Part shown: one piece after another, positions 1 through 64,000 of the stretch
Numbering within the stretch: the stretch's first letter is position 1
How the letters are laid out: each line of letters begins with the position of its first letter
DNA from: Oscillospiraceae bacterium
GTDB lineage: Bacteria; Bacillota; Clostridia; Oscillospirales; Oscillospiraceae
Direction of reading: 5' to 3'
Length of the DNA: 64,000 bases
Assembly: GCA_021201735.1 (NCBI GenBank)
Contig: JAJQEJ010000059.1
Span: 1-64,000, forward strand
Notes under the pieces: model-generated
What the model was told of the DNA's origin: nothing
What the model saw: the letters and a program-made list of their open reading frames with translations, nothing else
Databases searched by the model: none
Program-made: the position numbers and the translations under genes

Positions 1-55
1 CGTAAACGACGCGCAGGAAGAGATCTGGACGACCTATACCTACAGCGCAGGATAA
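1..55 (+). CDS. C-terminal end of an unidentified protein (5' end outside window)
   Basis: An open frame starting at base 2 runs 17 codons to a TAA at 53-55 and ends in residues TTYTYSAG. It is followed after about 35 bases by a strong intrinsic terminator on the same strand, which supports its being the tail of a real gene. Too little is present to identify the family. Confidence 0.55.
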   Translation, partial: VNDAQEEIWTTYTYSAG

Positions 56-88
56 ATCAAAGAAGACAATTTCAATTGAAAAACAACC

Positions 89-129
89 GGGCGTGTTGCA
101 GAAAAAAATCTGCAACACGCCCTTTTTTA
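89..129 (+). terminator. Rho-independent terminator after the upstream gene
   Basis: A perfect 13-bp stem (89-101 with 110-122, arm GGGCGTGTTGCAG) with an A-rich 8-base loop is followed directly by a run of six T. It separates the truncated upstream gene from the sigma-factor operon. Confidence 0.9.
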
Positions 130-170
130 TGATAGAGTATTTTTGTAACCGTCTCTGCTTTTTTGGTGTA

Positions 171-176
171 TATAAT
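171..176 (+). promoter_or_regulatory. -10 box (TATAAT) of the sigma/anti-sigma operon
   Basis: A perfect TATAAT lies 37 bases before the sigma-factor start. No well-placed TTGACA is seen. A TGTAACC element at 144-150 resembles ECF -35 boxes, so autoregulation by the encoded sigma factor is possible but not shown. Confidence 0.4.
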
Positions 177-212
177 AGCGTGTGCACACAAACACCGCCG
201 GTGAGGAAGAAA

Positions 213-797
213 ATGATGAACGAGCTTGCGCTGACGAACAAGTTAATACGCCAAAAGCGCGGCGCGCTGGAGAAGGTCATGGCGCAGTATACGCCTTACG
301 TCACAACGGTTGTGTTCAACGCGTGCGGCGGGGCACTGACGGCGGAGGATATGGAAGAGGTCGTCTCCGACACCTTTCTCCTCCTCTGGCAGAATACCCA
401 CCGGCTGAGGCCCGACCGGAGTGTCAAGCCCTATCTGGCGGCCATCGCCCGCAACGCGGCAAAAAACAAGCAGCGGGGCCTGCGGCCGGACCTCTGCCTG
501 TCAGACACCCTGTCCCTCCCCGATGCGTGTAATATAGAGGAACAGGTCGCGGAGCAGGAGCAGATGGACTACGTGCGGCAGAAGATTTCCGGCCTGCCCG
601 ACTTAGACCGTGACATTATGATCCGCTATTACTATGAAGAGCAGAAAGTGCGGGAGATCGCCCAAGCGCTCGGCATCAGCGTCTCTTCGGTCAAAATCAG
701 GCTGTATCGGAGCCGGAACGCCTTAAAAGCCGCGCTGCAATCCGATGCCGCAAATCAAACGGAAGGGGTGACTGCGGATGAATCAGCGGAAACATAA
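213..797 (+). CDS. ECF-type RNA polymerase sigma factor (sigma-70 family)
   Basis: Likely an alternative sigma factor that directs RNA polymerase to a stress regulon. The protein (about 194 aa) has a region-2 segment (about residues 20-90, with VVSDTFLLLWQN) and a region-4 helix-turn-helix near the C terminus (IAQALGISVSSVKIRLYRSR). This is the size and layout of ECF factors. I place the start at ATG 213 (or the adjacent ATG 216), because GAGGAAG lies just upstream; the longer frame back to 93 would run through the preceding terminator. The gene overlaps the next one by 20 bases, as in translationally coupled sigma/anti-sigma pairs. The inducing signal is unknown. Confidence 0.88.
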   Translation: MMNELALTNKLIRQKRGALEKVMAQYTPYVTTVVFNACGGALTAEDMEEVVSDTFLLLWQNTHRLRPDRSVKPYLAAIARNAAKNKQRGLRPDLCLSDTLSLPDACNIEEQVAEQEQMDYVRQKISGLPDLDRDIMIRYYYEEQKVREIAQALGISVSSVKIRLYRSRNALKAALQSDAANQTEGVTADESAET

Positions 798-2274
798 GCT
801 TGATGTGCTGGTGCAGCGCGCAGTCTCGTCCCGTTTTGGCGTCTCTTCCAAACAGATCCGGCAAGAGGTTAACATAACGCTAAATCAAGACGCGACGGAA
901 AGGAAACGATATATGAAACATAAAGCACTGCGGGCAGGTATCATCGCGGCTGTGCTCTGCTGTATCATCAGCGCCACCGCGTTCGCCGCTTACCACGCCG
1001 ACTATCTCGGCACCCTCTTTCGCGGCGACTTGGACATCCTGCCCACGGAGACAGCGCCGCAAACCATCGTGTTCGACGATTACACCTTCACCGTGCATCA
1101 GGTGGTCGCAGACGAAATCAACGCCTATATCATCTTCTCCCTGAGCCCGCGTACCGAGGCGGCAGCGGCGGCGCTGGCAGCATCTCCCTTTGATTTCGTG
1201 GAAAATATAGAAGTTTCGGCGCTGCCCGATTCCTCCATCACCTGGAACGGATACGGAACGAGCCGCTTGGCGGTCGAAGATGACACCGCGCAATACTTCT
1301 ACACGATGGAGTTTGGTAGCTATCAAAACCCGGATAAAGACCCTGTGCAGCTCAGCGTTTATGATCAGGCGCTCATCGTGCCGATGGACAGCGGTCTGGA
1401 CACCCTCAAACGGAGCATCGGCGCGGAGACGACGGATATCTACGGCAATGCATTCACCGTTTCCAGCCTAACCATCACGCCCATCAGTGTAAATATTAAC
1501 TTGGACGTCACCGCGTTTGGACAGGCGGCGGAAGCGCCGCTGTTCAGCAACCTGTACCCCGCGGTATTCTTCCGCATGGCGGACGGCAGCATTGTCACGC
1601 TTCGTCAATTGGGCGGCGTGGGGAACGGCGGAAGCGCCGACGCGCAAGGTGTCTTCAATATGAATACATCGGAACTAAGCGAAACTGCCTACGCCTGTCA
1701 GCGGAACTTCTACGAATTACTGGATGTCTCCAGCGTAGTAAGCGTGATTGTGGACGGCTTGGAGTATTCACTGCGCGATCTGGATGCCGCCCCGCCCGCC
1801 GTGCAGGTGCCGGAAGCGCTGCAGCAGTTTACGATAGACCTGTATATCCCTGACCGCGCCCGGTTCGACGCGGTGGCGGAAAAGAAATATGTCATTGAGC
1901 AGGAGAACGGCACGTCAATCATCACATATGGCTGGAACGATATCGACACAGACAAAGTCCCGGTCGCTGCCATTTGCAGCAAGCTCGGCGCGTATTGGAG
2001 CTGGGATGCGGACAGCGGCACGCTGGTCATTGACTATCTGGGCAAGCGCATCGAACATACCATGGGCAGTGACGAGCGGATCACCCTGGATTACGACGGC
2101 GGCAGCCTGGAGATTGATCTGGAATCCATATGCGGCTTAGCGGTGATTGACGGAACGCTATACTGCAACTTAAACCTGTTTTACAGTTTCTATAACGTGC
2201 AATTCCAGCTATACAAGCTGCACCCGGACGCGACCGCCCCTTCCGACAAATATGGCTATATCGTCACACCATAA
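778..2274 (+). CDS. DUF4179-type membrane anti-sigma factor with C-terminal stalk-like domain
   Basis: Predicted to hold the upstream ECF sigma factor inactive at the membrane. It is 498 aa. About 55 N-terminal cytoplasmic residues are followed by one membrane segment (about residues 52-72, AGIIAAVLCCIISATAFAA) and a large extracytoplasmic region. The part after the membrane segment matches the DUF4179 pattern as I remember it. The last 140 residues (VPVAAICSKLGAYWSWDADS) resemble copper-amine-oxidase-N/stalk domains. The ATG at 778 lies inside the sigma gene, which indicates coupling. Its regulated intramembrane proteolysis and ligand are unknown. Confidence 0.78.
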   Translation: MNQRKHKLDVLVQRAVSSRFGVSSKQIRQEVNITLNQDATERKRYMKHKALRAGIIAAVLCCIISATAFAAYHADYLGTLFRGDLDILPTETAPQTIVFDDYTFTVHQVVADEINAYIIFSLSPRTEAAAAALAASPFDFVENIEVSALPDSSITWNGYGTSRLAVEDDTAQYFYTMEFGSYQNPDKDPVQLSVYDQALIVPMDSGLDTLKRSIGAETTDIYGNAFTVSSLTITPISVNINLDVTAFGQAAEAPLFSNLYPAVFFRMADGSIVTLRQLGGVGNGGSADAQGVFNMNTSELSETAYACQRNFYELLDVSSVVSVIVDGLEYSLRDLDAAPPAVQVPEALQQFTIDLYIPDRARFDAVAEKKYVIEQENGTSIITYGWNDIDTDKVPVAAICSKLGAYWSWDADSGTLVIDYLGKRIEHTMGSDERITLDYDGGSLEIDLESICGLAVIDGTLYCNLNLFYSFYNVQFQLYKLHPDATAPSDKYGYIVTP

Positions 2275-2278
2275 ATAA

Positions 2279-2313
2279 CGACTGCCCCCTGTCACGTTGA
2301 CAGGGGGCAGTCG
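2279..2313 (+). terminator. Perfect 16-bp hairpin after the anti-sigma gene
   Basis: Arms 2279-2294 and 2298-2313 (CGACTGCCCCCTGTCA) are perfectly complementary around a 3-base loop, directly after the stop codon. There is no T-run now because repeat copy A starts one base later. On the far side of that repeat the sequence resumes with GGCAGTC then AGATTTT, so a T-rich tail may have been displaced by the insertion. Confidence 0.7.
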
Positions 2314-2547
2314 CAGACTGAAGACAAAAGGGATCGGCTTGCAAGCCGGAACGGAAGATAGTGTGAAAGACTAGCCCGCAGGCTGTTTCGGAGCACAACC
2401 GCCCGTAGGGCGGCACTTAGTGCGGAGATAACCCATCAGGGGTGTCTTTCGCGTGCAATCGTCCGCCCGCAGGCGACATTTTTGCAATCATATTACGGTT
2501 TGATTGCAAAAATGCCTCAGCCTGTAGACTTTGTCTACAGGCTGAGG
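2314..2547. repeat. Interspersed MITE-like repeat, copy A (234 bp)
   Basis: This non-coding element occurs three times in the window (also 14653-14848 and, inverted, 32786-32960). One end reads CAGACTGAAGACAAAAGGG. The other is a perfect palindrome built on CTGTAGACAAAGTCTACAG. The two ends are imperfect inverted repeats of each other around (C)TGTAGACAAA. Shared internal blocks include CCCATCAGGGGTGTCTTTC, CGTCCGCCCGCAGGCGACA and a hairpin of TTTTGCAATCATAT type. GGCAGTC is found on both sides and may be a target duplication. Its end hairpin could also terminate the minus-strand zinc operon. Confidence 0.8.
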
Positions 2548-2557
2548 CAGTCAGATT

Positions 2558-3052
2558 TTAGAGCACGACAAGCGCGCTCGCATCGACATAATAATAGGTA
2601 ATGCCCAGCTCCTCATAGCTGCGGAACACGCCCTCCACCTCCACCTTTGTATCGTCGGCGGGGAAATCCTGCGGGTAGGTATGGCCCTCCCAGCTAAACT
2701 CCAGCCCCTGCTGGCAGCAGGCGGTGGCGTCCTCCACGATGACATAGTGGTAATATAGCCCCGTCTCCTCATAATAGGAGGCGTAGTAGAGTCCGTCCAT
2801 CCGAATCGTCCTGCCGATGTAGTCGTCGGGCGTGGTCATGATGTTATTGACCTCCGCGTAGACCATGACACTGCTCAGCTCGGTCAGATCTACAACCTCT
2901 CCCGCGCCGAAGGCACTGGTCAGGCCGGCCGACGCCGCCGGAGATGGCGTAGCCGAGACCGGTGGCTCCTGCGCGGCGTCCGCGCCGCAGCCGGTCAGTG
3001 CACCGAGAGCAGTCACCGCGCAGAGCGCCGTCAAGCAGAGTAGTTTTTTCAT
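2558..3052 (-). CDS. Small lipoprotein at the end of the zinc-uptake operon
   Basis: A 164-aa lipoprotein with a type II signal peptide (MKKLLCLTALCAVTALGALTGC, lipobox LTGC). A Ser/Pro/Ala-rich linker is followed by a compact domain (about residues 55-164) with YIGRTIRMDG and a CC pair (ATACCQQGLEF). The start at 3052 overlaps the znuB stop as ATGA and is preceded by AGGAGG, so it is co-translated with the transporter. The context implies a periplasmic-side role in zinc handling, for example metal capture or chaperoning. The domain looks OB-fold-like to me, but this is inference and I cannot name a family. Confidence 0.75.
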   Translation of the reverse strand: MKKLLCLTALCAVTALGALTGCGADAAQEPPVSATPSPAASAGLTSAFGAGEVVDLTELSSVMVYAEVNNIMTTPDDYIGRTIRMDGLYYASYYEETGLYYHYVIVEDATACCQQGLEFSWEGHTYPQDFPADDTKVEVEGVFRSYEELGITYYYVDASALVVL

Positions 3053-3900
3053 CTGGTACCTCCTGTCACATAGCCGAGCAGCATGAAAATGCCGAAGGCG
3101 ACAATATCGACCGCGACAATCGTCGCGCCCACCGGTGTCCCCGCCAGAATGGAGATAAGCAGGCCCAGCGTGGCGCAAACGACCGAGAGAATGGCGGCGC
3201 ATAGGATCACGGCGCGAAAGCTTTTGAACAGCCGCATCGCGGAGAGCGCCGGGAAAATCACCAGCGCGGAAATGAGCAGGGAGCCGACCAGATTCATCGC
3301 CAGCACGATGATCACGGCGATGACCACCGCGATGAGCAGGTTATAGAGATCGGTCCGCGTACCGGTCGCCCGCGCAAAGGTCTCGTCAAAGGTCACGGCG
3401 AAAATCTTGTTGTAGAAGAGGACAAAGACCGCAATCACGACGATGGACATGATAATACACAGGCGCACGTCGGTAATGTTCAGCGTCAGGATGGATGTGG
3501 AGCCAAAGAGTGTGGAGCACACGTCTCCTGCGAGGTTGGAGGAGACGGAGAAGACATTCATAATGAGATACCCCACCGCGAGCGCCCCGACCGAGAGCAT
3601 GGCAATCATCGCGTCGCCCTTAATTTTGGTGTTCTGCCCGGTGCGCAGGAGCAGGATGGCAAACACAATGGTTACAGGCATGACGAGGAGCATGTTGTTC
3701 GAGAGATTCAGCACCGTCGCCACCGCCACCGCGCCGAACGCGACGTGGGAGAGTCCGTCGCCGATGAAGGAAAAGCGCTTGAGCACAAGCGTCACGCCCA
3801 AAAGCGAGGAGCACAGGGCGATGAGCACCCCCACAATCACGGCGTAGCGCACAAACGGATAGGAAAAATACAGCGCCAGCTTATCCACGATTTCCGCCAC
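3049..3900 (-). CDS. znuB: Zinc/manganese ABC transporter, membrane permease (ZnuB type)
   Basis: Integral membrane subunit of a high-affinity divalent-metal importer of the ABC-3 family. The protein is 283 aa with 7-9 hydrophobic segments and the family signature GDGLSHVAFGAVA near residue 50. The GTG start at 3900 shares its G with the TAG stop of the ATPase gene; the 3' end overlaps the lipoprotein gene by 4 bases. Zinc rather than manganese is inferred from the Fur-family gene at the head of the operon and the His/acid-rich loop of the binding protein. Confidence 0.92.
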   Translation of the reverse strand: MAEIVDKLALYFSYPFVRYAVIVGVLIALCSSLLGVTLVLKRFSFIGDGLSHVAFGAVAVATVLNLSNNMLLVMPVTIVFAILLLRTGQNTKIKGDAMIAMLSVGALAVGYLIMNVFSVSSNLAGDVCSTLFGSTSILTLNITDVRLCIIMSIVVIAVFVLFYNKIFAVTFDETFARATGTRTDLYNLLIAVVIAVIIVLAMNLVGSLLISALVIFPALSAMRLFKSFRAVILCAAILSVVCATLGLLISILAGTPVGATIVAVDIVAFGIFMLLGYVTGGTR

Positions 3901-4616
3901 TATGCGTCCCCCCCTGTCAGGCGCGCAAAGGCGGCGCCGATTTCGCTTTTTTTATATGCTTCCTTTGTCCCGTAAAAGAGGGGCTTATGGCTGCCGATGT
4001 GCAGGATGTGGCTTGCGTACCGCACCGCCGCGGCAATGTCGTGGGAGATCATGATGATGGTGATCCCCTCCTCGGCATTGAGCGTCTCAATCAGCCGGTA
4101 CATATCCGCCGCCGCCTTCGGGTCAAGCCCCGCAATCGGCTCGTCTAAAAGTAGAAGCTTGCGCGTCGCGCACAGCGCCCGCGCAAGCAACACCCGCTGC
4201 TGCTGTCCGCCTGAGAGCTCCCGGTAGCACGACCCCGCGAGCGGCGCTATGCCGAGCTTTTCCATGTTTTCATCCGCCATGCGCTTTTCCGCCTTCCGGT
4301 AAAACGGGCGCAGGCCGCTGCGGTTGAGGCAGCCGGAGCGCACGATCTCGCGCACGGAGGCGGGGAAATCCTTCTGCACCTCCGTCTGCTGCGGCAGATA
4401 GCCGATTTCGCTTTGTCTGAGCCCATCCCCTGTCTCAATCTCACCCGACACGGCAGGCATCAGCCTGAGCAGTGTCTTGACCAGCGTACTCTTCCCCGAA
4501 CCGTTTTCCCCCACGATACACAGATAGTTTCCCGCTTGAATGGAAAAGGACAGGTCGGAGACAATCGTTTTTCCTTCGTAGCCGAGCGCGAGATTGCGAC
4601 AGATAAGCTGTGCCAT
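3900..4616 (-). CDS. znuC: Zinc ABC transporter ATP-binding protein (ZnuC type)
   Basis: Cytoplasmic ATPase that powers metal import through ZnuB. The 238-aa protein has Walker A GENGSGKST (about residue 37), signature LSGGQQQR, Walker B LLLLDEP followed by the D-loop GLD, and the switch His in MISHD. The ATG at 4616 lies 20 bases downstream of the binding-protein gene, with a GGAGG motif upstream. Gene order and overlaps show a single transcript from zur to the lipoprotein gene. Confidence 0.95.
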   Translation of the reverse strand: MAQLICRNLALGYEGKTIVSDLSFSIQAGNYLCIVGENGSGKSTLVKTLLRLMPAVSGEIETGDGLRQSEIGYLPQQTEVQKDFPASVREIVRSGCLNRSGLRPFYRKAEKRMADENMEKLGIAPLAGSCYRELSGGQQQRVLLARALCATRKLLLLDEPIAGLDPKAAADMYRLIETLNAEEGITIIMISHDIAAAVRYASHILHIGSHKPLFYGTKEAYKKSEIGAAFARLTGGDA

Positions 4617-4636
4617 TGCGATGCAAAACCTCCTCT

Positions 4637-5644
4637 TTAGCTGAGCGCCTGTCTCAGCACGTCAAGATTGCCCTCCATGCGGGCGAGATAGGTGGCGGAT
4701 GCGAGGTCGGACGCGGTGACCGACTGCATGGAATCGAGCGCCAGAATCTCCTGATCCTGCCCCGCCGTCGCCGCAATCACCGTCTCGGCGATGGCGCGGT
4801 CGGAATGCTCCGTGACGAAAACGTACCGCAGGCCCAGCGCGTCAATCTTATCCGCCAGAAACGCGATCGTCTCAAAGCTCGCCTCCGTCTCTGCCGAGCA
4901 GCCCGGGAACGCCGCATAGTAGTCCAGATCGTAGTCGTCCACCAGATAGCGGAAGGGGAACCGGTCGCAGAAGAGCACCGTCCTGACCTGTGCCGCGTCC
5001 GTCACCTCCTGATAGGCCTGGTCGAGCGCCCGGAGCTCCTCCAGATACGCCGCGCAGTTCGTCTCGTAGTCCGCCGCGTGTGCCGCGTCGAGCGCGCCCA
5101 GCTGCGCTGTAATATAGCCGCAGAGGATTTCCGCGTTGCGCAGGGATAGCCAGACGTGCTCGTCGTATTCCGCCTCTTCCTCCGCCTCGGCTCCTGCGCC
5201 ATGTTCGTCCTCCTGCATCCCTTCCCGCAGCTCCTCCTCCTTGGCAGCGCCGCCGAGCGCCGCCATGAGGTTGATGACGATTCTGTCCTCGTTGCCCGCA
5301 TTTGCAAGGGCGTCCTCCACCCACGCATCCGACTCACCGCCGACGTAGAGGAACAGGTCGCAGTCGGCGATGGCGATCATGTCGTCCGCCGTCGGCTGGT
5401 AGCTGTGCAGGTCCACCCCGTTATCGAGCAGCATGGTCAGCTCCACATGGGACGCCTCGCCGCCCAGAATGTTCTTCACCCAGTCGTAGGGCGGGAAGAT
5501 GGTGGATACAATTTTCAGCGTGCCGGTCTCCTGCACCGCACCCGCCGCCGGACTCTGCACCGGCTCAGCCGTGTTTGCGCAGCCCGCAAACAGGCCGATC
5601 ATCACCGCGACCGCCAGCAGGCTTGCAATCCTCTTCTTTTTCAT
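4637..5644 (-). CDS. znuA: Zinc ABC transporter substrate-binding lipoprotein (ZnuA type)
   Basis: Extracytoplasmic metal-binding protein of the cluster 9 (TroA/ZnuA) fold that delivers zinc to ZnuBC. It is 335 aa with a lipobox (LFAGC, Cys about residue 22). Candidate ligands are the His in the DLHSYQPT segment, the His in YDEHVWLS, and later acidic/His residues (FVTEHSD). A Glu/His-rich loop (EDEHGAGAEAEEEAEYDEH) precedes the second ligand, as is common in zinc-specific members. It lies 27 bases after zur in the same operon. Confidence 0.93.
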   Translation of the reverse strand: MKKKRIASLLAVAVMIGLFAGCANTAEPVQSPAAGAVQETGTLKIVSTIFPPYDWVKNILGGEASHVELTMLLDNGVDLHSYQPTADDMIAIADCDLFLYVGGESDAWVEDALANAGNEDRIVINLMAALGGAAKEEELREGMQEDEHGAGAEAEEEAEYDEHVWLSLRNAEILCGYITAQLGALDAAHAADYETNCAAYLEELRALDQAYQEVTDAAQVRTVLFCDRFPFRYLVDDYDLDYYAAFPGCSAETEASFETIAFLADKIDALGLRYVFVTEHSDRAIAETVIAATAGQDQEILALDSMQSVTASDLASATYLARMEGNLDVLRQALS

Positions 5645-5671
5645 ATGTCTTGTCCCCTCCCCAATATACCT

Positions 5672-6067
5672 TTACCGCCGGCAACGGTCGCAGCAACCGT
5701 ACAGGACGGATTTTTTCCTGTCGATGGCAAAGTTGCTCCGGCTTTGAATGGTGCCGAGCAGCGTCTCCTCCGCCTGTCCGTCGAGGTGAAAGAGCTGCCC
5801 GCATGTCTCGCATTTTAAGTGGATGTGCTTTTCACACTCGCCCGACGCAAAATATTGGTACAAAAACCGGCGGCTGCCCACGACGGAGAACCGCTCCACC
5901 GCCCCCTCCTCCAGCATCTGGCCGAGGTTGCGGTAGATTGCGCTGACGCTGATGCCGCCCGCTCCGGAAAGCTGCTCCGCAAGCTCCTCCACCGCAAACT
6001 GCTGGTCGGGGTGCGCACGAAAAAACGTCTGGAGTATTTTCCGCTGCTCCGTATCATATTTTTTCAT
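5672..6067 (-). CDS. zur: Fur-family metal-responsive repressor, Zur-like
   Basis: Likely zinc sensor that represses its own operon. The 131-aa protein has an N-terminal winged helix (SVSAIYRNLGQMLEEG), a metal site His motif (KHIHLKCETC) and two CxxC pairs (CETC, CDRC) that fit the structural zinc of Fur/Zur proteins. The start at 6067 is preceded by AAGGAGG; the longer upstream frame would begin inside the promoter. It is first in the zur-znuACB operon, and a palindrome lies immediately downstream of its promoter. Zur is preferred over Fur or PerR because of the operon content. Confidence 0.88.
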   Translation of the reverse strand: MKKYDTEQRKILQTFFRAHPDQQFAVEELAEQLSGAGGISVSAIYRNLGQMLEEGAVERFSVVGSRRFLYQYFASGECEKHIHLKCETCGQLFHLDGQAEETLLGTIQSRSNFAIDRKKSVLYGCCDRCRR

Positions 6068-6082
6068 AACAGCGCCTCCTTG

Positions 6083-6107
6083 AAATTCGAGAATGATTCG
6101 CAAATTT
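6083..6107 (-). promoter_or_regulatory. Zur-box-like palindromic operator
   Basis: A 25-bp imperfect palindrome with 12-base half-sites AAATTCGAGAAT and ATTCGCAAATTT (10 of 12 positions symmetric) lies between the promoter and the zur start. This is where a Fur-family repressor would block transcription. Assignment to Zur is from position and symmetry. Confidence 0.7.
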
Positions 6108-6113
6108 AGGAAT

Positions 6114-6142
6114 AGTATATCCCTCTGCTTCTCCTTTGTCAA
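6114..6142 (-). promoter_or_regulatory. Promoter of the zur-znuACB operon
   Basis: On the minus strand, TTGACA (6142-6137) is followed after 17 bases by TATACT (6119-6114), close to the vegetative consensus. The Zur-box-like palindrome starts seven bases downstream of the -10 box. Confidence 0.85.
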
Positions 6143-6202
6143 TAAAAATCTTTGTTACCATTTGTATTTGAATTTTTGTTGACATAGAAAGGCAGAGGGC
6201 AG

Positions 6203-7996
6203 ATGATAAAATGCAATCAACGAAAGGGCTGGTTCATTTATATGGTGTATGCGAAACAGAAATTATCCGTGGTATTCATCGTTGTGATGGCGCTATTCCT
6301 ATCCGCTTGTGCAACGGATGTGGTTCCCGATGCAGCAACCGGAACAATCCTAGCGCCCTTGACGGCAAGCGATGTTTATCCCGACGGCCAGATTTTCGAG
6401 CCGGTTCCGGAAAGCTTCGCTGCATCATTTCAAGACCGCGCAGCAACACTGCATGTCCCGGATGCGCGCCACGGTGAACAGGCCATTGATATTCGAGCTG
6501 GACGGGATACATGGCAGGACAGCAGGCTGATTTATTTGGATTCTATACCGGATCAGAACATTTACCTGTATGGATATAACGATCCTGACGAAGCATACTT
6601 TGGAATCGGCCTGATACTGGATGTGGGCACAGAGCAGACAATCTATGCCTTCCCATACCGATACATAACCAATACCGCGCTTGCGCCAAGTATCGGTACA
6701 GACAAAAATGGGGATGAACTCTATATATCGGTACATCTCGGCAGCGGGACAGGCACAGCCATTTCAGAACTATACATATTTCAGATGAATGACATCACTG
6801 CGCCCCATCATTTAGAAACGAGCACTTTAGTCCATGCTCTGAACGAAAATATAAGCACGGCGTATGATACAGCGCGCCAGCAGGTCACGCTGTATTGGGA
6901 CGGCAGCAAAATTGCAGAAAGTGATTTTAGCGCGTTTGGCGCAACGCAAGAGAAGTCACTCGCCCCTGAACGCTTTTACTGCGGCAACCAAATAGATTAT
7001 TCCTTCGAGGATCATACCATAAAGCTAATCTTCCAGCCTACGCTTTACTTTGATCAGACCGGCGTGCAAGGAAGTATCGATATCTATTTGGAAAGTGAAG
7101 TCAGTCCTCTTTACAATCACGACGGGCTTATAACCGGTTTTGACCTTGGCAAAGCAGTTATTTCGGAGGATAACAGAATTGCCGTGCCATATGATTACGT
7201 TTTGAGCTTAGCAGCTGACGACACGGAAGTGCTCCTGAATGGCGCACCGGCCACCTTATCCAATGCCCCGCTCGTACAGGACGGAACGTTTTATCTCCCG
7301 CTGGAGGCGGTGGCTAAGGTATTGGGTGGCACCTATTCTTTCGCAGAGAACAAGGCGACGATTTCATTATTCGGATATGTGACAACCTATGAAATAGGCG
7401 CAACCACATTAATCGTGGATGGTGAACCCTGCGAAGTGAGCGATCCTTCTGCCACGCCCGCATTGATCCATGATACGGTGTATATCCCGGCTAAATTCCA
7501 ACCAAAGGATCGTAGTAATGGCCTTTATCATATCGACACGCATTTGATGGATATTGGGCAGCACAATATCGTGATCATCGGTGGCTCCGGCTCTCTGGAT
7601 GAAATGGGCACACAGGATATTCATATATATGACAGGTTCGATGCATTACCGGAGGAGACAATATCGCGGTTTACCAATGTAGAGACTGTAGGCCGCATCA
7701 ACGAATTAAATTACGATATTGTTAAATATGAGGCGGATGGGTTTGAGATTTATGTCATGCGCTGTGACAAAGATCACGAGGATACAGAAGGGATGAGCGG
7801 GCGCGTCTGCGCAATTCGTTTCACAGGCGATCAGGAAGCGACGAAGCGAGGACTGCGCGTGGGGGACTCCGCATATCGCGCCTTACGCCTCTATGGAGCG
7901 GAATCGTTCACAGGGTTCTTCACCTATACCACAACGGATGACACGGTGGACTTTATCCTGTTCTATACACGCTACTACGGCAGCCAATTTGCGTAA
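6203..7996 (+). CDS. Secreted lipoprotein with C-terminal copper-amine-oxidase-N (stalk) domain
   Basis: Surface lipoprotein of unknown role, up to 597 aa. A signal segment (KLSVVFIVVMALFLSAC, lipobox LSAC) precedes a beta-rich region to about residue 330. A stalk domain follows (about 340-430, VLLNGAPATL and GTFYLPLEAVAKVLGG), then a C-terminal domain ending LYGAESFTGFF. The start may be ATG 6203 or, leaving a more usual signal peptide, ATG 6242. The gene diverges from the zinc operon. A fragment of a paralogue of its C terminus lies on the opposite strand at 8099-8246. Confidence 0.7.
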   Translation: MIKCNQRKGWFIYMVYAKQKLSVVFIVVMALFLSACATDVVPDAATGTILAPLTASDVYPDGQIFEPVPESFAASFQDRAATLHVPDARHGEQAIDIRAGRDTWQDSRLIYLDSIPDQNIYLYGYNDPDEAYFGIGLILDVGTEQTIYAFPYRYITNTALAPSIGTDKNGDELYISVHLGSGTGTAISELYIFQMNDITAPHHLETSTLVHALNENISTAYDTARQQVTLYWDGSKIAESDFSAFGATQEKSLAPERFYCGNQIDYSFEDHTIKLIFQPTLYFDQTGVQGSIDIYLESEVSPLYNHDGLITGFDLGKAVISEDNRIAVPYDYVLSLAADDTEVLLNGAPATLSNAPLVQDGTFYLPLEAVAKVLGGTYSFAENKATISLFGYVTTYEIGATTLIVDGEPCEVSDPSATPALIHDTVYIPAKFQPKDRSNGLYHIDTHLMDIGQHNIVIIGGSGSLDEMGTQDIHIYDRFDALPEETISRFTNVETVGRINELNYDIVKYEADGFEIYVMRCDKDHEDTEGMSGRVCAIRFTGDQEATKRGLRVGDSAYRALRLYGAESFTGFFTYTTTDDTVDFILFYTRYYGSQFA

Positions 7997-8066
7997 TATG
8001 CAAGTACGATGATGAAGATATTGTATATCAGCGTCAAGCAGGTGGCTAACCTGTCCAGATGAAAAC

Positions 8067-8100
8067 AACACAAGTCGGGGCCGACGCCTCGACTTGTGTT
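8067..8100. terminator. Hairpin between convergent genes
   Basis: An 11-bp stem (8067-8077 with 8090-8100, arm AACACAAGTCG) sits between the lipoprotein gene and the convergent ppa/pseudogene unit. It lacks a clear T-run, so its termination role is tentative; the minus side is followed by GTTTTC. Confidence 0.5.
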
Positions 8101-8246
8101 AATCCATTGCATAGTAGCTGAAGCGCGTCACCTTCCCCTGCGCAAATTCCACATCAATCCAGCCCGTGGTGCCACCGTGATATCCGTACAGAGCGAAAAA
8201 CCGCTCCTCACTGTCTCCAACGTATAAGCCCTCCTGCTTCAGCGAC
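8099..8246 (-). pseudogene. Remnant of a paralogue of the 6203-7996 lipoprotein (C-terminal fragment)
   Basis: Reading the minus strand past the ppa stop, an open frame gives KQEGLYVGDSEERFFALYGY and continues to a TAA at 8101-8099. It aligns with the C-terminal residues GLRVGDSAYRALRLYG of the neighbouring lipoprotein: GL-VGDS and LYG are shared at the same spacing. There is no start codon of its own; upstream the frame runs into the 3' end of ppa in another register. I read it as a decayed gene whose 5' part was lost at the ppa junction. Confidence 0.6.
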
Positions 8247-8769
8247 AGAATTTCCCCACATAGTTGTCAATGGCACGGGCGATGACGTCAATGGCGGCGG
8301 CGCGGTCGTTGACGTCCCCCGCCATGGCCTCTTTTCCCTCCAGATCCTTGTAAACGGAAAAAAAGTGTGCCATTTCATCAAAAATGTGTGCCGGGAGGTC
8401 GGTCAGATTCTGATACTCATTATAGGTCGGGTCGGAAAACGGGATGGCAATGATCTTTTCATCGTTCTTTCCCCCGTCGAGCATGGAGATGTAGCCGATG
8501 GGATAGCAGCGCACCAGCGTCAGCGGGTCAAGCGCCTCCGAGCAGAGCACCAGCACGTCCAGCGGGTCGTTGTCGTCGCCATAGGTACGCGGGATAAAGC
8601 CGTAGTTTGCCGGATAGTGCGTGGACGTATACAGCACACGATCCAGGATGATCAGGCCCGTCTCCTTGTCCAGCTCGTACTTTTTCTTGCTCCCCTTAGG
8701 GATCTCCACCACCGCGACAAACTCCTCCGGCGTAATGCGGGACGGGGCGATATCATGCCAAATATTCAT
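8239..8769 (-). CDS. ppa: Inorganic pyrophosphatase (family I, soluble)
   Basis: Hydrolyses pyrophosphate to phosphate in the cytoplasm, driving biosynthetic reactions. The 176-aa protein has the family I signature DNDPLDVLVL and Lys/Tyr active-site motifs (KGSKKKYELD, NYGFIPRTYGD). The ATG at 8769 is chosen because AAGGAG lies seven bases upstream; an in-frame ATG at 8790 lies upstream of that ribosome site. The gene ends inside the start of the pseudogene remnant. Confidence 0.95.
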   Translation of the reverse strand: MNIWHDIAPSRITPEEFVAVVEIPKGSKKKYELDKETGLIILDRVLYTSTHYPANYGFIPRTYGDDNDPLDVLVLCSEALDPLTLVRCYPIGYISMLDGGKNDEKIIAIPFSDPTYNEYQNLTDLPAHIFDEMAHFFSVYKDLEGKEAMAGDVNDRAAAIDVIARAIDNYVGKFCR

Positions 8770-8847
8770 GCAAATTCTCCTTATATTCAATCATTCGTAC
8801 AACCTATTATAGCCCCTCTGCGCTGCGATTGCAACAAAATATGCACA

Positions 8848-9531
8848 TCACGGGGCGCAGATATCCGTCACCGTGAGCGTACCGTCCGCTACGGTGAATT
8901 TCACGTCCCAATTGCCAAACGGCATACCGTATATGCGGTCAGGATCGGACTGGTAGGCGGGCCTGGGGTCCTGCGCGAGCACGCCGGAAAGCGCCTCCCG
9001 TCGCTCCGGCGGAATGCGCGAGAGGAGTACCGGCGGGATTTCCACCGTCAAAAGTTTGTGCTCGTGCTCCGCCGCAAAGCCGCCCACGGCGTCGGGGTGG
9101 CAGTCTGTATAGGGGAGATAGGGCTTGATGTCATAGATGGGCGTTTTATCCATCAAGTCGGCACCCGCGACATGCAGCACCGGGCCGAGCGACGGATGCT
9201 GCTCCACCCGCCGCAGCGCCACAGAGGAAAGCCCGATGGCGTTCGGACGAAACGGCGAGCGGGTTGCAAAGACGCCTACCCGGCGGTTGCCGCCGAGGCG
9301 CGGCGGGCGCACCGTCGGTGACCACGGCTGATCGGGCACAGCGGAAAAGCCCCAGATCAGCCAGATGTGCGAAAAGGCCTCCAGCCCCCGCACCGCATCC
9401 GGATTGCGGTACGGGGGCGTAAAGACCACACGGGCGGCAAGGGAGTCCACCATTCCGCTCTGCCGCGGAATGCCGAATTTTGTGGGAAAGTCGCTTTCGA
9501 TGTGGGCGATGATGTGGAGCGGAGTGTCCAT
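8848..9531 (-). CDS. trmO: tRNA (adenine-N6)-methyltransferase TrmO family
   Basis: Likely S-adenosylmethionine-dependent methylation of t6A37 in threonine tRNA. The 227-aa protein carries the TsaA/TrmO signature RSPFRPNAIGLS (about residue 93) and KTPIYDIKPYLPYTD, with a C-terminal half ending WDVKFTVADG. Start ATG 9531 has GAGGTAA upstream. It is downstream of and on the same strand as the permease gene, but 89 bases apart; cotranscription is uncertain. Confidence 0.9.
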   Translation of the reverse strand: MDTPLHIIAHIESDFPTKFGIPRQSGMVDSLAARVVFTPPYRNPDAVRGLEAFSHIWLIWGFSAVPDQPWSPTVRPPRLGGNRRVGVFATRSPFRPNAIGLSSVALRRVEQHPSLGPVLHVAGADLMDKTPIYDIKPYLPYTDCHPDAVGGFAAEHEHKLLTVEIPPVLLSRIPPERREALSGVLAQDPRPAYQSDPDRIYGMPFGNWDVKFTVADGTLTVTDICAP

Positions 9532-9620
9532 CGGCAGGTTACCTCACGGATGATTTGTATGCAGAATGTATTTATCATTATATCATAAGTGGCGACAAAT
9601 ACAATGCGCAAACATACCAT

Positions 9621-10985
9621 TTACGCCAGACCGGGGGCGATGATGAGCATCACCGCTGCCACGATGGCAGCCACCACCGGGAAGAAGACAGAGGCCATAA
9701 ACATGGAGAAATACCCTTCCCTGTGCTTGACCTTCGCCAGATCCAGACCAATGACGACCATGCCATTAAACGGCAGGGTCTCAAAGGTGAGACAGGCCAC
9801 TGAGCAGATGCGGTGTATGGCCGCCGCGGACACGGTGATGCCCAGAACGCCGGTGTTGTCTACAAAGGCGGCGACAAAAATCGGGATGATAATCGCGAGC
9901 CCCGCCGGAGGGGAGCTGGTGATTGCCACCAGGATAAAGACCGCAATGAGTACAATGAGCAGCGGGTGGATGGGCAAACTCACCAATCCGGAGGCCAGAT
10001 CCTGGAACGCCGTGGTGCTGGCCACGACCGCGGCAAGTCCGCCGATGACGCTGATCTCGATGACAGCCTTGGTGCTCATGATTGCGCCATTGTTCAGTGT
10101 GGCTATGATGTGGTGGGATTTGGGCTGGTTCGCCATCTCCTTCAGGAAGATGTTCTTGCCCATCAGAATCAGCGCCAGCACGATACCCGCCGCGAGGGCG
10201 ATGGATATATTCAATCCAAAAATGGTAAAGAGCACAAATACCAGGATCAGGGGCAGCAGGGCCACCACAAAGTTGGGTTGTTTGTGTCCGTCCTCGGCAT
10301 TGAAATCCGGAATCCGTTTCATTTCTCCATACGAAAATCCCTCCCCACGGCGCATTGCCCGAATAATCAGCGTGGAGATCATGAGCCACGCACCGACCTC
10401 AATGATCAAAAAGGCGATCACGCCAGGCAGGGCACCCGCCGTGGAGGTGGTGCCTAAGAGGCTCATGGGCAGTATATTATGTACCGTTGGCGCGCCGGGG
10501 CTTGCCCCCACACCCACGGAGCACATAAGCATACCCGGAATGTACTTTCTCGGCATGTTCAGCTGCTTGAACATGGTAACGATGATGGGGAAGGTGGTAA
10601 ACATGACCACAAAGCTATCGATGCCGCCGAATTGGAACAGGCAGGCGATGATGATGATGACGGCGCAGGCGACCCGGATTTTTCGCTCGCCAGTGGCCCT
10701 GTTGACAAAGGCCTTTATGAATGTGTTGGCAATGGCCGTCGAGGCACCTGACTGTGTATAAATCTGTCCTAAAATCGTCCCCAGCAAAATCAGCATAAAT
10801 AGCATAGCGACAAGGCTGGCGATGCCACCCACATAGGTATCCGTCACTGCGGTGACAATGGGGAGCTGGTTAAACAAGGCGACAATGACCACCGCTACGG
10901 TCGCCAAGATAATAGTGGACACATTTTTAAAGGTCAGCAGGAGTAAAAATGCAAACGCCAGAATGATGCCAATAATCCCTAACAT
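9621..10985 (-). CDS. GntP-family organic-acid permease
   Basis: Inner-membrane symporter of the gluconate:H+ (GntP) type, 454 aa with about 12 hydrophobic segments. It has family-like stretches (FGGIDSFVVMFTTFPI, CSVGVGASPGAPTVHNI, SSPPAGLAIIIPI). It is the second gene of a two-gene unit with a PhlG-like hydrolase under a sigma-54 promoter, so its substrate may be an aromatic or acyl compound linked to that enzyme rather than gluconate. This is inference from context. An intergenic hairpin may reduce its expression relative to the hydrolase. Confidence 0.85.
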   Translation of the reverse strand: MLGIIGIILAFAFLLLLTFKNVSTIILATVAVVIVALFNQLPIVTAVTDTYVGGIASLVAMLFMLILLGTILGQIYTQSGASTAIANTFIKAFVNRATGERKIRVACAVIIIIACLFQFGGIDSFVVMFTTFPIIVTMFKQLNMPRKYIPGMLMCSVGVGASPGAPTVHNILPMSLLGTTSTAGALPGVIAFLIIEVGAWLMISTLIIRAMRRGEGFSYGEMKRIPDFNAEDGHKQPNFVVALLPLILVFVLFTIFGLNISIALAAGIVLALILMGKNIFLKEMANQPKSHHIIATLNNGAIMSTKAVIEISVIGGLAAVVASTTAFQDLASGLVSLPIHPLLIVLIAVFILVAITSSPPAGLAIIIPIFVAAFVDNTGVLGITVSAAAIHRICSVACLTFETLPFNGMVVIGLDLAKVKHREGYFSMFMASVFFPVVAAIVAAVMLIIAPGLA

Positions 10986-11013
10986 CCGGTTCCTCTCCTT
11001 TGCTCTTATATTT

Positions 11014-11047
11014 AGGGAGCCGGAATCACTGCTGGATTCGGCCCCCT
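11014..11047 (-). promoter_or_regulatory. Intercistronic hairpin between hydrolase and permease genes
   Basis: Arms 11014-11027 and 11035-11047 form a long GC-rich imperfect stem (GGGGCCGAATC with GATTCCGGC) in the 89-bp gap. It could attenuate or stabilise part of the transcript. No T-run follows on the minus strand. Confidence 0.5.
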
Positions 11048-11074
11048 ATCATGTGTGTGACCAGTCTGATTGGC

Positions 11075-11983
11075 TTAGTCGATCTTCCCGCCCATGGCAG
11101 TGTAGAGTTCCGGTAGGAAGGTGGAGAGATTGCCATACTCCATCAGGCTGTGGCGGCAGTTGTTCCATGCGCCCAGCTCGTAGTCGAAGCCATCCAGCTT
11201 GACGGTGACAGGCTCTCCGTTTACCAGGGTCTTGCCCACCCAGTAACGGCTTCTCAGCTCGCAGCCGCCCTTGACGGGCCGGGCAGTGTGCAGGGCGGTA
11301 TTGAAGGGGATGAGGTCGGTCGCGGAATAGCCAGCGGGCAGGGGCAGGTCGCCAAACAGGGCGTTGATCCGGTCGCCGAAGCAGAAGCAGCCGATGCCAT
11401 GGATGGCCTCACAGGGCGACATAGCCACCTTGAAGGGGTCCAGGCCGAAATCTGTGGGCGTGTAGAATTTGATGATGATCTCTTCCGCGTCCGCAAAGGT
11501 AAAGCCCTCCACCGGATGGTGGATTTTCCCCCAATTGCGGCTTTTGATGGAGATATTGCTGCTGTCCTTGTTGCCTTCAGGGTCGTTGATGCCCACATGG
11601 GTATGGCAGTTGGGGCACCAGATGTCGTACCGCAGGTCCTCCAGCGGATGCCAGGCAAACCACCAGCTGAGCATATCCGGTGTCGCCCCCGGGAAAAAGG
11701 TGTTGGTGCAGGAGAGTCCGGTGCCGTCCGGCAGAAGGCCCCAGCCGGTCTCCACTGTCTGGTAGCCGGGCAGGAGCAGGTTGCTGCGTTTCTCAATCGG
11801 CAGCAACAACTCCGGCGCCACCGGGCCGGCGTTGAGCGCTGCCAGGTTTTCCTCGGAAATCTCGCCCATGTCCTGATAGTGGTACTTGGAATACCAGATC
11901 TTCTTCTCGTCCTCTGTTAGCTCCCGCTTGGGTTCGGCACGGATTTGCTCCATGGTGGTAATGGGAAATCTCATTTTTGACAT
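11075..11983 (-). CDS. PhlG / phloretin-hydrolase family C-C bond hydrolase
   Basis: Zinc-dependent retro-Claisen-type hydrolase. Known family members cleave 2,4-diacetylphloroglucinol (PhlG) or phloretin (Eubacterium ramulus Phy), releasing an acid and a phloroglucinol. The 302-aa length fits the family. A C-terminal HxxxE pair (RHSLMEY, His278 and Glu282) and a CHTH motif (about 126-129) are candidate zinc ligands; the HxxxE spacing is as I recall for PhlG. Strong AGGAGG before ATG 11983. It is first gene of a unit with a permease, behind a sigma-54 promoter. The exact substrate cannot be read from sequence. Confidence 0.75.
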   Translation of the reverse strand: MSKMRFPITTMEQIRAEPKRELTEDEKKIWYSKYHYQDMGEISEENLAALNAGPVAPELLLPIEKRSNLLLPGYQTVETGWGLLPDGTGLSCTNTFFPGATPDMLSWWFAWHPLEDLRYDIWCPNCHTHVGINDPEGNKDSSNISIKSRNWGKIHHPVEGFTFADAEEIIIKFYTPTDFGLDPFKVAMSPCEAIHGIGCFCFGDRINALFGDLPLPAGYSATDLIPFNTALHTARPVKGGCELRSRYWVGKTLVNGEPVTVKLDGFDYELGAWNNCRHSLMEYGNLSTFLPELYTAMGGKID

Positions 11984-12071
11984 TGTTCTGCCTCCTAAAA
12001 TAAAAAGATTGGTTATTGATGCACACTTGACGGGAGGGTTCCCCGTTTCACAAGCTGCTTACCCATGATAA

Positions 12072-12087
12072 AGCAATAATCATGCCA
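12072..12087 (-). promoter_or_regulatory. Sigma-54 (-24/-12) promoter of the hydrolase-permease operon
   Basis: Minus strand reads TGGCATG-ATTA-TTGCT, matching TGGCACG-N4-TTGCW with the GG and GC exactly spaced. It lies about 89 bases upstream of the hydrolase start and faces a divergent sigma-54 activator gene, which supports a functional promoter. Confidence 0.85.
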
Positions 12088-12173
12088 ATTGTGATACCGC
12101 TTGATTTTCAAGGGATTGCTTTGTTTTCTCTGTCGGGCTGGTGACAAAACGAACCAAATCTCCGCAAATTATT

Positions 12174-12242
12174 GGTGACCGATGGAACCACGGGCACCAA
12201 TCCCCGTTATCTCTGGGAAAACGGCGGTGACGATTGGAACCA
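12174..12242. promoter_or_regulatory. Candidate enhancer (UAS) repeats for the sigma-54 activator
   Basis: Two direct repeats, GGTGACCGATGGAACCA (12174-12190) and GGTGACGATTGGAACCA (12226-12242), match at 14 of 17 bases and are spaced 52 bp, about five helical turns. The first lies within an inverted repeat ATTGGTG...CACCAAT (12171-12201). They sit about 90-155 bp upstream of the -24/-12 promoter, the usual place for activator sites. Confidence 0.6.
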
Positions 12243-12380
12243 TCCTGCCGGTAGATCGTCCGCCAGCAGAAAGAAACGGCGCGATCCTCCTGAACCGCAC
12301 CGCTGCTCTATCCAGTTTTTTACCTGACACTCGGCTTATTGCGTTATTGCCGGATCTGGATCTGCCCAAGCAAGAAAGGT

Positions 12381-12410
12381 TTGACGAAAGACACCTTACG
12401 AGTATATGAT
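12381..12410 (+). promoter_or_regulatory. Promoter of the sigma-54 activator gene
   Basis: TTGACG (12381-12386) and TATGAT (12405-12410) with an 18-base spacer lie about 85 bases before the chosen start codon. Confidence 0.55.
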
Positions 12411-12495
12411 TACCTTAGACGCATACGCCTGCAGACGCGCCTGCTTTCTTTGCCGGAGGCAGAATACCATCAAAGAGGAGAGGGGACAGCGCCTT

Positions 12496-14025
12496 ATGTC
12501 GGAACCCGCATTCTCCCTGCTGGAGCAGGTCATCCATGAATGGGAAAATTTCAAAAAAAACAGAGGATCCCCCCAAGAAGAGCTGCAGACCGTCCGTCAG
12601 ACGCTGGAACAGTTTTTCCTACTCAGTATTTTTCAGTTTGGCGACAGTTTGACAGACGGCATCTTTGTATGTGACGCCCATGGGGTCATTCAATATATCA
12701 ACGCGGCCAATGAACGCATGGTGGGCATCTCCAGAGAAGTCTGTCTTGGAAAAAACATCTCCAGTTTCCTGAACGACAGGTTTGTCAATGTCCTTGTCTC
12801 CGACGTGCTGGAGACCGGCAGGTCCTACTCCTCCATCGCCGTGTCGGAGCGAACCGGGATTCAGATGCTGGAGACCGGTTCGCCCATCGTTGACACACAG
12901 GGGAGACCCATCGGCGCTGTGGTCATTGACCGGGACATCAGCGAAACCATGACTCTAGTGGAAAAGCTCAACGCCTCCGAGTCGAAGATCGCCCTCTACT
13001 CCCAGGAGAACAAGGCCAATGCCCTGGTGATTCAGCAACTTTCGAAGCAGCCGATTATTGAGCAGATGAATTTCTCCCGTGACGCCGGCGTGGGCAGTCA
13101 GGCAATGAAAAATGTCTACGCCCTGGCCGAACAGGCGGCCACGACCGATGTGACCGTCATGCTTGTTGGCGAGACCGGCGTCGGCAAGGAGATCATCGCA
13201 AACCATATCTTTGAAAACAGCCGTCGCGCCGCAAAGCCCTTTATCAAGGTCAACTGTGCCGCGATCCCGGATCACCTGCTGGAAAGTGAGCTGTTCGGCT
13301 ATGAGAAGGGGGCCTTCACCGGGGCCGGGGCCAAAGGCAAACCCGGTATGTTCGAGCTAGCCAACCACGGCACCCTGCTGCTCGACGAGATCGGTGAGCT
13401 GCCCATCGACATCCAGCCCAAACTGCTGCGGGCCATACAGCAGCAGGAAATCATGCGGGTCGGCGGAACCCACACCCTGGCGCTGGATATCCGCATCATC
13501 GCCGCCACCAACCGGAATTTGCAAAAGCAGGTCTACTCCGGGCAGTTCCGGGAGGATCTGTATTACCGGCTCAATGTCTTCCCCATCGACATCCCCCCTC
13601 TCCGGGAACGAGGGGAGGACATCCTGACCCTGGCAAATCATTTTCTTGCCGTATTCAACAAAAAATACGGCAAGAACATTCTCTTGGATTCCAGCACCCT
13701 GACGGGACTCCAGACCTACCCCTGGCCGGGAAATATCCGTGAGCTGGAAAATATCATTGAGCGCTGGTGTGTCATCTACCAGCCCAACACCACAATTTTT
13801 TGGAACATGGTCTCCGAAAGCTTCAGTAGCGCCGGTATCTCCTGCCCGGTGGACCCGTTTTTAAACTTCAGCTATTCCGAGATCATGGATAACTATGAGC
13901 GGACGCTTCTGAACTGGGCTTATGCAAAATACGGGACCACCAGGGAAATGGGTAAGGCCCTGAAAATCAGTCACTCCGCCATTGTAAAGAAAACACAGAA
14001 ACTGGCGATTAAGAGGCCGGATTAA
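12496..14025 (+). CDS. Sigma-54-dependent transcriptional activator (PAS-AAA+-HTH)
   Basis: Enhancer-binding ATPase that remodels sigma-54 RNA polymerase. The protein is about 509 aa. An N-terminal PAS domain (about residues 48-165, DGIFVCDAHGVIQYINAANE) senses a ligand. The AAA+ domain has Walker A GETGVGKE (about 225), the sigma-54 contact loop GAFTGA (about 272) and Walker B GTLLLDEIGE. The C-terminal HTH (TREMGKALKISHSAIVKKTQ) is TyrR-like. ATG 12496 has GAGGAGAGGGG upstream; a longer frame begins at 12406 without a ribosome site. Divergence from a sigma-54 promoter implies that it activates the hydrolase-permease operon, possibly in response to a phenolic compound. Confidence 0.93.
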   Translation: MSEPAFSLLEQVIHEWENFKKNRGSPQEELQTVRQTLEQFFLLSIFQFGDSLTDGIFVCDAHGVIQYINAANERMVGISREVCLGKNISSFLNDRFVNVLVSDVLETGRSYSSIAVSERTGIQMLETGSPIVDTQGRPIGAVVIDRDISETMTLVEKLNASESKIALYSQENKANALVIQQLSKQPIIEQMNFSRDAGVGSQAMKNVYALAEQAATTDVTVMLVGETGVGKEIIANHIFENSRRAAKPFIKVNCAAIPDHLLESELFGYEKGAFTGAGAKGKPGMFELANHGTLLLDEIGELPIDIQPKLLRAIQQQEIMRVGGTHTLALDIRIIAATNRNLQKQVYSGQFREDLYYRLNVFPIDIPPLRERGEDILTLANHFLAVFNKKYGKNILLDSSTLTGLQTYPWPGNIRELENIIERWCVIYQPNTTIFWNMVSESFSSAGISCPVDPFLNFSYSEIMDNYERTLLNWAYAKYGTTREMGKALKISHSAIVKKTQKLAIKRPD

Positions 14026-14045
14026 AGAGTGGTGCTTATATGGCA

Positions 14046-14086
14046 GCAAAAAACCACGGTTTTCGTGACTTGAAAACCGTGGTTCT
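14046..14086. terminator. Bidirectional terminator between convergent genes
   Basis: A perfect 12-bp stem (14052-14063 with 14073-14084, arm AACCACGGTTTT). On the minus strand it is followed by a T-run (TTTTTTTGC), giving a classical terminator for the 14106-14585 gene. On the plus strand it lies 25 bases after the activator stop. Confidence 0.85.
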
Positions 14087-14105
14087 CTGACATGTCATCC
14101 ATCCG

Positions 14106-14585
14106 TCAGGTAGGCACGCTCAACCCATGGATAAAGCCGTCGAGCTTCGGGGAGAAGATTTCTCCGCCGATGACCTCGTTTTTGTAGATCAGCAGGCCCG
14201 CCTCAATCCCCTGCTCACCGGTGGGGTAGTTGGTCACCTCATAGGTATAGCGCTTGACGCGCTTGCCTGCGAATTTGGTCAGGTCAAACCCCTGCCCCGA
14301 TTGTAGGGCAAGATACTCTGAATAGCTCTCGTCGAAGGTGTCGGGGAGTTGGAGCTCCTCCACGCTGAGGGGCTGCTCCGAGACGGTCCAGCCGTATTGC
14401 TCTAAAAACGCGATGCGGTCCTCATTGGTTTTGATGCCGGTGGTGCCCGCAGCGGCGGAGCTCGCGGTCACGTCATGATTGCGAAAGGAATTTGTCGCGA
14501 AGGTCAATATCCCACAAACCACAACGGCAGCCCCCACCACTGCCAAAATTCGACTGCGGCTTACCTTGGCGGTAAAAATAAACAC
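14106..14585 (-). CDS. DUF4830-type membrane-anchored protein
   Basis: 159 aa with one N-terminal membrane segment (about residues 12-31, ILAVVGAAVVVCGILTF) and an outside domain. The C-terminal part (KRYTYEVTNYPTGEQGIEA, LLIYKNEVIGGEI) fits the DUF4830 pattern. The start is a GTG at 14585 with AAAGGGGC upstream. Function is unknown. Repeat copy B lies directly upstream. Confidence 0.7.
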   Translation of the reverse strand: MFIFTAKVSRSRILAVVGAAVVVCGILTFATNSFRNHDVTASSAAAGTTGIKTNEDRIAFLEQYGWTVSEQPLSVEELQLPDTFDESYSEYLALQSGQGFDLTKFAGKRVKRYTYEVTNYPTGEQGIEAGLLIYKNEVIGGEIFSPKLDGFIHGLSVPT

Positions 14586-14652
14586 AGTACAACGCCCCTT
14601 TCAGAATGCTTGTGCTCATTGATATGTTTTTTTGCGCGATAATATGATAGAA

Positions 14653-14848
14653 TGAGGCTATAGACAAAAGGGATAAGCTTGCAGGCTGTTTCGGAGCACA
14701 ACCACCCATAGGGCGGCACTTCGTGCGGAGATAACCCATCAGGGGTGTCTTTCTCGTTCCATCGTCCGCCCGCAGGCGACATTTTTGCAATCATATCACG
14801 GTTTTATTTCAAAAATGCTGAGGCTGTCGACTTTGTCTACAGCCCCAG
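14653..14848. repeat. Interspersed MITE-like repeat, copy B (196 bp)
   Basis: Same orientation as copy A. It starts GAGGCTATAGACAAAAGGGA and ends in a slightly degraded version of the terminal palindrome (CTGTCGACTTTGTCTACAG). It keeps the internal blocks GGAGATAACCCATCAGGGG and CGTCCGCCCGCAGGCGACA but lacks about 30 bases (the GGAACGGAAGATAGTG module) present in copies A and C. AGAAT on both sides is a possible short target duplication. It fills most of the gap before the rsuA gene. Confidence 0.8.
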
Positions 14849-14889
14849 AATATCGTTATATAAGTTTGTACAGCGGGGTGATTCACAAC

Positions 14890-15597
14890 ATGGAGCGTCT
14901 GGACAAGACCCTCGCGGACAGCGGGCGCTGGACGCGCAGGGAGGCACGGCTTCTGGTGCGCGCGGGGCGCGTGACGGTGGACGGCGTGACGGCACGCGCG
15001 GCGGAGGAGCAGGTCGGCGCGCAGGCATGTATCCGCGTGGATGGGGAGGCGATTCCCTGCGGCGGCATGGTATACCTGATGCTGCACAAGCCGCAGGGGG
15101 TGGTTTCGGCGACGGAGGACGGCAAGGAGAAGACCGTTTTGGATCTGCTGCCGGACAGGTATCGGCGCATGGGCCTCTTTCCGGTGGGCCGGCTGGACAA
15201 AGACACCGAGGGGCTGCTCCTGCTGACCAATGACGGGCCACTGGCCCATCACCTGCTCGCCCCGCGGCGGCATGTAGACAAGGCATATTATGTCCGCGTG
15301 GAGGGCGCGCTGGACGCTGCGGACAAATCCGCCTTCGCGTCTGGCCTTGTGCTGGGGGACGGGCTGCACTGCATGCCCGCAGAGCTGGAGATTTTGCAGC
15401 CGCCGGAAACCGCGCTCATTACGTTGCACGAGGGAAAATACCATCAGATTAAGCGGATGATGGCGGCGCGCGGCAAGCCGGTGTGCTATCTCAAGCGCCT
15501 GCGCATGGGGCCGCTGGCTCTTGACGAACGCCTCTCCCCCGGGGCCTGGCGGGAATTGACGGAGGGTGAAAAAAGCGCGCTTTTTGGCGAATCATAA
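14890..15597 (+). CDS. rsuA: RsuA-family 16S rRNA pseudouridine synthase
   Basis: Isomerises a uridine in rRNA (position 516 of 16S rRNA for RsuA itself). The 235-aa protein has an N-terminal S4 RNA-binding domain (MERLDKTLADSGRWTRREAR) and a catalytic domain with the family motif GRLDKDTEGLLLLTNDG; the Asp of LDKDTEG is the nucleophile. A C-terminal HQIKRM motif is typical. ATG 14890 has GGGGTGA upstream; the longer frame to 14785 would begin inside repeat copy B. The exact target base could differ, as in RluB/E/F relatives. Confidence 0.9.
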   Translation: MERLDKTLADSGRWTRREARLLVRAGRVTVDGVTARAAEEQVGAQACIRVDGEAIPCGGMVYLMLHKPQGVVSATEDGKEKTVLDLLPDRYRRMGLFPVGRLDKDTEGLLLLTNDGPLAHHLLAPRRHVDKAYYVRVEGALDAADKSAFASGLVLGDGLHCMPAELEILQPPETALITLHEGKYHQIKRMMAARGKPVCYLKRLRMGPLALDERLSPGAWRELTEGEKSALFGES

Positions 15598-15637
15598 AGT
15601 GAATTCGGCAATATGAACAAAAAATGAAAATTTCCTA

Positions 15638-15666
15638 TTGATAAAAGCTGGGAAAGACGGTATAAT
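15638..15666 (+). promoter_or_regulatory. Promoter of the CdaR-like regulator gene
   Basis: TTGATA (15638-15643) and TATAAT (15661-15666) with a 17-base spacer, about 118 bases before the start codon. Confidence 0.8.
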
Positions 15667-15783
15667 ACTTAACAATGGATACCCGGTGCATACCATTTTA
15701 ACTCCATTCGTCCTGGGCCGGAGCGCAGCATTGATCGGACGGTGGTGGACGGCGTTAAACTATGAAGTTGGAGGGACTATCAC

Positions 15784-16875
15784 ATGTCCAACAGAGTGTT
15801 CCAGAATGTGATCCTGCAGTTAAAAGACAGCACAGAGCGAACCATTGGTGTGATTGATGCCGATGGAACCGTGGTTGCCAGCAATGATTTGACCTGGATC
15901 GGGGAACGCTGGCCCGGTGTGGTCAGCCTGATTCGCGGAACGGACAGTGAGCCTGTCTGCGCCGACGGGAAAACATTTAAGGCGCTTGCCGGCTGGAGCT
16001 CCCATTTTGATTATGCCGCGTTTGTCAGCGGCGAAGACGAGCGCGCGCGCCTGATCTGCATGATGGAGACCGTCGCCCTCAACGGGGCGAAGGCGCATTA
16101 TGAGGAAAAGCACGACAAAGCGACCTTTGTCAAGAACATCATCTCCGACAACATTCTCCTCGGCGATATTTACGTGCGCGCGAAGGAACTGCATTTTGTC
16201 GCGGAGGCCCCGCGCGCCGTGTTCCTCATCCGGCAGACGGAGCGCGTGGATGTAGCGACGATCGACGTGGTGCAAAGTCTTTTCCCGGACAAGCAGGTGG
16301 ACTTTGTCCTCTCCATCAGCGAGACCGATGTTGCACTCATCAAGCAGCTCCCCGAGGGCGCGGACCTCAAGGAACTCTATCGCATCGCAGATCAGCTTGA
16401 GGCGGCGATCCGGCAGGAGCTGGGCATCAAAGTGGTCGTCGGCATCGGCACCATTGTCCACCACATCCGCGAGCTTGCGCGCGCATATAAAGAGGCGCAG
16501 GTCGCCATTGACGTGGGCAAGGTCTTTGACACCGAAAAATTTGTCATCAACTATGAAAATCTCGGCATCGGGCGGCTGATCTATCAGCTGCCGACGACGC
16601 TGTGCGAGATGTTTTTGCAGGAAGTGTTTAAGAAAAACCCCATTGACGCGCTTGATCAGGAGACACTGTTCACCATCAACCGGTTCTTCGAAAACAATCT
16701 CAACGTCTCCGAAACGGCCAGAAAGCTCTTTGTCCACCGGAATACGCTTGTGTACCGTCTGGAAAAGATCAAAAAACTCACCGGACTTGATCTGCGGGAA
16801 TTTGACGACGCGATCACCTTTAAAGTGGCGCTGATGGTCAAGAAGTATCTGGTCTCTCGCGGTATCGACTCTTAA
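15784..16875 (+). CDS. CdaR/PucR-type helix-turn-helix regulator
   Basis: 363 aa. An N-terminal sensor-like region (ERTIGVIDADGTVVASND) and a central GGDEF-like/CdaR segment are followed by a C-terminal PucR-type HTH (about residues 305-355) with NVSETARKLFVHRNTLVYRL. A ribosome site (GGAGG) precedes ATG 15784. It lies upstream of ftsEX on the same strand, a neighbourhood I recall in related clostridia, but a hairpin lies between. Its ligand and targets are unknown. Confidence 0.82.
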   Translation: MSNRVFQNVILQLKDSTERTIGVIDADGTVVASNDLTWIGERWPGVVSLIRGTDSEPVCADGKTFKALAGWSSHFDYAAFVSGEDERARLICMMETVALNGAKAHYEEKHDKATFVKNIISDNILLGDIYVRAKELHFVAEAPRAVFLIRQTERVDVATIDVVQSLFPDKQVDFVLSISETDVALIKQLPEGADLKELYRIADQLEAAIRQELGIKVVVGIGTIVHHIRELARAYKEAQVAIDVGKVFDTEKFVINYENLGIGRLIYQLPTTLCEMFLQEVFKKNPIDALDQETLFTINRFFENNLNVSETARKLFVHRNTLVYRLEKIKKLTGLDLREFDDAITFKVALMVKKYLVSRGIDS

Positions 16876-16897
16876 AGCCATGCCCCGGCACGAAAAA

Positions 16898-16932
16898 TTT
16901 CCCTGATACTGTAATAACTGGTATCAGGGAAA
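16898..16932 (+). terminator. Hairpin after the CdaR-like gene
   Basis: A perfect 12-bp stem (16898-16909 with 16921-16932, arm TTTCCCTGATAC) with an 11-base loop. No T-run follows on the plus strand, so it may be a weak terminator or an mRNA end. Confidence 0.55.
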
Positions 16933-17017
16933 AACGCTGTTCTGTCTGAACGTTTTGAATTACAAAGCGCCACCAAGGGATTGGTGCGCGTTTTCCGGTT
17001 TACATAATGAGGTAATT

Positions 17018-17707
17018 ATGATACGCTTAAACGATATCCAAGAGGTATACGACAACGGGACAAAGGCCCTTAAGGGCATCAACTTCCGCGTGGAAGACGG
17101 GGAATTTGTCTTTTTGGTCGGGCCGTCCGGCTCGGGCAAATCCACCATTATCAAGCTGATTACGGCAGAAATCGCGCCGACCGCGGGGCGGCTGATGGTC
17201 AACGGGTACAACCTCAACACCATCCGCCCCCGGCAGGTGCCGCTGATGCGCCGGACAATCGGCGTTATTTTTCAGGATTTCCGCCTGATTGAAAAAAAGA
17301 CCATCTCGGAAAATCTCGCCTTCGTCATGCGCGCGGTCGGCGCGTCCACGCAGGAGATCAAGCGCCGCGTACCCTATGTGCTGGAGCTGGTCGGCCTGGA
17401 CCGCAAGGAGCGGCGTCATCCGGACGAGCTCTCCGGCGGGGAGCAGCAGCGGGTCGCCATCGCGCGCGCGCTGATCAACAATCCGAGCATGATCATTGCC
17501 GACGAGCCGACCGGGAACCTCGACCCCCAGCGCTCACTCGAAATCATGATGTTGCTCGAGAAGATCAACGAGCTTGGCACGACGGTGCTTGTGGTAACGC
17601 ACGAGAGAGAGCTGGTTGACCGCTTCTCCAAGCGCGTAATCGCCATCGATAACGGCAGGGTTATCAGCGACGAAATGGGTGGGTATTATACTGATGAAAC
17701 ATTTTAA
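17018..17707 (+). CDS. ftsE: Cell division ATP-binding protein FtsE
   Basis: ATPase of the FtsEX complex, which controls peptidoglycan hydrolases at the division or elongation site. The 229-aa protein has Walker [10 protein letters not shown], signature LSGGEQQR, Walker [14 protein letters not shown] and switch His VVTHER, and the MacB/FtsE-type Q-loop IFQDFRL. ATG 17018 has GAGGTAA upstream; an in-frame extension to 16955 lacks a ribosome site. It overlaps ftsX by 14 bases. Confidence 0.95.
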
Positions 17708-18581
17708 TTTTACATATTTTCTCGTGGAGGGCTGCCGTAGCATCGTGACGCACGGCCTCATGTCCTTTGCGGCAATCTGCATGACTATCTGCTGCCTGCT
17801 GATTATGGGCTCGTTCGCCCTTGTCGCGGTGAACGCGAACGCGATGCTCGGCGACTGGGAAGACGAGAATATCATACTCGCCTATGTGGACGAGACGCTC
17901 GACGAGGAGCAGACGCAGGGACTCGCGCAGACGCTGAAGGCCGTTCCCAATGTGACGGAGGTCACCTTTGTCTCCAAGGAGACGGCCATGGCGGCCTTTC
18001 GCGAAGAAAAGCAGAGCAACGAGCTCTTTGACGACCTGCCCGCCTCGGTTCTGCGCGACCGCTATCAGATTCAGGTGGACGACCTGGCGCTGATGAACGA
18101 CACCGTGGAGCAGCTCGGAGAGGTGTCGGGCATCGCCAATCTGCGCACCAATCCGGAGATTACAGAGGGCTTTCTGGTGGTGCGCAACATCGCCGGTGTG
18201 GTGGCGATGATCCTGATCATCGTGCTGCTGCTGGTGTCCCTGTTCATCATCTCCAACACCGTCAGGCTTGCCACCTTCCACCGGCGGGAGGAGATCGCCA
18301 TCATGAAGATGTGCGGCGCGACAGACTGGTTTGTCCGATGGCCCTTTATCATTGAGGGCATGCTGCACGGCCTCATCGGCGCGGTGGTGGCATTCTTTCT
18401 GGAGTGGGGCATTTACGGTCTGGTGGAGGCGGGCATCAACAGCTCGGACACCCTCCAACTCATTACGGTTCTGCCCTTTGCCCCGCTGGCACCGCTCATC
18501 CTGCTCGCCTTCATTGTGACGGGTCTTGTGATCGGTGTACTCGGCAGCATTCTGGCAATCGGGAAATTCTTGCAGGTGTAA
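17694..18581 (+). CDS. ftsX: Cell division protein FtsX (permease-like)
   Basis: Membrane partner of FtsE that transmits ATPase activity to an extracellular murein-hydrolase activator. It is 295 aa with an N-terminal membrane helix (about 18-45), an extracellular domain (about 55-165) and three C-terminal helices with the FtsX signature REEIAIMKMCGAT. I choose ATG 17694; a GTG at 17679 is also in frame. The next gene encodes a coiled-coil M23 protein, the expected partner. Confidence 0.94.
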   Translation: MKHFNFTYFLVEGCRSIVTHGLMSFAAICMTICCLLIMGSFALVAVNANAMLGDWEDENIILAYVDETLDEEQTQGLAQTLKAVPNVTEVTFVSKETAMAAFREEKQSNELFDDLPASVLRDRYQIQVDDLALMNDTVEQLGEVSGIANLRTNPEITEGFLVVRNIAGVVAMILIIVLLLVSLFIISNTVRLATFHRREEIAIMKMCGATDWFVRWPFIIEGMLHGLIGAVVAFFLEWGIYGLVEAGINSSDTLQLITVLPFAPLAPLILLAFIVTGLVIGVLGSILAIGKFLQV

Positions 18582-18594
18582 GGAGCAAACGGAT

Positions 18595-19851
18595 ATGCAG
18601 CAAAAGAACAATAAAAAGAACCATAAGGCTCCAAAGCCGGACAAACGGCGTATTCTGGCGGCAGCGCTCGCAATTGCGCTTGCGGCTGTGTTCGCGCTGT
18701 CCCTGTTCGCGGGGCTGATTGGTAGCACAAGCGCGGTCACCCAGTCGGAGATTGACGCGCTGGTCACGGACCAAAAGTCGTCGCAGCAGCGCCAGCAGGA
18801 GCTGAAAAATCAGCTCGCCGCCATTCAGGACGACCAGACGCAGGCACAGCAGAAAAAGACCATTCTTGTCGAACAGCTTGCGGAAATCGACAAGGAGCTC
18901 ACCAACATCCAGAGCCAGATCAGCCTGCTCGACACCCAGATTGCGGAGAAAGAGGAAGAGCGGCTTGCGGCTGTGGCACGCGAGGAGGAGCAGTACGAGA
19001 CGTTCTGCAAGCGCGTGCGCGCCATGGAGGAGGAGGGCGACACCTCTTACTGGTCGGTACTGTTTAACTCGGAAGATTTTTCAGACCTCTTAGACCGCCT
19101 GACCACCGTCAACGACGTCATGGACTATGACAATGCCGTCATGGATGAACTCATTGAGACCCGGCAGGAGATTGAGCGCCTCAAGGGCGAGCTGGAGGAC
19201 TCCCGCACCCAGCAGGAGACGCGCCGCACTGAGGAGCAGGCTAAGCGGGATGAACAGAGCGCCAAGGTCAAGGAAGCGCAGGCCGTGCTCGATCAAATTA
19301 ACGCCAATGAAAAAGAGGTCAACGATCTGCTCGACGCGGAAAACGCGTCGCTTGCAAAGATCAACAGCGACATTAAGAAAAAGCAGCAGCAGATGGAGGC
19401 CGAGCGGCAGAAGAATAACGTCACCTTTGAGACGGGGAGCGGCTATGCCTGGCCCCTGCCCGGCTACTACCGCCTGACCTCCGCCTTCGGCGGGCGCGTC
19501 CACCCCATTACCGGCAAATATCACAGCCACACGGGCATCGACATTCCGGCGCCCGCCGGTACCGCCATCCTCGCGGCAAAGGGCGGGCAGGTCATTACAT
19601 CGGGGTATGACAGCTCTTACGGCAATTACGTCGTCGTGGACCACGGCGGCGGCAACTCCACCCTCTACGCCCATATGAGCAAGCGCTCTGTGAGTGAGGG
19701 GCAGATTGTGACGCAGGGCCAGCAGCTCGGCGCGGTCGGCAGCACCGGCTCCTCCACGGGCAACCACTTGCATCTGGAAGTGCGTGTGAATTACACGCGC
19801 ATCAACCCCGAAAGCGTATATCCGAGCCTTCCCTTTGTACGCGCCTATTAA
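18595..19851 (+). CDS. Murein hydrolase activator, coiled-coil plus M23 (LytM) peptidase domain
   Basis: EnvC/PcsB-like partner of FtsEX. The 418-aa protein has one N-terminal membrane/signal segment (about 19-45, AAALAIALAAVFALSLFAGL), a long Gln/Glu-rich coiled coil (about 50-270) and an M23 domain (about 300-415). The domain keeps HTGIDIPAPAGT, YAHMS and the final HLHLE, that is the full zinc-ligand set, so it could be an active endopeptidase and not only an activator. ATG 18595 is preceded by AAGGAG. A terminator follows. Confidence 0.9.
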   Translation: MQQKNNKKNHKAPKPDKRRILAAALAIALAAVFALSLFAGLIGSTSAVTQSEIDALVTDQKSSQQRQQELKNQLAAIQDDQTQAQQKKTILVEQLAEIDKELTNIQSQISLLDTQIAEKEEERLAAVAREEEQYETFCKRVRAMEEEGDTSYWSVLFNSEDFSDLLDRLTTVNDVMDYDNAVMDELIETRQEIERLKGELEDSRTQQETRRTEEQAKRDEQSAKVKEAQAVLDQINANEKEVNDLLDAENASLAKINSDIKKKQQQMEAERQKNNVTFETGSGYAWPLPGYYRLTSAFGGRVHPITGKYHSHTGIDIPAPAGTAILAAKGGQVITSGYDSSYGNYVVVDHGGGNSTLYAHMSKRSVSEGQIVTQGQQLGAVGSTGSSTGNHLHLEVRVNYTRINPESVYPSLPFVRAY

Positions 19852-19881
19852 TTGCGCCTGATATGGGAAAGATAAAAACGC

Positions 19882-19930
19882 GCGGCAGGACGAGCGGCGG
19901 AATACACCGCCGTTTCGCCCTGCCGCTTTT
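19882..19930 (+). terminator. Rho-independent terminator after the M23 gene
   Basis: A long stem (GCGGCAGG...GCGGCG with CGCCG...CCTGCCGC) between 19882 and 19926, followed by TTTT. It separates the ftsEX-M23 operon from ctpA, or gives partial read-through. Confidence 0.75.
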
Positions 19931-19961
19931 GATGGAACATGACGGGAAAGAAGGAAATCAT

Positions 19962-21098
19962 ATGCGGGAAAAGCGTTTTTCCGGGCTTACACTGCTACTG
20001 GTCGCCGTGTGCTGCTGTGTTGCGGCGGCGGCGGTGACCCTGTGCCTGTCACAGGCGCGCCTTGACACCAACGAGCAGGATCTTCTTGCGGGTTACGAGG
20101 TGATTTTGGAACACTATGTCGGCGATTATGACGCCGACGCCGTTGTGGACGCGGGACTGAACGCGATGGTGAAAAGCCTCGGTGACCAGTGGTCCTACTA
20201 TCTTACAGCGGAAAAGTACGAGGCGCAGAACCTGAACCGGGCCAACCACTATGTCGGCGTCGGCGTGACCGTCGGCTATACGCGGGTGGAAGGGCTGCTT
20301 GTGGAGGCAGTCGATGAGAGCAGCCCCGCCGAACAGGCGGGTATTGTCGCGGGCGACGTGATCATCGCGGTGGATGGGCAGTCCATCGCGGGCGACGCGA
20401 GATATGAGGGGAGCGACCAGATTACCGGCACCGAGGGGACGGAGGTCACCCTGACGCTGCTGCACGCGGACGGGACGGAGTCTACGGTTACCGTCGTACG
20501 CGCGGAGATGGAGAGCAACCCCGTCACATACAGTATGCTCGACGGGGACATCGGCTATATCGTGCTGGATAATTTCTATGAGCGCAGCGCAGACGAGCTG
20601 GCACGCGCAGTCAGCACCCTGCTGGACGCGGGGGCGCAGTCCCTCCTCTTCGACATGCGGGATAACGGCGGCGGCTATCTCAGTGAGTTGACGAACATGC
20701 TCGACTATCTCCTGCCGGAGGGGCCCATCTTCCGCAGCCGCACCAGGACGGGCGAAGAGGAGGTCATCGTCTCGGACGAGGCGTGCATCACCGTACCGGT
20801 GGCGGTGCTGGTCAATGAGAGTTCGTATAGCGCCGCTGAATTCTTCGCCGCCGCCATGCGGGAAGAGGCGGGGGCGTATATCGTCGGCGTACCGACCAGC
20901 GGGAAGGGCTATGCCCAGCAGACGTTCCCCCTGCCGGGCGGCCGGGCGATGGGCATTTCCATCTGTGAATACACCACCGGACAGGGCACCTCTCTGGTCG
21001 GCACCGGCGTCACGCTCGACGCGGAAGTGGAGTTCTCCGAGGTTGGCGACAGTCAGCTCGACGCGGCAGTCGCCTATTTGACCGGAATACAGCCCTAA
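19962..21098 (+). CDS. ctpA: Carboxy-terminal processing protease (S41, CtpA/PcsB-neighbour type)
   Basis: Membrane-anchored serine peptidase that trims the C termini of exported proteins. It is 378 aa with an N-terminal anchor (about 5-27), a PDZ domain (about 95-180, VGVGVTVGY and AGDVIIAVDGQ) and an S41 catalytic domain with the nucleophile in ESSYSAAEFF and the general-base Lys in PTSGKGYAQ. ATG 19962 has AAGGAAA upstream; the longer frame from 19863 would cross the terminator. In related organisms CtpA often sits next to ftsEX-M23 genes, as here. Confidence 0.92.
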   Translation: MREKRFSGLTLLLVAVCCCVAAAAVTLCLSQARLDTNEQDLLAGYEVILEHYVGDYDADAVVDAGLNAMVKSLGDQWSYYLTAEKYEAQNLNRANHYVGVGVTVGYTRVEGLLVEAVDESSPAEQAGIVAGDVIIAVDGQSIAGDARYEGSDQITGTEGTEVTLTLLHADGTESTVTVVRAEMESNPVTYSMLDGDIGYIVLDNFYERSADELARAVSTLLDAGAQSLLFDMRDNGGGYLSELTNMLDYLLPEGPIFRSRTRTGEEEVIVSDEACITVPVAVLVNESSYSAAEFFAAAMREEAGAYIVGVPTSGKGYAQQTFPLPGGRAMGISICEYTTGQGTSLVGTGVTLDAEVEFSEVGDSQLDAAVAYLTGIQP

Positions 21099-21110
21099 CG
21101 GGCGGTTTCA

Positions 21111-21470
21111 TCAACGGGCGAGTTCCGTATCATAAACCGCAATCTCTTCGTCGAGCTTGTGCAGATGCGCCCGCAGGGTTTCCACCCGGGTGCTGAGCAG
21201 GGCGCGGTGCTGCCGGAGTATCTCACGCCGCGCCGCGAGGGTGGCGCTCCCCTCCGCGCACAGTCTGGCATACTTCTGGATATCCCGGATGGGCATTTCG
21301 CTCTCCTTCAGCCGGACGATAAAGGTAGCCCAGCTCAGGTCTTCCTCCGTATAAACCCTTCTGCCGTTTCCGCCGCGAATCGGGTGCAGCAGTCCTTCTT
21401 TTTCGTAAAAACGCAGGGTATGTATGCTCAGACCCGTCTTACCCGAAAATGCGCCGATGGAATATTCCAT
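21111..21470 (-). CDS. MerR-family transcriptional regulator
   Basis: 119 aa. An N-terminal winged HTH (SIGAFSGKTGLSIHTLRFYE) is followed by a C-terminal dimerisation helix (LSTRVETLRAHLHKLDEEI). There is no cysteine effector motif in the short C terminus, so a metal sensor is unlikely; this is the small-molecule/YfmP-like size class. It is convergent with ctpA and divergent from the unknown gene at 21618. Targets unknown. Confidence 0.9.
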   Translation of the reverse strand: MEYSIGAFSGKTGLSIHTLRFYEKEGLLHPIRGGNGRRVYTEEDLSWATFIVRLKESEMPIRDIQKYARLCAEGSATLAARREILRQHRALLSTRVETLRAHLHKLDEEIAVYDTELAR

Positions 21471-21532
21471 ACGCTCTCGCCTCCCTTTCCGCCGCAGCCT
21501 TTACCTATCGCTTACGCAAAATTTACGCTCTT

Positions 21533-21560
21533 ATCATATCGCCTTTTGAGAAAAAGTCAA
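21533..21560 (-). promoter_or_regulatory. Promoter of the merR-type gene
   Basis: Minus strand TTGACT (21560-21555) and TATGAT (21538-21533) with a 16-base spacer, about 63 bases upstream of the start. Confidence 0.65.
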
Positions 21561-21617
21561 GCAAAAAGCGCGTAATATGAGCGCTCCTGGCGCATATCTT
21601 TTCTTGAGGTGAGCAAC

Positions 21618-22373
21618 ATGGTGGGCCGGATTGAGTGGGATAACGGGCGCAAGCTGACGGCAGAGCGCAGTGTGCTATACGGCGTGCCGCTTTTGCGCGT
21701 CGGACTGCCGGTGCCGAAGCGCGGGGGCGCGCGGGCCACGGCGCGTGCGGTGCGCAAGGGGGCAAACTATCTCTGGCGGGAGGGCTGCCGCAGAGTGCTG
21801 GCGGACGTGGGGTTTGCCGCGTGGGACTTGCTGGCGGCGGTGGGGCTGCGCCCGGTCGAGCCTGAGCCGCTCCTGCAGGCGATGGCGGCGCCCCTCTGCT
21901 TTGCGGGTCTCGCGCAGGGTGGGATTGCGCCGGAGCGGGCCGTTGTGGCGCTCTGCGGCGAACGGGTAACCGAGTCCTTTTCCGCTGCGGCGGAGGCCCT
22001 CTGCCCCGCCGTGCGCTCCCTGATCATCTCCGCGCAGAGCGGCGGAGATGCCCTGCGCGCGTACCTCTATCGGGAGTACGGCGCGTCGGTGCTCGACGGG
22101 ATTGCGGCGGGGCGCGCCGACCTGACCCTCTGCTTCTCCCCCGGCGCGCCTGCCGGTGCGCCACGGCTGGAGCTCTTTGCGGGCGGAAGCACGCTCGGCC
22201 TGACCCTGCGACACAAGAGTCTGCCGCCCCCGGACGGCATCGCCCCCCTCCCCTGCCTGACCCTGCTGTGGGAGACCGGCGCGGTACAGGCAGAGGATAT
22301 TGTCGTCACACAGGCAAAGGCTGATGCATCGGCGGTAAACCCGCACGAACATCAGGAAAACCTTATATTTTAA
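21618..22373 (+). CDS. Protein of unknown function
   Basis: 251 aa. I do not recognise the family. It is Ala/Gly/Arg-rich without signal peptide or membrane span. It alternates hydrophobic strands and helices (VLADVGFAAWDLLAAVGL, VVALCGERVTESFSAAAEAL, LRAYLYREYGASVLDG), suggesting a Rossmann-like alpha/beta fold; this is inference. ATG 21618 has GAGGTGAG five bases upstream, better than the GTG at 21609. Coding is supported by its length, clear ribosome site and following terminator. Confidence 0.65.
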   Translation: MVGRIEWDNGRKLTAERSVLYGVPLLRVGLPVPKRGGARATARAVRKGANYLWREGCRRVLADVGFAAWDLLAAVGLRPVEPEPLLQAMAAPLCFAGLAQGGIAPERAVVALCGERVTESFSAAAEALCPAVRSLIISAQSGGDALRAYLYREYGASVLDGIAAGRADLTLCFSPGAPAGAPRLELFAGGSTLGLTLRHKSLPPPDGIAPLPCLTLLWETGAVQAEDIVVTQAKADASAVNPHEHQENLIF

Positions 22374-22377
22374 GCAG

Positions 22378-22405
22378 AAACGGACGCTCATCATAAGCGC
22401 CCGTT
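22378..22405. terminator. Bidirectional terminator between convergent genes
   Basis: Stem 22378-22388 with 22395-22405 (AAACGGACGCT and AGCGCCCGTTT), followed by TTACTATTTTATTT on the plus side and by AAA-derived T on the minus side. It lies between the unknown gene and the HTH gene. Confidence 0.8.
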
Positions 22406-22408
22406 TTA

Positions 22409-22651
22409 CTATTTTATTTCCTGCTCCAAGTTATCAAATTCGGATGTACTAAAAAATTCGCCAAGTGTAATTTCAAGACCATCACACAGCTTCTTGATTG
22501 TACTGATATAAAACTCATTACGTGTCGAATCCAGGAAACTATAAACAGTCGATGGAGTAATGCCTGATAATACTGCAAGTTCATTGGGTTTGATACCTCG
22601 CTCATTACAAATTTGCATCACTCTATTGACAATTGTTTCTTTCAAATTCAT
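22409..22651 (-). CDS. Small Xre/Cro-type HTH regulator
   Basis: An 80-aa single-domain helix-turn-helix protein (ERGIKPNELAVLSGITPSTV and LCDGLEITLGEFF). The start at 22651 has AGGGTGATC upstream; a GTG at 22660 is an alternative. It is divergent from the SLOG gene, and two palindromes of TACGC-N4-GCGTA type lie in the shared 120-bp control region, probably its own operators. Confidence 0.88.
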   Translation of the reverse strand: MNLKETIVNRVMQICNERGIKPNELAVLSGITPSTVYSFLDSTRNEFYISTIKKLCDGLEITLGEFFSTSEFDNLEQEIK

Positions 22652-22696
22652 ATTGATCACCCTGCATAATCATAGAATGATAAACGCAACTTCGTA

Positions 22697-22751
22697 TACG
22701 CGCTTGCGTATTTTCTGCGCATGAGGTACAATAATCATACGCATTTGCGTA
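22697..22751 (+). promoter_or_regulatory. SLOG gene promoter with paired HTH operators
   Basis: TTGCGT (22704-22709), 17 bases, TACAAT (22727-22732). One palindrome TACGCGCTTGCGTA (22697-22710) covers the -35 box. A second, TACGCATTTGCGTA (22738-22751), lies just after the -10 box; the centres are 41 bp apart, about four turns. A degenerate third copy may lie at 22683-22696. The arrangement fits cooperative repression by the divergent HTH protein. Confidence 0.75.
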
Positions 22752-22772
22752 ATTTATGGTAGGAGTGAATTT

Positions 22773-23235
22773 ATGAAACACACTTGTTGCTTCACCGGAC
22801 ACAGAAAATTACCGGCGGATAAGATCGAACGAATGATTGTGAATCTTGACAAAGAAATTGACAATCTGATTGCACAGGGCGTTACTGATTTTATATCTGG
22901 CGGCGCAGTCGGGTTTGACCAGATCGCGGCATCCTTAGTTGTCGCCAAAAAAAGAAATGGGCAAACACATTCGGCTTATTCTCGCCTTGCCGTGCAAAAA
23001 TCAAGATGCCGGGTGGGATACACAGCAGAAACAGCTATACCGCAATTTGCTGGACGAGGCGGACGAGGTGATTTATGTTTCAGAAGAATATGACCCATTC
23101 TGCATGAAGCGTCGCAATGAATACATGGTCCAACACTCGGCCTACTACATTTGCGCTTTGTTGCGCGAAAAAAGCGGAACGGGCCAAACCGTCCGCTTCG
23201 CGCGTAAAAAGGGATTGAAAATTATCACTGTATAA
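22773..23235 (+). pseudogene. SLOG/DprA-like nucleotide-binding family protein, frameshifted
   Basis: The first frame begins MKHTCCFTGHRKLPADK and contains SGGAVGFDQIAASLV, the glycine-rich SLOG core of the YpsA/DUF1273 type. The reading frame then breaks at a run of seven A (22947-22953) and resumes one base further on as KEMGKHIRLILALPC, DEADEVIYVSEEYDPFCM and RNEYMVQHS to a stop at 23235. Removing one A joins both halves into a protein of about 153 aa of normal SLOG layout. This is a pseudogene, a phase-variable tract or a sequencing error. AGGAGTG precedes ATG 22773. Confidence 0.8.
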
Positions 23236-23356
23236 TGCGTCCATGTGCTTTCGTGCGTGCTGTGCATGTACGGTCTCTTAACCCGCAAGAAACCGCAGAC
23301 GAAAGCGGATGGATCGGCGGAAGCGATGCATAAAGTTCATAAACTCCCAATATTTT

Positions 23357-23385
23357 GTTGACATTGCACAAATCAAGGTGTAAGA
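23357..23385 (+). promoter_or_regulatory. Promoter of the secreted cysteine protease gene
   Basis: TTGACA (23357-23362) and TAAGAT (23380-23385), 17-base spacer. The upstream stretch 23236-23356 holds no gene or other recognisable element. Confidence 0.8.
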
Positions 23386-23440
23386 TTATAGTAAGTTTTG
23401 ATTTGACAGTAGAAACATATTTTGTTAGGAGTGAAGATTT

Positions 23441-25339
23441 ATGCAGCGTTCCCCAAAAAGGTTCCTGTGCCTCCTGCTCGCCGCCGCCATGGTGTTGCCC
23501 GCCATGACACATTTTGAAAAGACCGAAGCCTTCGATGGAACAGTACCGAACGGGCAAACAGTTGGAAGTGTGCTGCTATACATGACAGACGGGAACGGGG
23601 ATCAGGTATTGGCGGCACAAGTGTCTCTCGAGGAATTGTATGGGATGCTTCTGGCAGACGAGTCGAGCTTCCCTGTCTACAATTATTCTGCCATAGATGC
23701 TTATAAAACCCCGGTTCATCAGGAGGCCAGAGGCTTTACCGTGGAGGAATTCGTCTCCTATATGGTGAACCAGTCCTCCGATTCTGGTATTCAAGATCTG
23801 GGTCTGAGCTATTCAAAATCCAGTGATTCCATCGCCTTTTGGTCGATGGATGAGACTGATTTTAAAGAGGAGAACACCTATACCTATGCGGAGCTATACG
23901 AGACAACGCGGTACAACTTCCCGGCGCTGTATGAGTGCTGGGATTACCTAGCGCAGAAGTATACCGACAAAGAGCGCGTATGGGAGTCCAGAGAAGAAGT
24001 ACCTGTTATCCTGTCAATTGACGAGTACTCAGAGCGATATTTTAACATGATTGAGAAATATTATTCTGATGACTACCATATGGAAAACTACTTTTATGAC
24101 AATGCTTTATTAGATACTCAGAGGTCGGTTCGCCTGATGATGGGCCAGACGGAGGATGCCTTTGATAACCAAACAGCCACCGCCACAGCGTCCCGCTTCT
24201 GGATCTGTGACATACTGCTCGATACAGCGCAGACACATGAATTCACCGCAATGGGTTCCGTTTCCGCGCCCACCTATTATGTCGTGGACGGCGACACAGA
24301 CCCGAATTATGAGGATGGCTATTACTATGTTTTCTTAGAGAGTGAAGCGGGTGCCACACTCTATTATAATAACAATTTTCAGAATCCAACTTATATGCCC
24401 ACGGTGCAATACGCACCCGAGGAGCCTATTCGAATTGAGAAAGCTTACACCAGTAATACAAACGGCTACCTGACAACCTTCCGCGCTGTGCGGGACGGAT
24501 ATACCGACGCCGGGGTACAGGGTGCAACCCTGACAGATGCAATTCCAAACCTGCTTGTGGACTCCTCCAGCTACAGTGCCGACGATGTGAGTATCCCGTT
24601 ATCTTATTGTTATAATATGGCGGATTGGTTTCAGAATGTCCGCCTCACGTTAGATGGACGTGACCTGACCGCCGACCAATTCACGCGCACCACAAGCGCT
24701 GCCGGTCAGGAGTACCTGACACTGGATCGTAGCCTTTTTCCACAAGACGGCTCCTATACCCTGACCGCAGAATACCGCAATCATATGCAAACGGTTGAGA
24801 TCGCGTTAAATTATGACTACTATGTGCCGCAGTACATTGATATAGAATATGTCTCACAGGGAGATAAAAATTGGTGCTGGGCGGCCAGCGCACTCATGGC
24901 GGGGAAGGCAATTACGCCTGCCTCCACAATTACGCTGGAAGACGTTGTGCGCAAAATCAAAGGAGACACACTGCCGGATACAAGTGGAACAAATGCAGAA
25001 ATTGTTAGAGCCGCGGAATACGCATCAGAGGACAAGGCAGACTTTTCTGCCAGCAACTATACCCGGTCATGGGAATATCTCTACAAAGAAATTAGTAAGG
25101 GACACCCTGTAATTGCGATATGTAGGACTTACAATTCTGGTCCTCTGGAACCTCCCACCCGACATGCTGTTGTCATTGTGGGATGCTATATAGACGATAC
25201 TGATGCAAAATGCGTTCAGTATCTCGACCCTGATCAAGGTTCCGAACCAAAGAAAGTTGCATATGATTCATTTTCCAGCTCAAAAATTAATAGCTGGAGC
25301 TATATAGAGACGATTCTAGTAGACGAGATTTACAATTGA
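23441..25339 (+). CDS. Secreted protein with C-terminal papain-like cysteine protease domain
   Basis: 632 aa with a signal peptide (FLCLLLAAAMVLPAMTHF). An N-terminal domain (about 40-230) contains QEARGFTVEEFVSYMV and is shared with the 42276 gene. A middle part with a chitobiase-like strand pattern (EAGATLYYNN) is followed by a C-terminal protease domain (about 475-625) with catalytic Cys in GDKNWCWAASALM, His in TRHAVVIVG and Asp/Gln downstream in YLDPDQG. This fits the C39-like/AvrRpt2-type papain fold. Role unknown; it could process surface proteins such as the two SLH proteins that follow. AGGAGTG precedes ATG 23441. Confidence 0.82.
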   Translation: MQRSPKRFLCLLLAAAMVLPAMTHFEKTEAFDGTVPNGQTVGSVLLYMTDGNGDQVLAAQVSLEELYGMLLADESSFPVYNYSAIDAYKTPVHQEARGFTVEEFVSYMVNQSSDSGIQDLGLSYSKSSDSIAFWSMDETDFKEENTYTYAELYETTRYNFPALYECWDYLAQKYTDKERVWESREEVPVILSIDEYSERYFNMIEKYYSDDYHMENYFYDNALLDTQRSVRLMMGQTEDAFDNQTATATASRFWICDILLDTAQTHEFTAMGSVSAPTYYVVDGDTDPNYEDGYYYVFLESEAGATLYYNNNFQNPTYMPTVQYAPEEPIRIEKAYTSNTNGYLTTFRAVRDGYTDAGVQGATLTDAIPNLLVDSSSYSADDVSIPLSYCYNMADWFQNVRLTLDGRDLTADQFTRTTSAAGQEYLTLDRSLFPQDGSYTLTAEYRNHMQTVEIALNYDYYVPQYIDIEYVSQGDKNWCWAASALMAGKAITPASTITLEDVVRKIKGDTLPDTSGTNAEIVRAAEYASEDKADFSASNYTRSWEYLYKEISKGHPVIAICRTYNSGPLEPPTRHAVVIVGCYIDDTDAKCVQYLDPDQGSEPKKVAYDSFSSSKINSWSYIETILVDEIYN

Positions 25340-25369
25340 TTATGAGATTAGATATGGGAGGCGATCACT

Positions 25370-26596
25370 TTGGGTATTAAAAAATTATCCTTATTCTTTT
25401 TTATCGGGGTGTTATTATTGCATAACACCGTATTTGCAGCAGGGGAAAGCACGCCCCTTATAAGCGACTGGGCGCAGGAAGAAATCGCAGAGGCGGCGGA
25501 GCTGGGGCTGATTACGGACAATTTAGGCGATGATTATACAGTTCCCATAACCCGGTTACAATTTTCCGGTCTGGCGGTAAGCTTTGCGGAAACGACGAGC
25601 GGCGCGGCTATTACACCTTGGGAAGCGGAGAGATTTGATGACACGTCGGATACCGCCGTATTAAAGGCGGCCGCCGCCGGGATTACCAACGGAACAGGGC
25701 CAAACAGTTTTTCTCCTGAGGCACTCATCACCCGGGAGGAGATTGCGACCATGGTCTATCGCGCCGTTTCCTATGTAAACGCGGAAAAACTCTCTGCACC
25801 CGCAAGCCTTTCCTCCTACACCGACGCGGCAACCGTCTCAAGCTGGGCGCAGTCGGCGGTTGGCTCCATGGTGGCAGGCGGTGTAATGCAGGGAACCTCT
25901 GATACCGTATTGAGCCCCCATGACGATACCAGCATTGAGCAGGCCATTGCCCTGATCCTGCGTGCATATCACATGGTAAGTGATCTGCCAGAAGCACAGG
26001 AGGAAGATGCAATACCCGCTTTTCAAACAATGGCGCAGTATGAGGAAGTATTTGATACCGAGGAATATGAGGTGATAGAGGATACTACAATTAGTAATCT
26101 AAATAACTTTAGTATGACTCCGATAATAAATGATATCAGCGATATTGTGGATGCATATAAGGTTTATTATCCATTGCGGAATAACCTTGTCACAGCATAT
26201 GAGGAAAACGGAACATTGAAAAATGGCGTATCTGAAGAGTTTTACTGGTATGTTCAATTAAAAAATGCTTCAAATGTACGGTTCTACTATGACGAAGATA
26301 TAAAGGAATGGAGAATATTAGATGTAACGGATACTACTTACCGAGGTGTTGCGGCACCGGTGGAGACAACAACAACAGAGATGGTGTCAAAGGTTCTGGC
26401 GGAGAATTTTGACGCGGACACGGAAATAGAGGTTGTTTATCTGTACTATTATATGAACACCACTTTCGAGTTTGCCTACATCATTGCGGAAGATGAAGAG
26501 TATTTGATTCCCTATTATGTACCGACGTCAAAAAAAGTGGAAGTAGGCAAGCTCTATACCCTTGCAGAGGTTGTGGCACTGTTAAAAGGAGAATGA
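25370..26596 (+). CDS. SLH-domain surface protein, tandem copy 1
   Basis: 408 aa. A signal peptide (SLFFFIGVLLLHNTVFA) is followed by three S-layer homology repeats (about 30-205; SDWAQEEIAEAAELGLI, NSFSPEALITREEIATMVY, SSWAQSAVGSMVAGGV) that bind secondary cell-wall polymer. The unknown C-terminal domain (about 225-408) ends in VPTSKKVEVGKLYTLAEVV. The apparent start is TTG at 25370 with GGGAGG upstream, a rare start codon. It overlaps copy 2 as ATGA, so both are coupled. Probably in one unit with the protease. Confidence 0.85.
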   Translation: MGIKKLSLFFFIGVLLLHNTVFAAGESTPLISDWAQEEIAEAAELGLITDNLGDDYTVPITRLQFSGLAVSFAETTSGAAITPWEAERFDDTSDTAVLKAAAAGITNGTGPNSFSPEALITREEIATMVYRAVSYVNAEKLSAPASLSSYTDAATVSSWAQSAVGSMVAGGVMQGTSDTVLSPHDDTSIEQAIALILRAYHMVSDLPEAQEEDAIPAFQTMAQYEEVFDTEEYEVIEDTTISNLNNFSMTPIINDISDIVDAYKVYYPLRNNLVTAYEENGTLKNGVSEEFYWYVQLKNASNVRFYYDEDIKEWRILDVTDTTYRGVAAPVETTTTEMVSKVLAENFDADTEIEVVYLYYYMNTTFEFAYIIAEDEEYLIPYYVPTSKKVEVGKLYTLAEVVALLKGE

Positions 26597-27825
26597 AGAT
26601 TTTGACAGTGATTATGAAAAACATATCTATCCTTGTCTTAATCGGGGCGTTGTGCCTTCCCCAAGCCGTTTTTGCGGCGGGGGACAGTTACCCCGCCATG
26701 AGCGACTGGGCGCAGGTGGAAATTACGCAGGCGGCGGAGCTGGGGCTGATCACAGACAATCTGGGCGATGATTATACAGTTCCCATAACCCGGCTGCAAT
26801 TTGCCGGGATTGCGGTGAACTTTGTGGAAACTACAAGCGGCGCGGCGATTACACCTCTTGGGGTGGAAACTTTTCATGATACATCGGAGACAGCTGTACG
26901 AAAGGCCGCCGCCGCCGGGATTACCAACGGAACAGGGCCAAACAGTTTTTCCCCCGATGCCCTTATTACCCGCGAAGAGATCGCGACTATGGTCTACCGT
27001 GCCGTTTCCTATGTAAATGTAGAAAAACTTTCTAACCCCGTAAGCCTGTCCCCCTACACCGACGCGGCAACCGTCTCAAGCTGGGCGCAGGCGGCAGTAG
27101 GCTCCATGGTGGCAGGCGGTGTAATGCAGGGAACCTCTGATACCGTATTAAGCCCCAAGGACAATACCAGCATTGAGCAGACCATTGCCCTGATCCTGCG
27201 TGCATATCACATGGTAAGTGATCTACCGGAAGCACAGGAGGAAGATGCAATACCCGCTTTTCAAACAATGGAGCAGTATGAGGAAGTATTTGAAACCAAA
27301 GAATATGAGGTGGTAGAGGATACTGTAATAAGTGATATGAATACCTTTTCCAATACCGTATTAATAAATGATCTCAGCGATATTGTGGATGCGTACAAAG
27401 TGTATTATCCATTACAAAATGACCTTGTTACGGCATATGAAGAAAACGACACATTGAAAAACGGCATATCTACAGATTATCGCTGGTATATTCAATTAAA
27501 AGATGCCGCAGAAATTAGGCTCTATTATGACGAAGAGACAGACAAATGGGAGATATACGAAACTTCTTACCCGCTTACTCCAACACAGGTAGAGACAACA
27601 ACAACAGAGATGGTGACAAAGGTTCTGGCGGAGAACTTTGACGTAGACACGGAAATAGAGGTTGTGTACCTGCACTATTATATGAACACCACTTTCGAGT
27701 TTGCCTACATCATTGCTGGCGAGGATGAGTATTTAATTCCCTACTACGTACCGACGTCAAAAAAAGTGGAAGTAGGCAAGCTCTATACGCTTGCAGAGGT
27801 TGTGGCGTGTTTAAAAGGCGAATAA
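26593..27825 (+). CDS. SLH-domain surface protein, tandem copy 2
   Basis: 410 aa, same architecture as copy 1 and highly similar over the SLH region and last 80 residues (VLAENFDVDTEIEVVYLHYY, VPTSKKVEVGKLYTLAEVV). The stretch at about 215-325 is more diverged. Signal peptide ISILVLIGALCLPQAVFA. ATG 26593 overlaps the copy 1 stop and has AAAGGAGA upstream. It is a tandem duplication; the very similar ends at DNA level suggest a recent origin or gene conversion. Confidence 0.87.
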   Translation: MKILTVIMKNISILVLIGALCLPQAVFAAGDSYPAMSDWAQVEITQAAELGLITDNLGDDYTVPITRLQFAGIAVNFVETTSGAAITPLGVETFHDTSETAVRKAAAAGITNGTGPNSFSPDALITREEIATMVYRAVSYVNVEKLSNPVSLSPYTDAATVSSWAQAAVGSMVAGGVMQGTSDTVLSPKDNTSIEQTIALILRAYHMVSDLPEAQEEDAIPAFQTMEQYEEVFETKEYEVVEDTVISDMNTFSNTVLINDLSDIVDAYKVYYPLQNDLVTAYEENDTLKNGISTDYRWYIQLKDAAEIRLYYDEETDKWEIYETSYPLTPTQVETTTTEMVTKVLAENFDVDTEIEVVYLHYYMNTTFEFAYIIAGEDEYLIPYYVPTSKKVEVGKLYTLAEVVACLKGE

Positions 27826-27848
27826 AGAGTTTTCGCCAGAGCCGCAGA

Positions 27849-27879
27849 CTCCCCCCATGCCTTTCCGGTATGGGGGGAG
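27849..27879. terminator. Hairpin between SLH gene and convergent deacetylase
   Basis: A perfect 10-bp stem (27849-27858 with 27870-27879, arm CTCCCCCCAT). There is no T-run on either side; likely a convergent transcript end. Confidence 0.55.
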
Positions 27880-27919
27880 CATGGCGTTCGCCGATACGGT
27901 TTTGTCCATATTTTACATA

Positions 27920-28669
27920 TTACAATTCTTCCAAAGTTCCAAACGTGTAACCCATACTGCGGTATTGATCAATCAGCTGTCCCAAAATCTCGGCGTTTGT
28001 CTGCGATGTGCTGTGCAGGAGCACAATCGCACCCGGGTGCACCCGCGGCAGCAGCTTGGAGAATGCCTCCTCCTGCGTGGGCTGGTCGTCCCGGTACCAG
28101 TCCACATAGGCGAGGCTCCAGAAGATGGTTTTATAGCCGAGCTCATGGGCCATCTTCAGATTTTCTGTGCTAAACACCCCTCTGGGCGGCCTGTAATATT
28201 TCGGCATATCTTTTCCGGTAGCCGCGCGGTATAATTCCTCCGTCTGTGTCAGTTCAAGCTGGAAGGACTCCAGATCAGATATGGCGGACATGTCGGGGTG
28301 CGTTGCCGTATGGTTTGCGACGATATGCCCCTCGTCCGCCATTCGCTTCACCAATTCGGGATTGGCTTCTATATAGGTCCCCACAACAAAAAACGCGGCT
28401 GGCACATCCTTTTCCTTGAGCACGTCAAGAATGGTTGATGTGTACCCGTTTTCATAGCCCGCGTCAAAGGTCAGGTAGATGGTCTTTTGCTCCGTATCTC
28501 CGATATACCAGGCGTTATATTGCAAAAGGTCTTCCGCGCCGGCGTTCCCGACGGGCGGCTGCCCGTTCTCCTGAAAGCTCAGGCCCCAGCCGGTGCTCTC
28601 CGCATGCGTAAATGTGCCTCCAATCAGGCATAATACGATTGCAAAGGATATTATTTTTCGCAGTTTCAT
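27920..28669 (-). CDS. Secreted polysaccharide deacetylase (PdaA-like, NodB homology)
   Basis: Carbohydrate esterase 4 enzyme, probably removing N-acetyl groups from peptidoglycan; PdaA makes the muramic-lactam precursor of spore cortex. The 249-aa protein has a signal peptide (IISFAIVLCLIGGTFTHA), the NodB motif 1 TFDAGYENG, metal-binding motif 2 HTATHP, motif 3 RPPRGVFS and late motif GAIVLLHSTS. It resembles PdaA by the N-terminal GWGLSF and LLQYNAWYIGD stretches. It is coupled to the transporter gene by a 4-base overlap. Confidence 0.88.
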   Translation of the reverse strand: MKLRKIISFAIVLCLIGGTFTHAESTGWGLSFQENGQPPVGNAGAEDLLQYNAWYIGDTEQKTIYLTFDAGYENGYTSTILDVLKEKDVPAAFFVVGTYIEANPELVKRMADEGHIVANHTATHPDMSAISDLESFQLELTQTEELYRAATGKDMPKYYRPPRGVFSTENLKMAHELGYKTIFWSLAYVDWYRDDQPTQEEAFSKLLPRVHPGAIVLLHSTSQTNAEILGQLIDQYRSMGYTFGTLEEL

Positions 28670-29643
28670 TTCATAACCTCATAAACCGTATCAACGCATT
28701 TTATAGTATGCCGTTTGCTGTCGGTTTTTATCCGAGGCTTTTTTTGCCTGCTGATCACAAGCGTTGCCAGCACAACCAATGCACAGCCGCCAATCTGATA
28801 TGGGAGGATCGTTTCATTGAGTAGTAGGACGGACAGCAACGTAGAGCTGATTGGAATAATACCGGCAAATGCCGCAATGGTATAGCCGTTACATCGCTTC
28901 GCCCCTGCAAACATAAGCGCAAAGGCAACGACGGTGACAATACTTCCATACCACCACACCAGGGCGATCCATGCGCTCATTGGCAGCGCCGCAATTGCGG
29001 CCCATGGCCGCTCCATCAGGGCAGGCACGAGGCAAAACGCCATGGCAAGGATGCTCACAAACCCGGCATGAACCAATGGAGGGAGTGTCTCTTCCGCTTG
29101 CCCCACCATATGGAGTCTGCGTGACAGTGTTGTAAAAAGCGATTCACAGGCCGCGGCGCATAACACCAAGATCACGCCAAGCGGGCGGAGCTGCACAAGC
29201 GTCGTCTCAAACGGAAATCCCTGTACCAGCGCGACCCCGGCTATTGTGAACAGCACACCTACCACCGTGCGCAAACGCAAACGCTCGCGTAGCAGAATCC
29301 AAGTGAGCAATGCCATAATGGCCGGCGTGGCCCCTGTGATAACCCCCGCCTCTGTGGCGCCGATATATTGCAGTCCCTTCGTCAGGCATACCCGGAACAG
29401 AAAACTGCCAAACAGGGCCTGCAGCACAATGACCAGCCAGGTCTTCCCCGTCAGATGCCGCACGGCACCAACCATTTTCCTGCCACATACAAGCGCTGCC
29501 GTGAGCGATGCAAATACCAGACTGAGAAACGTGGTAGTAAAGGCCGGGAGATAGGCTGATACAAAATGCGCGGCAATCACCGAGGAACCGGCCAATATGA
29601 ATGCAATTGTCAAATACAGTTTCCCCCAAGACATGCGAGCCAT
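28666..29643 (-). CDS. EamA/DMT-superfamily transporter
   Basis: 325 aa with ten hydrophobic segments in two EamA repeats (FLFRVCLTKGLQYIGATEAG and the second-half CNGYTIAAFAGIIPISSTLL). It is a drug/metabolite exporter of unknown substrate. It is divergent from a MocR/PdxR-type regulator, a frequent pairing in which the regulator controls the transporter. The first codon at 29643 lies 117 bases from the regulator start. Confidence 0.87.
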   Translation of the reverse strand: MARMSWGKLYLTIAFILAGSSVIAAHFVSAYLPAFTTTFLSLVFASLTAALVCGRKMVGAVRHLTGKTWLVIVLQALFGSFLFRVCLTKGLQYIGATEAGVITGATPAIMALLTWILLRERLRLRTVVGVLFTIAGVALVQGFPFETTLVQLRPLGVILVLCAAACESLFTTLSRRLHMVGQAEETLPPLVHAGFVSILAMAFCLVPALMERPWAAIAALPMSAWIALVWWYGSIVTVVAFALMFAGAKRCNGYTIAAFAGIIPISSTLLSVLLLNETILPYQIGGCALVVLATLVISRQKKPRIKTDSKRHTIKCVDTVYEVMK

Positions 29644-29675
29644 TATCTTTCCTTCCTTTTCCCTTTGATGTGTAC

Positions 29676-29732
29676 TATCATGGTATCATCTCTCATGTGG
29701 TTTGAAAAGCTCCACTTATCACCCTTTATAAT
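29676..29732. promoter_or_regulatory. Divergent control region: MocR promoter and direct-repeat operator candidate
   Basis: TATAAT (29727-29732) with TTGAAA 19 bases upstream (29702-29707) faces the MocR gene. A direct repeat TATCAT-GG-TATCAT (29676-29681, 29684-29689) lies between the two genes. MocR regulators commonly bind direct repeats, so this is a candidate site; the evidence is positional only. Confidence 0.45.
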
Positions 29733-29760
29733 AGAACCACTTTTGAAAGGAATGGCCGGA

Positions 29761-31156
29761 ATGCGAATCATGGTCGACCGCCAAAGCCCGCTTACCCTTG
29801 CCCGCCAAATTGATCAGCAAATCCGCCAATTGATTTTGAGCGGCGCGTTCCCATCCGGGTATCGGCTCCCCTCAACGCGAAAATTATCCGCTGATCTGTC
29901 TGTCTCCCGCAATACCGTAATTGAGGCGTATAGCCAGCTCAGTGCAGAGGGCTACCTGACACCGCATGCCGGTTCCGGCACGGTGGTGGCAGAAGGATTA
30001 CATGTTTTAGCGCACGCGATGCCTTCTGCGCAAACACCTGTGCGAAAGCAGAAAAAAACGCCGCCGCAAAACACAATTGATTTTCGCACCGGCATCCCGG
30101 CGCTTGCGTCCTTTCCGCGCAGGGAGTGGGGCAATCTCTACCGGGAGATATGCAGCCAAATCCCCGCTTCTTCCTTCGGCTACTGCGAAACCTCCGGCGC
30201 GCTGGCGCTGCGGGAAGCAATTGCCCAATACCTGTGCCGTTCAAGGGGTCTGTCATGCGACCCGAACCAAATCGTGATTACCTCCGGGGCAACGCAGGGG
30301 CTGTCTCTGATCTCTCACATCCTGCAGGATAAGCAAAAGGTGGTCCTGGTGGAGTATCCGACGCATACAGGCTTGCGCAAGGTGATTACCGCGGCAGGCT
30401 GCTCCATTGCCGGGGTTCCCGTCGATGACAGAGGTCTGCGCACAGAGTTGTTGGATACCCGGATGCAGAGGACCTCTTTTATCTACACCACGCCCTCTCA
30501 TCAGTACCCAACAGGGAGTATTCTGCCCATCCAAAGGCGGCTGGCACTGATCCGCTACGCACAACAAAATAACTGCTATATTGTTGAAGACGATTATGAC
30601 GGTGAATTTCGATATGAGGGGCAGCCGGTCAGCACACTGTACGAGCTGGACCCGGTGCGCGTGATTTACCTTGGTTCATTGAGTAAGATACTGGCCCCAT
30701 CGCTTCGGCTGGGCTTCCTTGTACTGCCGGAAGCTTTGCTCGCCCCGTGTAAGAGGCTCAAAATGTACTCCGACGTGCATACCGATGTTTTTGGGCCAAT
30801 ATACATTGGCGCGATTTATGCAGGAAGGCAGTTTTGAAAAGCACATATGGAAAATGAAAAAATACTATGGTAGAAATCGCAGTTTACTCCTTGCCGCGCT
30901 ATCGCAGCAATTTCCCAACCAGTTTACTGTTTTGGGCCATGCCACAGGCTTGCATCTGGTTGTACGATTTCAAGACAGGGTGTTTACTGGAAAGACCATA
31001 CACGCAATCGCCGCGCGTGGCGTCCGCGTCTACCGAACAGGGCGCTTCTATCTGACGGAAAGCCGCGCACACAACCATGAGATTATGCTGGGGTATTCCC
31101 ATTTGTCACAGCAGGAAATTGCGGACGGCATCCAGATACTCGGGAAAACAATATAA
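29761..31156 (+). pseudogene. MocR/PdxR-type GntR-aminotransferase regulator, frameshifted
   Basis: An N-terminal GntR winged helix (LSADLSVSRNTVIEAYSQL) is fused to an aminotransferase fold I domain (SGATQGLSLISHI, VEDDYDGEFRY, and the PLP-lysine region YLGSLSKILAPSLRLGF). The frame breaks at TTTTT (30788-30792). Skipping one T joins HTDV to LGQYTLARFMQEGSFEKHI in the next frame, which continues with RRNRSLLLAAL-type residues to the normal C terminus at 31156 (total about 464 aa). Start ATG 29761 has AAAGGA at best spacing. The break removes the last quarter, so the regulator is probably inactive unless the indel is an assembly error. Confidence 0.85.
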
Positions 31157-31163
31157 CGCGCAA

Positions 31164-31203
31164 AAAACCTCCCCGCTATCGAATGAATAGAAGGGAGGTT
31201 TTG
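31164..31203. terminator. Bidirectional terminator (MocR / CAP gene)
   Basis: Arms AAAACCTCCC (31164-31173) and GGGAGGTTTT (31193-31202) are perfect. The A/T ends give T-runs in both directions between the convergent genes. Confidence 0.85.
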
Positions 31204-31220
31204 TGCTGATATAGTATGCT

Positions 31221-31988
31221 TTAGCCGGTGAAAATCTGTGTCCAGTAGTTTCCATCCGCGACGTAGCCCACGCCGATCTGGGTGTAGGACGCACTGAGGA
31301 TGTTCGCGCGGTGTCCTTCCGAGTTCATCCAGCCTGTCACGACGGCGGCGGGCGTCGCGTAGCCGTACGCAATGTTCTCTCCGGCATATTTATAGGTAAT
31401 ACCGGCAGCCTTGAGCATATCAAACGCCGTGCCGTAGGTCGGGCTGGTGTGGGAGAAGTAGTTGTTGCTCGACATATCCTGCGACTTGGTGCGCGCCAAA
31501 TCCGAGAGGTCCTTGCTCGCAGTGAGCGCGCTCAGGCCATACTGCGCGCGCGCCTCATTGACGAGGGCGACCACTTCCGTCTCGTATGCGCTCAAATCGG
31601 TTGTGCTCTCCGTCTGGCTGCTTGACCCGCTCCCGGTGTTCGCCGTATCGGTTTGCACGCAGCTGATGTAGATATTACAGTCTGATGTAATGCAGGGGAT
31701 GAGCGGAAATGTCCGGTTTCCGCCATTGGTATTGGACGGCGGTGTCTGTGTTTTCCCGGGCTGCTGATTGCCGGGCTGCGTGTTGGTGGGCTGCTTGTCG
31801 CCGCGCTGCGCGTTGCTGGCCTGCTGATTGCCGGGCTGAGCCTTGCCGCCGGCCGTCTGACTGACTGTCTGTCCGGGGTTATTGCCGCCCGGCGTGGCCT
31901 GCGTGGTGCACTGCGCCGCGGACGCGGCAGGTATGGTCAGCGCGGTCACAAGCGCTACGGATGAGAGAATGCCAATTGCCTTTTTCAT
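31221..31988 (-). CDS. Secreted CAP-domain (SCP/PR1, YkwD-like) protein
   Basis: 255 aa. A signal peptide (MKKAIGILSSVALVTALTIP then ASA) is followed by a low-complexity Gln/Asn/Gly/Pro linker with repeated QPGNQQ-type units (about 30-95), four Cys in a short segment, and a CAP domain (about 130-255) with NEARAQYGLSAL, YFSHTSPTYG and GENIAYG ending GWMNSEGHRANIL. Family members are extracellular with unclear enzymatic role in bacteria. Standalone gene. Confidence 0.9.
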   Translation of the reverse strand: MKKAIGILSSVALVTALTIPAASAAQCTTQATPGGNNPGQTVSQTAGGKAQPGNQQASNAQRGDKQPTNTQPGNQQPGKTQTPPSNTNGGNRTFPLIPCITSDCNIYISCVQTDTANTGSGSSSQTESTTDLSAYETEVVALVNEARAQYGLSALTASKDLSDLARTKSQDMSSNNYFSHTSPTYGTAFDMLKAAGITYKYAGENIAYGYATPAAVVTGWMNSEGHRANILSASYTQIGVGYVADGNYWTQIFTG

Positions 31989-32112
31989 CTTGAGAACCTC
32001 CTAATAATTGCTTGCTTTGTTTCTTTTGCTCCTTAATTGTAACCGTTTTGTAACCTAGATGCAAATGTAATGGTTTCCTCTCGAGGGAAATATCCCCTCC
32101 GAAAAAAACAAC

Positions 32113-32168
32113 TTGACAACGCGGTTCGCATGCATCATAATAACATATGAACAATGGTTCATATGTTA
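32113..32168 (+). promoter_or_regulatory. Metal-responsive promoter with perfect ArsR-type operator
   Basis: TTGACA (32113-32118), 17 bases, CATAAT (32136-32141). A perfect palindrome with 12-bp arms TAACATATGAAC (32141-32152) and GTTCATATGTTA (32157-32168) starts at the last base of the -10 box. TGAA...TTCA symmetry is typical for ArsR/SmtB/CadC repressors. Confidence 0.88.
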
Positions 32169-32185
32169 GCATTTGGAGGTGCCCT

Positions 32186-32548
32186 ATGCCGCAAAAGGAA
32201 GAACTCGATCAGTGCGACTACATGCATCTGCACCCCGACATTCTGCAACAGGTGACCGCCGCCATGCCGGACGAGGAGGTGCTGTATGACCTCGCCGACC
32301 TCTTTAAGGTCTTCAGCGACTCCACGCGCATTAAAATCCTCTACGCGCTGAGCGAGAGCGATATGTGCGTCTGCGACATTGCAAGCCTGCTCGGCATGAG
32401 CCAGTCGGCGATCTCCCACCAGCTGCGCGCACTCAAGCAGAGCAGCCTGGTCAAATACCGCCGCGACGGCAAGACGGTCTTCTACTCCCTCGCCGACGGG
32501 CATGTGCGCACCATTCTCGCGCAGGGCATCGACCACGTCACGGAATAG
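32186..32548 (+). CDS. ArsR/SmtB-family metal-sensing repressor (CadC/CzrA-like)
   Basis: 120 aa. An N-terminal extension contains Cys (DQCDYMHLHPD), followed by the ArsR winged helix (KVFSDSTRIKILYAL, CVCDIASLLGMSQSAISHQL). The MCVC motif in the helix and the N-terminal Cys/His are a CadC-like metal site (Cd, Pb, Zn). ATG 32186 has GGAGG upstream. It is first in an operon with an HMA protein and a P-type ATPase, with its operator on the promoter. Confidence 0.93.
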   Translation: MPQKEELDQCDYMHLHPDILQQVTAAMPDEEVLYDLADLFKVFSDSTRIKILYALSESDMCVCDIASLLGMSQSAISHQLRALKQSSLVKYRRDGKTVFYSLADGHVRTILAQGIDHVTE

Positions 32549-32578
32549 CGCAATAATACTATAAAGGAGGAACGCTTC

Positions 32579-32797
32579 ATGAAAAAGACATATCGGTTCG
32601 AAAACCTCGGCTGCGCCAACTGCGCGGCGAAAATGGAGGCCGCCATTGAGAAGCTGGAGGGCGTACACAGTGTTTCGGTCAATTTTATCGCCCAAAAGCT
32701 CGTATTGGAGGCGGAGGACGCCAGTTTTGCGGATATTCTCACCCGGAGCGCCGCCATCTGCAAAAAAATCGAGCCGCACTGCGGCCTGAGGCTGTAG
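32579..32797 (+). CDS. Stand-alone HMA (heavy-metal-associated) metal-binding protein
   Basis: 72 aa, ferredoxin-like HMA domain with the GCANCAAKM metal motif (Cys13 and Cys16). Likely delivers or senses metal for the P-type ATPase downstream, which lacks its own N-terminal HMA domain. AAGGAGG precedes ATG 32579. The last three codons and the TAG stop lie within repeat copy C. Without the insertion the frame would read on from PHCGL into about seven further residues and stop near 32998. Confidence 0.88.
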   Translation: MKKTYRFENLGCANCAAKMEAAIEKLEGVHSVSVNFIAQKLVLEAEDASFADILTRSAAICKKIEPHCGLRL

Positions 32798-32960
32798 ACA
32801 AAGTCTACAGCCTCAGCAGTTTTGCAATAAAACCGTGATATTATTACAAAACTGTCGCCTGCGGGCGGACGATTGAACGCGAAAGACACCCCTGATGGGT
32901 TTCTTTCACACTATCTTCCGTTCCGTCTTGCAGGCTCCCCCCTTTTGTCTACAGTCTGAG
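32786..32960. repeat. Interspersed MITE-like repeat, copy C (175 bp, inverted)
   Basis: Opposite orientation to copies A and B. Starts with the perfect palindrome CTGTAGACAAAGTCTACAG and ends TTTTGTCTACAGTCTGAG. It keeps CGCCTGCGGGCGGACG and GAAAGACACCCCTGATGGG, and it lacks the central block (about 45 bp) with GGAGCACAACC. Its flanks CCGCACTGCGGC and CCGCGCTGTGGC are near-identical (10 of 12), likely a mutated target duplication. It separates the HMA gene from the ATPase gene inside one operon. Confidence 0.82.
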
Positions 32961-33023
32961 CCGCGCTGTGGCTTGCAAGTAAATCCATTGAATCGATAAA
33001 TCTAAACCGGGAGGAGCTTTGCT

Positions 33024-34910
33024 ATGCGCCGTGCGCAAATTTGGACGCTTGTCCGCATCCTGTGCAGCGCCGTGCTTCTGGTTGCCGCCGTACTCTCCCC
33101 GTTGGAGGGGCTGCCGCGGTTGGTGTCCTTTCTGATCCCCTTCGCGCTGGTCGGCGCGGATATCGTCTACACGGCAGTGTGGAGTATTTTCCACGGGCAG
33201 GTATTTAACGAAACCCTGCTCATGAGCATCGCCTGCATCGGCGCGCTTGCAACGGAGCAGTACCCTGAGGCGGTTTTTGTGATGCTCTTTTATCAGGTGG
33301 GCGAGCTCTTTCAGCGCTACGCCGTGGGCAAATCACGCCATTCGATCACCCAGCTCATGCAGCTGCGCCCCGACAGCGCCAATGTAGAGCGGGACGGCGA
33401 ACTGGAAACGGTTGACCCGGAGGAGGTCGCGGTCGGGGAAGTGATTCTGGTCAAGCCCGGTGAAAAGATCCCACTCGACGGCACGGTGCTCGACGGAAGC
33501 TCCGCGCTCGATACCGCGGCGCTGACCGGCGAATCCCTCCCGCGCGATGTCGCGTGGGGCGACGCGGTGCTCTCCGGCTGCGTCAACCTCGCGGGCCCCC
33601 TGCGCATTGAGGTGACCAAGCCCTTTGAGGAGTCCACCGTCTCCAAAATGCTTGAGCTGGTGGAAAACGCGGGGGCAAAGAAGGCCAAAACAGAGCGCTT
33701 TATCACCCGATTTGCCCGCTACTACACGCCCGCCGTTGTCTTTGCCGCCATCGCCCTTGCGGTAATCCCCTCCCTATTTGACCAAAACTGGAGCCAGTGG
33801 ATTCACCGTGCGCTGATCTTTCTGGTGGTCTCCTGCCCCTGCGCCCTTGTGATCTCCGTCCCCCTGTCCTTCTTCGGCGGCATCGGCGGCGCGTCCAAGG
33901 CGGGCATTCTCATCAAGGGCGGGAATTACCTCGAGGTACTCGCCCGCGCCGAAACCATGGCCTTTGACAAGACCGGCACCCTCACACGCGGCAGCTTTCA
34001 GGTCACCGCGCTGCGTCCGGCGCAGGGGTATGAAAACGCGGAGCTGCTGGAGCTCGCCGCGCTCGCTGAGCATTTCTCCAACCACCCCATTGCCCGCTCC
34101 ATCCGCGCCGCCTGTCCCATTCCGCCCCATCCGGAGCGGCTGGGCGGCGACGTGGAGGAGTGCGCGGGCATGGGCGTACGCGCGGAGATCGACGGGCAGA
34201 CGGTCTATGTCGGGAACCGCCGCCTGCTCGTAGATGCCGGTATCCCCTGCCCCGAGGCGGACGGCGTCGGCGCAGCGGTCTATGTCGGCGCGGACGGGCA
34301 GTATGTGGGGTATCTTCTCATCGCGGATGCGGTGAAGCCCGGTGCGGCGCAGGCGATTGCATCGCTCAAAGCCGTGGGGATCCGCAAAACCGTTATGCTC
34401 ACCGGCGATACCGAGGTGACCGCCCGCGCGGTCGCGCAGTCCGTCGGCATTGACGAGATTCACGCCTCCCTCCTCCCCGCCGACAAGGTGGAAGCGGTGG
34501 AAGGCCTTTTGGGGGAACTCCCCCGCGGCGGAAGCCTCGCCTACGTCGGGGACGGCATCAACGACGCCCCCGTCCTCTCCCGCGCCGATGTGGGCATCGC
34601 CATGGGCGCGCTCGGCTCGGACGCCGCGATGGAGGCGGCGGACATCGTCCTGATGGACGACGACCCATGTAAGCTCCCCGTCGCCATCACCATCGCCCGC
34701 AAGACCATGCGCATCGTGACGCAGAACATTGTCTTTGCGCTCGTTATAAAGGTGCTCGTGCTCGTGCTCAGCGCGCTGGGTTTCGTCTCCATGTGGGCGG
34801 CCGTGTTTGCCGATGTGGGCGTTTCGGTGATCGCCATCCTCAATGCCATGCGCGCCCTGCGTCCCCCCGTGCAGGAGAGCGCCCCGCCCGCCCCCGCGCA
34901 GGACGCTTAA
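33024..34910 (+). CDS. Heavy-metal P1B-type ATPase (CadA/ZntA-like efflux pump)
   Basis: 628 aa, exports Zn/Cd/Pb or similar. It has the transport-site motif CPC (about residue 271, VVSCPCALVIS), the phosphorylation motif DKTGTLT (about 315), a TGES actuator, HP in SNHPIARS and GDGINDAP (about 508). The N terminus starts directly with membrane segments, so the usual HMA domain is missing and is instead encoded by the separate 32579 gene. GGGAGGAG precedes ATG 33024. The ArsR neighbour and CPC motif favour Cd/Zn over Cu; exact metal unproven. Confidence 0.93.
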   Translation: MRRAQIWTLVRILCSAVLLVAAVLSPLEGLPRLVSFLIPFALVGADIVYTAVWSIFHGQVFNETLLMSIACIGALATEQYPEAVFVMLFYQVGELFQRYAVGKSRHSITQLMQLRPDSANVERDGELETVDPEEVAVGEVILVKPGEKIPLDGTVLDGSSALDTAALTGESLPRDVAWGDAVLSGCVNLAGPLRIEVTKPFEESTVSKMLELVENAGAKKAKTERFITRFARYYTPAVVFAAIALAVIPSLFDQNWSQWIHRALIFLVVSCPCALVISVPLSFFGGIGGASKAGILIKGGNYLEVLARAETMAFDKTGTLTRGSFQVTALRPAQGYENAELLELAALAEHFSNHPIARSIRAACPIPPHPERLGGDVEECAGMGVRAEIDGQTVYVGNRRLLVDAGIPCPEADGVGAAVYVGADGQYVGYLLIADAVKPGAAQAIASLKAVGIRKTVMLTGDTEVTARAVAQSVGIDEIHASLLPADKVEAVEGLLGELPRGGSLAYVGDGINDAPVLSRADVGIAMGALGSDAAMEAADIVLMDDDPCKLPVAITIARKTMRIVTQNIVFALVIKVLVLVLSALGFVSMWAAVFADVGVSVIAILNAMRALRPPVQESAPPAPAQDA

Positions 34911-34928
34911 AATGTCGTTCATCTGCAT

Positions 34929-35313
34929 TTCTTACGATGGGGGTTCCCCTTGCCCTTTGTTTGCTTGTCCTTATTTTTTCGCCTGCTCAGCGGGAGGCAG
35001 GGTTCCACCCTGCACCCTTTTTACGAGGGTCCGGCGGTTGTCGCTGTTTTGCCAGCGGCAAAAATTGAAAGCAGACCCCTCGGGTTCAGCAAAAAAAAAT
35101 TTATAGTCCGGCTGCCGCCCCACGACTAAGGTAGTGCCCCAAGCCCGTGAGCGGTAGCCTTTGACACTGTGCCTGCACAACCGCCACGGATGCCATCTCC
35201 TACCGTCTGCCACTACTGCACGCGGGCGGGGATAGCGAGCCCTGCACCCCGCCGCGCAGGCGAAAAAAGATGGGCAAGCCCGCAGCGGGCAAGGGGAACC
35301 CCCATCGTAAGAA
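34929..35313. mobile_element. 385-bp MITE-like element with perfect 27-bp terminal inverted repeats
   Basis: The ends 34929-34955 (beginning TTCTTACGATGGGGG) and 35287-35313 are exact reverse complements over 27 bases. The interior (331 bp) encodes no credible protein and contains an A-tract and the small palindrome CCCGCAGCGGGC. A 3-4 bp direct repeat of GCA type flanks it. It sits between the ATPase gene and the trp promoter, 26 bases before the -35 box. This organisation fits a non-autonomous transposable element; no transposase is in the window. Confidence 0.8.
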
Positions 35314-35338
35314 GCAGCAAATTTAACATAAAAATTAC

Positions 35339-35367
35339 TTGACATTCCCCGCCAACGGACATATAAT
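35339..35367 (+). promoter_or_regulatory. Promoter of the trp operon
   Basis: TTGACA (35339-35344) and TATAAT (35362-35367), both perfect, with a 17-base spacer. It drives the T-box leader. Confidence 0.92.
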
Positions 35368-35373
35368 ACTTCT

Positions 35374-35662
35374 GAAAAGTGAATGAAGCGAAACCGTTGA
35401 CGCGGAGATAACGTCAGGTGTGCAGTCACAGAGAGCGGGGGGCAGCTGAAAGCCCTGCACAACGCAGCCTGTCAAATGGACCGCTGAGGGCGCAGTCAAA
35501 GGAGGCATTCCCTCCGAGTATTCTGCGACGGCACGCACACGTCAGTTGCGAGGGATATGTTAGTATCCTGCATGAGTGCGCAGACTCTGCCTGCGAAGCA
35601 AGGTGGTACCACGGATGATGATTCACCCGTCCTTGACAATTTTTGTCAGGGACGGGTTTTTT
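35374..35662 (+). ncRNA. T-box riboswitch leader (tRNA-Trp responsive) of trpEGDCFBA
   Basis: The leader of about 290 nt between promoter and trpE has the conserved T-box AAGGTGGTACCACGG (35600-35614). A strong terminator (stem CCCGTCCTTGAC with GTCAGGGACGGG, 35626-35656, then T6) and an upstream Stem I region are present. A TGG at 35477-35479 in CAAATGGACC is positioned as the Trp specifier codon. Uncharged tRNA-Trp would stabilise the antiterminator and switch on tryptophan synthesis. The UGGU acceptor-contact sequence would pair best with an A discriminator base, so a wobble with G73 of tRNA-Trp may be needed. Confidence 0.9.
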
Positions 35663-35715
35663 GTTTTCCCCGTACGCTTGATTCCCTTTACACAAATAAA
35701 AAAGGAGGCATGGTC

Positions 35716-37176
35716 ATGATCAGACCAACCCTGGAGGAGGCCAAACAGCTCGCGGCAGGCCATTCGGTCATTCCGCTCGCGCTCGAAATCCTCTCCGACC
35801 TGAAAACCCCGATTCAGCTGCTGCAAAACATCCGCAGGCAGAGCGACCTGTGGTATATACTCGAAAGCGTGAGCGGCAGCGACAACTGGGGGCGCTATTC
35901 CTTTTTGGGCTATAACCCCGTCCTCTCCGTCTATGGTACGGGGGACGAGATCACCATCACAAACGGCCATACCGTCACGCACAAGACGAGTGACCCGGTT
36001 GCGGTGATCCGCGAACTGATGCAGGAGTGCAACAGCCCCCGCGTCCCCGGACTCCCGCCCTTCACCGGCGGGCTGGTCGGCTATTTCTCCTACGACTTTG
36101 TGCAGCACTTCATCCACGGGCTGAAGCTCACAGCGGCAAACGAGGACAATTTCCGGGATTTCCACCTGATGCGCATGGATAAAATCGTCGCCTTCGACCA
36201 CTTTCAGCAAAAGATTTTCATCATCGTCAATATCCCGACGGAGGAGATCGAAACCAGCTATATCAGCGGCGTGACGGCGCTCAAGGATATGGAAAAGATG
36301 ATGTTTGAAACCGCGGCCGCCCCGCGGGAAAATTCAGGACTGCGCGGGGAGTTCACCCCCTCCTTCACGCCGGAGGGCTTTGGCGAGATGGTGCGGCAGG
36401 TGCAGCACCACATCCGCGAGGGCGATATCTTTCAGGCGGTGGTCTCCAACCGATTCAAGGCCCCCTTTGCGGGCAACCTCATGAACACCTATCGGATGCT
36501 GCGCACCACCAGCCCGTCCCCCTACATGTGCTACATGCATCTCGACGACATGGAGATCGCCTGCTCCTCCCCGGAAACCCTCGTCTCCCTGCGGGACGGG
36601 GAGGTCGGCTCCTTCCCGCTCGCGGGCACCTGCCCGCGCGGAGGCACCCCGGCGGAGGACGCGGCGCTCATCGACGCGCTGCTCGCGGATGAAAAGGAGC
36701 TTTCCGAGCATGATATGCTTGTCGACCTCGCCCGCAACGATTTGGGCAAGGTCTGTGAATTCGGCAGCGTGCGGCTTGGGGAATACCGCCAGGTCAAGCG
36801 CTTCGCGAACGTCAGCCACATCGCCTCCCACATCACGGGAACGCTGCGCGCGGGGATGGACGCGCTCGACGTCATCGCCGCCGCCCTTCCCGCCGGTACT
36901 CTCTCCGGCGCGCCGAAAAAGCGGGCGTGCGAGATCATCGACCATGCCGAGGGCGTCCGGCGCGGCGTATACGGCGGCGCCATCGGCTATATCGACTTTG
37001 CGGGCAACATGGATATGTGCATCGGCATCCGCATGGCGTTTTTAAAGGACGGAAACGTCTTTGTCCAGTCGGGCGCGGGCATTGTCGCGGACAGCGTACC
37101 CGAAAAGGAATATGCGGAAACCCAGAACAAGGCGCGCGCGGTAATGGAAGCCCTGCGGCGCGGCGGGGAGGTATAA
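35716..37176 (+). CDS. trpE: Anthranilate synthase component I
   Basis: Converts chorismate to anthranilate using ammonia from TrpG; 486 aa. Chorismate-binding motifs include FQAVVSNRF, CSSPETLVSL and PLAGTCPRGG, and DLARNDLGKVCEFGSV and GTLSGAPKKRA. The allosteric Trp site LLES-type residues appear as YILESVSGSDNWGRYSF. ATG 35716 is selected for its spacing from AAAGGAGG; ATG 35710 is too close. First gene of a complete trp operon under T-box control. Confidence 0.96.
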   Translation: MIRPTLEEAKQLAAGHSVIPLALEILSDLKTPIQLLQNIRRQSDLWYILESVSGSDNWGRYSFLGYNPVLSVYGTGDEITITNGHTVTHKTSDPVAVIRELMQECNSPRVPGLPPFTGGLVGYFSYDFVQHFIHGLKLTAANEDNFRDFHLMRMDKIVAFDHFQQKIFIIVNIPTEEIETSYISGVTALKDMEKMMFETAAAPRENSGLRGEFTPSFTPEGFGEMVRQVQHHIREGDIFQAVVSNRFKAPFAGNLMNTYRMLRTTSPSPYMCYMHLDDMEIACSSPETLVSLRDGEVGSFPLAGTCPRGGTPAEDAALIDALLADEKELSEHDMLVDLARNDLGKVCEFGSVRLGEYRQVKRFANVSHIASHITGTLRAGMDALDVIAAALPAGTLSGAPKKRACEIIDHAEGVRRGVYGGAIGYIDFAGNMDMCIGIRMAFLKDGNVFVQSGAGIVADSVPEKEYAETQNKARAVMEALRRGGEV

Positions 37177-37178
37177 CA

Positions 37179-37757
37179 ATGGTATTGATCATTGACAATT
37201 ACGACAGCTTTACCTACAACCTCTATCAGATCGCGGGTACCATCAATCCCGATATCCGCGTGGTCTACAGCGACGAGGTGACAGCGGAGGATGTGTGCAA
37301 GCTGTCCCCTACCCATATCATCCTCTCCCCCGGCCCCGGCAGGCCGAAGGACGCGGGGGCGTGCGAGGCGATCATCACCCAATTCGCCGGTGCCATCCCC
37401 ATGCTGGGCATTTGCCTGGGACATCAGGCGATCTGCGAGGCGTTCGGCGCGGAGATCACCTACGCAAAAGAGCTGATGCACGGCAAGCGGAGCATGGTAC
37501 ACATCGCAAACGGCAACCCCGTGTTTCGCGGCCTGCCGCCGCTTTTGGAGGCGGGGCGCTACCACTCGCTGGCGGTGAAACGGGAGAGCCTGCCCGATGC
37601 GCTGCTGGTCATCGCCGAGTGCGACGACGGGGAGGTTATGGGCGTCAAGCACCGGGACTTTGACCTGTTCGGGCTGCAATTCCACCCCGAATCCATCCTG
37701 ACCCCGGACGGCTCAGTCATTTTGGAAAACTTCCTGCGGATCGGAGGCAAGTCATGA
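37179..37757 (+). CDS. trpG: Anthranilate synthase component II (glutamine amidotransferase)
   Basis: 192 aa. Supplies ammonia from glutamine to TrpE. Class I amidotransferase triad: nucleophile Cys in GICLGHQ, His and Glu in QFHPESI near the C terminus. The motif LSPGPGRPKDAG is typical. ATG 37179 lies two bases after the trpE stop; the long upstream extension of the frame is not coding. Not fused to TrpD. Confidence 0.95.
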   Translation: MVLIIDNYDSFTYNLYQIAGTINPDIRVVYSDEVTAEDVCKLSPTHIILSPGPGRPKDAGACEAIITQFAGAIPMLGICLGHQAICEAFGAEITYAKELMHGKRSMVHIANGNPVFRGLPPLLEAGRYHSLAVKRESLPDALLVIAECDDGEVMGVKHRDFDLFGLQFHPESILTPDGSVILENFLRIGGKS

Positions 37758-38770
37758 TAGATAAGGCCATTGTTGAAATTATGGAGGGGCGCGACCTCAC
37801 ACGGGAATGGGCGCGCGCCGTGATGCTCCAGATGATGGAGGGGAACGCCACAAGCGCCCAGATGGGTGCCTTCCTCGCCGGGATGCGCCTCAAGGGCGAG
37901 AGCATTGAGGAGATCACCGCCTGCGCCGAGGTGATGCGGGAAAAGAGCAAAAAAATCCACCCGAAAACCGATGTGCTCGACATCGTCGGCACCGGCGGCG
38001 ACGGGCTGTATACCTTTAACATCTCCACCGTGTCCGCGTTTGTCATCGCCGCGGGCGGCGTGCCGGTCGCGAAGCACGGCGGGCGGAGCGTGTCGAGCAA
38101 ATGCGGCAGTGCCGACGTCATCGAGGCGCTTGGCGCAAACATCACCCTCACAGCGGAGCAGAACGAGCAGGTGCTCGCCCGCACCGGCATGTGCTTTATG
38201 CACTCGCAGGTCTACCACGCCGCGATGAAATTCGTCGCCCCCGTGCGGCGGGAGCTGGGCGTGCGCACCATTTTTAACATTCTGGGTCCGCTCGCAAACC
38301 CCGCAGGGGCCACCATGCAGATGCTCGGCGTGTATGATGAAAATCTGGTGGAGCCGCTCGCGCGCGTACTGTTAAACCTTGGCGTCAAGCGCGCGATGGT
38401 GGTACACGGGCACGATGGGCTGGACGAAATCACCCTCACCGACACCTCCACCATCTGCGAGGTGGCGGACGGGAAGCTCAACAGCTACTTTATCACGCCC
38501 GAGCAGTTCGGCCTCACCCGCTGCGCCATGGCGGAGCTCACGGGCGGCGACCCGCGGGAAAACGCGGGCATTGCCCGGGATATCCTCTCCGGCAAAAAGG
38601 ACGCCAAGCGGGACACCGTGGTGCTCAACGCCGCGTGCTGCCTCTACATGGGCAAAAACGACATTACCATGCGCGCCTGTGTCGCGCTCGCGCAGGAACT
38701 CATCGACAGCGGCGCGGCGCTTAAAAAGCTGGAGGAGTTTGTCCGGGTGACCAACGAGGTGGCGGAATGA
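37754..38770 (+). CDS. trpD: Anthranilate phosphoribosyltransferase
   Basis: 338 aa. Joins anthranilate to PRPP. Motifs: GTGGDG (PRPP binding), KHGGRSVSSKCGSADV and FVAPVRRELGVRTIFNILGP. Starts 4 bases inside the trpG stop (ATGA) and overlaps trpC in the same way, so translation is coupled along the operon. Confidence 0.96.
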   Translation: MIDKAIVEIMEGRDLTREWARAVMLQMMEGNATSAQMGAFLAGMRLKGESIEEITACAEVMREKSKKIHPKTDVLDIVGTGGDGLYTFNISTVSAFVIAAGGVPVAKHGGRSVSSKCGSADVIEALGANITLTAEQNEQVLARTGMCFMHSQVYHAAMKFVAPVRRELGVRTIFNILGPLANPAGATMQMLGVYDENLVEPLARVLLNLGVKRAMVVHGHDGLDEITLTDTSTICEVADGKLNSYFITPEQFGLTRCAMAELTGGDPRENAGIARDILSGKKDAKRDTVVLNAACCLYMGKNDITMRACVALAQELIDSGAALKKLEEFVRVTNEVAE

Positions 38771-39534
38771 ACATCCTGGACGAAATTGTTGCCTCCACCC
38801 TGCCGCGCGTGGCGCGGGAGAAGGCGGCGGGCCTCCCCGAACCAAAAGCGCCGCCGCGCAAGCCCTTCCACTTTGAGGAAAACCTGCGCGCCCCCGGCGT
38901 GTCGTTTATCTGCGAGGTGAAGAAGGCCTCCCCCTCCAAGGGCGTAATTGCCGCGGATTTCCCCTATCTGGATATCGCCCGCGCCTACGAGCGGGCGGGC
39001 GCGGACGCCATCTCGGTGCTGACCGAGCCGGACTACTTTCAGGGCCGCAATGCATACCTCGCCGAAATCCGCGCAGCGGTGGACACCCCCCTGCTGCGCA
39101 AGGATTTTACCATCGACCCCTTTCAGATCGAGCAGGCCGCGGCCCTCGGCGCGGACGCGGTGCTGCTCATCTGCGCCATCCTCTCCCCCGCGCAGGTGAA
39201 GGAGTATATCGCCCTTGCCGATACGCTCGGCCTCTCGTGCCTTGTGGAGGCGCACGACGAGGAGGAGATCAAAACCGCCCTCGCTGCCGGGGCGCGGATC
39301 ATCGGCGTCAATAACCGCGACCTCAAGACCTTCACCGTGGACACCGCCAACAGCATCCGCCTGCGCAAGCTTGTCCCGCCCGATATCCTCTTTGTCGCGG
39401 AGAGCGGCGTGGGCGCGGCGGAGGACATCGCCCTGCTGCGCGAGCACAACATCAGCGCCGTGCTGGTGGGAGAAACCCTCATGCGCGCGCCGGATAAGGC
39501 CGCCATGCTCTCCTCCCTGCGGGGGGTACGCTGA
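38767..39534 (+). CDS. trpC: Indole-3-glycerol phosphate synthase
   Basis: 255 aa TIM-barrel enzyme that closes the indole ring. Signature FICEVKKASPSKG, catalytic Lys/Glu positions in LLRKDFTIDPFQ and the C-terminal phosphate loop AESGVGAAEDI. Overlaps trpD by 4 bases; trpF begins two bases after. Confidence 0.96.
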   Translation: MNILDEIVASTLPRVAREKAAGLPEPKAPPRKPFHFEENLRAPGVSFICEVKKASPSKGVIAADFPYLDIARAYERAGADAISVLTEPDYFQGRNAYLAEIRAAVDTPLLRKDFTIDPFQIEQAAALGADAVLLICAILSPAQVKEYIALADTLGLSCLVEAHDEEEIKTALAAGARIIGVNNRDLKTFTVDTANSIRLRKLVPPDILFVAESGVGAAEDIALLREHNISAVLVGETLMRAPDKAAMLSSLRGVR

Positions 39535-39535
39535 T

Positions 39536-40144
39536 ATGAGCAAGGTGAAAATCTGCGGCCTGACCCGGCAGAGCGACATCGACGCGGTCAACCGCGCAAA
39601 GCCGGACTACATCGGCTTTGTCTTCGCGGCGGAGAGCCGCCGCAGGCTTCATCCGGAGGAAGCGGCGGCGCTCCGGGCAAATTTAAGCCCCGATATTCAG
39701 GCGGTGGGCGTCTTTGTCAACCAGCCGGTGGGCTGGATCGCCTCCCTCTGCGAGCGCGGCGTCATCGACCTCGTGCAGCTCCACGGCGAGGAGGACGCGG
39801 ACTATCTTGCTACCCTGCGCCGCCTGTGCACCCACCCGGTCATCCGCGCGGTGCCGGTGGAGCATACCGTCCCCCCGCTCCCCCCGCACGCGGATTACTA
39901 TCTCTTCGACACAGCCACCCCCCAGCGCGGCGGTGCGGGGCACCCCTTCGACTGGTCGGCACTGGACGGCTACACCGGCGCGCCCTACTTCATCGCGGGC
40001 GGGCTATCGCCCGAAACGGTGGCGGAGGCCGTCACGCGCCTGCACCCCTACTGCGTGGACGTAAGCAGCGGCGTGGAGACGGACGGCGTCAAAGACCCGG
40101 AAAAAATCATGCGGTTTGTAGATCTTGTTAGGAGGACAACGTAA
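39536..40144 (+). CDS. trpF: Phosphoribosylanthranilate isomerase
   Basis: 202 aa. Amadori rearrangement preceding TrpC. Motifs KICGLTRQSDI (catalytic Cys), GFVFAAESRR, QLHGEED and the end motif VDVSSGVETDGVKDPEKI. ATG 39536 is chosen from the KICGLT start; the longer frame overlaps trpC. Ends directly against trpB. Confidence 0.95.
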   Translation: MSKVKICGLTRQSDIDAVNRAKPDYIGFVFAAESRRRLHPEEAAALRANLSPDIQAVGVFVNQPVGWIASLCERGVIDLVQLHGEEDADYLATLRRLCTHPVIRAVPVEHTVPPLPPHADYYLFDTATPQRGGAGHPFDWSALDGYTGAPYFIAGGLSPETVAEAVTRLHPYCVDVSSGVETDGVKDPEKIMRFVDLVRRTT

Positions 40145-41329
40145 ATGGAACACGGCAGATTTGGTGAATTCGGAGGCCTCTACATCCCCGAAACCCTGAT
40201 GCGCACCCTGCAGGAGCTGGAGGAGTCTTATGAACACTATAAAAACGACCCGGCATTTGTGGAGGAGCTCAACTGGCTGCTGGCAAACTACGCGGGGCGG
40301 CCCTCCCTGCTCTACTACGCCGAAAACCTCACAAAAGAGGTGGGCGGGGCGAAAATCTATCTCAAGCGGGAGGACTTAAACCACACCGGCTCCCACAAGA
40401 TCAACAACGTCCTCGGCCAGGCGCTGCTGGCAAAGCGCATGGGCAAAACCCGCATCATCGCCGAGACCGGCGCGGGGCAGCACGGCGTCGCCTCCGCCAC
40501 CGTGGCGGCGCTGATGAACATGGAGTGCGAGGTGTTCATGGGCAAGACCGACACCGAGCGGCAGGCGCTCAACGTCTACCGCATGCGGCTTTTGGGCGCG
40601 GAGGTGCACCCCGTCACCACCGGCACCATGACCCTCAAGGACGCGGTAAATGAGACCATGCGCGAGTGGTCGCGCCGGGTGTCCGACACCCACTATATCA
40701 TCGGCTCCGCCATGGGGCCGCACCCCTTCCCCATGATGGTGCGGGACTTCCAGAGTGTCATCGGCAAGGAGATCCGCGCCCAGCTCCGGCAGACGGAGGA
40801 TTGCCTCCCCGACGCGGTGGTCGCCTGCGTCGGCGGCGGCTCCAACGCCATCGGCACCTTCTATGATTTTATTGACGCGCCGTCGGTGCGCCTCATCGGC
40901 GTGGAGGCGGCGGGCGAAGGGCTGGATACCGGACGTCACGCCGCCGCCATCGGGCGCGGCACCGTGGGCATTTTTCACGGCATGAAATCTATTTTCTGTC
41001 AGGACGAATTCGGCCAGATTGACGAGGTTTACTCCATCTCCGCCGGTATGGACTACCCCGGCATCGGCCCGGAGCACGCCCACCTGCATACCATCGGGCG
41101 GGCGGAGTATGTCCCCATCACCGACGAGGAGGCGGTCACGGCGTTTGAGCATCTCTCACGCAGCGAGGGCATTATCCCCGCCATCGAGTCGGCCCACGCC
41201 GTGGCGCACGCCGTCAAGCTCGCGCGCGAGATGGGGAAGGATCAGCGCATCGTCGTCTGCCTCTCCGGGCGCGGCGATAAGGATGTGGCGGCCATCGCCA
41301 GATACAGGGGGGAAACACTTTATGATTAA
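40145..41329 (+). CDS. trpB: Tryptophan synthase beta chain
   Basis: 394 aa PLP enzyme condensing indole with serine. PLP lysine in HTGSHKINN, phosphate loop GGGSNAIG, and the monovalent-cation loop region. The subfamily is TrpB1, the form that pairs with TrpA, in keeping with the adjacent trpA. The ATG follows the trpF stop with no gap. Confidence 0.97.
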
Positions 41330-42101
41330 GATACAGGAAGCCTTTCGCAATCAGCACAAGGCCTTTATCGCCTACCTCATGGCGGGCGATCCCAACCTTC
41401 CGTCCTCCGCCGCGTATATCCTCACCGCACAGGAGGCGGGCGCGGATCTGATTGAAATCGGCATCCCATTTTCCGACCCGATTGCGGAAGGGGAGGTCAT
41501 TCAGGCGGCAAGCCAGCGCGCCCTGCGCGCGGGTACCAGACTGGACGGCATCTTCGACATGGTCGCGTCCATCAAAGATCAAATGCGCGTCCCCATGGTC
41601 TTCATGACCTACTTAAACCCCGTCTTTGTCTACGGGTACGACAGGTTTTTCGCCCGCTGCGTGGAGATCGGCATCTGCGGCATCATCATCCCCGACATGC
41701 CCTTTGAGGAGCAGGACGAGGCCAGGCAGATCGCAAAGAAATACGGCATTGAGGTCGTCACCCTCGTCGCTCCCACCTCCGCGTCGCGCACGGCGGAGAT
41801 CGCCCGCCGCGCGGAGGGCTTCCTCTACCTTGTCTCCTCCATGGGTGTCACGGGGGTACGCGCGGAGATCACCACAGACCTCTCCGCCATCGTCGCGGAT
41901 ATCCGCAAGGAGACCGATATCCCCGTCGCCATCGGCTTCGGCATCGCCACCCCGGAGCAGGCGCGGCAGAACGCCCAAATAGCCGACGGCGTCATCATCG
42001 GCAGCGCCATCGTGCGCATCATCGCCGAGCACGGCGCGCACGCCAAGCAGCCGCTTTATGATTATATCAAGTCGATTAAGGATGCAATTACGCAGCTCTA
42101 A
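41322..42101 (+). CDS. trpA: Tryptophan synthase alpha chain
   Basis: 259 aa TIM barrel that cleaves indole-3-glycerol phosphate. Motifs [14 protein letters not shown] (catalytic Glu and Asp) and later [10 protein letters not shown]. The start ATG 41322 overlaps trpB by 8 bases; the longer frame upstream is antisense-free shadow within trpB. Last gene of the operon, followed by a terminator. Confidence 0.96.
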
Positions 42102-42111
42102 ACTATGCACA

Positions 42112-42151
42112 AGTGCCCCTGCCGTAAAAGTTGCGGCAGGGGCACTCTTTT
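42112..42151 (+). terminator. Rho-independent terminator of the trp operon
   Basis: A perfect 13-bp stem (42112-42124 with 42134-42146, arm AGTGCCCCTGCCG) followed by CTTTT. Confidence 0.9.
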
Positions 42152-42192
42152 CCCATTTTTCTCTAGCGCAGGCTATTATTTCTTTGTTTTTA

Positions 42193-42221
42193 TTGACAAT
42201 GCATAATGATTTCCTTATAAT
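42193..42221 (+). promoter_or_regulatory. Promoter of the 42276 secreted-protein gene
   Basis: TTGACA (42193-42198) and TATAAT (42216-42221) with a 17-base spacer, both perfect. Confidence 0.88.
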
Positions 42222-42275
42222 TATAGTGTGTTTTGTTTGTGGCGCTAAAATTGCAAGCGGGAAGGATGTTTGAAA

Positions 42276-44696
42276 ATGAAAAGATCAACCAAAGTTTGCG
42301 GCGCTTTACTGGCGGCTGTATTCGTGATACAGTTGATTCCTTACGCGGCCCAGGCCAAAACACTTGAATCGGCCAAGTGTGAAAACCTCTTTTTCTACGC
42401 GTTAAATGCGGAGGGAAAAAGCGTCCTGCTCAAGGTCATAGAGCTTGACGAGCTCAAGGCAATTTCCCACGGTCAGCCCGACAATGGCGATATCAATTAT
42501 TATGCATCCACTACGGATAATTTCCCAACGACCCAGTACGTGGAGGCAAGAGGTATCACCCTGCCGGAGCTGGTGGATTATGTAAGCGCGAACGCAACAA
42601 TGCAAGGTGCCCACAACCTGACCTATGCAGGCAATGATGTGATGCGGTTTTGTGCGACAGATGGCGGCGGAATATATAACAGGTCATGGACTTATGATGC
42701 GCTATACGGAGAACCGCGCTATTACTTTGAAGGCCTCTATGATTCCAATTACGGCTGGACACAAGGTTGGGAGATTTGCGAAGATTCTAATTCAGCACTT
42801 GCCTTAGAGACATATTATCAGGCATACCAAGGCAGCGACCCATATTATGAAGATAAACGGGCCGTATTTAATAACGGTACAGAGTCGTCAGTGATTCTGG
42901 GGACAACGGGGCTGTCCGGCCGGACGGCCTTCAATGATACAAATGATGACTCATGGGGAGAACTGGGACTTGCCGGATATATCGCGGCAAACGGCGGCGT
43001 TGCCGCGGGCTGTTTGGATGGTATGCTCTCGGATGAGCAATCGCTGCGCCTGGTCATCCCCATGACCGAAGCGGATTTGATGTCTGGACACCGGACATGT
43101 TATGATCATTTCAAGTGGATTTATAACATCCGACTGGATATGGTGGATGCACCAAATATCCCGTCCGAGGGGACGGTTGCAGAGCCTGTCGTAACCATGA
43201 CACCCAGCGACGATGGGGGTACCCTTTCAATCTCCATTGCCTGCGACACCCCAGGCGCATCCATCTATTATTCCTATGACGGTGCGCCCCAAATTCTTTA
43301 CACCGGAACGATTTCCATGGATGTCACCGGCCGGGACCTGGAAAAGGAGCCCGTTAAAATTTGGACAACGGCGGTACGAGAGGGCTGGGATGATGCGGGC
43401 ATTTTGACATCAGGGGTCAATGCGGATGGTACATATCCGTTGGAAGAAAGCCAGATATTAGATCAGCAAGTAACCATTACTTCAGGAAACGACAGCACAA
43501 CAGGAAATATGAGCTTAAGCGCAGCACAAACAGGAGACATTGCTATTACAATAGAACCGAACGCAAGCAATGGACTTAGTATCTTGAAAATAAACGGAAG
43601 ACTCTATCCATTTGACAGTGGTGCCTATTCTGGAAAACGAATCGTCGGGGATTTTACTGTTGCGAATAATAGTAACTATACAATAACGGATGCAAGGATT
43701 GAAAAAGCATCAGATTCTGATATCAGCATATCCATCGCGGTATTAGATAAAAACCGAAATACAACATACGAAATCAGTGGCAAGATAACAAGCGGTAATT
43801 ACGCCGGTATCAATACCTATGCACAGACTGCGCGGACCAAGTATCTTGCCAGCAACGATCAGGCCGATTATAATGACTTGCTGGTGAAATTAGATCTGAA
43901 AGTAGAAAGCAGCAGTGAGCAAACTATTGTCGCAGACACTAACACATCCTCCACCCAACTTATTTCTGCTTATGCGACAGTTGCTTCAAATTCTCCCAAA
44001 AAGGAGCTTGAGGACTTCAGCTTCTTGGAACTGAATACACTTCTGGACGGAATCAGAACGTGTGATACTGGTATATTATGGCTCTCTGATCTGGACTTCG
44101 AAGTTTCAAGCGAGTTCTTTACTGAAACCAGTATGAAAATCGAAACAGATTCAGATACTTCTTCCAATATAAAATATCGTGTATATAAGTATAACTTTCA
44201 AGATTTGCATGGAAGCTATTTAACTAGAATCACTCTTATGCAATATATCAAACACAGTGATATAAATACTTCATCTGGCAAGCCACAATTCGAGGTTAAA
44301 ATCGCGAACAGTTTGATACTTGAATATAATGGTGCGGGAGGTGTCCTGCTTTATCTTGATGATGCGGGTTTTAAGATTAGCAATATAAAAATCCTAATTG
44401 ATAATGTTCGAGTAACTGATGCTGCTCATTCGGATACCGAGCTTTTTTTCAAATCTTTTGCAACAACCGGACACGTCTCCTCTATATCAGACACAGGTGA
44501 ATTGCTTGCTAGTAATGCATCTGTTGTAATTGCATCTGCCATACCAGTAGCACTATGGGGCGCTCTTTTATCTTCTATGGTTGCTGTTGTGGCTTCCTCT
44601 ATATCGATTAGTAATAGTGATACCGGTCTAAATGAAACGGGGATGATTTATTCTATGAAACTGCCGCCGATCAAGTGGAGGCCTATGGAGACCTGA
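42276..44696 (+). CDS. Large secreted protein sharing its N-terminal domain with the 23441 protease; 3' end frameshifted
   Basis: 806 aa with a signal peptide (LLAAVFVIQLIPYAAQA). The N-terminal domain (about 35-290) includes VEARGITLPELVDYVSANA, matching QEARGFTVEEFVSYMV of the 23441 protein. It is followed by a chitobiase-like strand segment (TPGASIYYSYDGAPQ) and a long beta-rich region. A hydrophobic stretch near the C terminus (about 765-785) could span the membrane. The frame ends at TGA 44696, but the next frame carries plausible protein sequence to 44836, so the true C terminus was probably longer. ATG 42276 has GAAGGATG upstream. Function unknown. Confidence 0.75.
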   Translation: MKRSTKVCGALLAAVFVIQLIPYAAQAKTLESAKCENLFFYALNAEGKSVLLKVIELDELKAISHGQPDNGDINYYASTTDNFPTTQYVEARGITLPELVDYVSANATMQGAHNLTYAGNDVMRFCATDGGGIYNRSWTYDALYGEPRYYFEGLYDSNYGWTQGWEICEDSNSALALETYYQAYQGSDPYYEDKRAVFNNGTESSVILGTTGLSGRTAFNDTNDDSWGELGLAGYIAANGGVAAGCLDGMLSDEQSLRLVIPMTEADLMSGHRTCYDHFKWIYNIRLDMVDAPNIPSEGTVAEPVVTMTPSDDGGTLSISIACDTPGASIYYSYDGAPQILYTGTISMDVTGRDLEKEPVKIWTTAVREGWDDAGILTSGVNADGTYPLEESQILDQQVTITSGNDSTTGNMSLSAAQTGDIAITIEPNASNGLSILKINGRLYPFDSGAYSGKRIVGDFTVANNSNYTITDARIEKASDSDISISIAVLDKNRNTTYEISGKITSGNYAGINTYAQTARTKYLASNDQADYNDLLVKLDLKVESSSEQTIVADTNTSSTQLISAYATVASNSPKKELEDFSFLELNTLLDGIRTCDTGILWLSDLDFEVSSEFFTETSMKIETDSDTSSNIKYRVYKYNFQDLHGSYLTRITLMQYIKHSDINTSSGKPQFEVKIANSLILEYNGAGGVLLYLDDAGFKISNIKILIDNVRVTDAAHSDTELFFKSFATTGHVSSISDTGELLASNASVVIASAIPVALWGALLSSMVAVVASSISISNSDTGLNETGMIYSMKLPPIKWRPMET

Positions 44697-44836
44697 TACG
44701 CTCCATTCAACTGGATTGCCAGAAAGCATACTTAATCAGTCGTGGTGATCGCCTTGTCCTCACTGGCTACTTAGCGTACGATAACATTAAATATGACTAT
44801 GATTGGCACGTTCTATTTAATTACTCATCTATTTAA
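44637..44836 (+). pseudogene. Frameshifted tail of the 42276 gene
   Basis: In the frame one base back, the sequence reads GDDLFYETAADQVEAYGDL then RSIQLDCQKAYLISRGDR and ends HVLFNYSSI at TAA 44836. One extra base near GAAACGGGG (44634-44642) would join it to the upstream frame as NSDTGLNE-NGDD. There is no start codon or ribosome site of its own. The amino-acid composition and lack of stops support real coding history. Confidence 0.65.
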
Positions 44837-44884
44837 TTGTTCATTATAGATTTTAAATGTTGAAACAGAAGGCGGTAAACGGAA

Positions 44885-45523
44885 ATGATGATATCAAAGG
44901 CAACGAAAACACACCTCTCCATCATTGTTATACTGGCTATCGCGCTGCTCTGCTGCATCCTTTATGCTGTGAACCGTACGAAGGTAATCGATAGAATTGA
45001 TGGGAGTTGTGTACGTGTCATAAGATCGGCGGCATACGGTGCGCAAACAGATATTGATCGCATGCGAGATCAGACTCTTACGCTGGAAGAACGGCAAGAG
45101 GCACTGCTTGAGCTGTCATGGAATCTTGAAATGATGGATCATTATATTGCTCTGATCTCCAATTATGAAGACATCGATTCTCTCGGTTCTATTGCCAATC
45201 AGTTCAGAATCCCCGGCATGTGGCTGCTTGGTAAATGGGACGAAGTTGGATATCCGGTTCATGACTCTATTTTTGCAGATGGCATGATAGACAAACAAGA
45301 ATCAACTATATTAGACCTGCTGTATACCGATATGAAAGAAATATCTGACGCTATTATTATCACAGATATATCTGATTCCAGTCCTCCCGTGACCCAATCG
45401 CAGGTCATACGCAGCAAAGAGCTGATTCCTTTGTTAATTGAAATTACCGAACAGTGGGTTATACCTGAGGCCGGGGGTACCCGCTGGGACGCTTATGAGG
45501 GGTTGCCGCACGTTACACGTTAA
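44885..45523 (+). CDS. Single-pass membrane protein of unknown function
   Basis: 212 aa with an N-terminal anchor (about 10-28, LSIIVILAIALLCCILYAV) and a mostly helical outside domain (LTLEERQEALLELSWNLEMM). No family recognised. The start is ATG 44885 or 44888. It follows the frameshifted secreted gene by 49 bases and may belong to the same unit. The stop codon TAA is directly followed by the ATG of a 39-codon frame. Confidence 0.65.
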   Translation: MMISKATKTHLSIIVILAIALLCCILYAVNRTKVIDRIDGSCVRVIRSAAYGAQTDIDRMRDQTLTLEERQEALLELSWNLEMMDHYIALISNYEDIDSLGSIANQFRIPGMWLLGKWDEVGYPVHDSIFADGMIDKQESTILDLLYTDMKEISDAIIITDISDSSPPVTQSQVIRSKELIPLLIEITEQWVIPEAGGTRWDAYEGLPHVTR

Positions 45524-45643
45524 ATGACTGACAGCGAACTGATTGGGTTAGTCCCGGTAGCCGCCGCTACATTTGAGCTGGCAGCTCTCATAAAAAAATT
45601 CCGAATTCATAGACAACACATCGCCGATATTGATGACCTATAA
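45524..45643 (+). CDS. Possible small protein (39 aa)
   Basis: A 40-codon frame starts immediately after the stop of the preceding gene, beginning MTDSELIGLVPVAAATFEL and ending HIADIDDL. Tight spacing would permit translational coupling, and the sequence is amphipathic with a hydrophobic stretch. There is no separate ribosome site and no family recognised. The remaining bases to 45754 hold nothing clear. Confidence 0.35.
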   Translation: MTDSELIGLVPVAAATFELAALIKKFRIHRQHIADIDDL

Positions 45644-45754
45644 ACGAAACTTGAAGGTTTCCAGAAGTATCGGAATGTCTTGGTATGACAATGCTTGACT
45701 AGGGTAATGACACCGAACTGACAAAACGCTGCGTCCAAACGGTGACAATAGCGA

Positions 45755-45795
45755 CAGCGGGCCGTCGTGCTCACAGAACGCACGGCGGCCCGCTG
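45755..45795. terminator. Strong hairpin between convergent units
   Basis: A 16-bp stem with one G-U type mismatch (45755-45770 with 45780-45795, arm CAGCGGGCCGTCGTGC). It lies 18 bases past the stop of the minus-strand hydrogenase-like gene. No long T-run on either side. Confidence 0.65.
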
Positions 45796-45812
45796 TATTG
45801 CTCTGTAAACAC

Positions 45813-47120
45813 CTACCCCCGCCGCACGGTGCGGCGGCGGAAGGGGGCGGGCAGATAGTCGTCAATTCCACCGCTGACGGAGAGGTCCTGCATCTTGGCC
45901 CGCACCTGAAAGATGCAGTCCTCCTCCCGCGCACGGCCGAGCGCGACGTCCTCGGCAAAGGCGTGGCAGCTCGGCGCGCCGCAGGAGCCGCAGTGCAGGC
46001 CGGGGAGGCGGCCTTCCAGCTCCTGAATCAGGCGCTGCTTTTCCATCGCCGCGCCGAAATCCTCATCAAGCAAAAAGCTCGGCAGGGATTGCAGCGGGCG
46101 GACGTGCTCCAGCAGGGGCGTAATATCCTCGCCTGCCTGCTCCCCCGCGCGGTCACTCGCCTGCGCGAGCGCCTCCATGCGCATATAGGCGGCATGCGGG
46201 TTTTCCACCGTGAAGCAGCCCCCCTGGCAGCCACAGGCGCAGGCGGAGAGCGCAACCAGATCCACATCGGGCACCCGTCCGTCCTCCAGCGCCTCCAGCA
46301 GATGGATGACATTTTCCACCCCGTCGGCGGAGAGGCGGCGCTCTCCTTCCCCCGCCGTGCGCGCCGTGGCACAGCGCAGGCCCTCGCCCCCCGCCGTGCG
46401 CAAGGCGGGAATGGGCGCGCCGCGCTCCAGCAGCGTGCGCATATGTATTGGCAGTACGCGGCAGATATCCCGCATGGAAAACGCGCCGTCAAGCACGGGC
46501 ACTGCAAAGGTGTCCGGGCTGTGGGCGGCCATGCGCTTAGCGGAGCACGGCACAATGGCAAACACCCCCACCCGCTCCGGCGGCAACCCCGTCCTTTCGC
46601 ACGCCTCCTGCCGCGCGAGCACCGCGGCAAGCTCCATCGGCAGCAGGGGCGTCTCCAGCTGGGAGATCAGACGCGGAAAGCGCATCCGGATCAGGCGCAG
46701 CACCGTGGGACAGGCGGCGGAGATGCGGGGCGTCCCCGTCTGCCCGCTATGGGCGGACACGTGAGCCGCGAGCAGCTCGGCGGCGCGGGCGACCTCATAC
46801 ACCCCGTCAAACCCCATCTCCAGCAGGGCGGATAGAATGAGGTCAATATCCACCGGCTGGGGAAACTGCCCGTAAAGCGCCGGTTCTGGCAGGGCGACGC
46901 GGTAGTCAAACTCCTGTAGCACCGCCATATCGTCCCCCTTGGCACGGATCGCTTTGCGGCGGCATACGGCAATGCATTTGCCGCAGTCAATGCAGCGGTC
47001 ACTCAAAATCTCCGCCTTCCCGCTGCGCACGCGGATGGCCTCGGTCGGGCAGGAGCGGATGCAGGAGGTGCAGCCGCGGCATCGCTCCTCGTCCAGATAG
47101 ACGGCATGCTGAATTGTCAT
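45813..47120 (-). CDS. [FeFe]-hydrogenase-like iron-sulfur protein (putative sensory type)
   Basis: 435 aa. Two 4Fe-4S ferredoxin motifs at the N terminus (CRGCTSCIRSCP, CIDCGKCIAVCR). The middle is an H-cluster-like domain with altered hydrogenase motifs: SAACPTV in place of TSCCPxW, VPCSAKRM for MPCxxK, and CACGCQGGC for the last motif. The C-terminal Fe-S domain (LHCGSCGAPSCHAFAEDVA) is of the type seen in sensory hydrogenase-like proteins. The next upstream gene is an ATP-binding anti-sigma-type kinase, a known association. I infer a redox or H2 sensor rather than an enzyme. ATG 47120 chosen; upstream extension is Arg-rich shadow. Confidence 0.8.
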   Translation of the reverse strand: MTIQHAVYLDEERCRGCTSCIRSCPTEAIRVRSGKAEILSDRCIDCGKCIAVCRRKAIRAKGDDMAVLQEFDYRVALPEPALYGQFPQPVDIDLILSALLEMGFDGVYEVARAAELLAAHVSAHSGQTGTPRISAACPTVLRLIRMRFPRLISQLETPLLPMELAAVLARQEACERTGLPPERVGVFAIVPCSAKRMAAHSPDTFAVPVLDGAFSMRDICRVLPIHMRTLLERGAPIPALRTAGGEGLRCATARTAGEGERRLSADGVENVIHLLEALEDGRVPDVDLVALSACACGCQGGCFTVENPHAAYMRMEALAQASDRAGEQAGEDITPLLEHVRPLQSLPSFLLDEDFGAAMEKQRLIQELEGRLPGLHCGSCGAPSCHAFAEDVALGRAREEDCIFQVRAKMQDLSVSGGIDDYLPAPFRRRTVRRG

Positions 47121-47154
47121 GACTGTCCCCCCCCTCTCGCAAAATATCCGGCGC

Positions 47155-47586
47155 TTATCCCTGCGCCGGTATGTAAAGCCGGATGGTGAGGGTGGTCCCC
47201 ACCCCGACCTCGGTCTCGATCTCCAGCTCGTCGGCATAGCGCTTCATGTTCGGCAGGCCCATCCCTGCGCCAAAGCCCATCTCCCGCGCGGTGTCCCCCG
47301 CAGTGGAGTAGCCCTCCTGCATCGCGAGTTCCACGTCCGGAATGCCGGGGCCATGATCCACCATGCGGATGGTGATGTCGGTCATGCTGATCTCCGCCTC
47401 CGCTGTGCCGCCCCCGGCGTGGAGCACCATATTTATCTCACCTTCATACATACAGATGGCAGCGCGGCGAATGAGGTCCGAGGGTAGACCCAGCTTTTTG
47501 AGTGTCAGCTTCATCTGACTTGACGCGTCACCCGCCCCCATGGGGTCATCTCCATCCACCGGATAGGTCAGTTTAACAGATTCCAT
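47155..47586 (-). CDS. RsbT/RsbW-type ATP-binding regulatory protein (HATPase)
   Basis: 143 aa GHKL ATPase with N box ICMYEGEINMVLHA, G1 box MVDHGPGIPD and G2 box GFGAGMGLPNMKRYAD. This is the anti-sigma/serine-kinase size. Upstream of and co-oriented with the hydrogenase-like protein, 34 bases apart; together they may form a redox-sensing phosphorelay. AAGGAAA precedes ATG 47586. Confidence 0.85.
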   Translation of the reverse strand: MESVKLTYPVDGDDPMGAGDASSQMKLTLKKLGLPSDLIRRAAICMYEGEINMVLHAGGGTAEAEISMTDITIRMVDHGPGIPDVELAMQEGYSTAGDTAREMGFGAGMGLPNMKRYADELEIETEVGVGTTLTIRLYIPAQG

Positions 47587-47649
47587 TGTGGCATTTCCTT
47601 TCTCTGCGCCGCCTGCCGCGGCAAAAGGTTTTCCCATATAATCTGTTTT

Positions 47650-47677
47650 ATTATATCATATATCCCACCGGATGCAA
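47650..47677 (-). promoter_or_regulatory. Promoter of the HATPase-hydrogenase-like unit
   Basis: Minus strand TTGCAT (47677-47672) and TATAAT (47655-47650), 16-base spacer, about 64 bases before the start. Confidence 0.7.
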
Positions 47678-47754
47678 AGCCTTTCCTCGTAGACATTGTT
47701 GGAGATTTCACAAGGTTTTTCCGCTCCGCTCCGCTCTTTTCGGCAATCCCTGTA

Positions 47755-47783
47755 TTGACACGGGTTGACGGCTCTTATATAAT
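47755..47783 (+). promoter_or_regulatory. Promoter of the serC-serA operon
   Basis: TTGACA (47755-47760) and TATAAT (47778-47783), perfect boxes with a 17-base spacer. Confidence 0.9.
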
Positions 47784-47832
47784 ATTGAAACAGGTGAAAT
47801 GAATGAAAGAAGAATGAAGGAGGCCTTTGACC

Positions 47833-48918
47833 GTGGGAAACGAGCGTATTTATAACTTTTCCGCAGGCCCGTCCATGCTCCCGCTTGAGGTGCTGGAAAA
47901 GGCAGGCGCGGAAATCACCAATTATCAGGGTTCCGGCATGTCGGTGATGGAGATGAGCCACCGCTCCAAGGTGTTTGATCAGATTTTTGTGGACACGCAG
48001 GCGAAATTCCGCAAGCTTTTTTGTGTACCGGAGGGCTACAAAATCCTCTTTTTGCAGGGCGGCGCGTCAACCCAGTTTTCCATGGTGCCCCTCAATCTCA
48101 TCGGCAAAACCGGCAAGGCCGACTATGCTGTGACGGGCAACTTCTCCAGCATCGCCTACAAAGAGGCGAAGAAGTACGGTACCATCCAGCTCGCCGCGAG
48201 CAGCGAGGATAAAAACCACACGTATATCCCCACGCAGGCACAGTTGAAGCTTGATCCCGGCGCGAGCTATTTCCACTACTGCGCGAACAACACCATCTAC
48301 GGCACCGAGTGGCAGTACGTCCCCGACACCGGTGATGTGCCCCTCGTGTGCGATATGTCCTCCGACATTCTCTCCCGCCCGGTGGATGTGAGCAAGTACG
48401 GCATCATCTACGCCGGTGCGCAGAAGAATATGGCCCCCGCCGGTCTGACCGTCGTCATCATCCGCGCGGATCTCGCCGGCAGCGAGCTGCCCTATACCCC
48501 CCTCATGCTGAACTACAAGACCATGATCGACAAGGACTCCATGTACAACACCCCCCCCTGCTGGTGCATCTATATCCTCGGGCTGGTACTCGACTGGCTG
48601 GAGGAAAAGGGCGGCGTGCCGGGTATGGAGGCCATTAAGCACGGCAAGGCGCAAATGCTCTATGACGTACTGGACGGCTCCAGGCTCTTCTCCTGTCCGG
48701 CGGAGGTCGGCTCCCGTTCCGACATGAACGTCACCTTCCGCTCCGTCAGTGAAGAGCTCGACGCCAAGTTCGTCAAAGAAGCCACCGCGCAGGGCTTTAC
48801 CAATCTGAAGGGCCACCGCAACGTCGGCGGGATGCGCGCTTCCATCTATAACGCCATGCCGGTTGAGGGCGTGGAGAAGCTGTGCGACTTTATAAGCGCG
48901 TTTGACAAAGCGAATTAA
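47833..48918 (+). CDS. serC: Phosphoserine aminotransferase
   Basis: 361 aa PLP enzyme, makes O-phosphoserine from 3-phosphohydroxypyruvate. Motifs YNFSAGPSMLP at the N terminus, GGASTQFSMVPLNL and the PLP-lysine YAGAQKNMAPAG; C terminus GHRNVGGMRASIYNAMP. Start: GTG 47833, nine bases from AAGGAGG, is preferred to TTG 47827. Followed 21 bases later by serA, completing the first two serine-pathway steps. Confidence 0.95.
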   Translation: MGNERIYNFSAGPSMLPLEVLEKAGAEITNYQGSGMSVMEMSHRSKVFDQIFVDTQAKFRKLFCVPEGYKILFLQGGASTQFSMVPLNLIGKTGKADYAVTGNFSSIAYKEAKKYGTIQLAASSEDKNHTYIPTQAQLKLDPGASYFHYCANNTIYGTEWQYVPDTGDVPLVCDMSSDILSRPVDVSKYGIIYAGAQKNMAPAGLTVVIIRADLAGSELPYTPLMLNYKTMIDKDSMYNTPPCWCIYILGLVLDWLEEKGGVPGMEAIKHGKAQMLYDVLDGSRLFSCPAEVGSRSDMNVTFRSVSEELDAKFVKEATAQGFTNLKGHRNVGGMRASIYNAMPVEGVEKLCDFISAFDKAN

Positions 48919-48939
48919 CTGATAAGTGGAGGCGCAACT

Positions 48940-50109
48940 ATGTTCCGGATCAAAACCCTGAATAAAATTTCTCCCGCCGGTCTCTCCGGGCTCGATAAGT
49001 CCCGCTATGAGGTCTCCGACGATGTACAGAATGAGGACGGCATTCTCGTCCGCTCGGCGGATATGCATGAATATACCTTCCCCGACGCCCTGCGCGCCGT
49101 CGCCCGCGCGGGCGCGGGCACCAATAATATCCCCATCGACCGCTGCTCTGAGGCGGGCATTGTGGTCTTTAACACCCCCGGCGCGAACGCGAACGCTGTC
49201 AAGGAGCTTGTCATCTGTGCGCTGCTGCTCTCCTGCCGCAACGTCACCGCCGCGTCTGCATGGGTGCAGGATCAGGTCGCTTCCGGCATTGAGGTCGAGA
49301 GCGTGGTGGAAAAGGGCAAGAGCCAGTTTGTCGGGCCGGAGCTTTCCGGCAAGACCCTCGGCGTCGTCGGCTTAGGTGCCATCGGCGTGCAGGTGGCCAA
49401 CATCGCCACGAAACTCGGCATGACGGTCTACGGCTACGACCCCTATCTCTCTGTGGACGCCGCGCTTTCCATGTCCCGCCTCATTCACCGCGCGACGGAT
49501 TTGGAAACGATTTATAAAAACTGCGACTTTATTACCGTCCACGTCCCCCAGACCGCTGAGACCAAGGGAATGATCAACACCGACTCCATCAGTATGATGA
49601 AGGGCGGCGTGCGCATCATCAATCTGGCCCGCGGCGGCCTCGTAAATGACGACGATATGCTCGCAGCGCTGGAGTCCGGCAAGGTGGCGGCCTATGTGAC
49701 CGACTTCCCGAACAACAAGCTTGTCGCGGGCAAGAACGTCATCCCCATCCCCCACCTCGGCGCATCCACGCCGGAGAGCGAGGAGAACTGCGCCGTGATG
49801 GCGGCAAAGCAGCTGCGCGACTATCTGGAGGCGGGCAATATCCGCAACTCGGTCAATCTGCCGAATCTCGAGCAGCCGTGGAGTGCCATTACCCGCCTGT
49901 GCCTGATCCACCGCAATGTCCCCGGCTGCATCGCACAGATCACCGGCATTCTCTCCGAGCAGAATGCCAACGTCGCCAACATGACAAATAAGTCCAAGGG
50001 CGACTACGCCTACACCATCGTGGATGTGGACAGCCGCCTCAACGACAGCCTCGCGGACGCGCTGCGCGCCGTTCCCGGTATCCTGCGCGTGCGGGTGCTG
50101 CACCATTAA
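48940..50109 (+). CDS. serA: D-3-phosphoglycerate dehydrogenase
   Basis: 389 aa. NAD-dependent first step of serine synthesis. Rossmann motif GVVGLGAIGVQVA, catalytic Arg/Glu/His region (NLARGGLVNDDDM, PHLGASTPESEENC) and a C-terminal ACT domain (VPGCIAQITGILSEQNANVA), which could mediate serine feedback. GTGGAGG precedes ATG 48940. Confidence 0.95.
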   Translation: MFRIKTLNKISPAGLSGLDKSRYEVSDDVQNEDGILVRSADMHEYTFPDALRAVARAGAGTNNIPIDRCSEAGIVVFNTPGANANAVKELVICALLLSCRNVTAASAWVQDQVASGIEVESVVEKGKSQFVGPELSGKTLGVVGLGAIGVQVANIATKLGMTVYGYDPYLSVDAALSMSRLIHRATDLETIYKNCDFITVHVPQTAETKGMINTDSISMMKGGVRIINLARGGLVNDDDMLAALESGKVAAYVTDFPNNKLVAGKNVIPIPHLGASTPESEENCAVMAAKQLRDYLEAGNIRNSVNLPNLEQPWSAITRLCLIHRNVPGCIAQITGILSEQNANVANMTNKSKGDYAYTIVDVDSRLNDSLADALRAVPGILRVRVLHH

Positions 50110-50155
50110 AAAGCATCTGCCGTCACACATTCCATAACGAAAGAGGAAGAGAAAG

Positions 50156-51172
50156 ATGGAAACAGGGATCCACACGCACACCGGGACACGCACGGTCACC
50201 GACAGCTACGGCAACCAAGTGGTGATTCCCGCGGAAGTAACGCGCGTAGCGCCGACTATCCCCGCTTTTATTCAATTGACTGAACTGCTGACGCAAGGCG
50301 GCGGCAATATCGTGGCGTCGACACACGAGGTGACGAGCAACCTCATCGCAATATTTCCTGATTACACAAAGGCGAACCCATATCACTACAACGTGCGTCA
50401 TGTGCCAGACCTGATCGCCGCCAAAGCGCAGGTGGTCTATGGTCCTGATGATCGGCATTCCGATGACGATAAGGCGCAGCTCAGAGAGGCGGGTATCGCC
50501 TTTGTCGCGCTGAACAATGTGCACACGTTTGCGGGCATGTGTGAGACGATTCTGACGATCGGTGAAATACTGGGCGAGCATGCATTACAAATGGCGGAAA
50601 AGTTTGTTGCCTATTATCGGCACAACATGGATGACGCAGCGCGGCGCACCGCCGGACTGTCGGCAGGCGACAAAAAACGCATCGCGCAAATCTGGTCGAT
50701 GGACTGGAATGGTCAGAGAGTATATACCTGTATCAATAAAGACAATATCTCACACGCATATTATGAAGCGGCCGGCGCAATCAATGTTGCCGCCGATTAC
50801 TGCGGCGACAGAACTTTCATGAACCATGATTGCAGCGCCGAACAGATCATTGCGTGGAATCCTGCGTACATCATCACCATGGACAGCAACAGGGAGTATG
50901 GCGGGGTACGGGAACTCCTTCTCAGCGATCCCGCGCTCGCCGATGTGGACGCGGTGCAACATGGAAACGTGTTCACCTGCCCAACCAAGCTTCACCTCTG
51001 GAATGCACGCAGCAGCGAAGGTGCGATGATGCCTTACTGGACCGGCACCATTCTGTATCCTGAATTATTCGGCGATATAGACATGCAGGCAGTTGTGAGG
51101 GACTTTTACAGGCAATTTTACAACACCGAGGTAAACGACGAGTGGATTCACGCCGTGCTTGCCGGGAAATAG
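50156..51172 (+). CDS. Periplasmic-binding-protein-like (FepB/BtuF type) protein without signal peptide
   Basis: 338 aa. The pattern TVTDSYGNQVVIPAEVTRVA at the N terminus and domains around AAKAQVVYGPDD and AWNPAYIITMDSN fit class III (iron-siderophore/cobalamin) substrate-binding proteins. It begins METGIHTHTG with AGAGGAAGAG upstream and no signal peptide or lipobox. No permease or ATPase genes adjoin. It lies 46 bases after serA, so possibly in its operon. It may be a cytoplasmic homologue, or a 5'-truncated gene restarted here. Confidence 0.7.
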   Translation: METGIHTHTGTRTVTDSYGNQVVIPAEVTRVAPTIPAFIQLTELLTQGGGNIVASTHEVTSNLIAIFPDYTKANPYHYNVRHVPDLIAAKAQVVYGPDDRHSDDDKAQLREAGIAFVALNNVHTFAGMCETILTIGEILGEHALQMAEKFVAYYRHNMDDAARRTAGLSAGDKKRIAQIWSMDWNGQRVYTCINKDNISHAYYEAAGAINVAADYCGDRTFMNHDCSAEQIIAWNPAYIITMDSNREYGGVRELLLSDPALADVDAVQHGNVFTCPTKLHLWNARSSEGAMMPYWTGTILYPELFGDIDMQAVVRDFYRQFYNTEVNDEWIHAVLAGK

Positions 51173-51206
51173 TCGGCGCGTGGAACGGCATTCGTAGGAC
51201 AACAGG

Positions 51207-51266
51207 AAGTGCACCCCTTACGTTCGTGTTCAGTAGATCATACTGTCTGACGTTTGGGGTGCACTT
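51207..51266. repeat. 60-bp imperfect inverted repeat with IS3-like ends
   Basis: Outer arms AAGTGCACCCC (51207-51217) and GGGGTGCACTT (51256-51266) are perfect. Inner CAGTA...TACTG also pairs, giving a long hairpin between the binding-protein gene and the convergent DUF4116 gene. It can act as a bidirectional terminator. From memory the outer sequence resembles IS3/IS150-group ends, so it may be an internally deleted insertion sequence; not verified. Confidence 0.55.
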
Positions 51267-51314
51267 CATTGCATGCAAGTGATATTCTGGCCGCTTCGCC
51301 GGGCTTTCCTGCTC

Positions 51315-52106
51315 TCAGCAGGCTATGGCGCGGCTGCGCGCCGCGCGGGCGGCCGCCTCTTTCCACGGCGCTTCCACAAATTTCAGCGCCTCCGGTGTCT
51401 GCCGCACCGCGGCAAGGCAGATGGCCTCGGTCTGTACCTCCACGTAGGCGAGGAGGTTCCCATTCTGCCGTACCGCCTCCAGACAGACCGCCTCTGTCTG
51501 TTCCCCGATGAGTTCAAATACCCCCCAGTCCACACGCACCGCAAGCTTGCACAGGCGTTCGCTCGGGTTTTGCAGGGTGCGGATCGCGACGGGATTTTTT
51601 ATGATTTGCTCCATCTCCAGAATCGCCGGTGTCTTCTCCCGCACAAAGGGCAGGGCGTCCGGGTTTTGCAGCAGCGCCAGTATACAAAGCTCCTCTGTCT
51701 GCTCCTTTACATATTGCAGTGCAAGGCCATTGCGCTTCACCGCCCGCAGGCACATGGGCTGTGTCTGGTGCTCAATATATCGTAGTGCCATGGGATTTTG
51801 CCGGAGCGCCTCCAGGCAGATTTCCTCGCTCTTCTCCTCCACATGGCTCAGCGCGAGCCCATTTTGCCGGATGGCAAGCCTGCAGAGGGCCGGGGTCTGC
51901 TTGCGCACCGCGCTCAGCACGATTCCGTTGCGCGCCAACGCCATAGCGCAGAGCGTCTCGGTCTGCTCTCTGAGATGCAGGAGAGACCACGGATTGGACT
52001 TTACCGCCTCTACACAGAGGGCTTGGGGCGGGTCGTTGATATACTTGATAAATGCGCCGTCCTTGCGCACCCGTTGGAGATAATCGTCAAATTCACTCTG
52101 GCACAT
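51315..52106 (-). CDS. DUF4116-type repeat protein
   Basis: 263 aa made almost entirely of about 9 repeats of 23-24 residues, with the pattern AVRQNGLALSHVEEQTEEICLEA (two helices per unit; variants such as AVKRNGLALQYVKEQ). The array would form an alpha-solenoid for protein binding. AAGGAGTG precedes ATG 52106. It is last gene of the AAA+/VWA cassette, 22 bases after the VWA gene, suggesting an adaptor or target-recognition role there; inference only. Confidence 0.8.
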   Translation of the reverse strand: MCQSEFDDYLQRVRKDGAFIKYINDPPQALCVEAVKSNPWSLLHLREQTETLCAMALARNGIVLSAVRKQTPALCRLAIRQNGLALSHVEEKSEEICLEALRQNPMALRYIEHQTQPMCLRAVKRNGLALQYVKEQTEELCILALLQNPDALPFVREKTPAILEMEQIIKNPVAIRTLQNPSERLCKLAVRVDWGVFELIGEQTEAVCLEAVRQNGNLLAYVEVQTEAICLAAVRQTPEALKFVEAPWKEAAARAARSRAIAC

Positions 52107-52128
52107 AGGTCACACTCCTTATATGGCT

Positions 52129-54582
52129 TCAGCGGCTGGAAATGCCGGCTAAGATTTCTTTTTCCAGCAGTCTGGAGAGGGTTTTGGGCATCTGTTCCTC
52201 ATCAGAGATGTCGATGTGCGCCTCTCCATAAATCTGCTTCATCTGCGCCTGATCCTCCCCAATGGCGAAGGCCAGCGTCTTGATCCCCCTGCGTCGGGCG
52301 CTCTGCACCACCCCCCTGATATCGTTTTTCGCCAACGCGCCGCCATATCCGCTGGAGTTCGGCTGCCCGTCGGACAGGATCATTAACAATTTATTCTTTT
52401 CGGTGCGCTCCGCCAAAAAGTTCGCCGTAATGCCCAGCGCCATGCCGTCGCGGTTGTCTCCCTCGGCCGCCATTTGGTTCACCGCGTATTTGGCGGTCTT
52501 GACATCCTCAAACTGCTTATAGACGCGATAGCACAGCGCGTGGTCACAATGATAACCCGCGATCAGGGTGGGAATCTCCAGCCATTCCAACACCTCCGTG
52601 AGCAGCATGGCGGACTCCTTGACGGCGGTAAGCCGCTTCCCCCCCATTGAGCCGCTGTTGTCCACAAGAATCGCAACGGACATATCGAGGAGCTTATCCG
52701 GGTTTTTCTTCTTTGTAAAGTACCTCTGATCCACTTTATAGGCGCTCTTCGCGTCCACCTTTCTGCCAATATAGCGGTGCCGCTGCGTGGTAACGCCCTC
52801 CTCCTGGATCATCTTCTGCACCTCTCTGTATATCTTTTTCAGATAGGTGCGGTTGGTATCTATGATCCCCTCATAGACCTGCTGATCCTCCAATCCGGGG
52901 AGGACCTGCCGCAGCACCAGCGCGATGCCGAAGTGGGGGGAGCACATGTTCTCCGTGGTAATGTGGGTGACGGCCTCATTGAGCTGATCCTGCGCCGCCA
53001 GCACCTCCGCTTTCTCTTGCCTCAGGTCGGCATAAATCTGATCCATGACACGCTGCAGCATCTCCTCCGGGTACTGGGTGTTCCCCTGCTCGGAGAATTC
53101 CTGCTCCGCCGCTGGGGCATCCTCCTCAGAAGCATCGGCGCCCTGTCGGAAAATATTCTCCGGAGGGGAGGAAAAAGCCTCACCGCCGCAACACTCCATG
53201 GCGCGCTCCAGCTGATCCATCAGCGCCCTCACCGCGTCCATCCCATGTCCGGCGCGACCGCCGCCCCCGCCGTTCCCGCTTGCACCCTGCTCCAGGGACG
53301 GAGCCGCTTGCGTGTCCTCATCGCTGCCGCCCGTACTGCTGCCGCCGCTCCCGTCTTCCTCGGCGGTGTCTCCGCTGCCGGAAGTGCCGCCGCGCTTCTC
53401 CTCCGACGGGTCGCCGCCGTCTCCACCGCCGCCGTCGCGTTCGGTGTCCTCCTCGCCGCCGCCTTCCTCGCCGCTCCCGGTGCCGTCGTCCTCGCCGCCG
53501 CCAGACTGAATCGTCTGCTCCCCGTCGTTCTCCCCGTCGTCGCCGCCGGGCTTAGGGCCACCCTCACCACCGGGGTCGCCGCCCTCCTCGCTGCCGTCGT
53601 CGCCGTCCGCGTCACCAAAGCCGCCGCCCTCCTCATCGCGCTCTCCCTCGTCTTCACCGCCGCCGCCGTCGCCGCCGCTCTCCTCCGAGGGCTCCTGCTC
53701 ATCGTCGGCCTCCAGCGCTACGGACATGCGGATGAAGGGCCACAGCTGCTCTGCCATCACGTTGATACAGCCGTATTTTACCCCCAGATCATCGGTCGCC
53801 TTCGCCGTATCCATATAACCCTGCATGCTATGAAGCGCCTGCATATACCAAGAGGATTCCATGGTCTCCTCCCGCAGGACAAAGACGCTGCCAAAACGGG
53901 CATATTGCAGCAACAGCGCGGTCATAATGGTCAGGGGCGTGTGCTCCCCGCACGCTATGAGGCTCTCCAGCGAGGGCAGATTGGAAAACAGCCCCTCCCT
54001 GAGTGTTATAATGCTCTTTTTGACAAAGGCACTATGGCTGCGGCACATTTTTTCCTCATCGTGTGCGTCACTGATGACGTTGGCAAGGTCGGAGTATATC
54101 TTCTCAATGAGCGCGGCGTACTCCGGCTGCTTCATCGCCGCCATAATCTCGCCCCGCACCCGTCCGTCCTCCATCTGATCCCGCTTGTCGCCCGCGAAGG
54201 GCATTTTTCCTGTTTTGAGCGCCTGTATCGCCGCGAATTCACCCTTGATGTCAAAATATAACACATGGGCAAGCTCATGAAATAAGTATCCCAAGATAAC
54301 GAACACCTTATTCTGATGGGCGGCAAAATTGCGGGTAAGCAGATTACAGGTATCAATATAGATGGTTTTCCCATAGGTGCGCGACGCGGGAATCGTTTTC
54401 TCCGGGCCGGATTGTTGCAGCACCAGCTTCAGCGGTACGGTACGCCCCGCGCTCAGGGTACGCAGCAGATCGTTCAGGTATTCCGAAAAGTAGGAGGAAC
54501 CGGTGAATGTCTCAAATCCGATTTCATCCGCGTTCAGGTGGTCGAGGTGGGCGCGCACACGCTCCAAAAATAAGCTCTCCAT
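52129..54582 (-). CDS. Zincin-VWA protein (CobT/DUF2201-like partner of an AAA+ ATPase)
   Basis: 817 aa. An N-terminal domain with HELAH in YLFHELAHVLYFD (about residue 104), a zincin metal motif. A long Gly/Asp/Glu-rich low-complexity linker (about 295-450) is followed by a C-terminal von Willebrand A domain with the MIDAS motif DNSGSMGG (about 640) and later ILSDGQPNS. ATG 54582 has GGAGGCGGAG upstream. VWA proteins with MIDAS commonly act with MoxR/CobS-type ATPases, and one is encoded 17 bases upstream. A peptidase activity is possible but unproven; the third zinc ligand is not obvious. Confidence 0.85.
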   Translation of the reverse strand: MESLFLERVRAHLDHLNADEIGFETFTGSSYFSEYLNDLLRTLSAGRTVPLKLVLQQSGPEKTIPASRTYGKTIYIDTCNLLTRNFAAHQNKVFVILGYLFHELAHVLYFDIKGEFAAIQALKTGKMPFAGDKRDQMEDGRVRGEIMAAMKQPEYAALIEKIYSDLANVISDAHDEEKMCRSHSAFVKKSIITLREGLFSNLPSLESLIACGEHTPLTIMTALLLQYARFGSVFVLREETMESSWYMQALHSMQGYMDTAKATDDLGVKYGCINVMAEQLWPFIRMSVALEADDEQEPSEESGGDGGGGEDEGERDEEGGGFGDADGDDGSEEGGDPGGEGGPKPGGDDGENDGEQTIQSGGGEDDGTGSGEEGGGEEDTERDGGGGDGGDPSEEKRGGTSGSGDTAEEDGSGGSSTGGSDEDTQAAPSLEQGASGNGGGGGRAGHGMDAVRALMDQLERAMECCGGEAFSSPPENIFRQGADASEEDAPAAEQEFSEQGNTQYPEEMLQRVMDQIYADLRQEKAEVLAAQDQLNEAVTHITTENMCSPHFGIALVLRQVLPGLEDQQVYEGIIDTNRTYLKKIYREVQKMIQEEGVTTQRHRYIGRKVDAKSAYKVDQRYFTKKKNPDKLLDMSVAILVDNSGSMGGKRLTAVKESAMLLTEVLEWLEIPTLIAGYHCDHALCYRVYKQFEDVKTAKYAVNQMAAEGDNRDGMALGITANFLAERTEKNKLLMILSDGQPNSSGYGGALAKNDIRGVVQSARRRGIKTLAFAIGEDQAQMKQIYGEAHIDISDEEQMPKTLSRLLEKEILAGISSR

Positions 54583-54599
54583 TTCTCCGCCTCCCCTTT

Positions 54600-56321
54600 T
54601 TACAGGTACAAATCCACCACAGAGGAGATCATAGCCGCCTGCTCCTCCATATCGTTGCTCCCCTTGGCGACCACACACTCAATACAGTCCTGCTTCAAGT
54701 CGGAAAAGCCGTCCAGCTTGGCCGTCAGCACCCACATTTCCAGCTCCGAAACGGAGATGCTGCCGTCGGTAATACCCTTATCCTGACAGAATTCCCGCAG
54801 CTTGCTCCACACCGTATAGCAGGTCTCCAGCACCGACTGCTCCTCCACCCGGGTGTTCATGGACAGGCGTTCAAACACCTTCTTTTTTGGCATATCGTAG
54901 CTGTCGATGATGCACGCCATACGCCGAATCACCGAGGGATCCAGAAGACGGCAGGAATGATAGCCCACGTTGTCGGTGTAGACCACAACCGCATTCCTGT
55001 GCCGCCGGGTGTGGGAGCCGTCCACCAGCGGAATGACCGCCCCCGGGCGGTCGTACTCGTTGAGCCCCACCAGCACTCCGCTGTCCTTGATGCGGGAAAT
55101 CTCCTGCACCTCTACGATATAGCCTTTTTCCAGCGCCTTTACGTAGTTGGACGCCACATGCTTGAACCGGGGCACATTACTCTCCGTCTCCCGCACAAGA
55201 GACGCATACGCCTCCATACACTGGTCGGGCGTCGCGTCCTCCTTCCTGCTCCCTGTCATGTGAAAATACGCCCCCGCCGGGTTTTCGGCGATCTCTGCAA
55301 AGGAGGGCCGCGCCAGCGGCTGCGCCGCCACCGCATTGGGTACAAAGTCGCTCAAAAAGTCCTGCGTCTCCATATTGCTGTGGCAGGTGACACGCAGTAG
55401 CGGCATATGCAAAATACAGGCCATTACCTCCACGCCGGTGGATTTTCCATAGGCTGTGATCCCCCGCCACATGAAATTCACCATGGGCCGCTGCTCGTTT
55501 TGGGAGTAGACAAAGCGCTGCGCCAGCTTCATGGTTTCCTCCGGCACCGGAAAGCTGTCTTCAAAGACAGGGATTAGATCCAGTTCCTCCTCCGTCCATT
55601 GGAACTGCGCGGAAAACGCGCGGAACAGCTCCTTTGCCTCCGCCACACTCACCACCGCCGTCGCCCCGGTGGAGGAGGCGGTGTGGGACAGGAGCACCGG
55701 TTTCCCGCAAATCACCTTGTGATAGCGCATCCCGCCCAGCGAGACTGTCTGCTCGTCCAAGAGGGCAATTGCGCCGGATTTATCGTCAATCTCCATCTTC
55801 TTTTCGGTGAAAATCCGGTACAGCGCATCACTGAGCTTGTAGAGCGCACCCCCGTCGAATGGCGCGTGCCTGTTGCTGTTCCCCTCCAGCTGCTCCAAAA
55901 GCGCGTTAACCTCTGCAAATTTCTCCCGCAAAGTGGGGAAAAATCCAAGCAGGAGGGGTGTGGCATCAAAGTCCTCCTCTGTGAGCAGGTTGGGAAGGGA
56001 CTGGTAGCCCCCCGCCTCCGTGACGATGGCCGCGCGGATGGTTCCGTTCTTTTGCAGGCTCGCAATGAGCCGCCCCTGAGCGAGCGCCGTCTCGGTGGCA
56101 TAGACAGTCTCACTGATTTTCACCAGTGCAATCTCCGCCGTATCCCCGCCGAAATAGTTGAGCACCGCCTTGACCACCCATGCGTTAAGGCACGCCAGCT
56201 TCTTCCCCTGATTCAACTCCGACATGGAATTGGTGTCTGTGGTCGTCTCCTCCATGGTGTTATATGGCGCCGGTAAGTCTCCTGTAAAAAAGGAGTTTTT
56301 AGAAAATAAAATTGAGTTCAC
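54600..56321 (-). CDS. AAA+ ATPase of the MoxR/CobS kind
   Basis: 573 aa. A long N-terminal region (about 1-265) precedes an ATPase domain with a P-loop of the form GxxxxGKS in RGITAYGKSTG (about 285). The following RVTCHSNMETQDFLSDFVP and VQEISRIKDSGVLVGLNEYD fit the second-region/Walker B and sensor areas of MoxR-like ATPases. The Walker B acidic motif is atypical (VEVQEIS). GTG start at 56321 with GAGGG upstream; ATG 56255 is an alternative. First gene of the cassette with its own promoter and tandem operator repeats. Confidence 0.78.
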   Translation of the reverse strand: MNSILFSKNSFFTGDLPAPYNTMEETTTDTNSMSELNQGKKLACLNAWVVKAVLNYFGGDTAEIALVKISETVYATETALAQGRLIASLQKNGTIRAAIVTEAGGYQSLPNLLTEEDFDATPLLLGFFPTLREKFAEVNALLEQLEGNSNRHAPFDGGALYKLSDALYRIFTEKKMEIDDKSGAIALLDEQTVSLGGMRYHKVICGKPVLLSHTASSTGATAVVSVAEAKELFRAFSAQFQWTEEELDLIPVFEDSFPVPEETMKLAQRFVYSQNEQRPMVNFMWRGITAYGKSTGVEVMACILHMPLLRVTCHSNMETQDFLSDFVPNAVAAQPLARPSFAEIAENPAGAYFHMTGSRKEDATPDQCMEAYASLVRETESNVPRFKHVASNYVKALEKGYIVEVQEISRIKDSGVLVGLNEYDRPGAVIPLVDGSHTRRHRNAVVVYTDNVGYHSCRLLDPSVIRRMACIIDSYDMPKKKVFERLSMNTRVEEQSVLETCYTVWSKLREFCQDKGITDGSISVSELEMWVLTAKLDGFSDLKQDCIECVVAKGSNDMEEQAAMISSVVDLYL

Positions 56322-56344
56322 ATCTATCCCTCGACTTTTGTTTA

Positions 56345-56384
56345 GTTAGCTATCGCTAATTATAGTTACCTACCGCTAATTATA
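56345..56384 (-). promoter_or_regulatory. Tandem 20-bp repeats overlapping the AAA+/VWA cassette promoter
   Basis: Two head-to-tail repeats on the minus strand, TATAATTAGCGGTAGGTAAC (56384-56365) and TATAATTAGCGATAGCTAAC (56364-56345), agree at 18 of 20 bases. The first provides a TG-extended -10 box (TGGTATAAT). Each holds a palindrome TTAGC-N4-GCTAA (perfect in the second). The start codon follows 24 bases later. This is a likely repressor site; the regulator is unknown. Confidence 0.75.
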
Positions 56385-56474
56385 CCACAAATCATGCAGT
56401 TGTACATCTAATTTGATAGAAATAAGCCCTAAATTATCTCCAAAAAGTGATGCGTCTTATGGTGTACTATTGAT

Positions 56475-56523
56475 AAAAAATACGCCGAATTCCTCCTTGC
56501 ATTCCGCAATTTGGAACCCGGCG
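56475..56523 (-). terminator. Rho-independent terminator of the transhydroxylase operon
   Basis: On the minus strand, after the Mrp gene stop, CGCCGGGTTCC pairs with GGAATTCGGCG (two G-U pairs), then TATTTTTTATC. This shows that the transhydroxylase-Mrp unit ends before the AAA+/VWA cassette. Confidence 0.7.
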
Positions 56524-56531
56524 CATTGGGG

Positions 56532-57374
56532 TCAGGATGTGGCGGACTCCAGCAGGGCGGCGACAGCCTCCAACTGGTTCGGGGAAATATCCTCAATCTC
56601 CCCCCGGTCACAGTAACCGGAAAAGCGAGGGTCAATGGGAACCCGCCCCAAAACGGGGATGGCGAACTCCTCCGCCACCTTGTCAAGGGTACTGGGTCCG
56701 AAAATCTCATGCCGCCCGCCGCAGTCGGGACAGACGAAATAGCTGAAATTTTCCACCAGGCCAAGGAGTGGCACCCGCATGAGCTTCGCCATATTCACCG
56801 CCTTGGCGACAATCTTCCTCACCAAATCCTGGGGCGACGTCACCATGACGATCCCATTCACGGGAAGGGACTGGAACACTGTCAGGGGGACATCTCCGGT
56901 GCCGGGCGGCATATCTACAAACAGGTAATCCAGCTCTCCCCATATCACATCCCCCCAAAACTGCTTTACAACCCCCGCAATGACAGGGCCACGCCAGATA
57001 ACGGGATCGGTCTCGTTTGGCATGAGCAAATTCAGGCTAATCACCTTGATCCCGCCCTTAGAGGCGACCGGCAGAATGCCGTTATCGTCGGTATATGCCT
57101 GGGTATGAAGACCAAATGCGGTAGGGATGGAGGGGCCGGTAATGTCGGCGTCCAAAATCCCGACCTTTTTCCCCTGCTTTGCCATAGCCACGGCAAGGGA
57201 TGACGTCACAAAGCTCTTGCCGACCCCGCCCTTGCCGCTCATCACCGCAATGACATTTTTGATCTGGGAGAGCTCATGCGCCGGAACACTGAAATTGGGC
57301 ACCGTATTCTTCGGTTCGCCGCAAGTGCCGCTCTGTGCGCAGGATGAGCAGCTCTCGCTGTTACATTCTGACAT
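56532..57374 (-). CDS. Mrp/NBP35-family Fe-S cluster carrier ATPase
   Basis: 280 aa P-loop NTPase with deviant Walker A GKGGVGKS (about 47), LDADITGPS and the CxxC pair CPDCGG (about 218-221) that bridges a cluster in the dimer. The N-terminal Cys-rich tail (CNSESCSSCAQSGTC) resembles NBP35-type proteins. It lies downstream of the transhydroxylase subunits, which need three 4Fe-4S clusters, so a dedicated maturation role is plausible. Separated from the beta-subunit gene by an 81-base gap with a hairpin. Confidence 0.88.
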   Translation of the reverse strand: MSECNSESCSSCAQSGTCGEPKNTVPNFSVPAHELSQIKNVIAVMSGKGGVGKSFVTSSLAVAMAKQGKKVGILDADITGPSIPTAFGLHTQAYTDDNGILPVASKGGIKVISLNLLMPNETDPVIWRGPVIAGVVKQFWGDVIWGELDYLFVDMPPGTGDVPLTVFQSLPVNGIVMVTSPQDLVRKIVAKAVNMAKLMRVPLLGLVENFSYFVCPDCGGRHEIFGPSTLDKVAEEFAIPVLGRVPIDPRFSGYCDRGEIEDISPNQLEAVAALLESATS

Positions 57375-57403
57375 GCTTTTCCGTCCTTTCTGTTGCAGAT
57401 GCA

Positions 57404-57436
57404 GAGAAACTGCACGGCAATCCCGCGCAGTTTCTC
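57404..57436 (-). promoter_or_regulatory. Intercistronic hairpin between beta subunit and Mrp genes
   Basis: A perfect 10-bp stem (57404-57413 with 57427-57436, arm GAGAAACTGC) with a 13-base loop and no T-run. Probably a transcript processing or stability element that lowers expression of the Mrp gene. Confidence 0.55.
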
Positions 57437-57455
57437 TGTATTGTATATCATTTAC

Positions 57456-58310
57456 TTACAGGCTGTCAATCGAAATATTGCCAAGGTTGAGCGAGTTATT
57501 GTTGATGGCCACGGTATCCGTCACGCCGATCTGAGGCACGGTTACCTTCTGCACCAGCTTGTCATCGGCATACAGGGAGTACTCACCCGGATCCAGATGA
57601 TCAAACTTGAAATCACCGAAGTAATTGGTAACCTGCGTCTCGTCCACGCCGTTACCGACCAGACGCGCCGCGACACCCTTGACACAGTCGCCGTTTTTGA
57701 TGAACCCGCCGCCCACAAAGGCCTTATCAAACAGGTAGTAGTTCTTGTAGAAGACGTGGGGCTTTGTGTTCAGGTCGGGCATAACGACATCCAACTTCTC
57801 GTCTTTGATCTTCTGCTCCATCTCCTCCGGCTCAATGCAGTAGTGCTTAATGGCCTCGGTGGGGCAGGAGTGGGCACAGCGGGGCATGCCGGGCGCATCG
57901 CCGGAGTCGATGAGATGGGCACACATGGTGCACTTCTGCGCCACGCCGTACTCCTCGTTCCAGTAAATCGCGCCGTAGGGGCAGCTGTCCACCAGGGACT
58001 TCTTATCCCGTGCCTTCTCCGCGTCAATGAGGACAATCCCGTCCTCTCGGCGGACAATGGCCTCTGGATTTGCCTTCTGGCAGGGCGCGTCCTCGCAGTG
58101 CATACAGGGGGTGGGGCGGTAGGAAACGTCAATGCGGGGATAGAGCCCGCGCTCATTGCGTTCTATGTTCATCCAACGGTGTCCGTGGCGGGGCTGCGGC
58201 TCCGTGTAGGGCGACCAGTCGTTATCAACATATTCATCCTTACAGCTAATAAAGCAGTTGTTGCAGTCAAAGCAAAGGTTCACATCAATTACTAAATAAT
58301 GCTGTTTCAT
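57456..58310 (-). CDS. Pyrogallol-phloroglucinol transhydroxylase, beta (Fe-S) subunit
   Basis: 284 aa, close to the 274 aa I recall for the Pelobacter acidigallici beta subunit. Cys motifs for three 4Fe-4S clusters: CFDCNNCFISC, CMHCEDAPC with CPYGAI, and CTMC with CAHSCP. A C-terminal beta-barrel (about 200-284, DETQVTNYFGDFKF and PGEYSLYADDKLV) of Cna-B type is a feature of this subunit and not of ordinary ferredoxin subunits. Overlaps the alpha-subunit gene by one base (TAATG). Confidence 0.85.
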   Translation of the reverse strand: MKQHYLVIDVNLCFDCNNCFISCKDEYVDNDWSPYTEPQPRHGHRWMNIERNERGLYPRIDVSYRPTPCMHCEDAPCQKANPEAIVRREDGIVLIDAEKARDKKSLVDSCPYGAIYWNEEYGVAQKCTMCAHLIDSGDAPGMPRCAHSCPTEAIKHYCIEPEEMEQKIKDEKLDVVMPDLNTKPHVFYKNYYLFDKAFVGGGFIKNGDCVKGVAARLVGNGVDETQVTNYFGDFKFDHLDPGEYSLYADDKLVQKVTVPQIGVTDTVAINNNSLNLGNISIDSL

Positions 58311-60907
58311 TACTCTTCTCCTTTCCAGTTTTCAATTTCCACAAGGCAGTGCTCCGTCGCCATGCCGGACGCGTATTTCGAGAGGAAGCGGGACGGAGTG
58401 AGAATATTGATACAGCCGCCGAGGTCTGTGGACTTGCCGGGCTCGCCGACCGGCTTATACTCAGCACAGGACTCATAGCAGTGGCACGTACCCTCAGGAA
58501 CACGCTCGGTGAGCTGCGCCGCAAAGACGACGGAGCCGCGCTCGTTATATGTCCTGACCAGCGTGTGATGCTTGATGCCGCGCCTTCTCGCATCGCGCGG
58601 GTTAATACGGATAATCCAGTAGAACTCGCCGTCCACCTCGACGCGGTGATCCTTGATATCATTCATCCACGCGTCCTTGCCGTCGCCCATGGTATGGAAG
58701 GAGAAGCGGGGATGCGGCGAAAGAACTGCCAGCGGGTATTTCTTGAAGCGTTCGCTATGGTGTCCCTCGAAGGAGGGGATATACATCGGCATCAGCGGGC
58801 GCTCCTTGTCGTCAGTGTCGTAGTGCCCGAAGCGCTTGAGGCTGTTCGAGACGAACTCGACCTTGCCGGTCTGGGTCTGCAGGCCGTCGGGACGGGTCTT
58901 GACGTGCGGCGGGAGGTTCGTCGCCCAGCCGCGGAGATCTTCCTTGCGGCCCTCAGCAAACCAGCGCTGCGCAGGTGCCGACGGCGCCTTGTTCGTGACG
59001 GGCACAATGTAGTAGCCCTTTTCGGTAAAGTCCTCCCAGCTGATGACCTTGGGGAGGTCCGACGCGTAGAACATCTGGCGGCACCAGTCGAGATCGGTCT
59101 TGCCCTCGGCAAAGACATCACCCGTACCCAGACGCTCACAGATCAGGCGGAAAATTTCATAGTCGGCCTTGGATTCGCCCAGCGGCTCAATGCACTTTTT
59201 CTGGAAGACGATCACGCGGTGGTTGCCCTGGTTGTGGGAGTCGGGGTTGTAGCCGGAGTTACTCGACCACTCGCCAATATCCCAGCGCTCGAAGTTGGTG
59301 CACGCGGGCAGAATGATGTCGGCGAAGGGAACCTCGCCCTCAAACCAGATGGATTGGCTGATGACAAACGGCAGACGTTTCGTCCGGTACATTCTCGCGT
59401 AGCGGTCGCCCTGGCCCATGGTGCCGATGTGCGGGCCGCCGTACTTGTGCAGGAACTGGATGCGGTTATAGCCTGCCGCGGGATACTCATAATGGTGGAA
59501 CTGCTGCTCCTGTGACGCGCCGACAAAGCCACGGCCCCACCACTCGACCTTGTCGTCCAGAATACACTCGGGCAGACGCATACGGTCGATATGGACGCCC
59601 GCGCCGGTACTCAGGTTGGAGGTCATGCTCTTGGTGGTCACGCCGTCAAACATACGGAAGGCAAAGCACGCGCCGCCGAAGGTGTTGTCACAGTCGCCGG
59701 AAATGCCGCCGTCGGAGTAGCCGGGGAAGTAGAAGTCCGAGTCAACGGGCGCGCCCTGCGTGGTGCTGAAGAGGTTGATGCCGGGCTTGCCCATGCCCTG
59801 CATGGTGATCAGCGCGATCATCATGCGCGCCCAGTCCATGCCGATGGGGCTGCGGCAGCAGCCGCCCCAGCCGCCGAGTCCGCCGGCTGCCAGCATGGTC
59901 TTCTTGCTCGCCCACTCACGCGCGAGGGCACGGATATCCTCGGCGGGGATGCGGGACTCCTTCTCCGCCCACTCTGCGTCCTTGGGGATGCCGTCGGTAC
60001 GGCCGAGTACGTAATCGACCCACTCGTCAAAGCCGAAGGTCTTTTCCGCGACGTACTCTTTGTCGTACAGGCCTTCCACGAGCCATGTGTGGGCAATGCC
60101 CAGCGCCATCGCCGCGTCGGTGCCGAGCTGCGGGGAGAACCACTTGCCACGGTACAGACCGGCGGAGTGGTTGTAGAACGGGTCAATCCAGACCATCTCA
60201 ACGCCCATGTCGTACAGCCAGCGGCGGCGGATGGTGCTTTCAAACGCGCTGTAAATGCCGTTGTTCGTCTCCGGGTCGGAGGACCAGAAGACCAGCATCT
60301 CACAGTTTTTGATGCAGTCTTCATACAGGTCGGTCTGCGCGGGGTTACCCAGACGGCCTGTAAAACCCCACATATGGGTTGCGCCCCAGTGCCAGCCTTC
60401 CCATGAGTCCGGGTTATGGTCGCCGTAAGTGTAGCCTGCGGCGTTCATGAAGCGGATCAGGGAGCTGTGGCGGTAGCCGACGTTGCCCCAAAGGTGGTGG
60501 GAGCTCGGCTCAATGACGCAGCAGCCGGGGCCGAAGTCCCGTTTGATGCGCTTGATTTCGCTGGAAACAATATCCAAAGCCTCGTCCCATGAAATGCGGA
60601 CATAGCCCGACTCGCCGCGCTTTTCCTCGTTGCGCTCGCCGTTGGGGTCAAAGTCCACGCGCTTCATTGGATACAGATTGCGGCGCTCTGTGTAGATCAT
60701 GGCCTTAAAGCCCTGCGTCACAGGCGTCACCGTTGTCTTACGCGGGGGGGTATAGGACTTCCCTCTCGCCTCAACAACCCAGGAATCTGCATCGTCGTCG
60801 TCAAGATCAATCGGCGTCATACGGACAATTTTATCCTGCTCCTCATCGACGTAGACGAATACGGGGCCGCCGGTTGTCAGTTGGGTCTTTCTCACTAAAT
60901 TCGCCAT
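58310..60907 (-). CDS. Pyrogallol-phloroglucinol transhydroxylase, alpha (molybdopterin) subunit
   Basis: 865 aa, bis-MGD Mo enzyme of the DMSO-reductase family without an N-terminal Fe-S cluster motif. It converts 1,2,3- to 1,3,5-trihydroxybenzene. Several residues I recall as catalytic in the Pelobacter structure appear here with a constant offset of seven: His137, Tyr145, Arg146, Asp167-Ser168-Trp169 (Ser as Mo ligand), Trp347 and Tyr397 (His144, Tyr152, Arg153, Asp174/Ser175/Trp176, Trp354, Tyr404). No Tat signal; cytoplasmic. GGAGGACGG precedes ATG 60907. Related arsenate- or tetrathionate-type enzymes are less likely given the beta subunit. Confidence 0.87.
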   Translation of the reverse strand: MANLVRKTQLTTGGPVFVYVDEEQDKIVRMTPIDLDDDDADSWVVEARGKSYTPPRKTTVTPVTQGFKAMIYTERRNLYPMKRVDFDPNGERNEEKRGESGYVRISWDEALDIVSSEIKRIKRDFGPGCCVIEPSSHHLWGNVGYRHSSLIRFMNAAGYTYGDHNPDSWEGWHWGATHMWGFTGRLGNPAQTDLYEDCIKNCEMLVFWSSDPETNNGIYSAFESTIRRRWLYDMGVEMVWIDPFYNHSAGLYRGKWFSPQLGTDAAMALGIAHTWLVEGLYDKEYVAEKTFGFDEWVDYVLGRTDGIPKDAEWAEKESRIPAEDIRALAREWASKKTMLAAGGLGGWGGCCRSPIGMDWARMMIALITMQGMGKPGINLFSTTQGAPVDSDFYFPGYSDGGISGDCDNTFGGACFAFRMFDGVTTKSMTSNLSTGAGVHIDRMRLPECILDDKVEWWGRGFVGASQEQQFHHYEYPAAGYNRIQFLHKYGGPHIGTMGQGDRYARMYRTKRLPFVISQSIWFEGEVPFADIILPACTNFERWDIGEWSSNSGYNPDSHNQGNHRVIVFQKKCIEPLGESKADYEIFRLICERLGTGDVFAEGKTDLDWCRQMFYASDLPKVISWEDFTEKGYYIVPVTNKAPSAPAQRWFAEGRKEDLRGWATNLPPHVKTRPDGLQTQTGKVEFVSNSLKRFGHYDTDDKERPLMPMYIPSFEGHHSERFKKYPLAVLSPHPRFSFHTMGDGKDAWMNDIKDHRVEVDGEFYWIIRINPRDARRRGIKHHTLVRTYNERGSVVFAAQLTERVPEGTCHCYESCAEYKPVGEPGKSTDLGGCINILTPSRFLSKYASGMATEHCLVEIENWKGEE

Positions 60908-60980
60908 TTTAACCGTCCTCCATCATTCATAAGAGATCTGCGCGTCAATGGGCGCAGTCGTGCGGTTCTATCTGATTCAT

Positions 60981-61009
60981 TTTATATCATCAAAAGTATG
61001 ACCTGTCAA
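60981..61009 (-). promoter_or_regulatory. Promoter of the transhydroxylase operon
   Basis: Minus strand TTGACA (61009-61004), 17 bases, TATAAA (60986-60981), about 74 bases before the start. Motifs TGATTCA (60973, near 61050 and near 61120) recur in this 388-bp control region and may bind a further regulator. Confidence 0.8.
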
Positions 61010-61070
61010 AATTGTAACAACTGAAATGAAGCACTTTTTGGGAAAAATGAATCAAAAAATCATTCATGCA

Positions 61071-61088
61071 TGCAACTGATTACTTGCA
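61071..61088. promoter_or_regulatory. TetR-type operator 1 (TGCAA-N8-TTGCA)
   Basis: TGCAACTGATTACTTGCA, an 18-bp palindrome-like site about 62 bp upstream of the transhydroxylase -35 box. Same form as operator 2 at 61201-61218, with centres 130 bp apart. Confidence 0.65.
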
Positions 61089-61200
61089 AACTTTTCAGAC
61101 ACTGCGCCGGTGAATTGGCTTGATTCACCACAATATGCGCGTTCTCTTTGGTCAATGTGTCTAACTCCGTTTTTCAAAAAAACGTTTTACTGCAAAAGAA

Positions 61201-61242
61201 TGCAATCAGTCACTTGCAAAACCGCGAATTTTCTACTATAAT
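61201..61242 (+). promoter_or_regulatory. TetR-type operator 2 overlapping the tetR promoter
   Basis: TGCAATCAGTCACTTGCA (61201-61218) shares its right arm with the -35 box TTGCAA (61214-61219); TATAAT follows after 17 bases (61237-61242). Binding would block the regulator's own promoter, and with operator 1 could loop the divergent region. Confidence 0.75.
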
Positions 61243-61295
61243 GTATTGAATGAAAAAACACTCTTTTTTCAGCCTTGGGGAAGGGATGTCTGTAG

Positions 61296-61883
61296 ATGAA
61301 AGAAACCAAACAGTGGATTCTGGAGGCCGCCGCCACCATCTTTGCAAAAAACGGATTCAACAGCACCACCACGCGCGCCATTGCGGACTTGGCGGGCATC
61401 CATGAATCCACGCTGTTTCGGATCTACAAGAGCAAGGAGGCACTCTGGGAGGATCTTCTCCTGAACATGACGCCCAACGCGGAGTCCATCGATGTCAATG
61501 AGCTGACGGGGGGGGCCGATTTGGAGAAGGATTTTCAGTATCTCTTCTACTGCGGTGCCATGCTGCACGTGCGGCATATTCCGGTATTTCGTTTTGCCAT
61601 GCAGATGGAGGCGCAATACGACGCCGACCGCTTTGCCAGAATCGAGAGCATGATATCCTATATGGAGCGTTATTTTACCGCGCTGATGCAGCGGGATATT
61701 TTAGTGGAATTCGACTACCGCATGCTTGCGGAGCATGTCAACAGCCTGACCTTTATTAAGGCGACAGAGTTTATCGCGGCGGAGCAGTTTAATATCCCCG
61801 CGGAGCAGTCCGCACGCACCTTCGCCACGCAGTATGGAACGTACTTTGCGCATATTTTGGACGCAAATATTTATTTAATTTAA
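61296..61883 (+). CDS. TetR-family regulator, probable regulator of the transhydroxylase operon
   Basis: 195 aa. N-terminal HTH (STTTRAIADLAGIHESTLFR) and a variable ligand-binding domain ending FATQYGTYFAHILDANIYLI. Divergent from the transhydroxylase genes with two identical-form palindromes between. Ligand is probably pyrogallol, phloroglucinol or a related phenol; inference from context. Confidence 0.88.
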   Translation: MKETKQWILEAAATIFAKNGFNSTTTRAIADLAGIHESTLFRIYKSKEALWEDLLLNMTPNAESIDVNELTGGADLEKDFQYLFYCGAMLHVRHIPVFRFAMQMEAQYDADRFARIESMISYMERYFTALMQRDILVEFDYRMLAEHVNSLTFIKATEFIAAEQFNIPAEQSARTFATQYGTYFAHILDANIYLI

Positions 61884-61917
61884 AAACGAGGCCGGATTTC
61901 TCCGGTCTCGTTTTGTT
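61883..61917 (+). terminator. Rho-independent terminator after tetR
   Basis: Stem AAAACGAGGCCGGA with TCCGGTCTCGTTTT (one mismatch) around TTTC, followed by GTTTG. A 36-bp palindromic remnant resembling the ends of the 34929-35313 element follows at 61926-61961. Confidence 0.85.
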
Positions 61918-61996
61918 TGCCTCTGCTTCTTGCGCTGGGGGGTTCCCCATACCATAAGAAGTACAAATAACCACCGGTGCAAGTAGTTTCCGCAAG

Positions 61997-62620
61997 CTAC
62001 GCCTTCCCCACATGCAGCAAGCACAGCGCAACCGTCATCTCGACACTGCCCGCCATCACCTCTGCCGCGCGCTTGGCAATCTCCTTGGAATATTCCTGTA
62101 TCCCCTCATGGACATTCATCCGCAGGCAGGTGCGCACCATATAGGACAAAAACGTCTCGGTGATCAGCACCGCGTCCTGCAGGGAGATGACATTCGGGTA
62201 CATCGCCTGCAAATACTCCACCATAAAGTTGCGCATCGACGCCGGGATGCACCACAGGCGCTTTGCCAGCGGCTCGAAATTCGGGCCGTCCTCGACAAAA
62301 ATGCGCAGAATATCCATGTGCTGAAACAGCACCTCAAAAAAATAGCCCGACAGGACGGTCAGGTCCATATGCAAATTGGTATAGGTCAGTCTGGCTTGCA
62401 GATAATCCTCGTCAATCTCCACCATGTGAAAGCGCTCGACGACCGCGTAAAACAGCGCCAGCTTATCCTCAAAATGGCGAAAAATCGTGACGGAATTGCA
62501 CCCGGCCTCCTTGCTGATGTCCTTGATTGTTGCGGCGGAGTATCCTTTTTGGGAAAAGACACGCAGCGCCCCCTGCAATATCCGCTCATGGGTCTCCTCA
62601 AAGCCCTTCGTCGTCGCCAT
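61997..62620 (-). CDS. TetR-family regulator
   Basis: 207 aa. HTH (SAATIKDISKEAGCNSVTIFRH) followed by a helical ligand domain. The start at 62620 has GAGGGGG upstream and lies inside the end of the metallopeptidase gene; a longer frame to 62857 is shadow of that gene. No operator recognised nearby. Likely cotranscribed with tex and the metallopeptidase; targets unknown. Confidence 0.87.
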   Translation of the reverse strand: MATTKGFEETHERILQGALRVFSQKGYSAATIKDISKEAGCNSVTIFRHFEDKLALFYAVVERFHMVEIDEDYLQARLTYTNLHMDLTVLSGYFFEVLFQHMDILRIFVEDGPNFEPLAKRLWCIPASMRNFMVEYLQAMYPNVISLQDAVLITETFLSYMVRTCLRMNVHEGIQEYSKEIAKRAAEVMAGSVEMTVALCLLHVGKA

Positions 62621-63023
62621 TGCATCCCCCTCTTTTCCGCTGATCGTGTTGGTCGTGCCACCGGTCAAGATAGGCCTCACGCTCCAGCGCGTCCTTGATC
62701 TCCAGCCCGCGTTCTCCCGCCCGGCCCTCCATATGGTGAGTAAATTCGTGGGCAAGCGTGTCGTACAGCTCCTGCATGAGCGCCTCCCTGTCCAAATCGC
62801 CGTAAAGCGCCATAAATGAACCATAGTATATTTTAATGTATCGCCCCATCTGGTCACGGCAATACTGCCCCATCACATACACCCTGCCGCCGGGGGGATA
62901 GTTGTCCGGGCGCTTGCGCCCCCGCAGGAGCAGGATGCCGCCGTTGAGCTCTTCATAAAATTCCTTTGGGAAACGCTCGGCAATCTCATCGAGCATGTCC
63001 CCCACCTCTTCAAAGCGGAACAT
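62598..63023 (-). CDS. Small zincin-like metallopeptidase (DUF1025 type)
   Basis: 141 aa with the metal motif AHEFTHHMEG (HExxH) and ILLLRGRKRPDNYPP. Family members are small soluble predicted zinc peptidases of unknown substrate. GGAGGGCAGGGCG precedes ATG 63023; a longer in-frame start at 63056 lies within tex. Overlaps tex by 14 and the TetR gene by 23 bases, so all three are coupled. Confidence 0.85.
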   Translation of the reverse strand: MFRFEEVGDMLDEIAERFPKEFYEELNGGILLLRGRKRPDNYPPGGRVYVMGQYCRDQMGRYIKIYYGSFMALYGDLDREALMQELYDTLAHEFTHHMEGRAGERGLEIKDALEREAYLDRWHDQHDQRKRGGCNGDDEGL

Positions 63024-64000
63024 CGCCCTGCCCTCCAACGGTATCCGCCGGGCCAACCATGGACAGGGAAATGCGCCCCCGCTTTTCGTCGCACGCCAGC
63101 ACCCAGACCGTCACCACGTCGCCGACCGCGCAGACCTCAGAGGGGTGGCGCACGCGCCGTTTGGCGAGCCTGCTGATATGCACCAGCCCGTCCTGATGGA
63201 CGCCGATGTCCACAAAGACACCGAAATCAATCACGTTGCGCACCGTTCCGGTCAGCTCCATGCCCGGTTTCATATCCTTCATGTCCATGACGTCGGTACG
63301 TAGGAGGGGCGGCGGCAGCTCCTCGCGCGGGTCCCGCCCCGGCTTCATCAGTTCCTTTGCCACATCACGCAGGGTGGGGACGCCGATGCCGCACTGCGCG
63401 GCGGCCTCCTCCTCCCCGCAGTCCTTGAGGCGCGCGGTGAGTTCAGCGAGCCGCCCCGCCCTGACATCTTCCACGGTATAGCCGCACAGGGTCAGGAGCT
63501 TTCCGGCCGCCTCATAGCTCTCCGGGTGTACGCCGGTATTGTCGAGCACCTGCTTGGATTCCGGCACGCGCAGAAATCCGGCGCACTGCTCAAACGCCTT
63601 CGGCCCGAGCTTCGGCACCTTGAGCAGCTGCTTGCGCGTGGTAAACGCGCCGTTTTCCTCCCGGTAGGACACCACATTTTTCGCAATGCCCGCGCTCAGC
63701 CCGGAGACCCGCGCAAGCAGGGGCGCGGATGCGGTATTTAAGTCCGCCCCCACCGCATTGACGCAGTCCTCTACCACGCCGGAGAGGGTCTCGTCGAGCC
63801 GGGTCTGCGGCATGTCGTGCTGATACTGCCCGACGCCGATGGACTGCGGGTCGATTTTCACAAGCTCCGCAAGCGGGTCCTGCAGCCGCCGCGCGATGGA
63901 CACCGCACTGCGCAGGCTGACGTCGTATTCCGGAAACTCCTCCGCGCCGAGCTTGGACGCCGAATACACCGACGCGCCCGCCTCACTCACCACCATATAG
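63010..64000 (-). CDS. tex: Tex-family RNA-binding protein, C-terminal part (5' end outside window)
   Basis: Transcription accessory protein. About 330 residues are present: the end of the YqgF-like nuclease-fold domain (SEAGASVYSASKLGAEEFPE), the helix-hairpin-helix region (LLARVSGLSAGIAKNVVSYRE) and a C-terminal S1 RNA-binding domain (GTVRNVIDFGVFVDIGVHQDGLVHIS). Open at the window edge, so N terminus and start are not visible. Confidence 0.93.
   Translation of the reverse strand, partial: YMVVSEAGASVYSASKLGAEEFPEYDVSLRSAVSIARRLQDPLAELVKIDPQSIGVGQYQHDMPQTRLDETLSGVVEDCVNAVGADLNTASAPLLARVSGLSAGIAKNVVSYREENGAFTTRKQLLKVPKLGPKAFEQCAGFLRVPESKQVLDNTGVHPESYEAAGKLLTLCGYTVEDVRAGRLAELTARLKDCGEEEAAAQCGIGVPTLRDVAKELMKPGRDPREELPPPLLRTDVMDMKDMKPGMELTGTVRNVIDFGVFVDIGVHQDGLVHISRLAKRRVRHPSEVCAVGDVVTVWVLACDEKRGRISLSMVGPADTVGGQGDVPL

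Follow-up and report, generated by a model that had tools for sequence, protein, structure and literature searches.

Gene content and layout of the locus

The window analyzed here is a 64,000-nucleotide stretch from an Oscillospiraceae bacterium, with positions counted from its first letter. An ORF check placed three genes on its minus strand, encoding a DUF4116 protein, a VWA protein and an AAA+ protein, with intergenic gaps of 17 and 22 bp, in agreement with the original prediction of a tightly spaced cassette. The features of the locus are as follows.

51206..51267, no strand: inverted repeat, possible bidirectional terminator (18-nt arms, 26 nt between)
51315..52106, minus: DUF4116 repeat protein, 263 aa (Pfam, conserved position, predicted alpha-solenoid)
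52129..54582, minus: predicted zincin-VWA adaptor, 817 aa, ATG start (Pfam, fold, conserved motifs)
54600..56321, minus: MoxR/NorQ-like AAA+ ATPase, 573 aa, GTG start (profile and fold)
56343..56384, minus: promoter/candidate operator region, two tandem 20-bp units (repeat and motif searches)
56532..57374, minus: Mrp/NUBPL-type Fe-S carrier P-loop NTPase, context outside the cassette (domain matches)
57456..58310, minus: Fe-S protein, likely pyrogallol hydroxytransferase small subunit, candidate client context (domain matches)
58310..60907, minus: homologue of the large Mo subunit of pyrogallol hydroxytransferase (pyrogallol-phloroglucinol transhydroxylase) (4v4c, 1239 bits)

The three adjacent genes encode a predicted AAA+ ring protein, a metalloprotease-like protein and a repeat protein, and likely form an ATP-driven protein-remodelling machine. 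Wherever a locus was read with sufficient flank (a subset of the AAA-match loci), the AAA and VWA genes occurred together, and homologues standing singly in unrelated contexts were not encountered there. A second pair lies at a site unrelated to the cassette locus. The inverted repeat, whose arms are 89% complementary, lies below the DUF4116 gene, in the gap between convergent genes.

The cassette had also been credited with a tandem-operator promoter of its own. The tandem repeat is real: it consists of two 20-bp units, TATAATTAGCG(R)TAGSTAACT, whose copies are 90% identical and are both visible in the sister locus L012. The first TATAAT forms a -10-like box, with a -35-like TGTACA at 56406. 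Since this -10 hexamer falls within the reach of the first repeat, and a TATAAT is present in both copies, an operator role is plausible from the sequence. Allowing up to 3 mismatches, the two-copy pattern matched only these two units in the 64-kb window and had 0 matches in 100 shuffles. The 97%-complete assembly held one further site, with 3 mismatches, against 2 for the reversed control pattern, and an operator regulon was therefore rejected. Reading by eye and a short-motif search of 400 bp did not show the repeat ahead of the second pair or of the four Lachnospiraceae/Eubacterium copies.

Conserved features of the three proteins

The AAA+ protein, whose GTG start is kept in the sister genome, comprises an N-terminal domain (residues 1 to about 240) and an AAA+ module (about 243-573). 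Pfam support for the module is weak (AAA_5, E 0.14, below cut-off), while the fold is closest to MoxR members and both profile and fold searches match CbbQ/NorQ, which supports the earlier reading of a MoxR-type AAA+ paired with a VWA protein. The Walker A motif (GITAYGKS, residues 287-294) follows GxxxxGK[ST] in 17 of 18 family members; in the exception, L023, the first Gly is replaced by Ala. In the Walker B segment (VEVQE, residues 403-407) the sequence departs from hhhhDE: Gln replaces Asp and Glu is kept in 18/18. The N-terminal domain had been described as a large unknown region, and profile searches of Pfam and PDB indeed gave nothing noteworthy. Since the gene falls below both Pfam and NCBIfam cut-offs, routine annotation will easily overlook cassettes of this kind. 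An AAA tree was built from 44 rows, of which 18 came from loci and 26 were picked among the 120 listed of 267 proteins; it places the cassette clade on a long stem with a support of 99/100.

The 817-aa protein joins, as proposed, an HELAH motif (residues 102-106) to a MIDAS-bearing VWA domain (DNSGS, 641-645) through an acidic glycine-rich linker (296-445; 37% G, 17% E, 14% D). From the N-terminus, its order is a domain carrying HELAH and D172xHDE176, the linker, a helical segment, a finger-like segment (596-630) and a CobT/NorD-type VWA domain. Conservation of the metal motif extends throughout the family, HExxH being present in 16/16 VWA proteins and in 14/14 N-domains, and D172 and E176 (DxxxE), candidates for a third metal ligand on a downstream predicted helix (153-182), are invariant. 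On the basis of these motifs, the N-terminal domain is a predicted metallopeptidase (zincin) arm. Matches to peptidase families among the 14 N-domains were weak and limited to single members (DUF4344, E 0.009; M48, E 0.045), and no convincing PDB profile match was obtained for this domain; the VIA-align rows cover mainly residues 572-817 and are uninformative on the zincin match. The VWA half, in turn, has a Pfam match well above cut-off and matches the NorD fold. The best PDB match of its profile is CobT, and Pfam CobT_C was found in 15/15 VWA proteins. The MIDAS DxSxS is present in 16/16, the later MIDAS Asp (SDG) is invariant, and an NRDG motif lies near the expected place of the Thr. Segment 596-630, just before the MIDAS strand, is conserved and modelled with low confidence.

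The third gene had been read as encoding an alpha-solenoid repeat protein. DUF4116, whose fold is described in the literature as a predicted alpha-solenoid, scores 86.5 bits against a gathering threshold of 24.9, in three stretches. The gene is kept in place in the closest clade and is present in 6/6 genomes with a close-type cassette. DUF4116 is not a cassette-only domain: 17 of 291 genomes of the class hold one.

Phage relatives and known AAA+/VWA systems

The cassette had been considered unexplained by any known system, a statement that is half right. Literature searches on MoxR-VWA, DUF4116, NorQ-NorD, CobST and pyrogallol topics returned, among the matches listed, no paper on the three-gene cassette. 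Pairs of MoxR with a metallopeptidase-VWA protein have, on the other hand, been reported in jumbo phages (PMC7824862), and both these and the 'CobST-like' pairs of tailed phages (PMC8651126) likewise place an AAA+ gene beside a VWA gene with a metallopeptidase-like N-terminus. The cassette shows the same adjacency of AAA+ and HExxH-VWA genes, and Vibrio phage ICP2 'CobT' contains HExxH and lies beside a P-loop gene annotated 'porphyrin biosynthesis'. It differs from the phage pairs in its chromosomal location, its DUF4116 third gene, its association with a metabolic enzyme and its distant sequence. Foldseek alignments to models of phage 'CobT'/VWA proteins span about 830-960 columns with low TM (about 0.2-0.3), matching domain by domain. 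Outer relatives occur in mobile-element-like and phage loci. Some stand near genes for ParB, SSB or a DNA methylase or near primase-like genes, and others come from phage records or viral contigs; the mobile-type relative L022 shares 23-39% identity with phage records (30 listed of 124), none covering 80%. Taken as a whole, the cassette likely derives from phage or mobile-element pairs of the same build. A phage origin of the close-type AAA itself was rejected, the viral_contigs scan with the AAA alignment having returned no relative; the scan with the VWA alignment gave three divergent relatives and a plasmid scan one weak relative.

NorQ-NorD, which serves FeB insertion into nitric oxide reductase (PMC13036017), shares the AAA+ and VWA folds and a disordered linker from N-domain to VWA (PMC13036017, PMC9976466), and the flexible finger-like segment of the cassette VWA protein occupies the place of the NorD pore finger. 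In contrast to that system, the cassette has a zincin-type N-domain, a DUF4116 partner, a large AAA N-domain and a Q-E Walker B, and the core GRxL[LI] of the NorQ H2-insert motif (GRxLL/IxxxxT; PMC13036017) is found in 0/18 family AAA sequences. CobS-CobT is likewise a metal-insertion motor with an AAA+ partner and shares the CobT_C-type VWA, but the cassette VWA protein scores 19.3 against a cut-off of 759 bits for the CobT equivalog TIGR01651. HExxH is present in the cassette protein and, to our knowledge, absent from CobT. CobN is a large subunit, and no ORF of at least 900 aa was found in the window; around the other four cassettes, none was found out to 5 kb. We know of no zincin or DUF4116 component in CoxD-CoxE. 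This AAA+/VWA pair also serves a molybdoenzyme, in the maturation of Mo-Cu CO dehydrogenase (PMC4240915), but the enzyme class differs and co-occurrence of the cassette with its enzyme is not strict. The ternary conflict systems (Kaur et al. 2020, PMC7159879) also combine MoxR, vWA and a third gene, whereas the cassette carries DUF4116 instead of VMAP, iSTAND or FtsH, shows no effector domain in Pfam searches and occurs in rare Clostridia rather than multicellular bacteria. A conflict role, one of the options first raised, is without positive support, since PADLOC gave a single chance-level match (Csn2, E 0.34) and Pfam searches of the three proteins gave no effector domain and no VMAP/iSTAND/FtsH-type match.

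The transhydroxylase as a possible client

The original prediction placed the cassette beside a molybdenum/Fe-S enzyme operon, and these neighbors match pyrogallol hydroxytransferase, which probably acts in the degradation of plant polyphenols. The Mrp/NUBPL-type gene lies 210 bp before the AAA gene on the same strand, and in each of the five enzyme regions examined a homologue of the small subunit adjoins the large one. All six genomes with a close-type cassette carry a transhydroxylase homologue, and close-type cassettes were found only in such enzyme-positive genomes; they span about three lineages and differ in their chromosomal site. Adjacency of cassette and enzyme was not seen outside the window's genus. 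The enzyme tree was built from 15 large subunits and does not include further copies for which no locus was retrieved. A strict tie of enzyme to cassette is rejected by G573 and G831, which have the enzyme and no cassette. Co-occurrence thus supports the suggested link to the Mo enzyme, without its being obligatory, and a working link between cassette and transhydroxylase is possible.

The reading we favor, at a probability of about 0.42, is a single ATP-driven remodelling machine whose client would be a metalloenzyme of pyrogallol/gallate fermentation, the transhydroxylase being the first candidate. A MoxR/NorQ-like AAA+ ring would be plugged by the NorD/CobT-like VWA protein bearing the zincin arm, and the DUF4116 protein, a proposed client adaptor, would bind the client. 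By analogy with NorQD, we infer that ATP hydrolysis in the ring would turn the VWA plug and pull the acidic linker, and that the zincin arm would move against a client held through the MIDAS and DUF4116. More tentatively, that client may be such a metalloenzyme, above all the transhydroxylase, which the machine may open so that cofactor can be loaded, or may repair or trim. It is rather unlikely that the cassette is precisely a phage or mobile-element ring and metalloprotease pair, captured by bacterial chromosomes, which gained a client-binding DUF4116 solenoid and came to serve solely the maturation or repair of the transhydroxylase. If this last reading is true, no earlier MoxR-VWA maturase with an integral zincin arm is known to us, and this one would be the first.

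The co-occurrence could also arise because polyphenol fermenters live in the same habitat and exchange genes, the cassette then being a general or differently targeted remodeller with no client relation to the enzyme. This is possible, if somewhat doubtful: the two enzyme-positive genomes lacking a cassette, the restriction of adjacency to one genus, the promoter-like region of the cassette and the unrelated place of the second pair all favor it, but the confinement of close-type cassettes to enzyme-positive genomes across lineages and sites does not, nor does the broader phloroglucinol pathway, which has been described in a far larger number of bacteria (PMC10470551). Retention on the chromosome of a function of mobile elements, such as processing or assembling particles or conjugation parts, or interfering with invaders, would suit the genes found near the outer relatives, the relatives in phage records and viral contigs, and the virion-assembly role proposed for the jumbo-phage pair (PMC7824862). 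We judge it improbable given the long, well-supported stem of the cassette clade, the chance-level PADLOC match, the lack of any effector domain in the Pfam searches, and neighbors of which none, annotated or read by eye, looks mobile. Least probable is a CobST-like chelatase motor inserting metal into a tetrapyrrole with a CobN-type subunit encoded elsewhere in the genome. The CobT match of the VWA profile, the CobT_C domain and the proposed use of host CobN by viral CobST (PMC8651126) point that way; the equivalog score and the lack of a CobN-sized ORF in the regions searched argue against it, and it leaves the added DUF4116 and the intact HExxH unexplained.

Among AAA+ machines, MoxR-VWA pairs belong to those that are less well understood. 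The family described here joins such a pair to a putative metalloprotease, and one chromosomal clade adds a repeat protein and a defined metabolic guild. The family thereby offers a client that can be tested for a class of machines also carried by phages and mobile elements, often annotated 'CobST', and an accessory factor for anaerobic gallate/pyrogallol breakdown may thereby be identified.

The three-gene cassette and its clade

The cassette consists of three genes on the minus strand of the window, separated by intergenic gaps of 17 and 22 bp. This arrangement, described in the original prediction, was confirmed, and the components had been correctly identified as an AAA+ protein, a HELAH-linker-VWA protein and a repeat protein. 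The features of the region are the following.

42270-44696, plus strand: open reading frame of 808 aa
44885-45523, plus strand: open reading frame of 212 aa
45798-46835, plus strand: open reading frame of 345 aa
51206-51267: strong inverted repeat (18-nt arms) in the space between two convergent genes; no T-run
51315-52106, minus strand: DUF4116 repeat protein gene (Pfam, 86.5 bits against a cut-off of 24.9)
52129-54582, minus strand: VWA gene (817 aa), with HELAH at 102-106, DAHDE at 172-176, an acidic, glycine-rich linker at 296-445 and, in the VWA domain, DNSGS at 641-645
54600-56321, minus strand: AAA+ gene (573 aa), with Walker A at 287 and a Walker B-like VEVQE at 403-407
56343-56384: tandem 20-bp unit overlapping the -10-like box of the cassette
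58310-60907, minus strand: large molybdenum subunit of a pyrogallol hydroxytransferase (transhydroxylase) homologue
61296-61883, plus strand: TetR-type regulator gene
61997-62857, minus strand: TetR-type regulator gene

The AAA gene has a GTG start, which is retained in the sister species. Upstream of it, across 210 bp, lies an Mrp-type Fe-S carrier gene, itself preceded on the same strand by two molybdenum-enzyme genes. For DUF4116, a contact-based model gave an alpha-solenoid, and a homology model in the same paper a helical bundle instead (PMC8078820).

The AAA tree (44 rows) places 25 rows in one group, with support of 99/100 and a long stem: the window protein and its paralogue, the sister species, four Lachnospiraceae/Eubacterium proteins and relatives from the database; the outer order is unsure owing to long branches elsewhere. 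The DUF4116 gene directly follows the VWA gene in the window and at loci L014-L017. Among 17 genomes tested, it was present in all six with a close-type (window-like) cassette and in none of the other 11, and some DUF4116 protein occurs in 17 of 291 genomes of the class, so it is not rare overall. The flanks, read by eye, vary: in Eubacterium they include gal-type and cysteine/NifS-type genes, and the other genomes have different ones. The cassette is therefore conserved as a unit, not as a piece of one large cluster.

The tandem repeat and nearby elements

Overall, the promoter scan returned 4 sites versus 3.2 in shuffles, i.e. no excess. When the assembly (2.35 Mb, 97% complete) was scanned with a pattern made from the two 20-bp copies, one further place was matched, with 3 mismatches, and the reversed control gave 2. 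The sister genome shows both copies at L012; no such repeat was seen ahead of the second pair or of the four Lachnospiraceae/Eubacterium copies. It therefore looks like a putative local operator.

The two TetR-type genes adjoin the transhydroxylase genes and are candidates for controlling either these or the tandem repeat ahead of the cassette. The inverted repeat may act as a terminator in both directions or represent a small repeat element. The three plus-strand open reading frames had no Pfam match at 1e-5 and may or may not be genes.

Related AAA-VWA pairs in genomes and phages

The genome scan yielded 12 loci. A VWA gene directly follows the AAA gene in 11 of them; in the remaining one (L012) the contig ends, and the rest of the VWA gene adjoins DUF4116 on another contig of that sister genome (L105). 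Four more distant pairs keep the same gene order, two with a small intervening gene. The window's genome holds a second AAA-zincin-VWA pair (L004:8135-12128, G000:C38), 61% (AAA) and 47-49% (VWA) identical to the first, without a DUF4116 neighbour and flanked, as read by eye, by MFS-transporter-like and PhzF-like genes. This pair is strongly diverged from the first.

Divergent pairs have ParB, SSB, N6/N4 DNA methylase and primase-like genes as neighbours, and their surroundings look mobile-element-like. At L062-L065 and L120-L123, mostly read by eye, such pairs recur with similar small neighbours (YPERG-motif N6/N4-methylase-like genes, zinc-ribbon and SSB-like proteins), and in some, small HTH genes separate the AAA and VWA genes, which suggests a mobile-element module in Clostridia.

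A mobile-type VWA query matched 124 phage records at E up to 1e-3; among the best 30, matches covered mostly the VWA part and none exceeded 80% of the query. In Foldseek, the window VWA model aligned near full length with phage 'CobT'/VWA models, with low overall TM. The 'CobT' of Vibrio phage ICP2 contains HExxH, and a P-loop gene adjoins it. Jumbo phages have been reported to carry a MoxR and metallopeptidase-VWA pair, for which a function in virion assembly was proposed (PMC7824862); viral CobST has been interpreted elsewhere as cobalamin factors (PMC8651126). Because phage and mobile-element-like pairs of the same build exist, the two-gene core belongs to an already known type, and the original view that it lacked a known relative was wrong. 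The reading as a conflict system found no positive support.

The molybdenum enzyme and the possible client

The neighbouring enzyme is a homologue of pyrogallol hydroxytransferase, also called pyrogallol-phloroglucinol transhydroxylase (4v4c match, 1239 bits). It is present in 6/6 genomes with close-type cassettes, in two copies in five of these, and in 0/6 with mobile-type pairs. The second copy of the window's genome (L058, G000:C50:5857-9416) is 62% identical and has, as read by eye, thiolase-like and sodium:solute-symporter-like genes alongside; two copies are likewise present in four other cassette genomes.

The enzyme was found in 2 of 391 class genomes (the window's own and one 55% identical) and in 9 of 397 Lachnospiraceae, five with a subtype 78% identical to the window's. 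Family AAA proteins occur in 27 of the 397, the enzyme and AAA samples being taken as identical (same handles where listed). The close type is confined to three, all among the five with the subtype; the other 24 all lack the enzyme. Fisher's test for co-occurrence gave 1e-6, or 8e-5 with the two Eubacterium genomes counted once, in a sample centred on a cassette genome and involving about three lineages. Genomes G573 and G831 carry the same subtype, nested in the same clade of the enzyme tree, and gave no family AAA match, no VWA and no DUF4116; the enzyme is therefore not everywhere dependent on the cassette. The two are not adjacent in Eubacterium and other Lachnospiraceae. At L060:8761-11493 in the enzyme-positive genome G293, a different VWA protein, weakly matched by the profile, has as its neighbour a 310-aa gene, a candidate for another AAA+ partner. 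That the transhydroxylase is the client, as co-occurrence and adjacency in one genus would suggest, is unlikely, at roughly one in five.

In NorQD, the AAA+ pore is occupied by the VWA finger; according to the proposed mechanism, ATP turnover twists the VWA domain and stretches a linker, allowing the client to take up iron (PMC13036017). By analogy, the AAA ring of the cassette may turn the VWA plug, force would be transmitted through the acidic linker, and the client might be held or trimmed by the predicted zincin arm and DUF4116. Since the target of CoxD/CoxE is a molybdoenzyme (PMC4240915) and that of RavA-ViaA is fumarate reductase (PMC10585395), a metalloenzyme would be the most natural guess for the client, and a possible maturation role was rightly raised.
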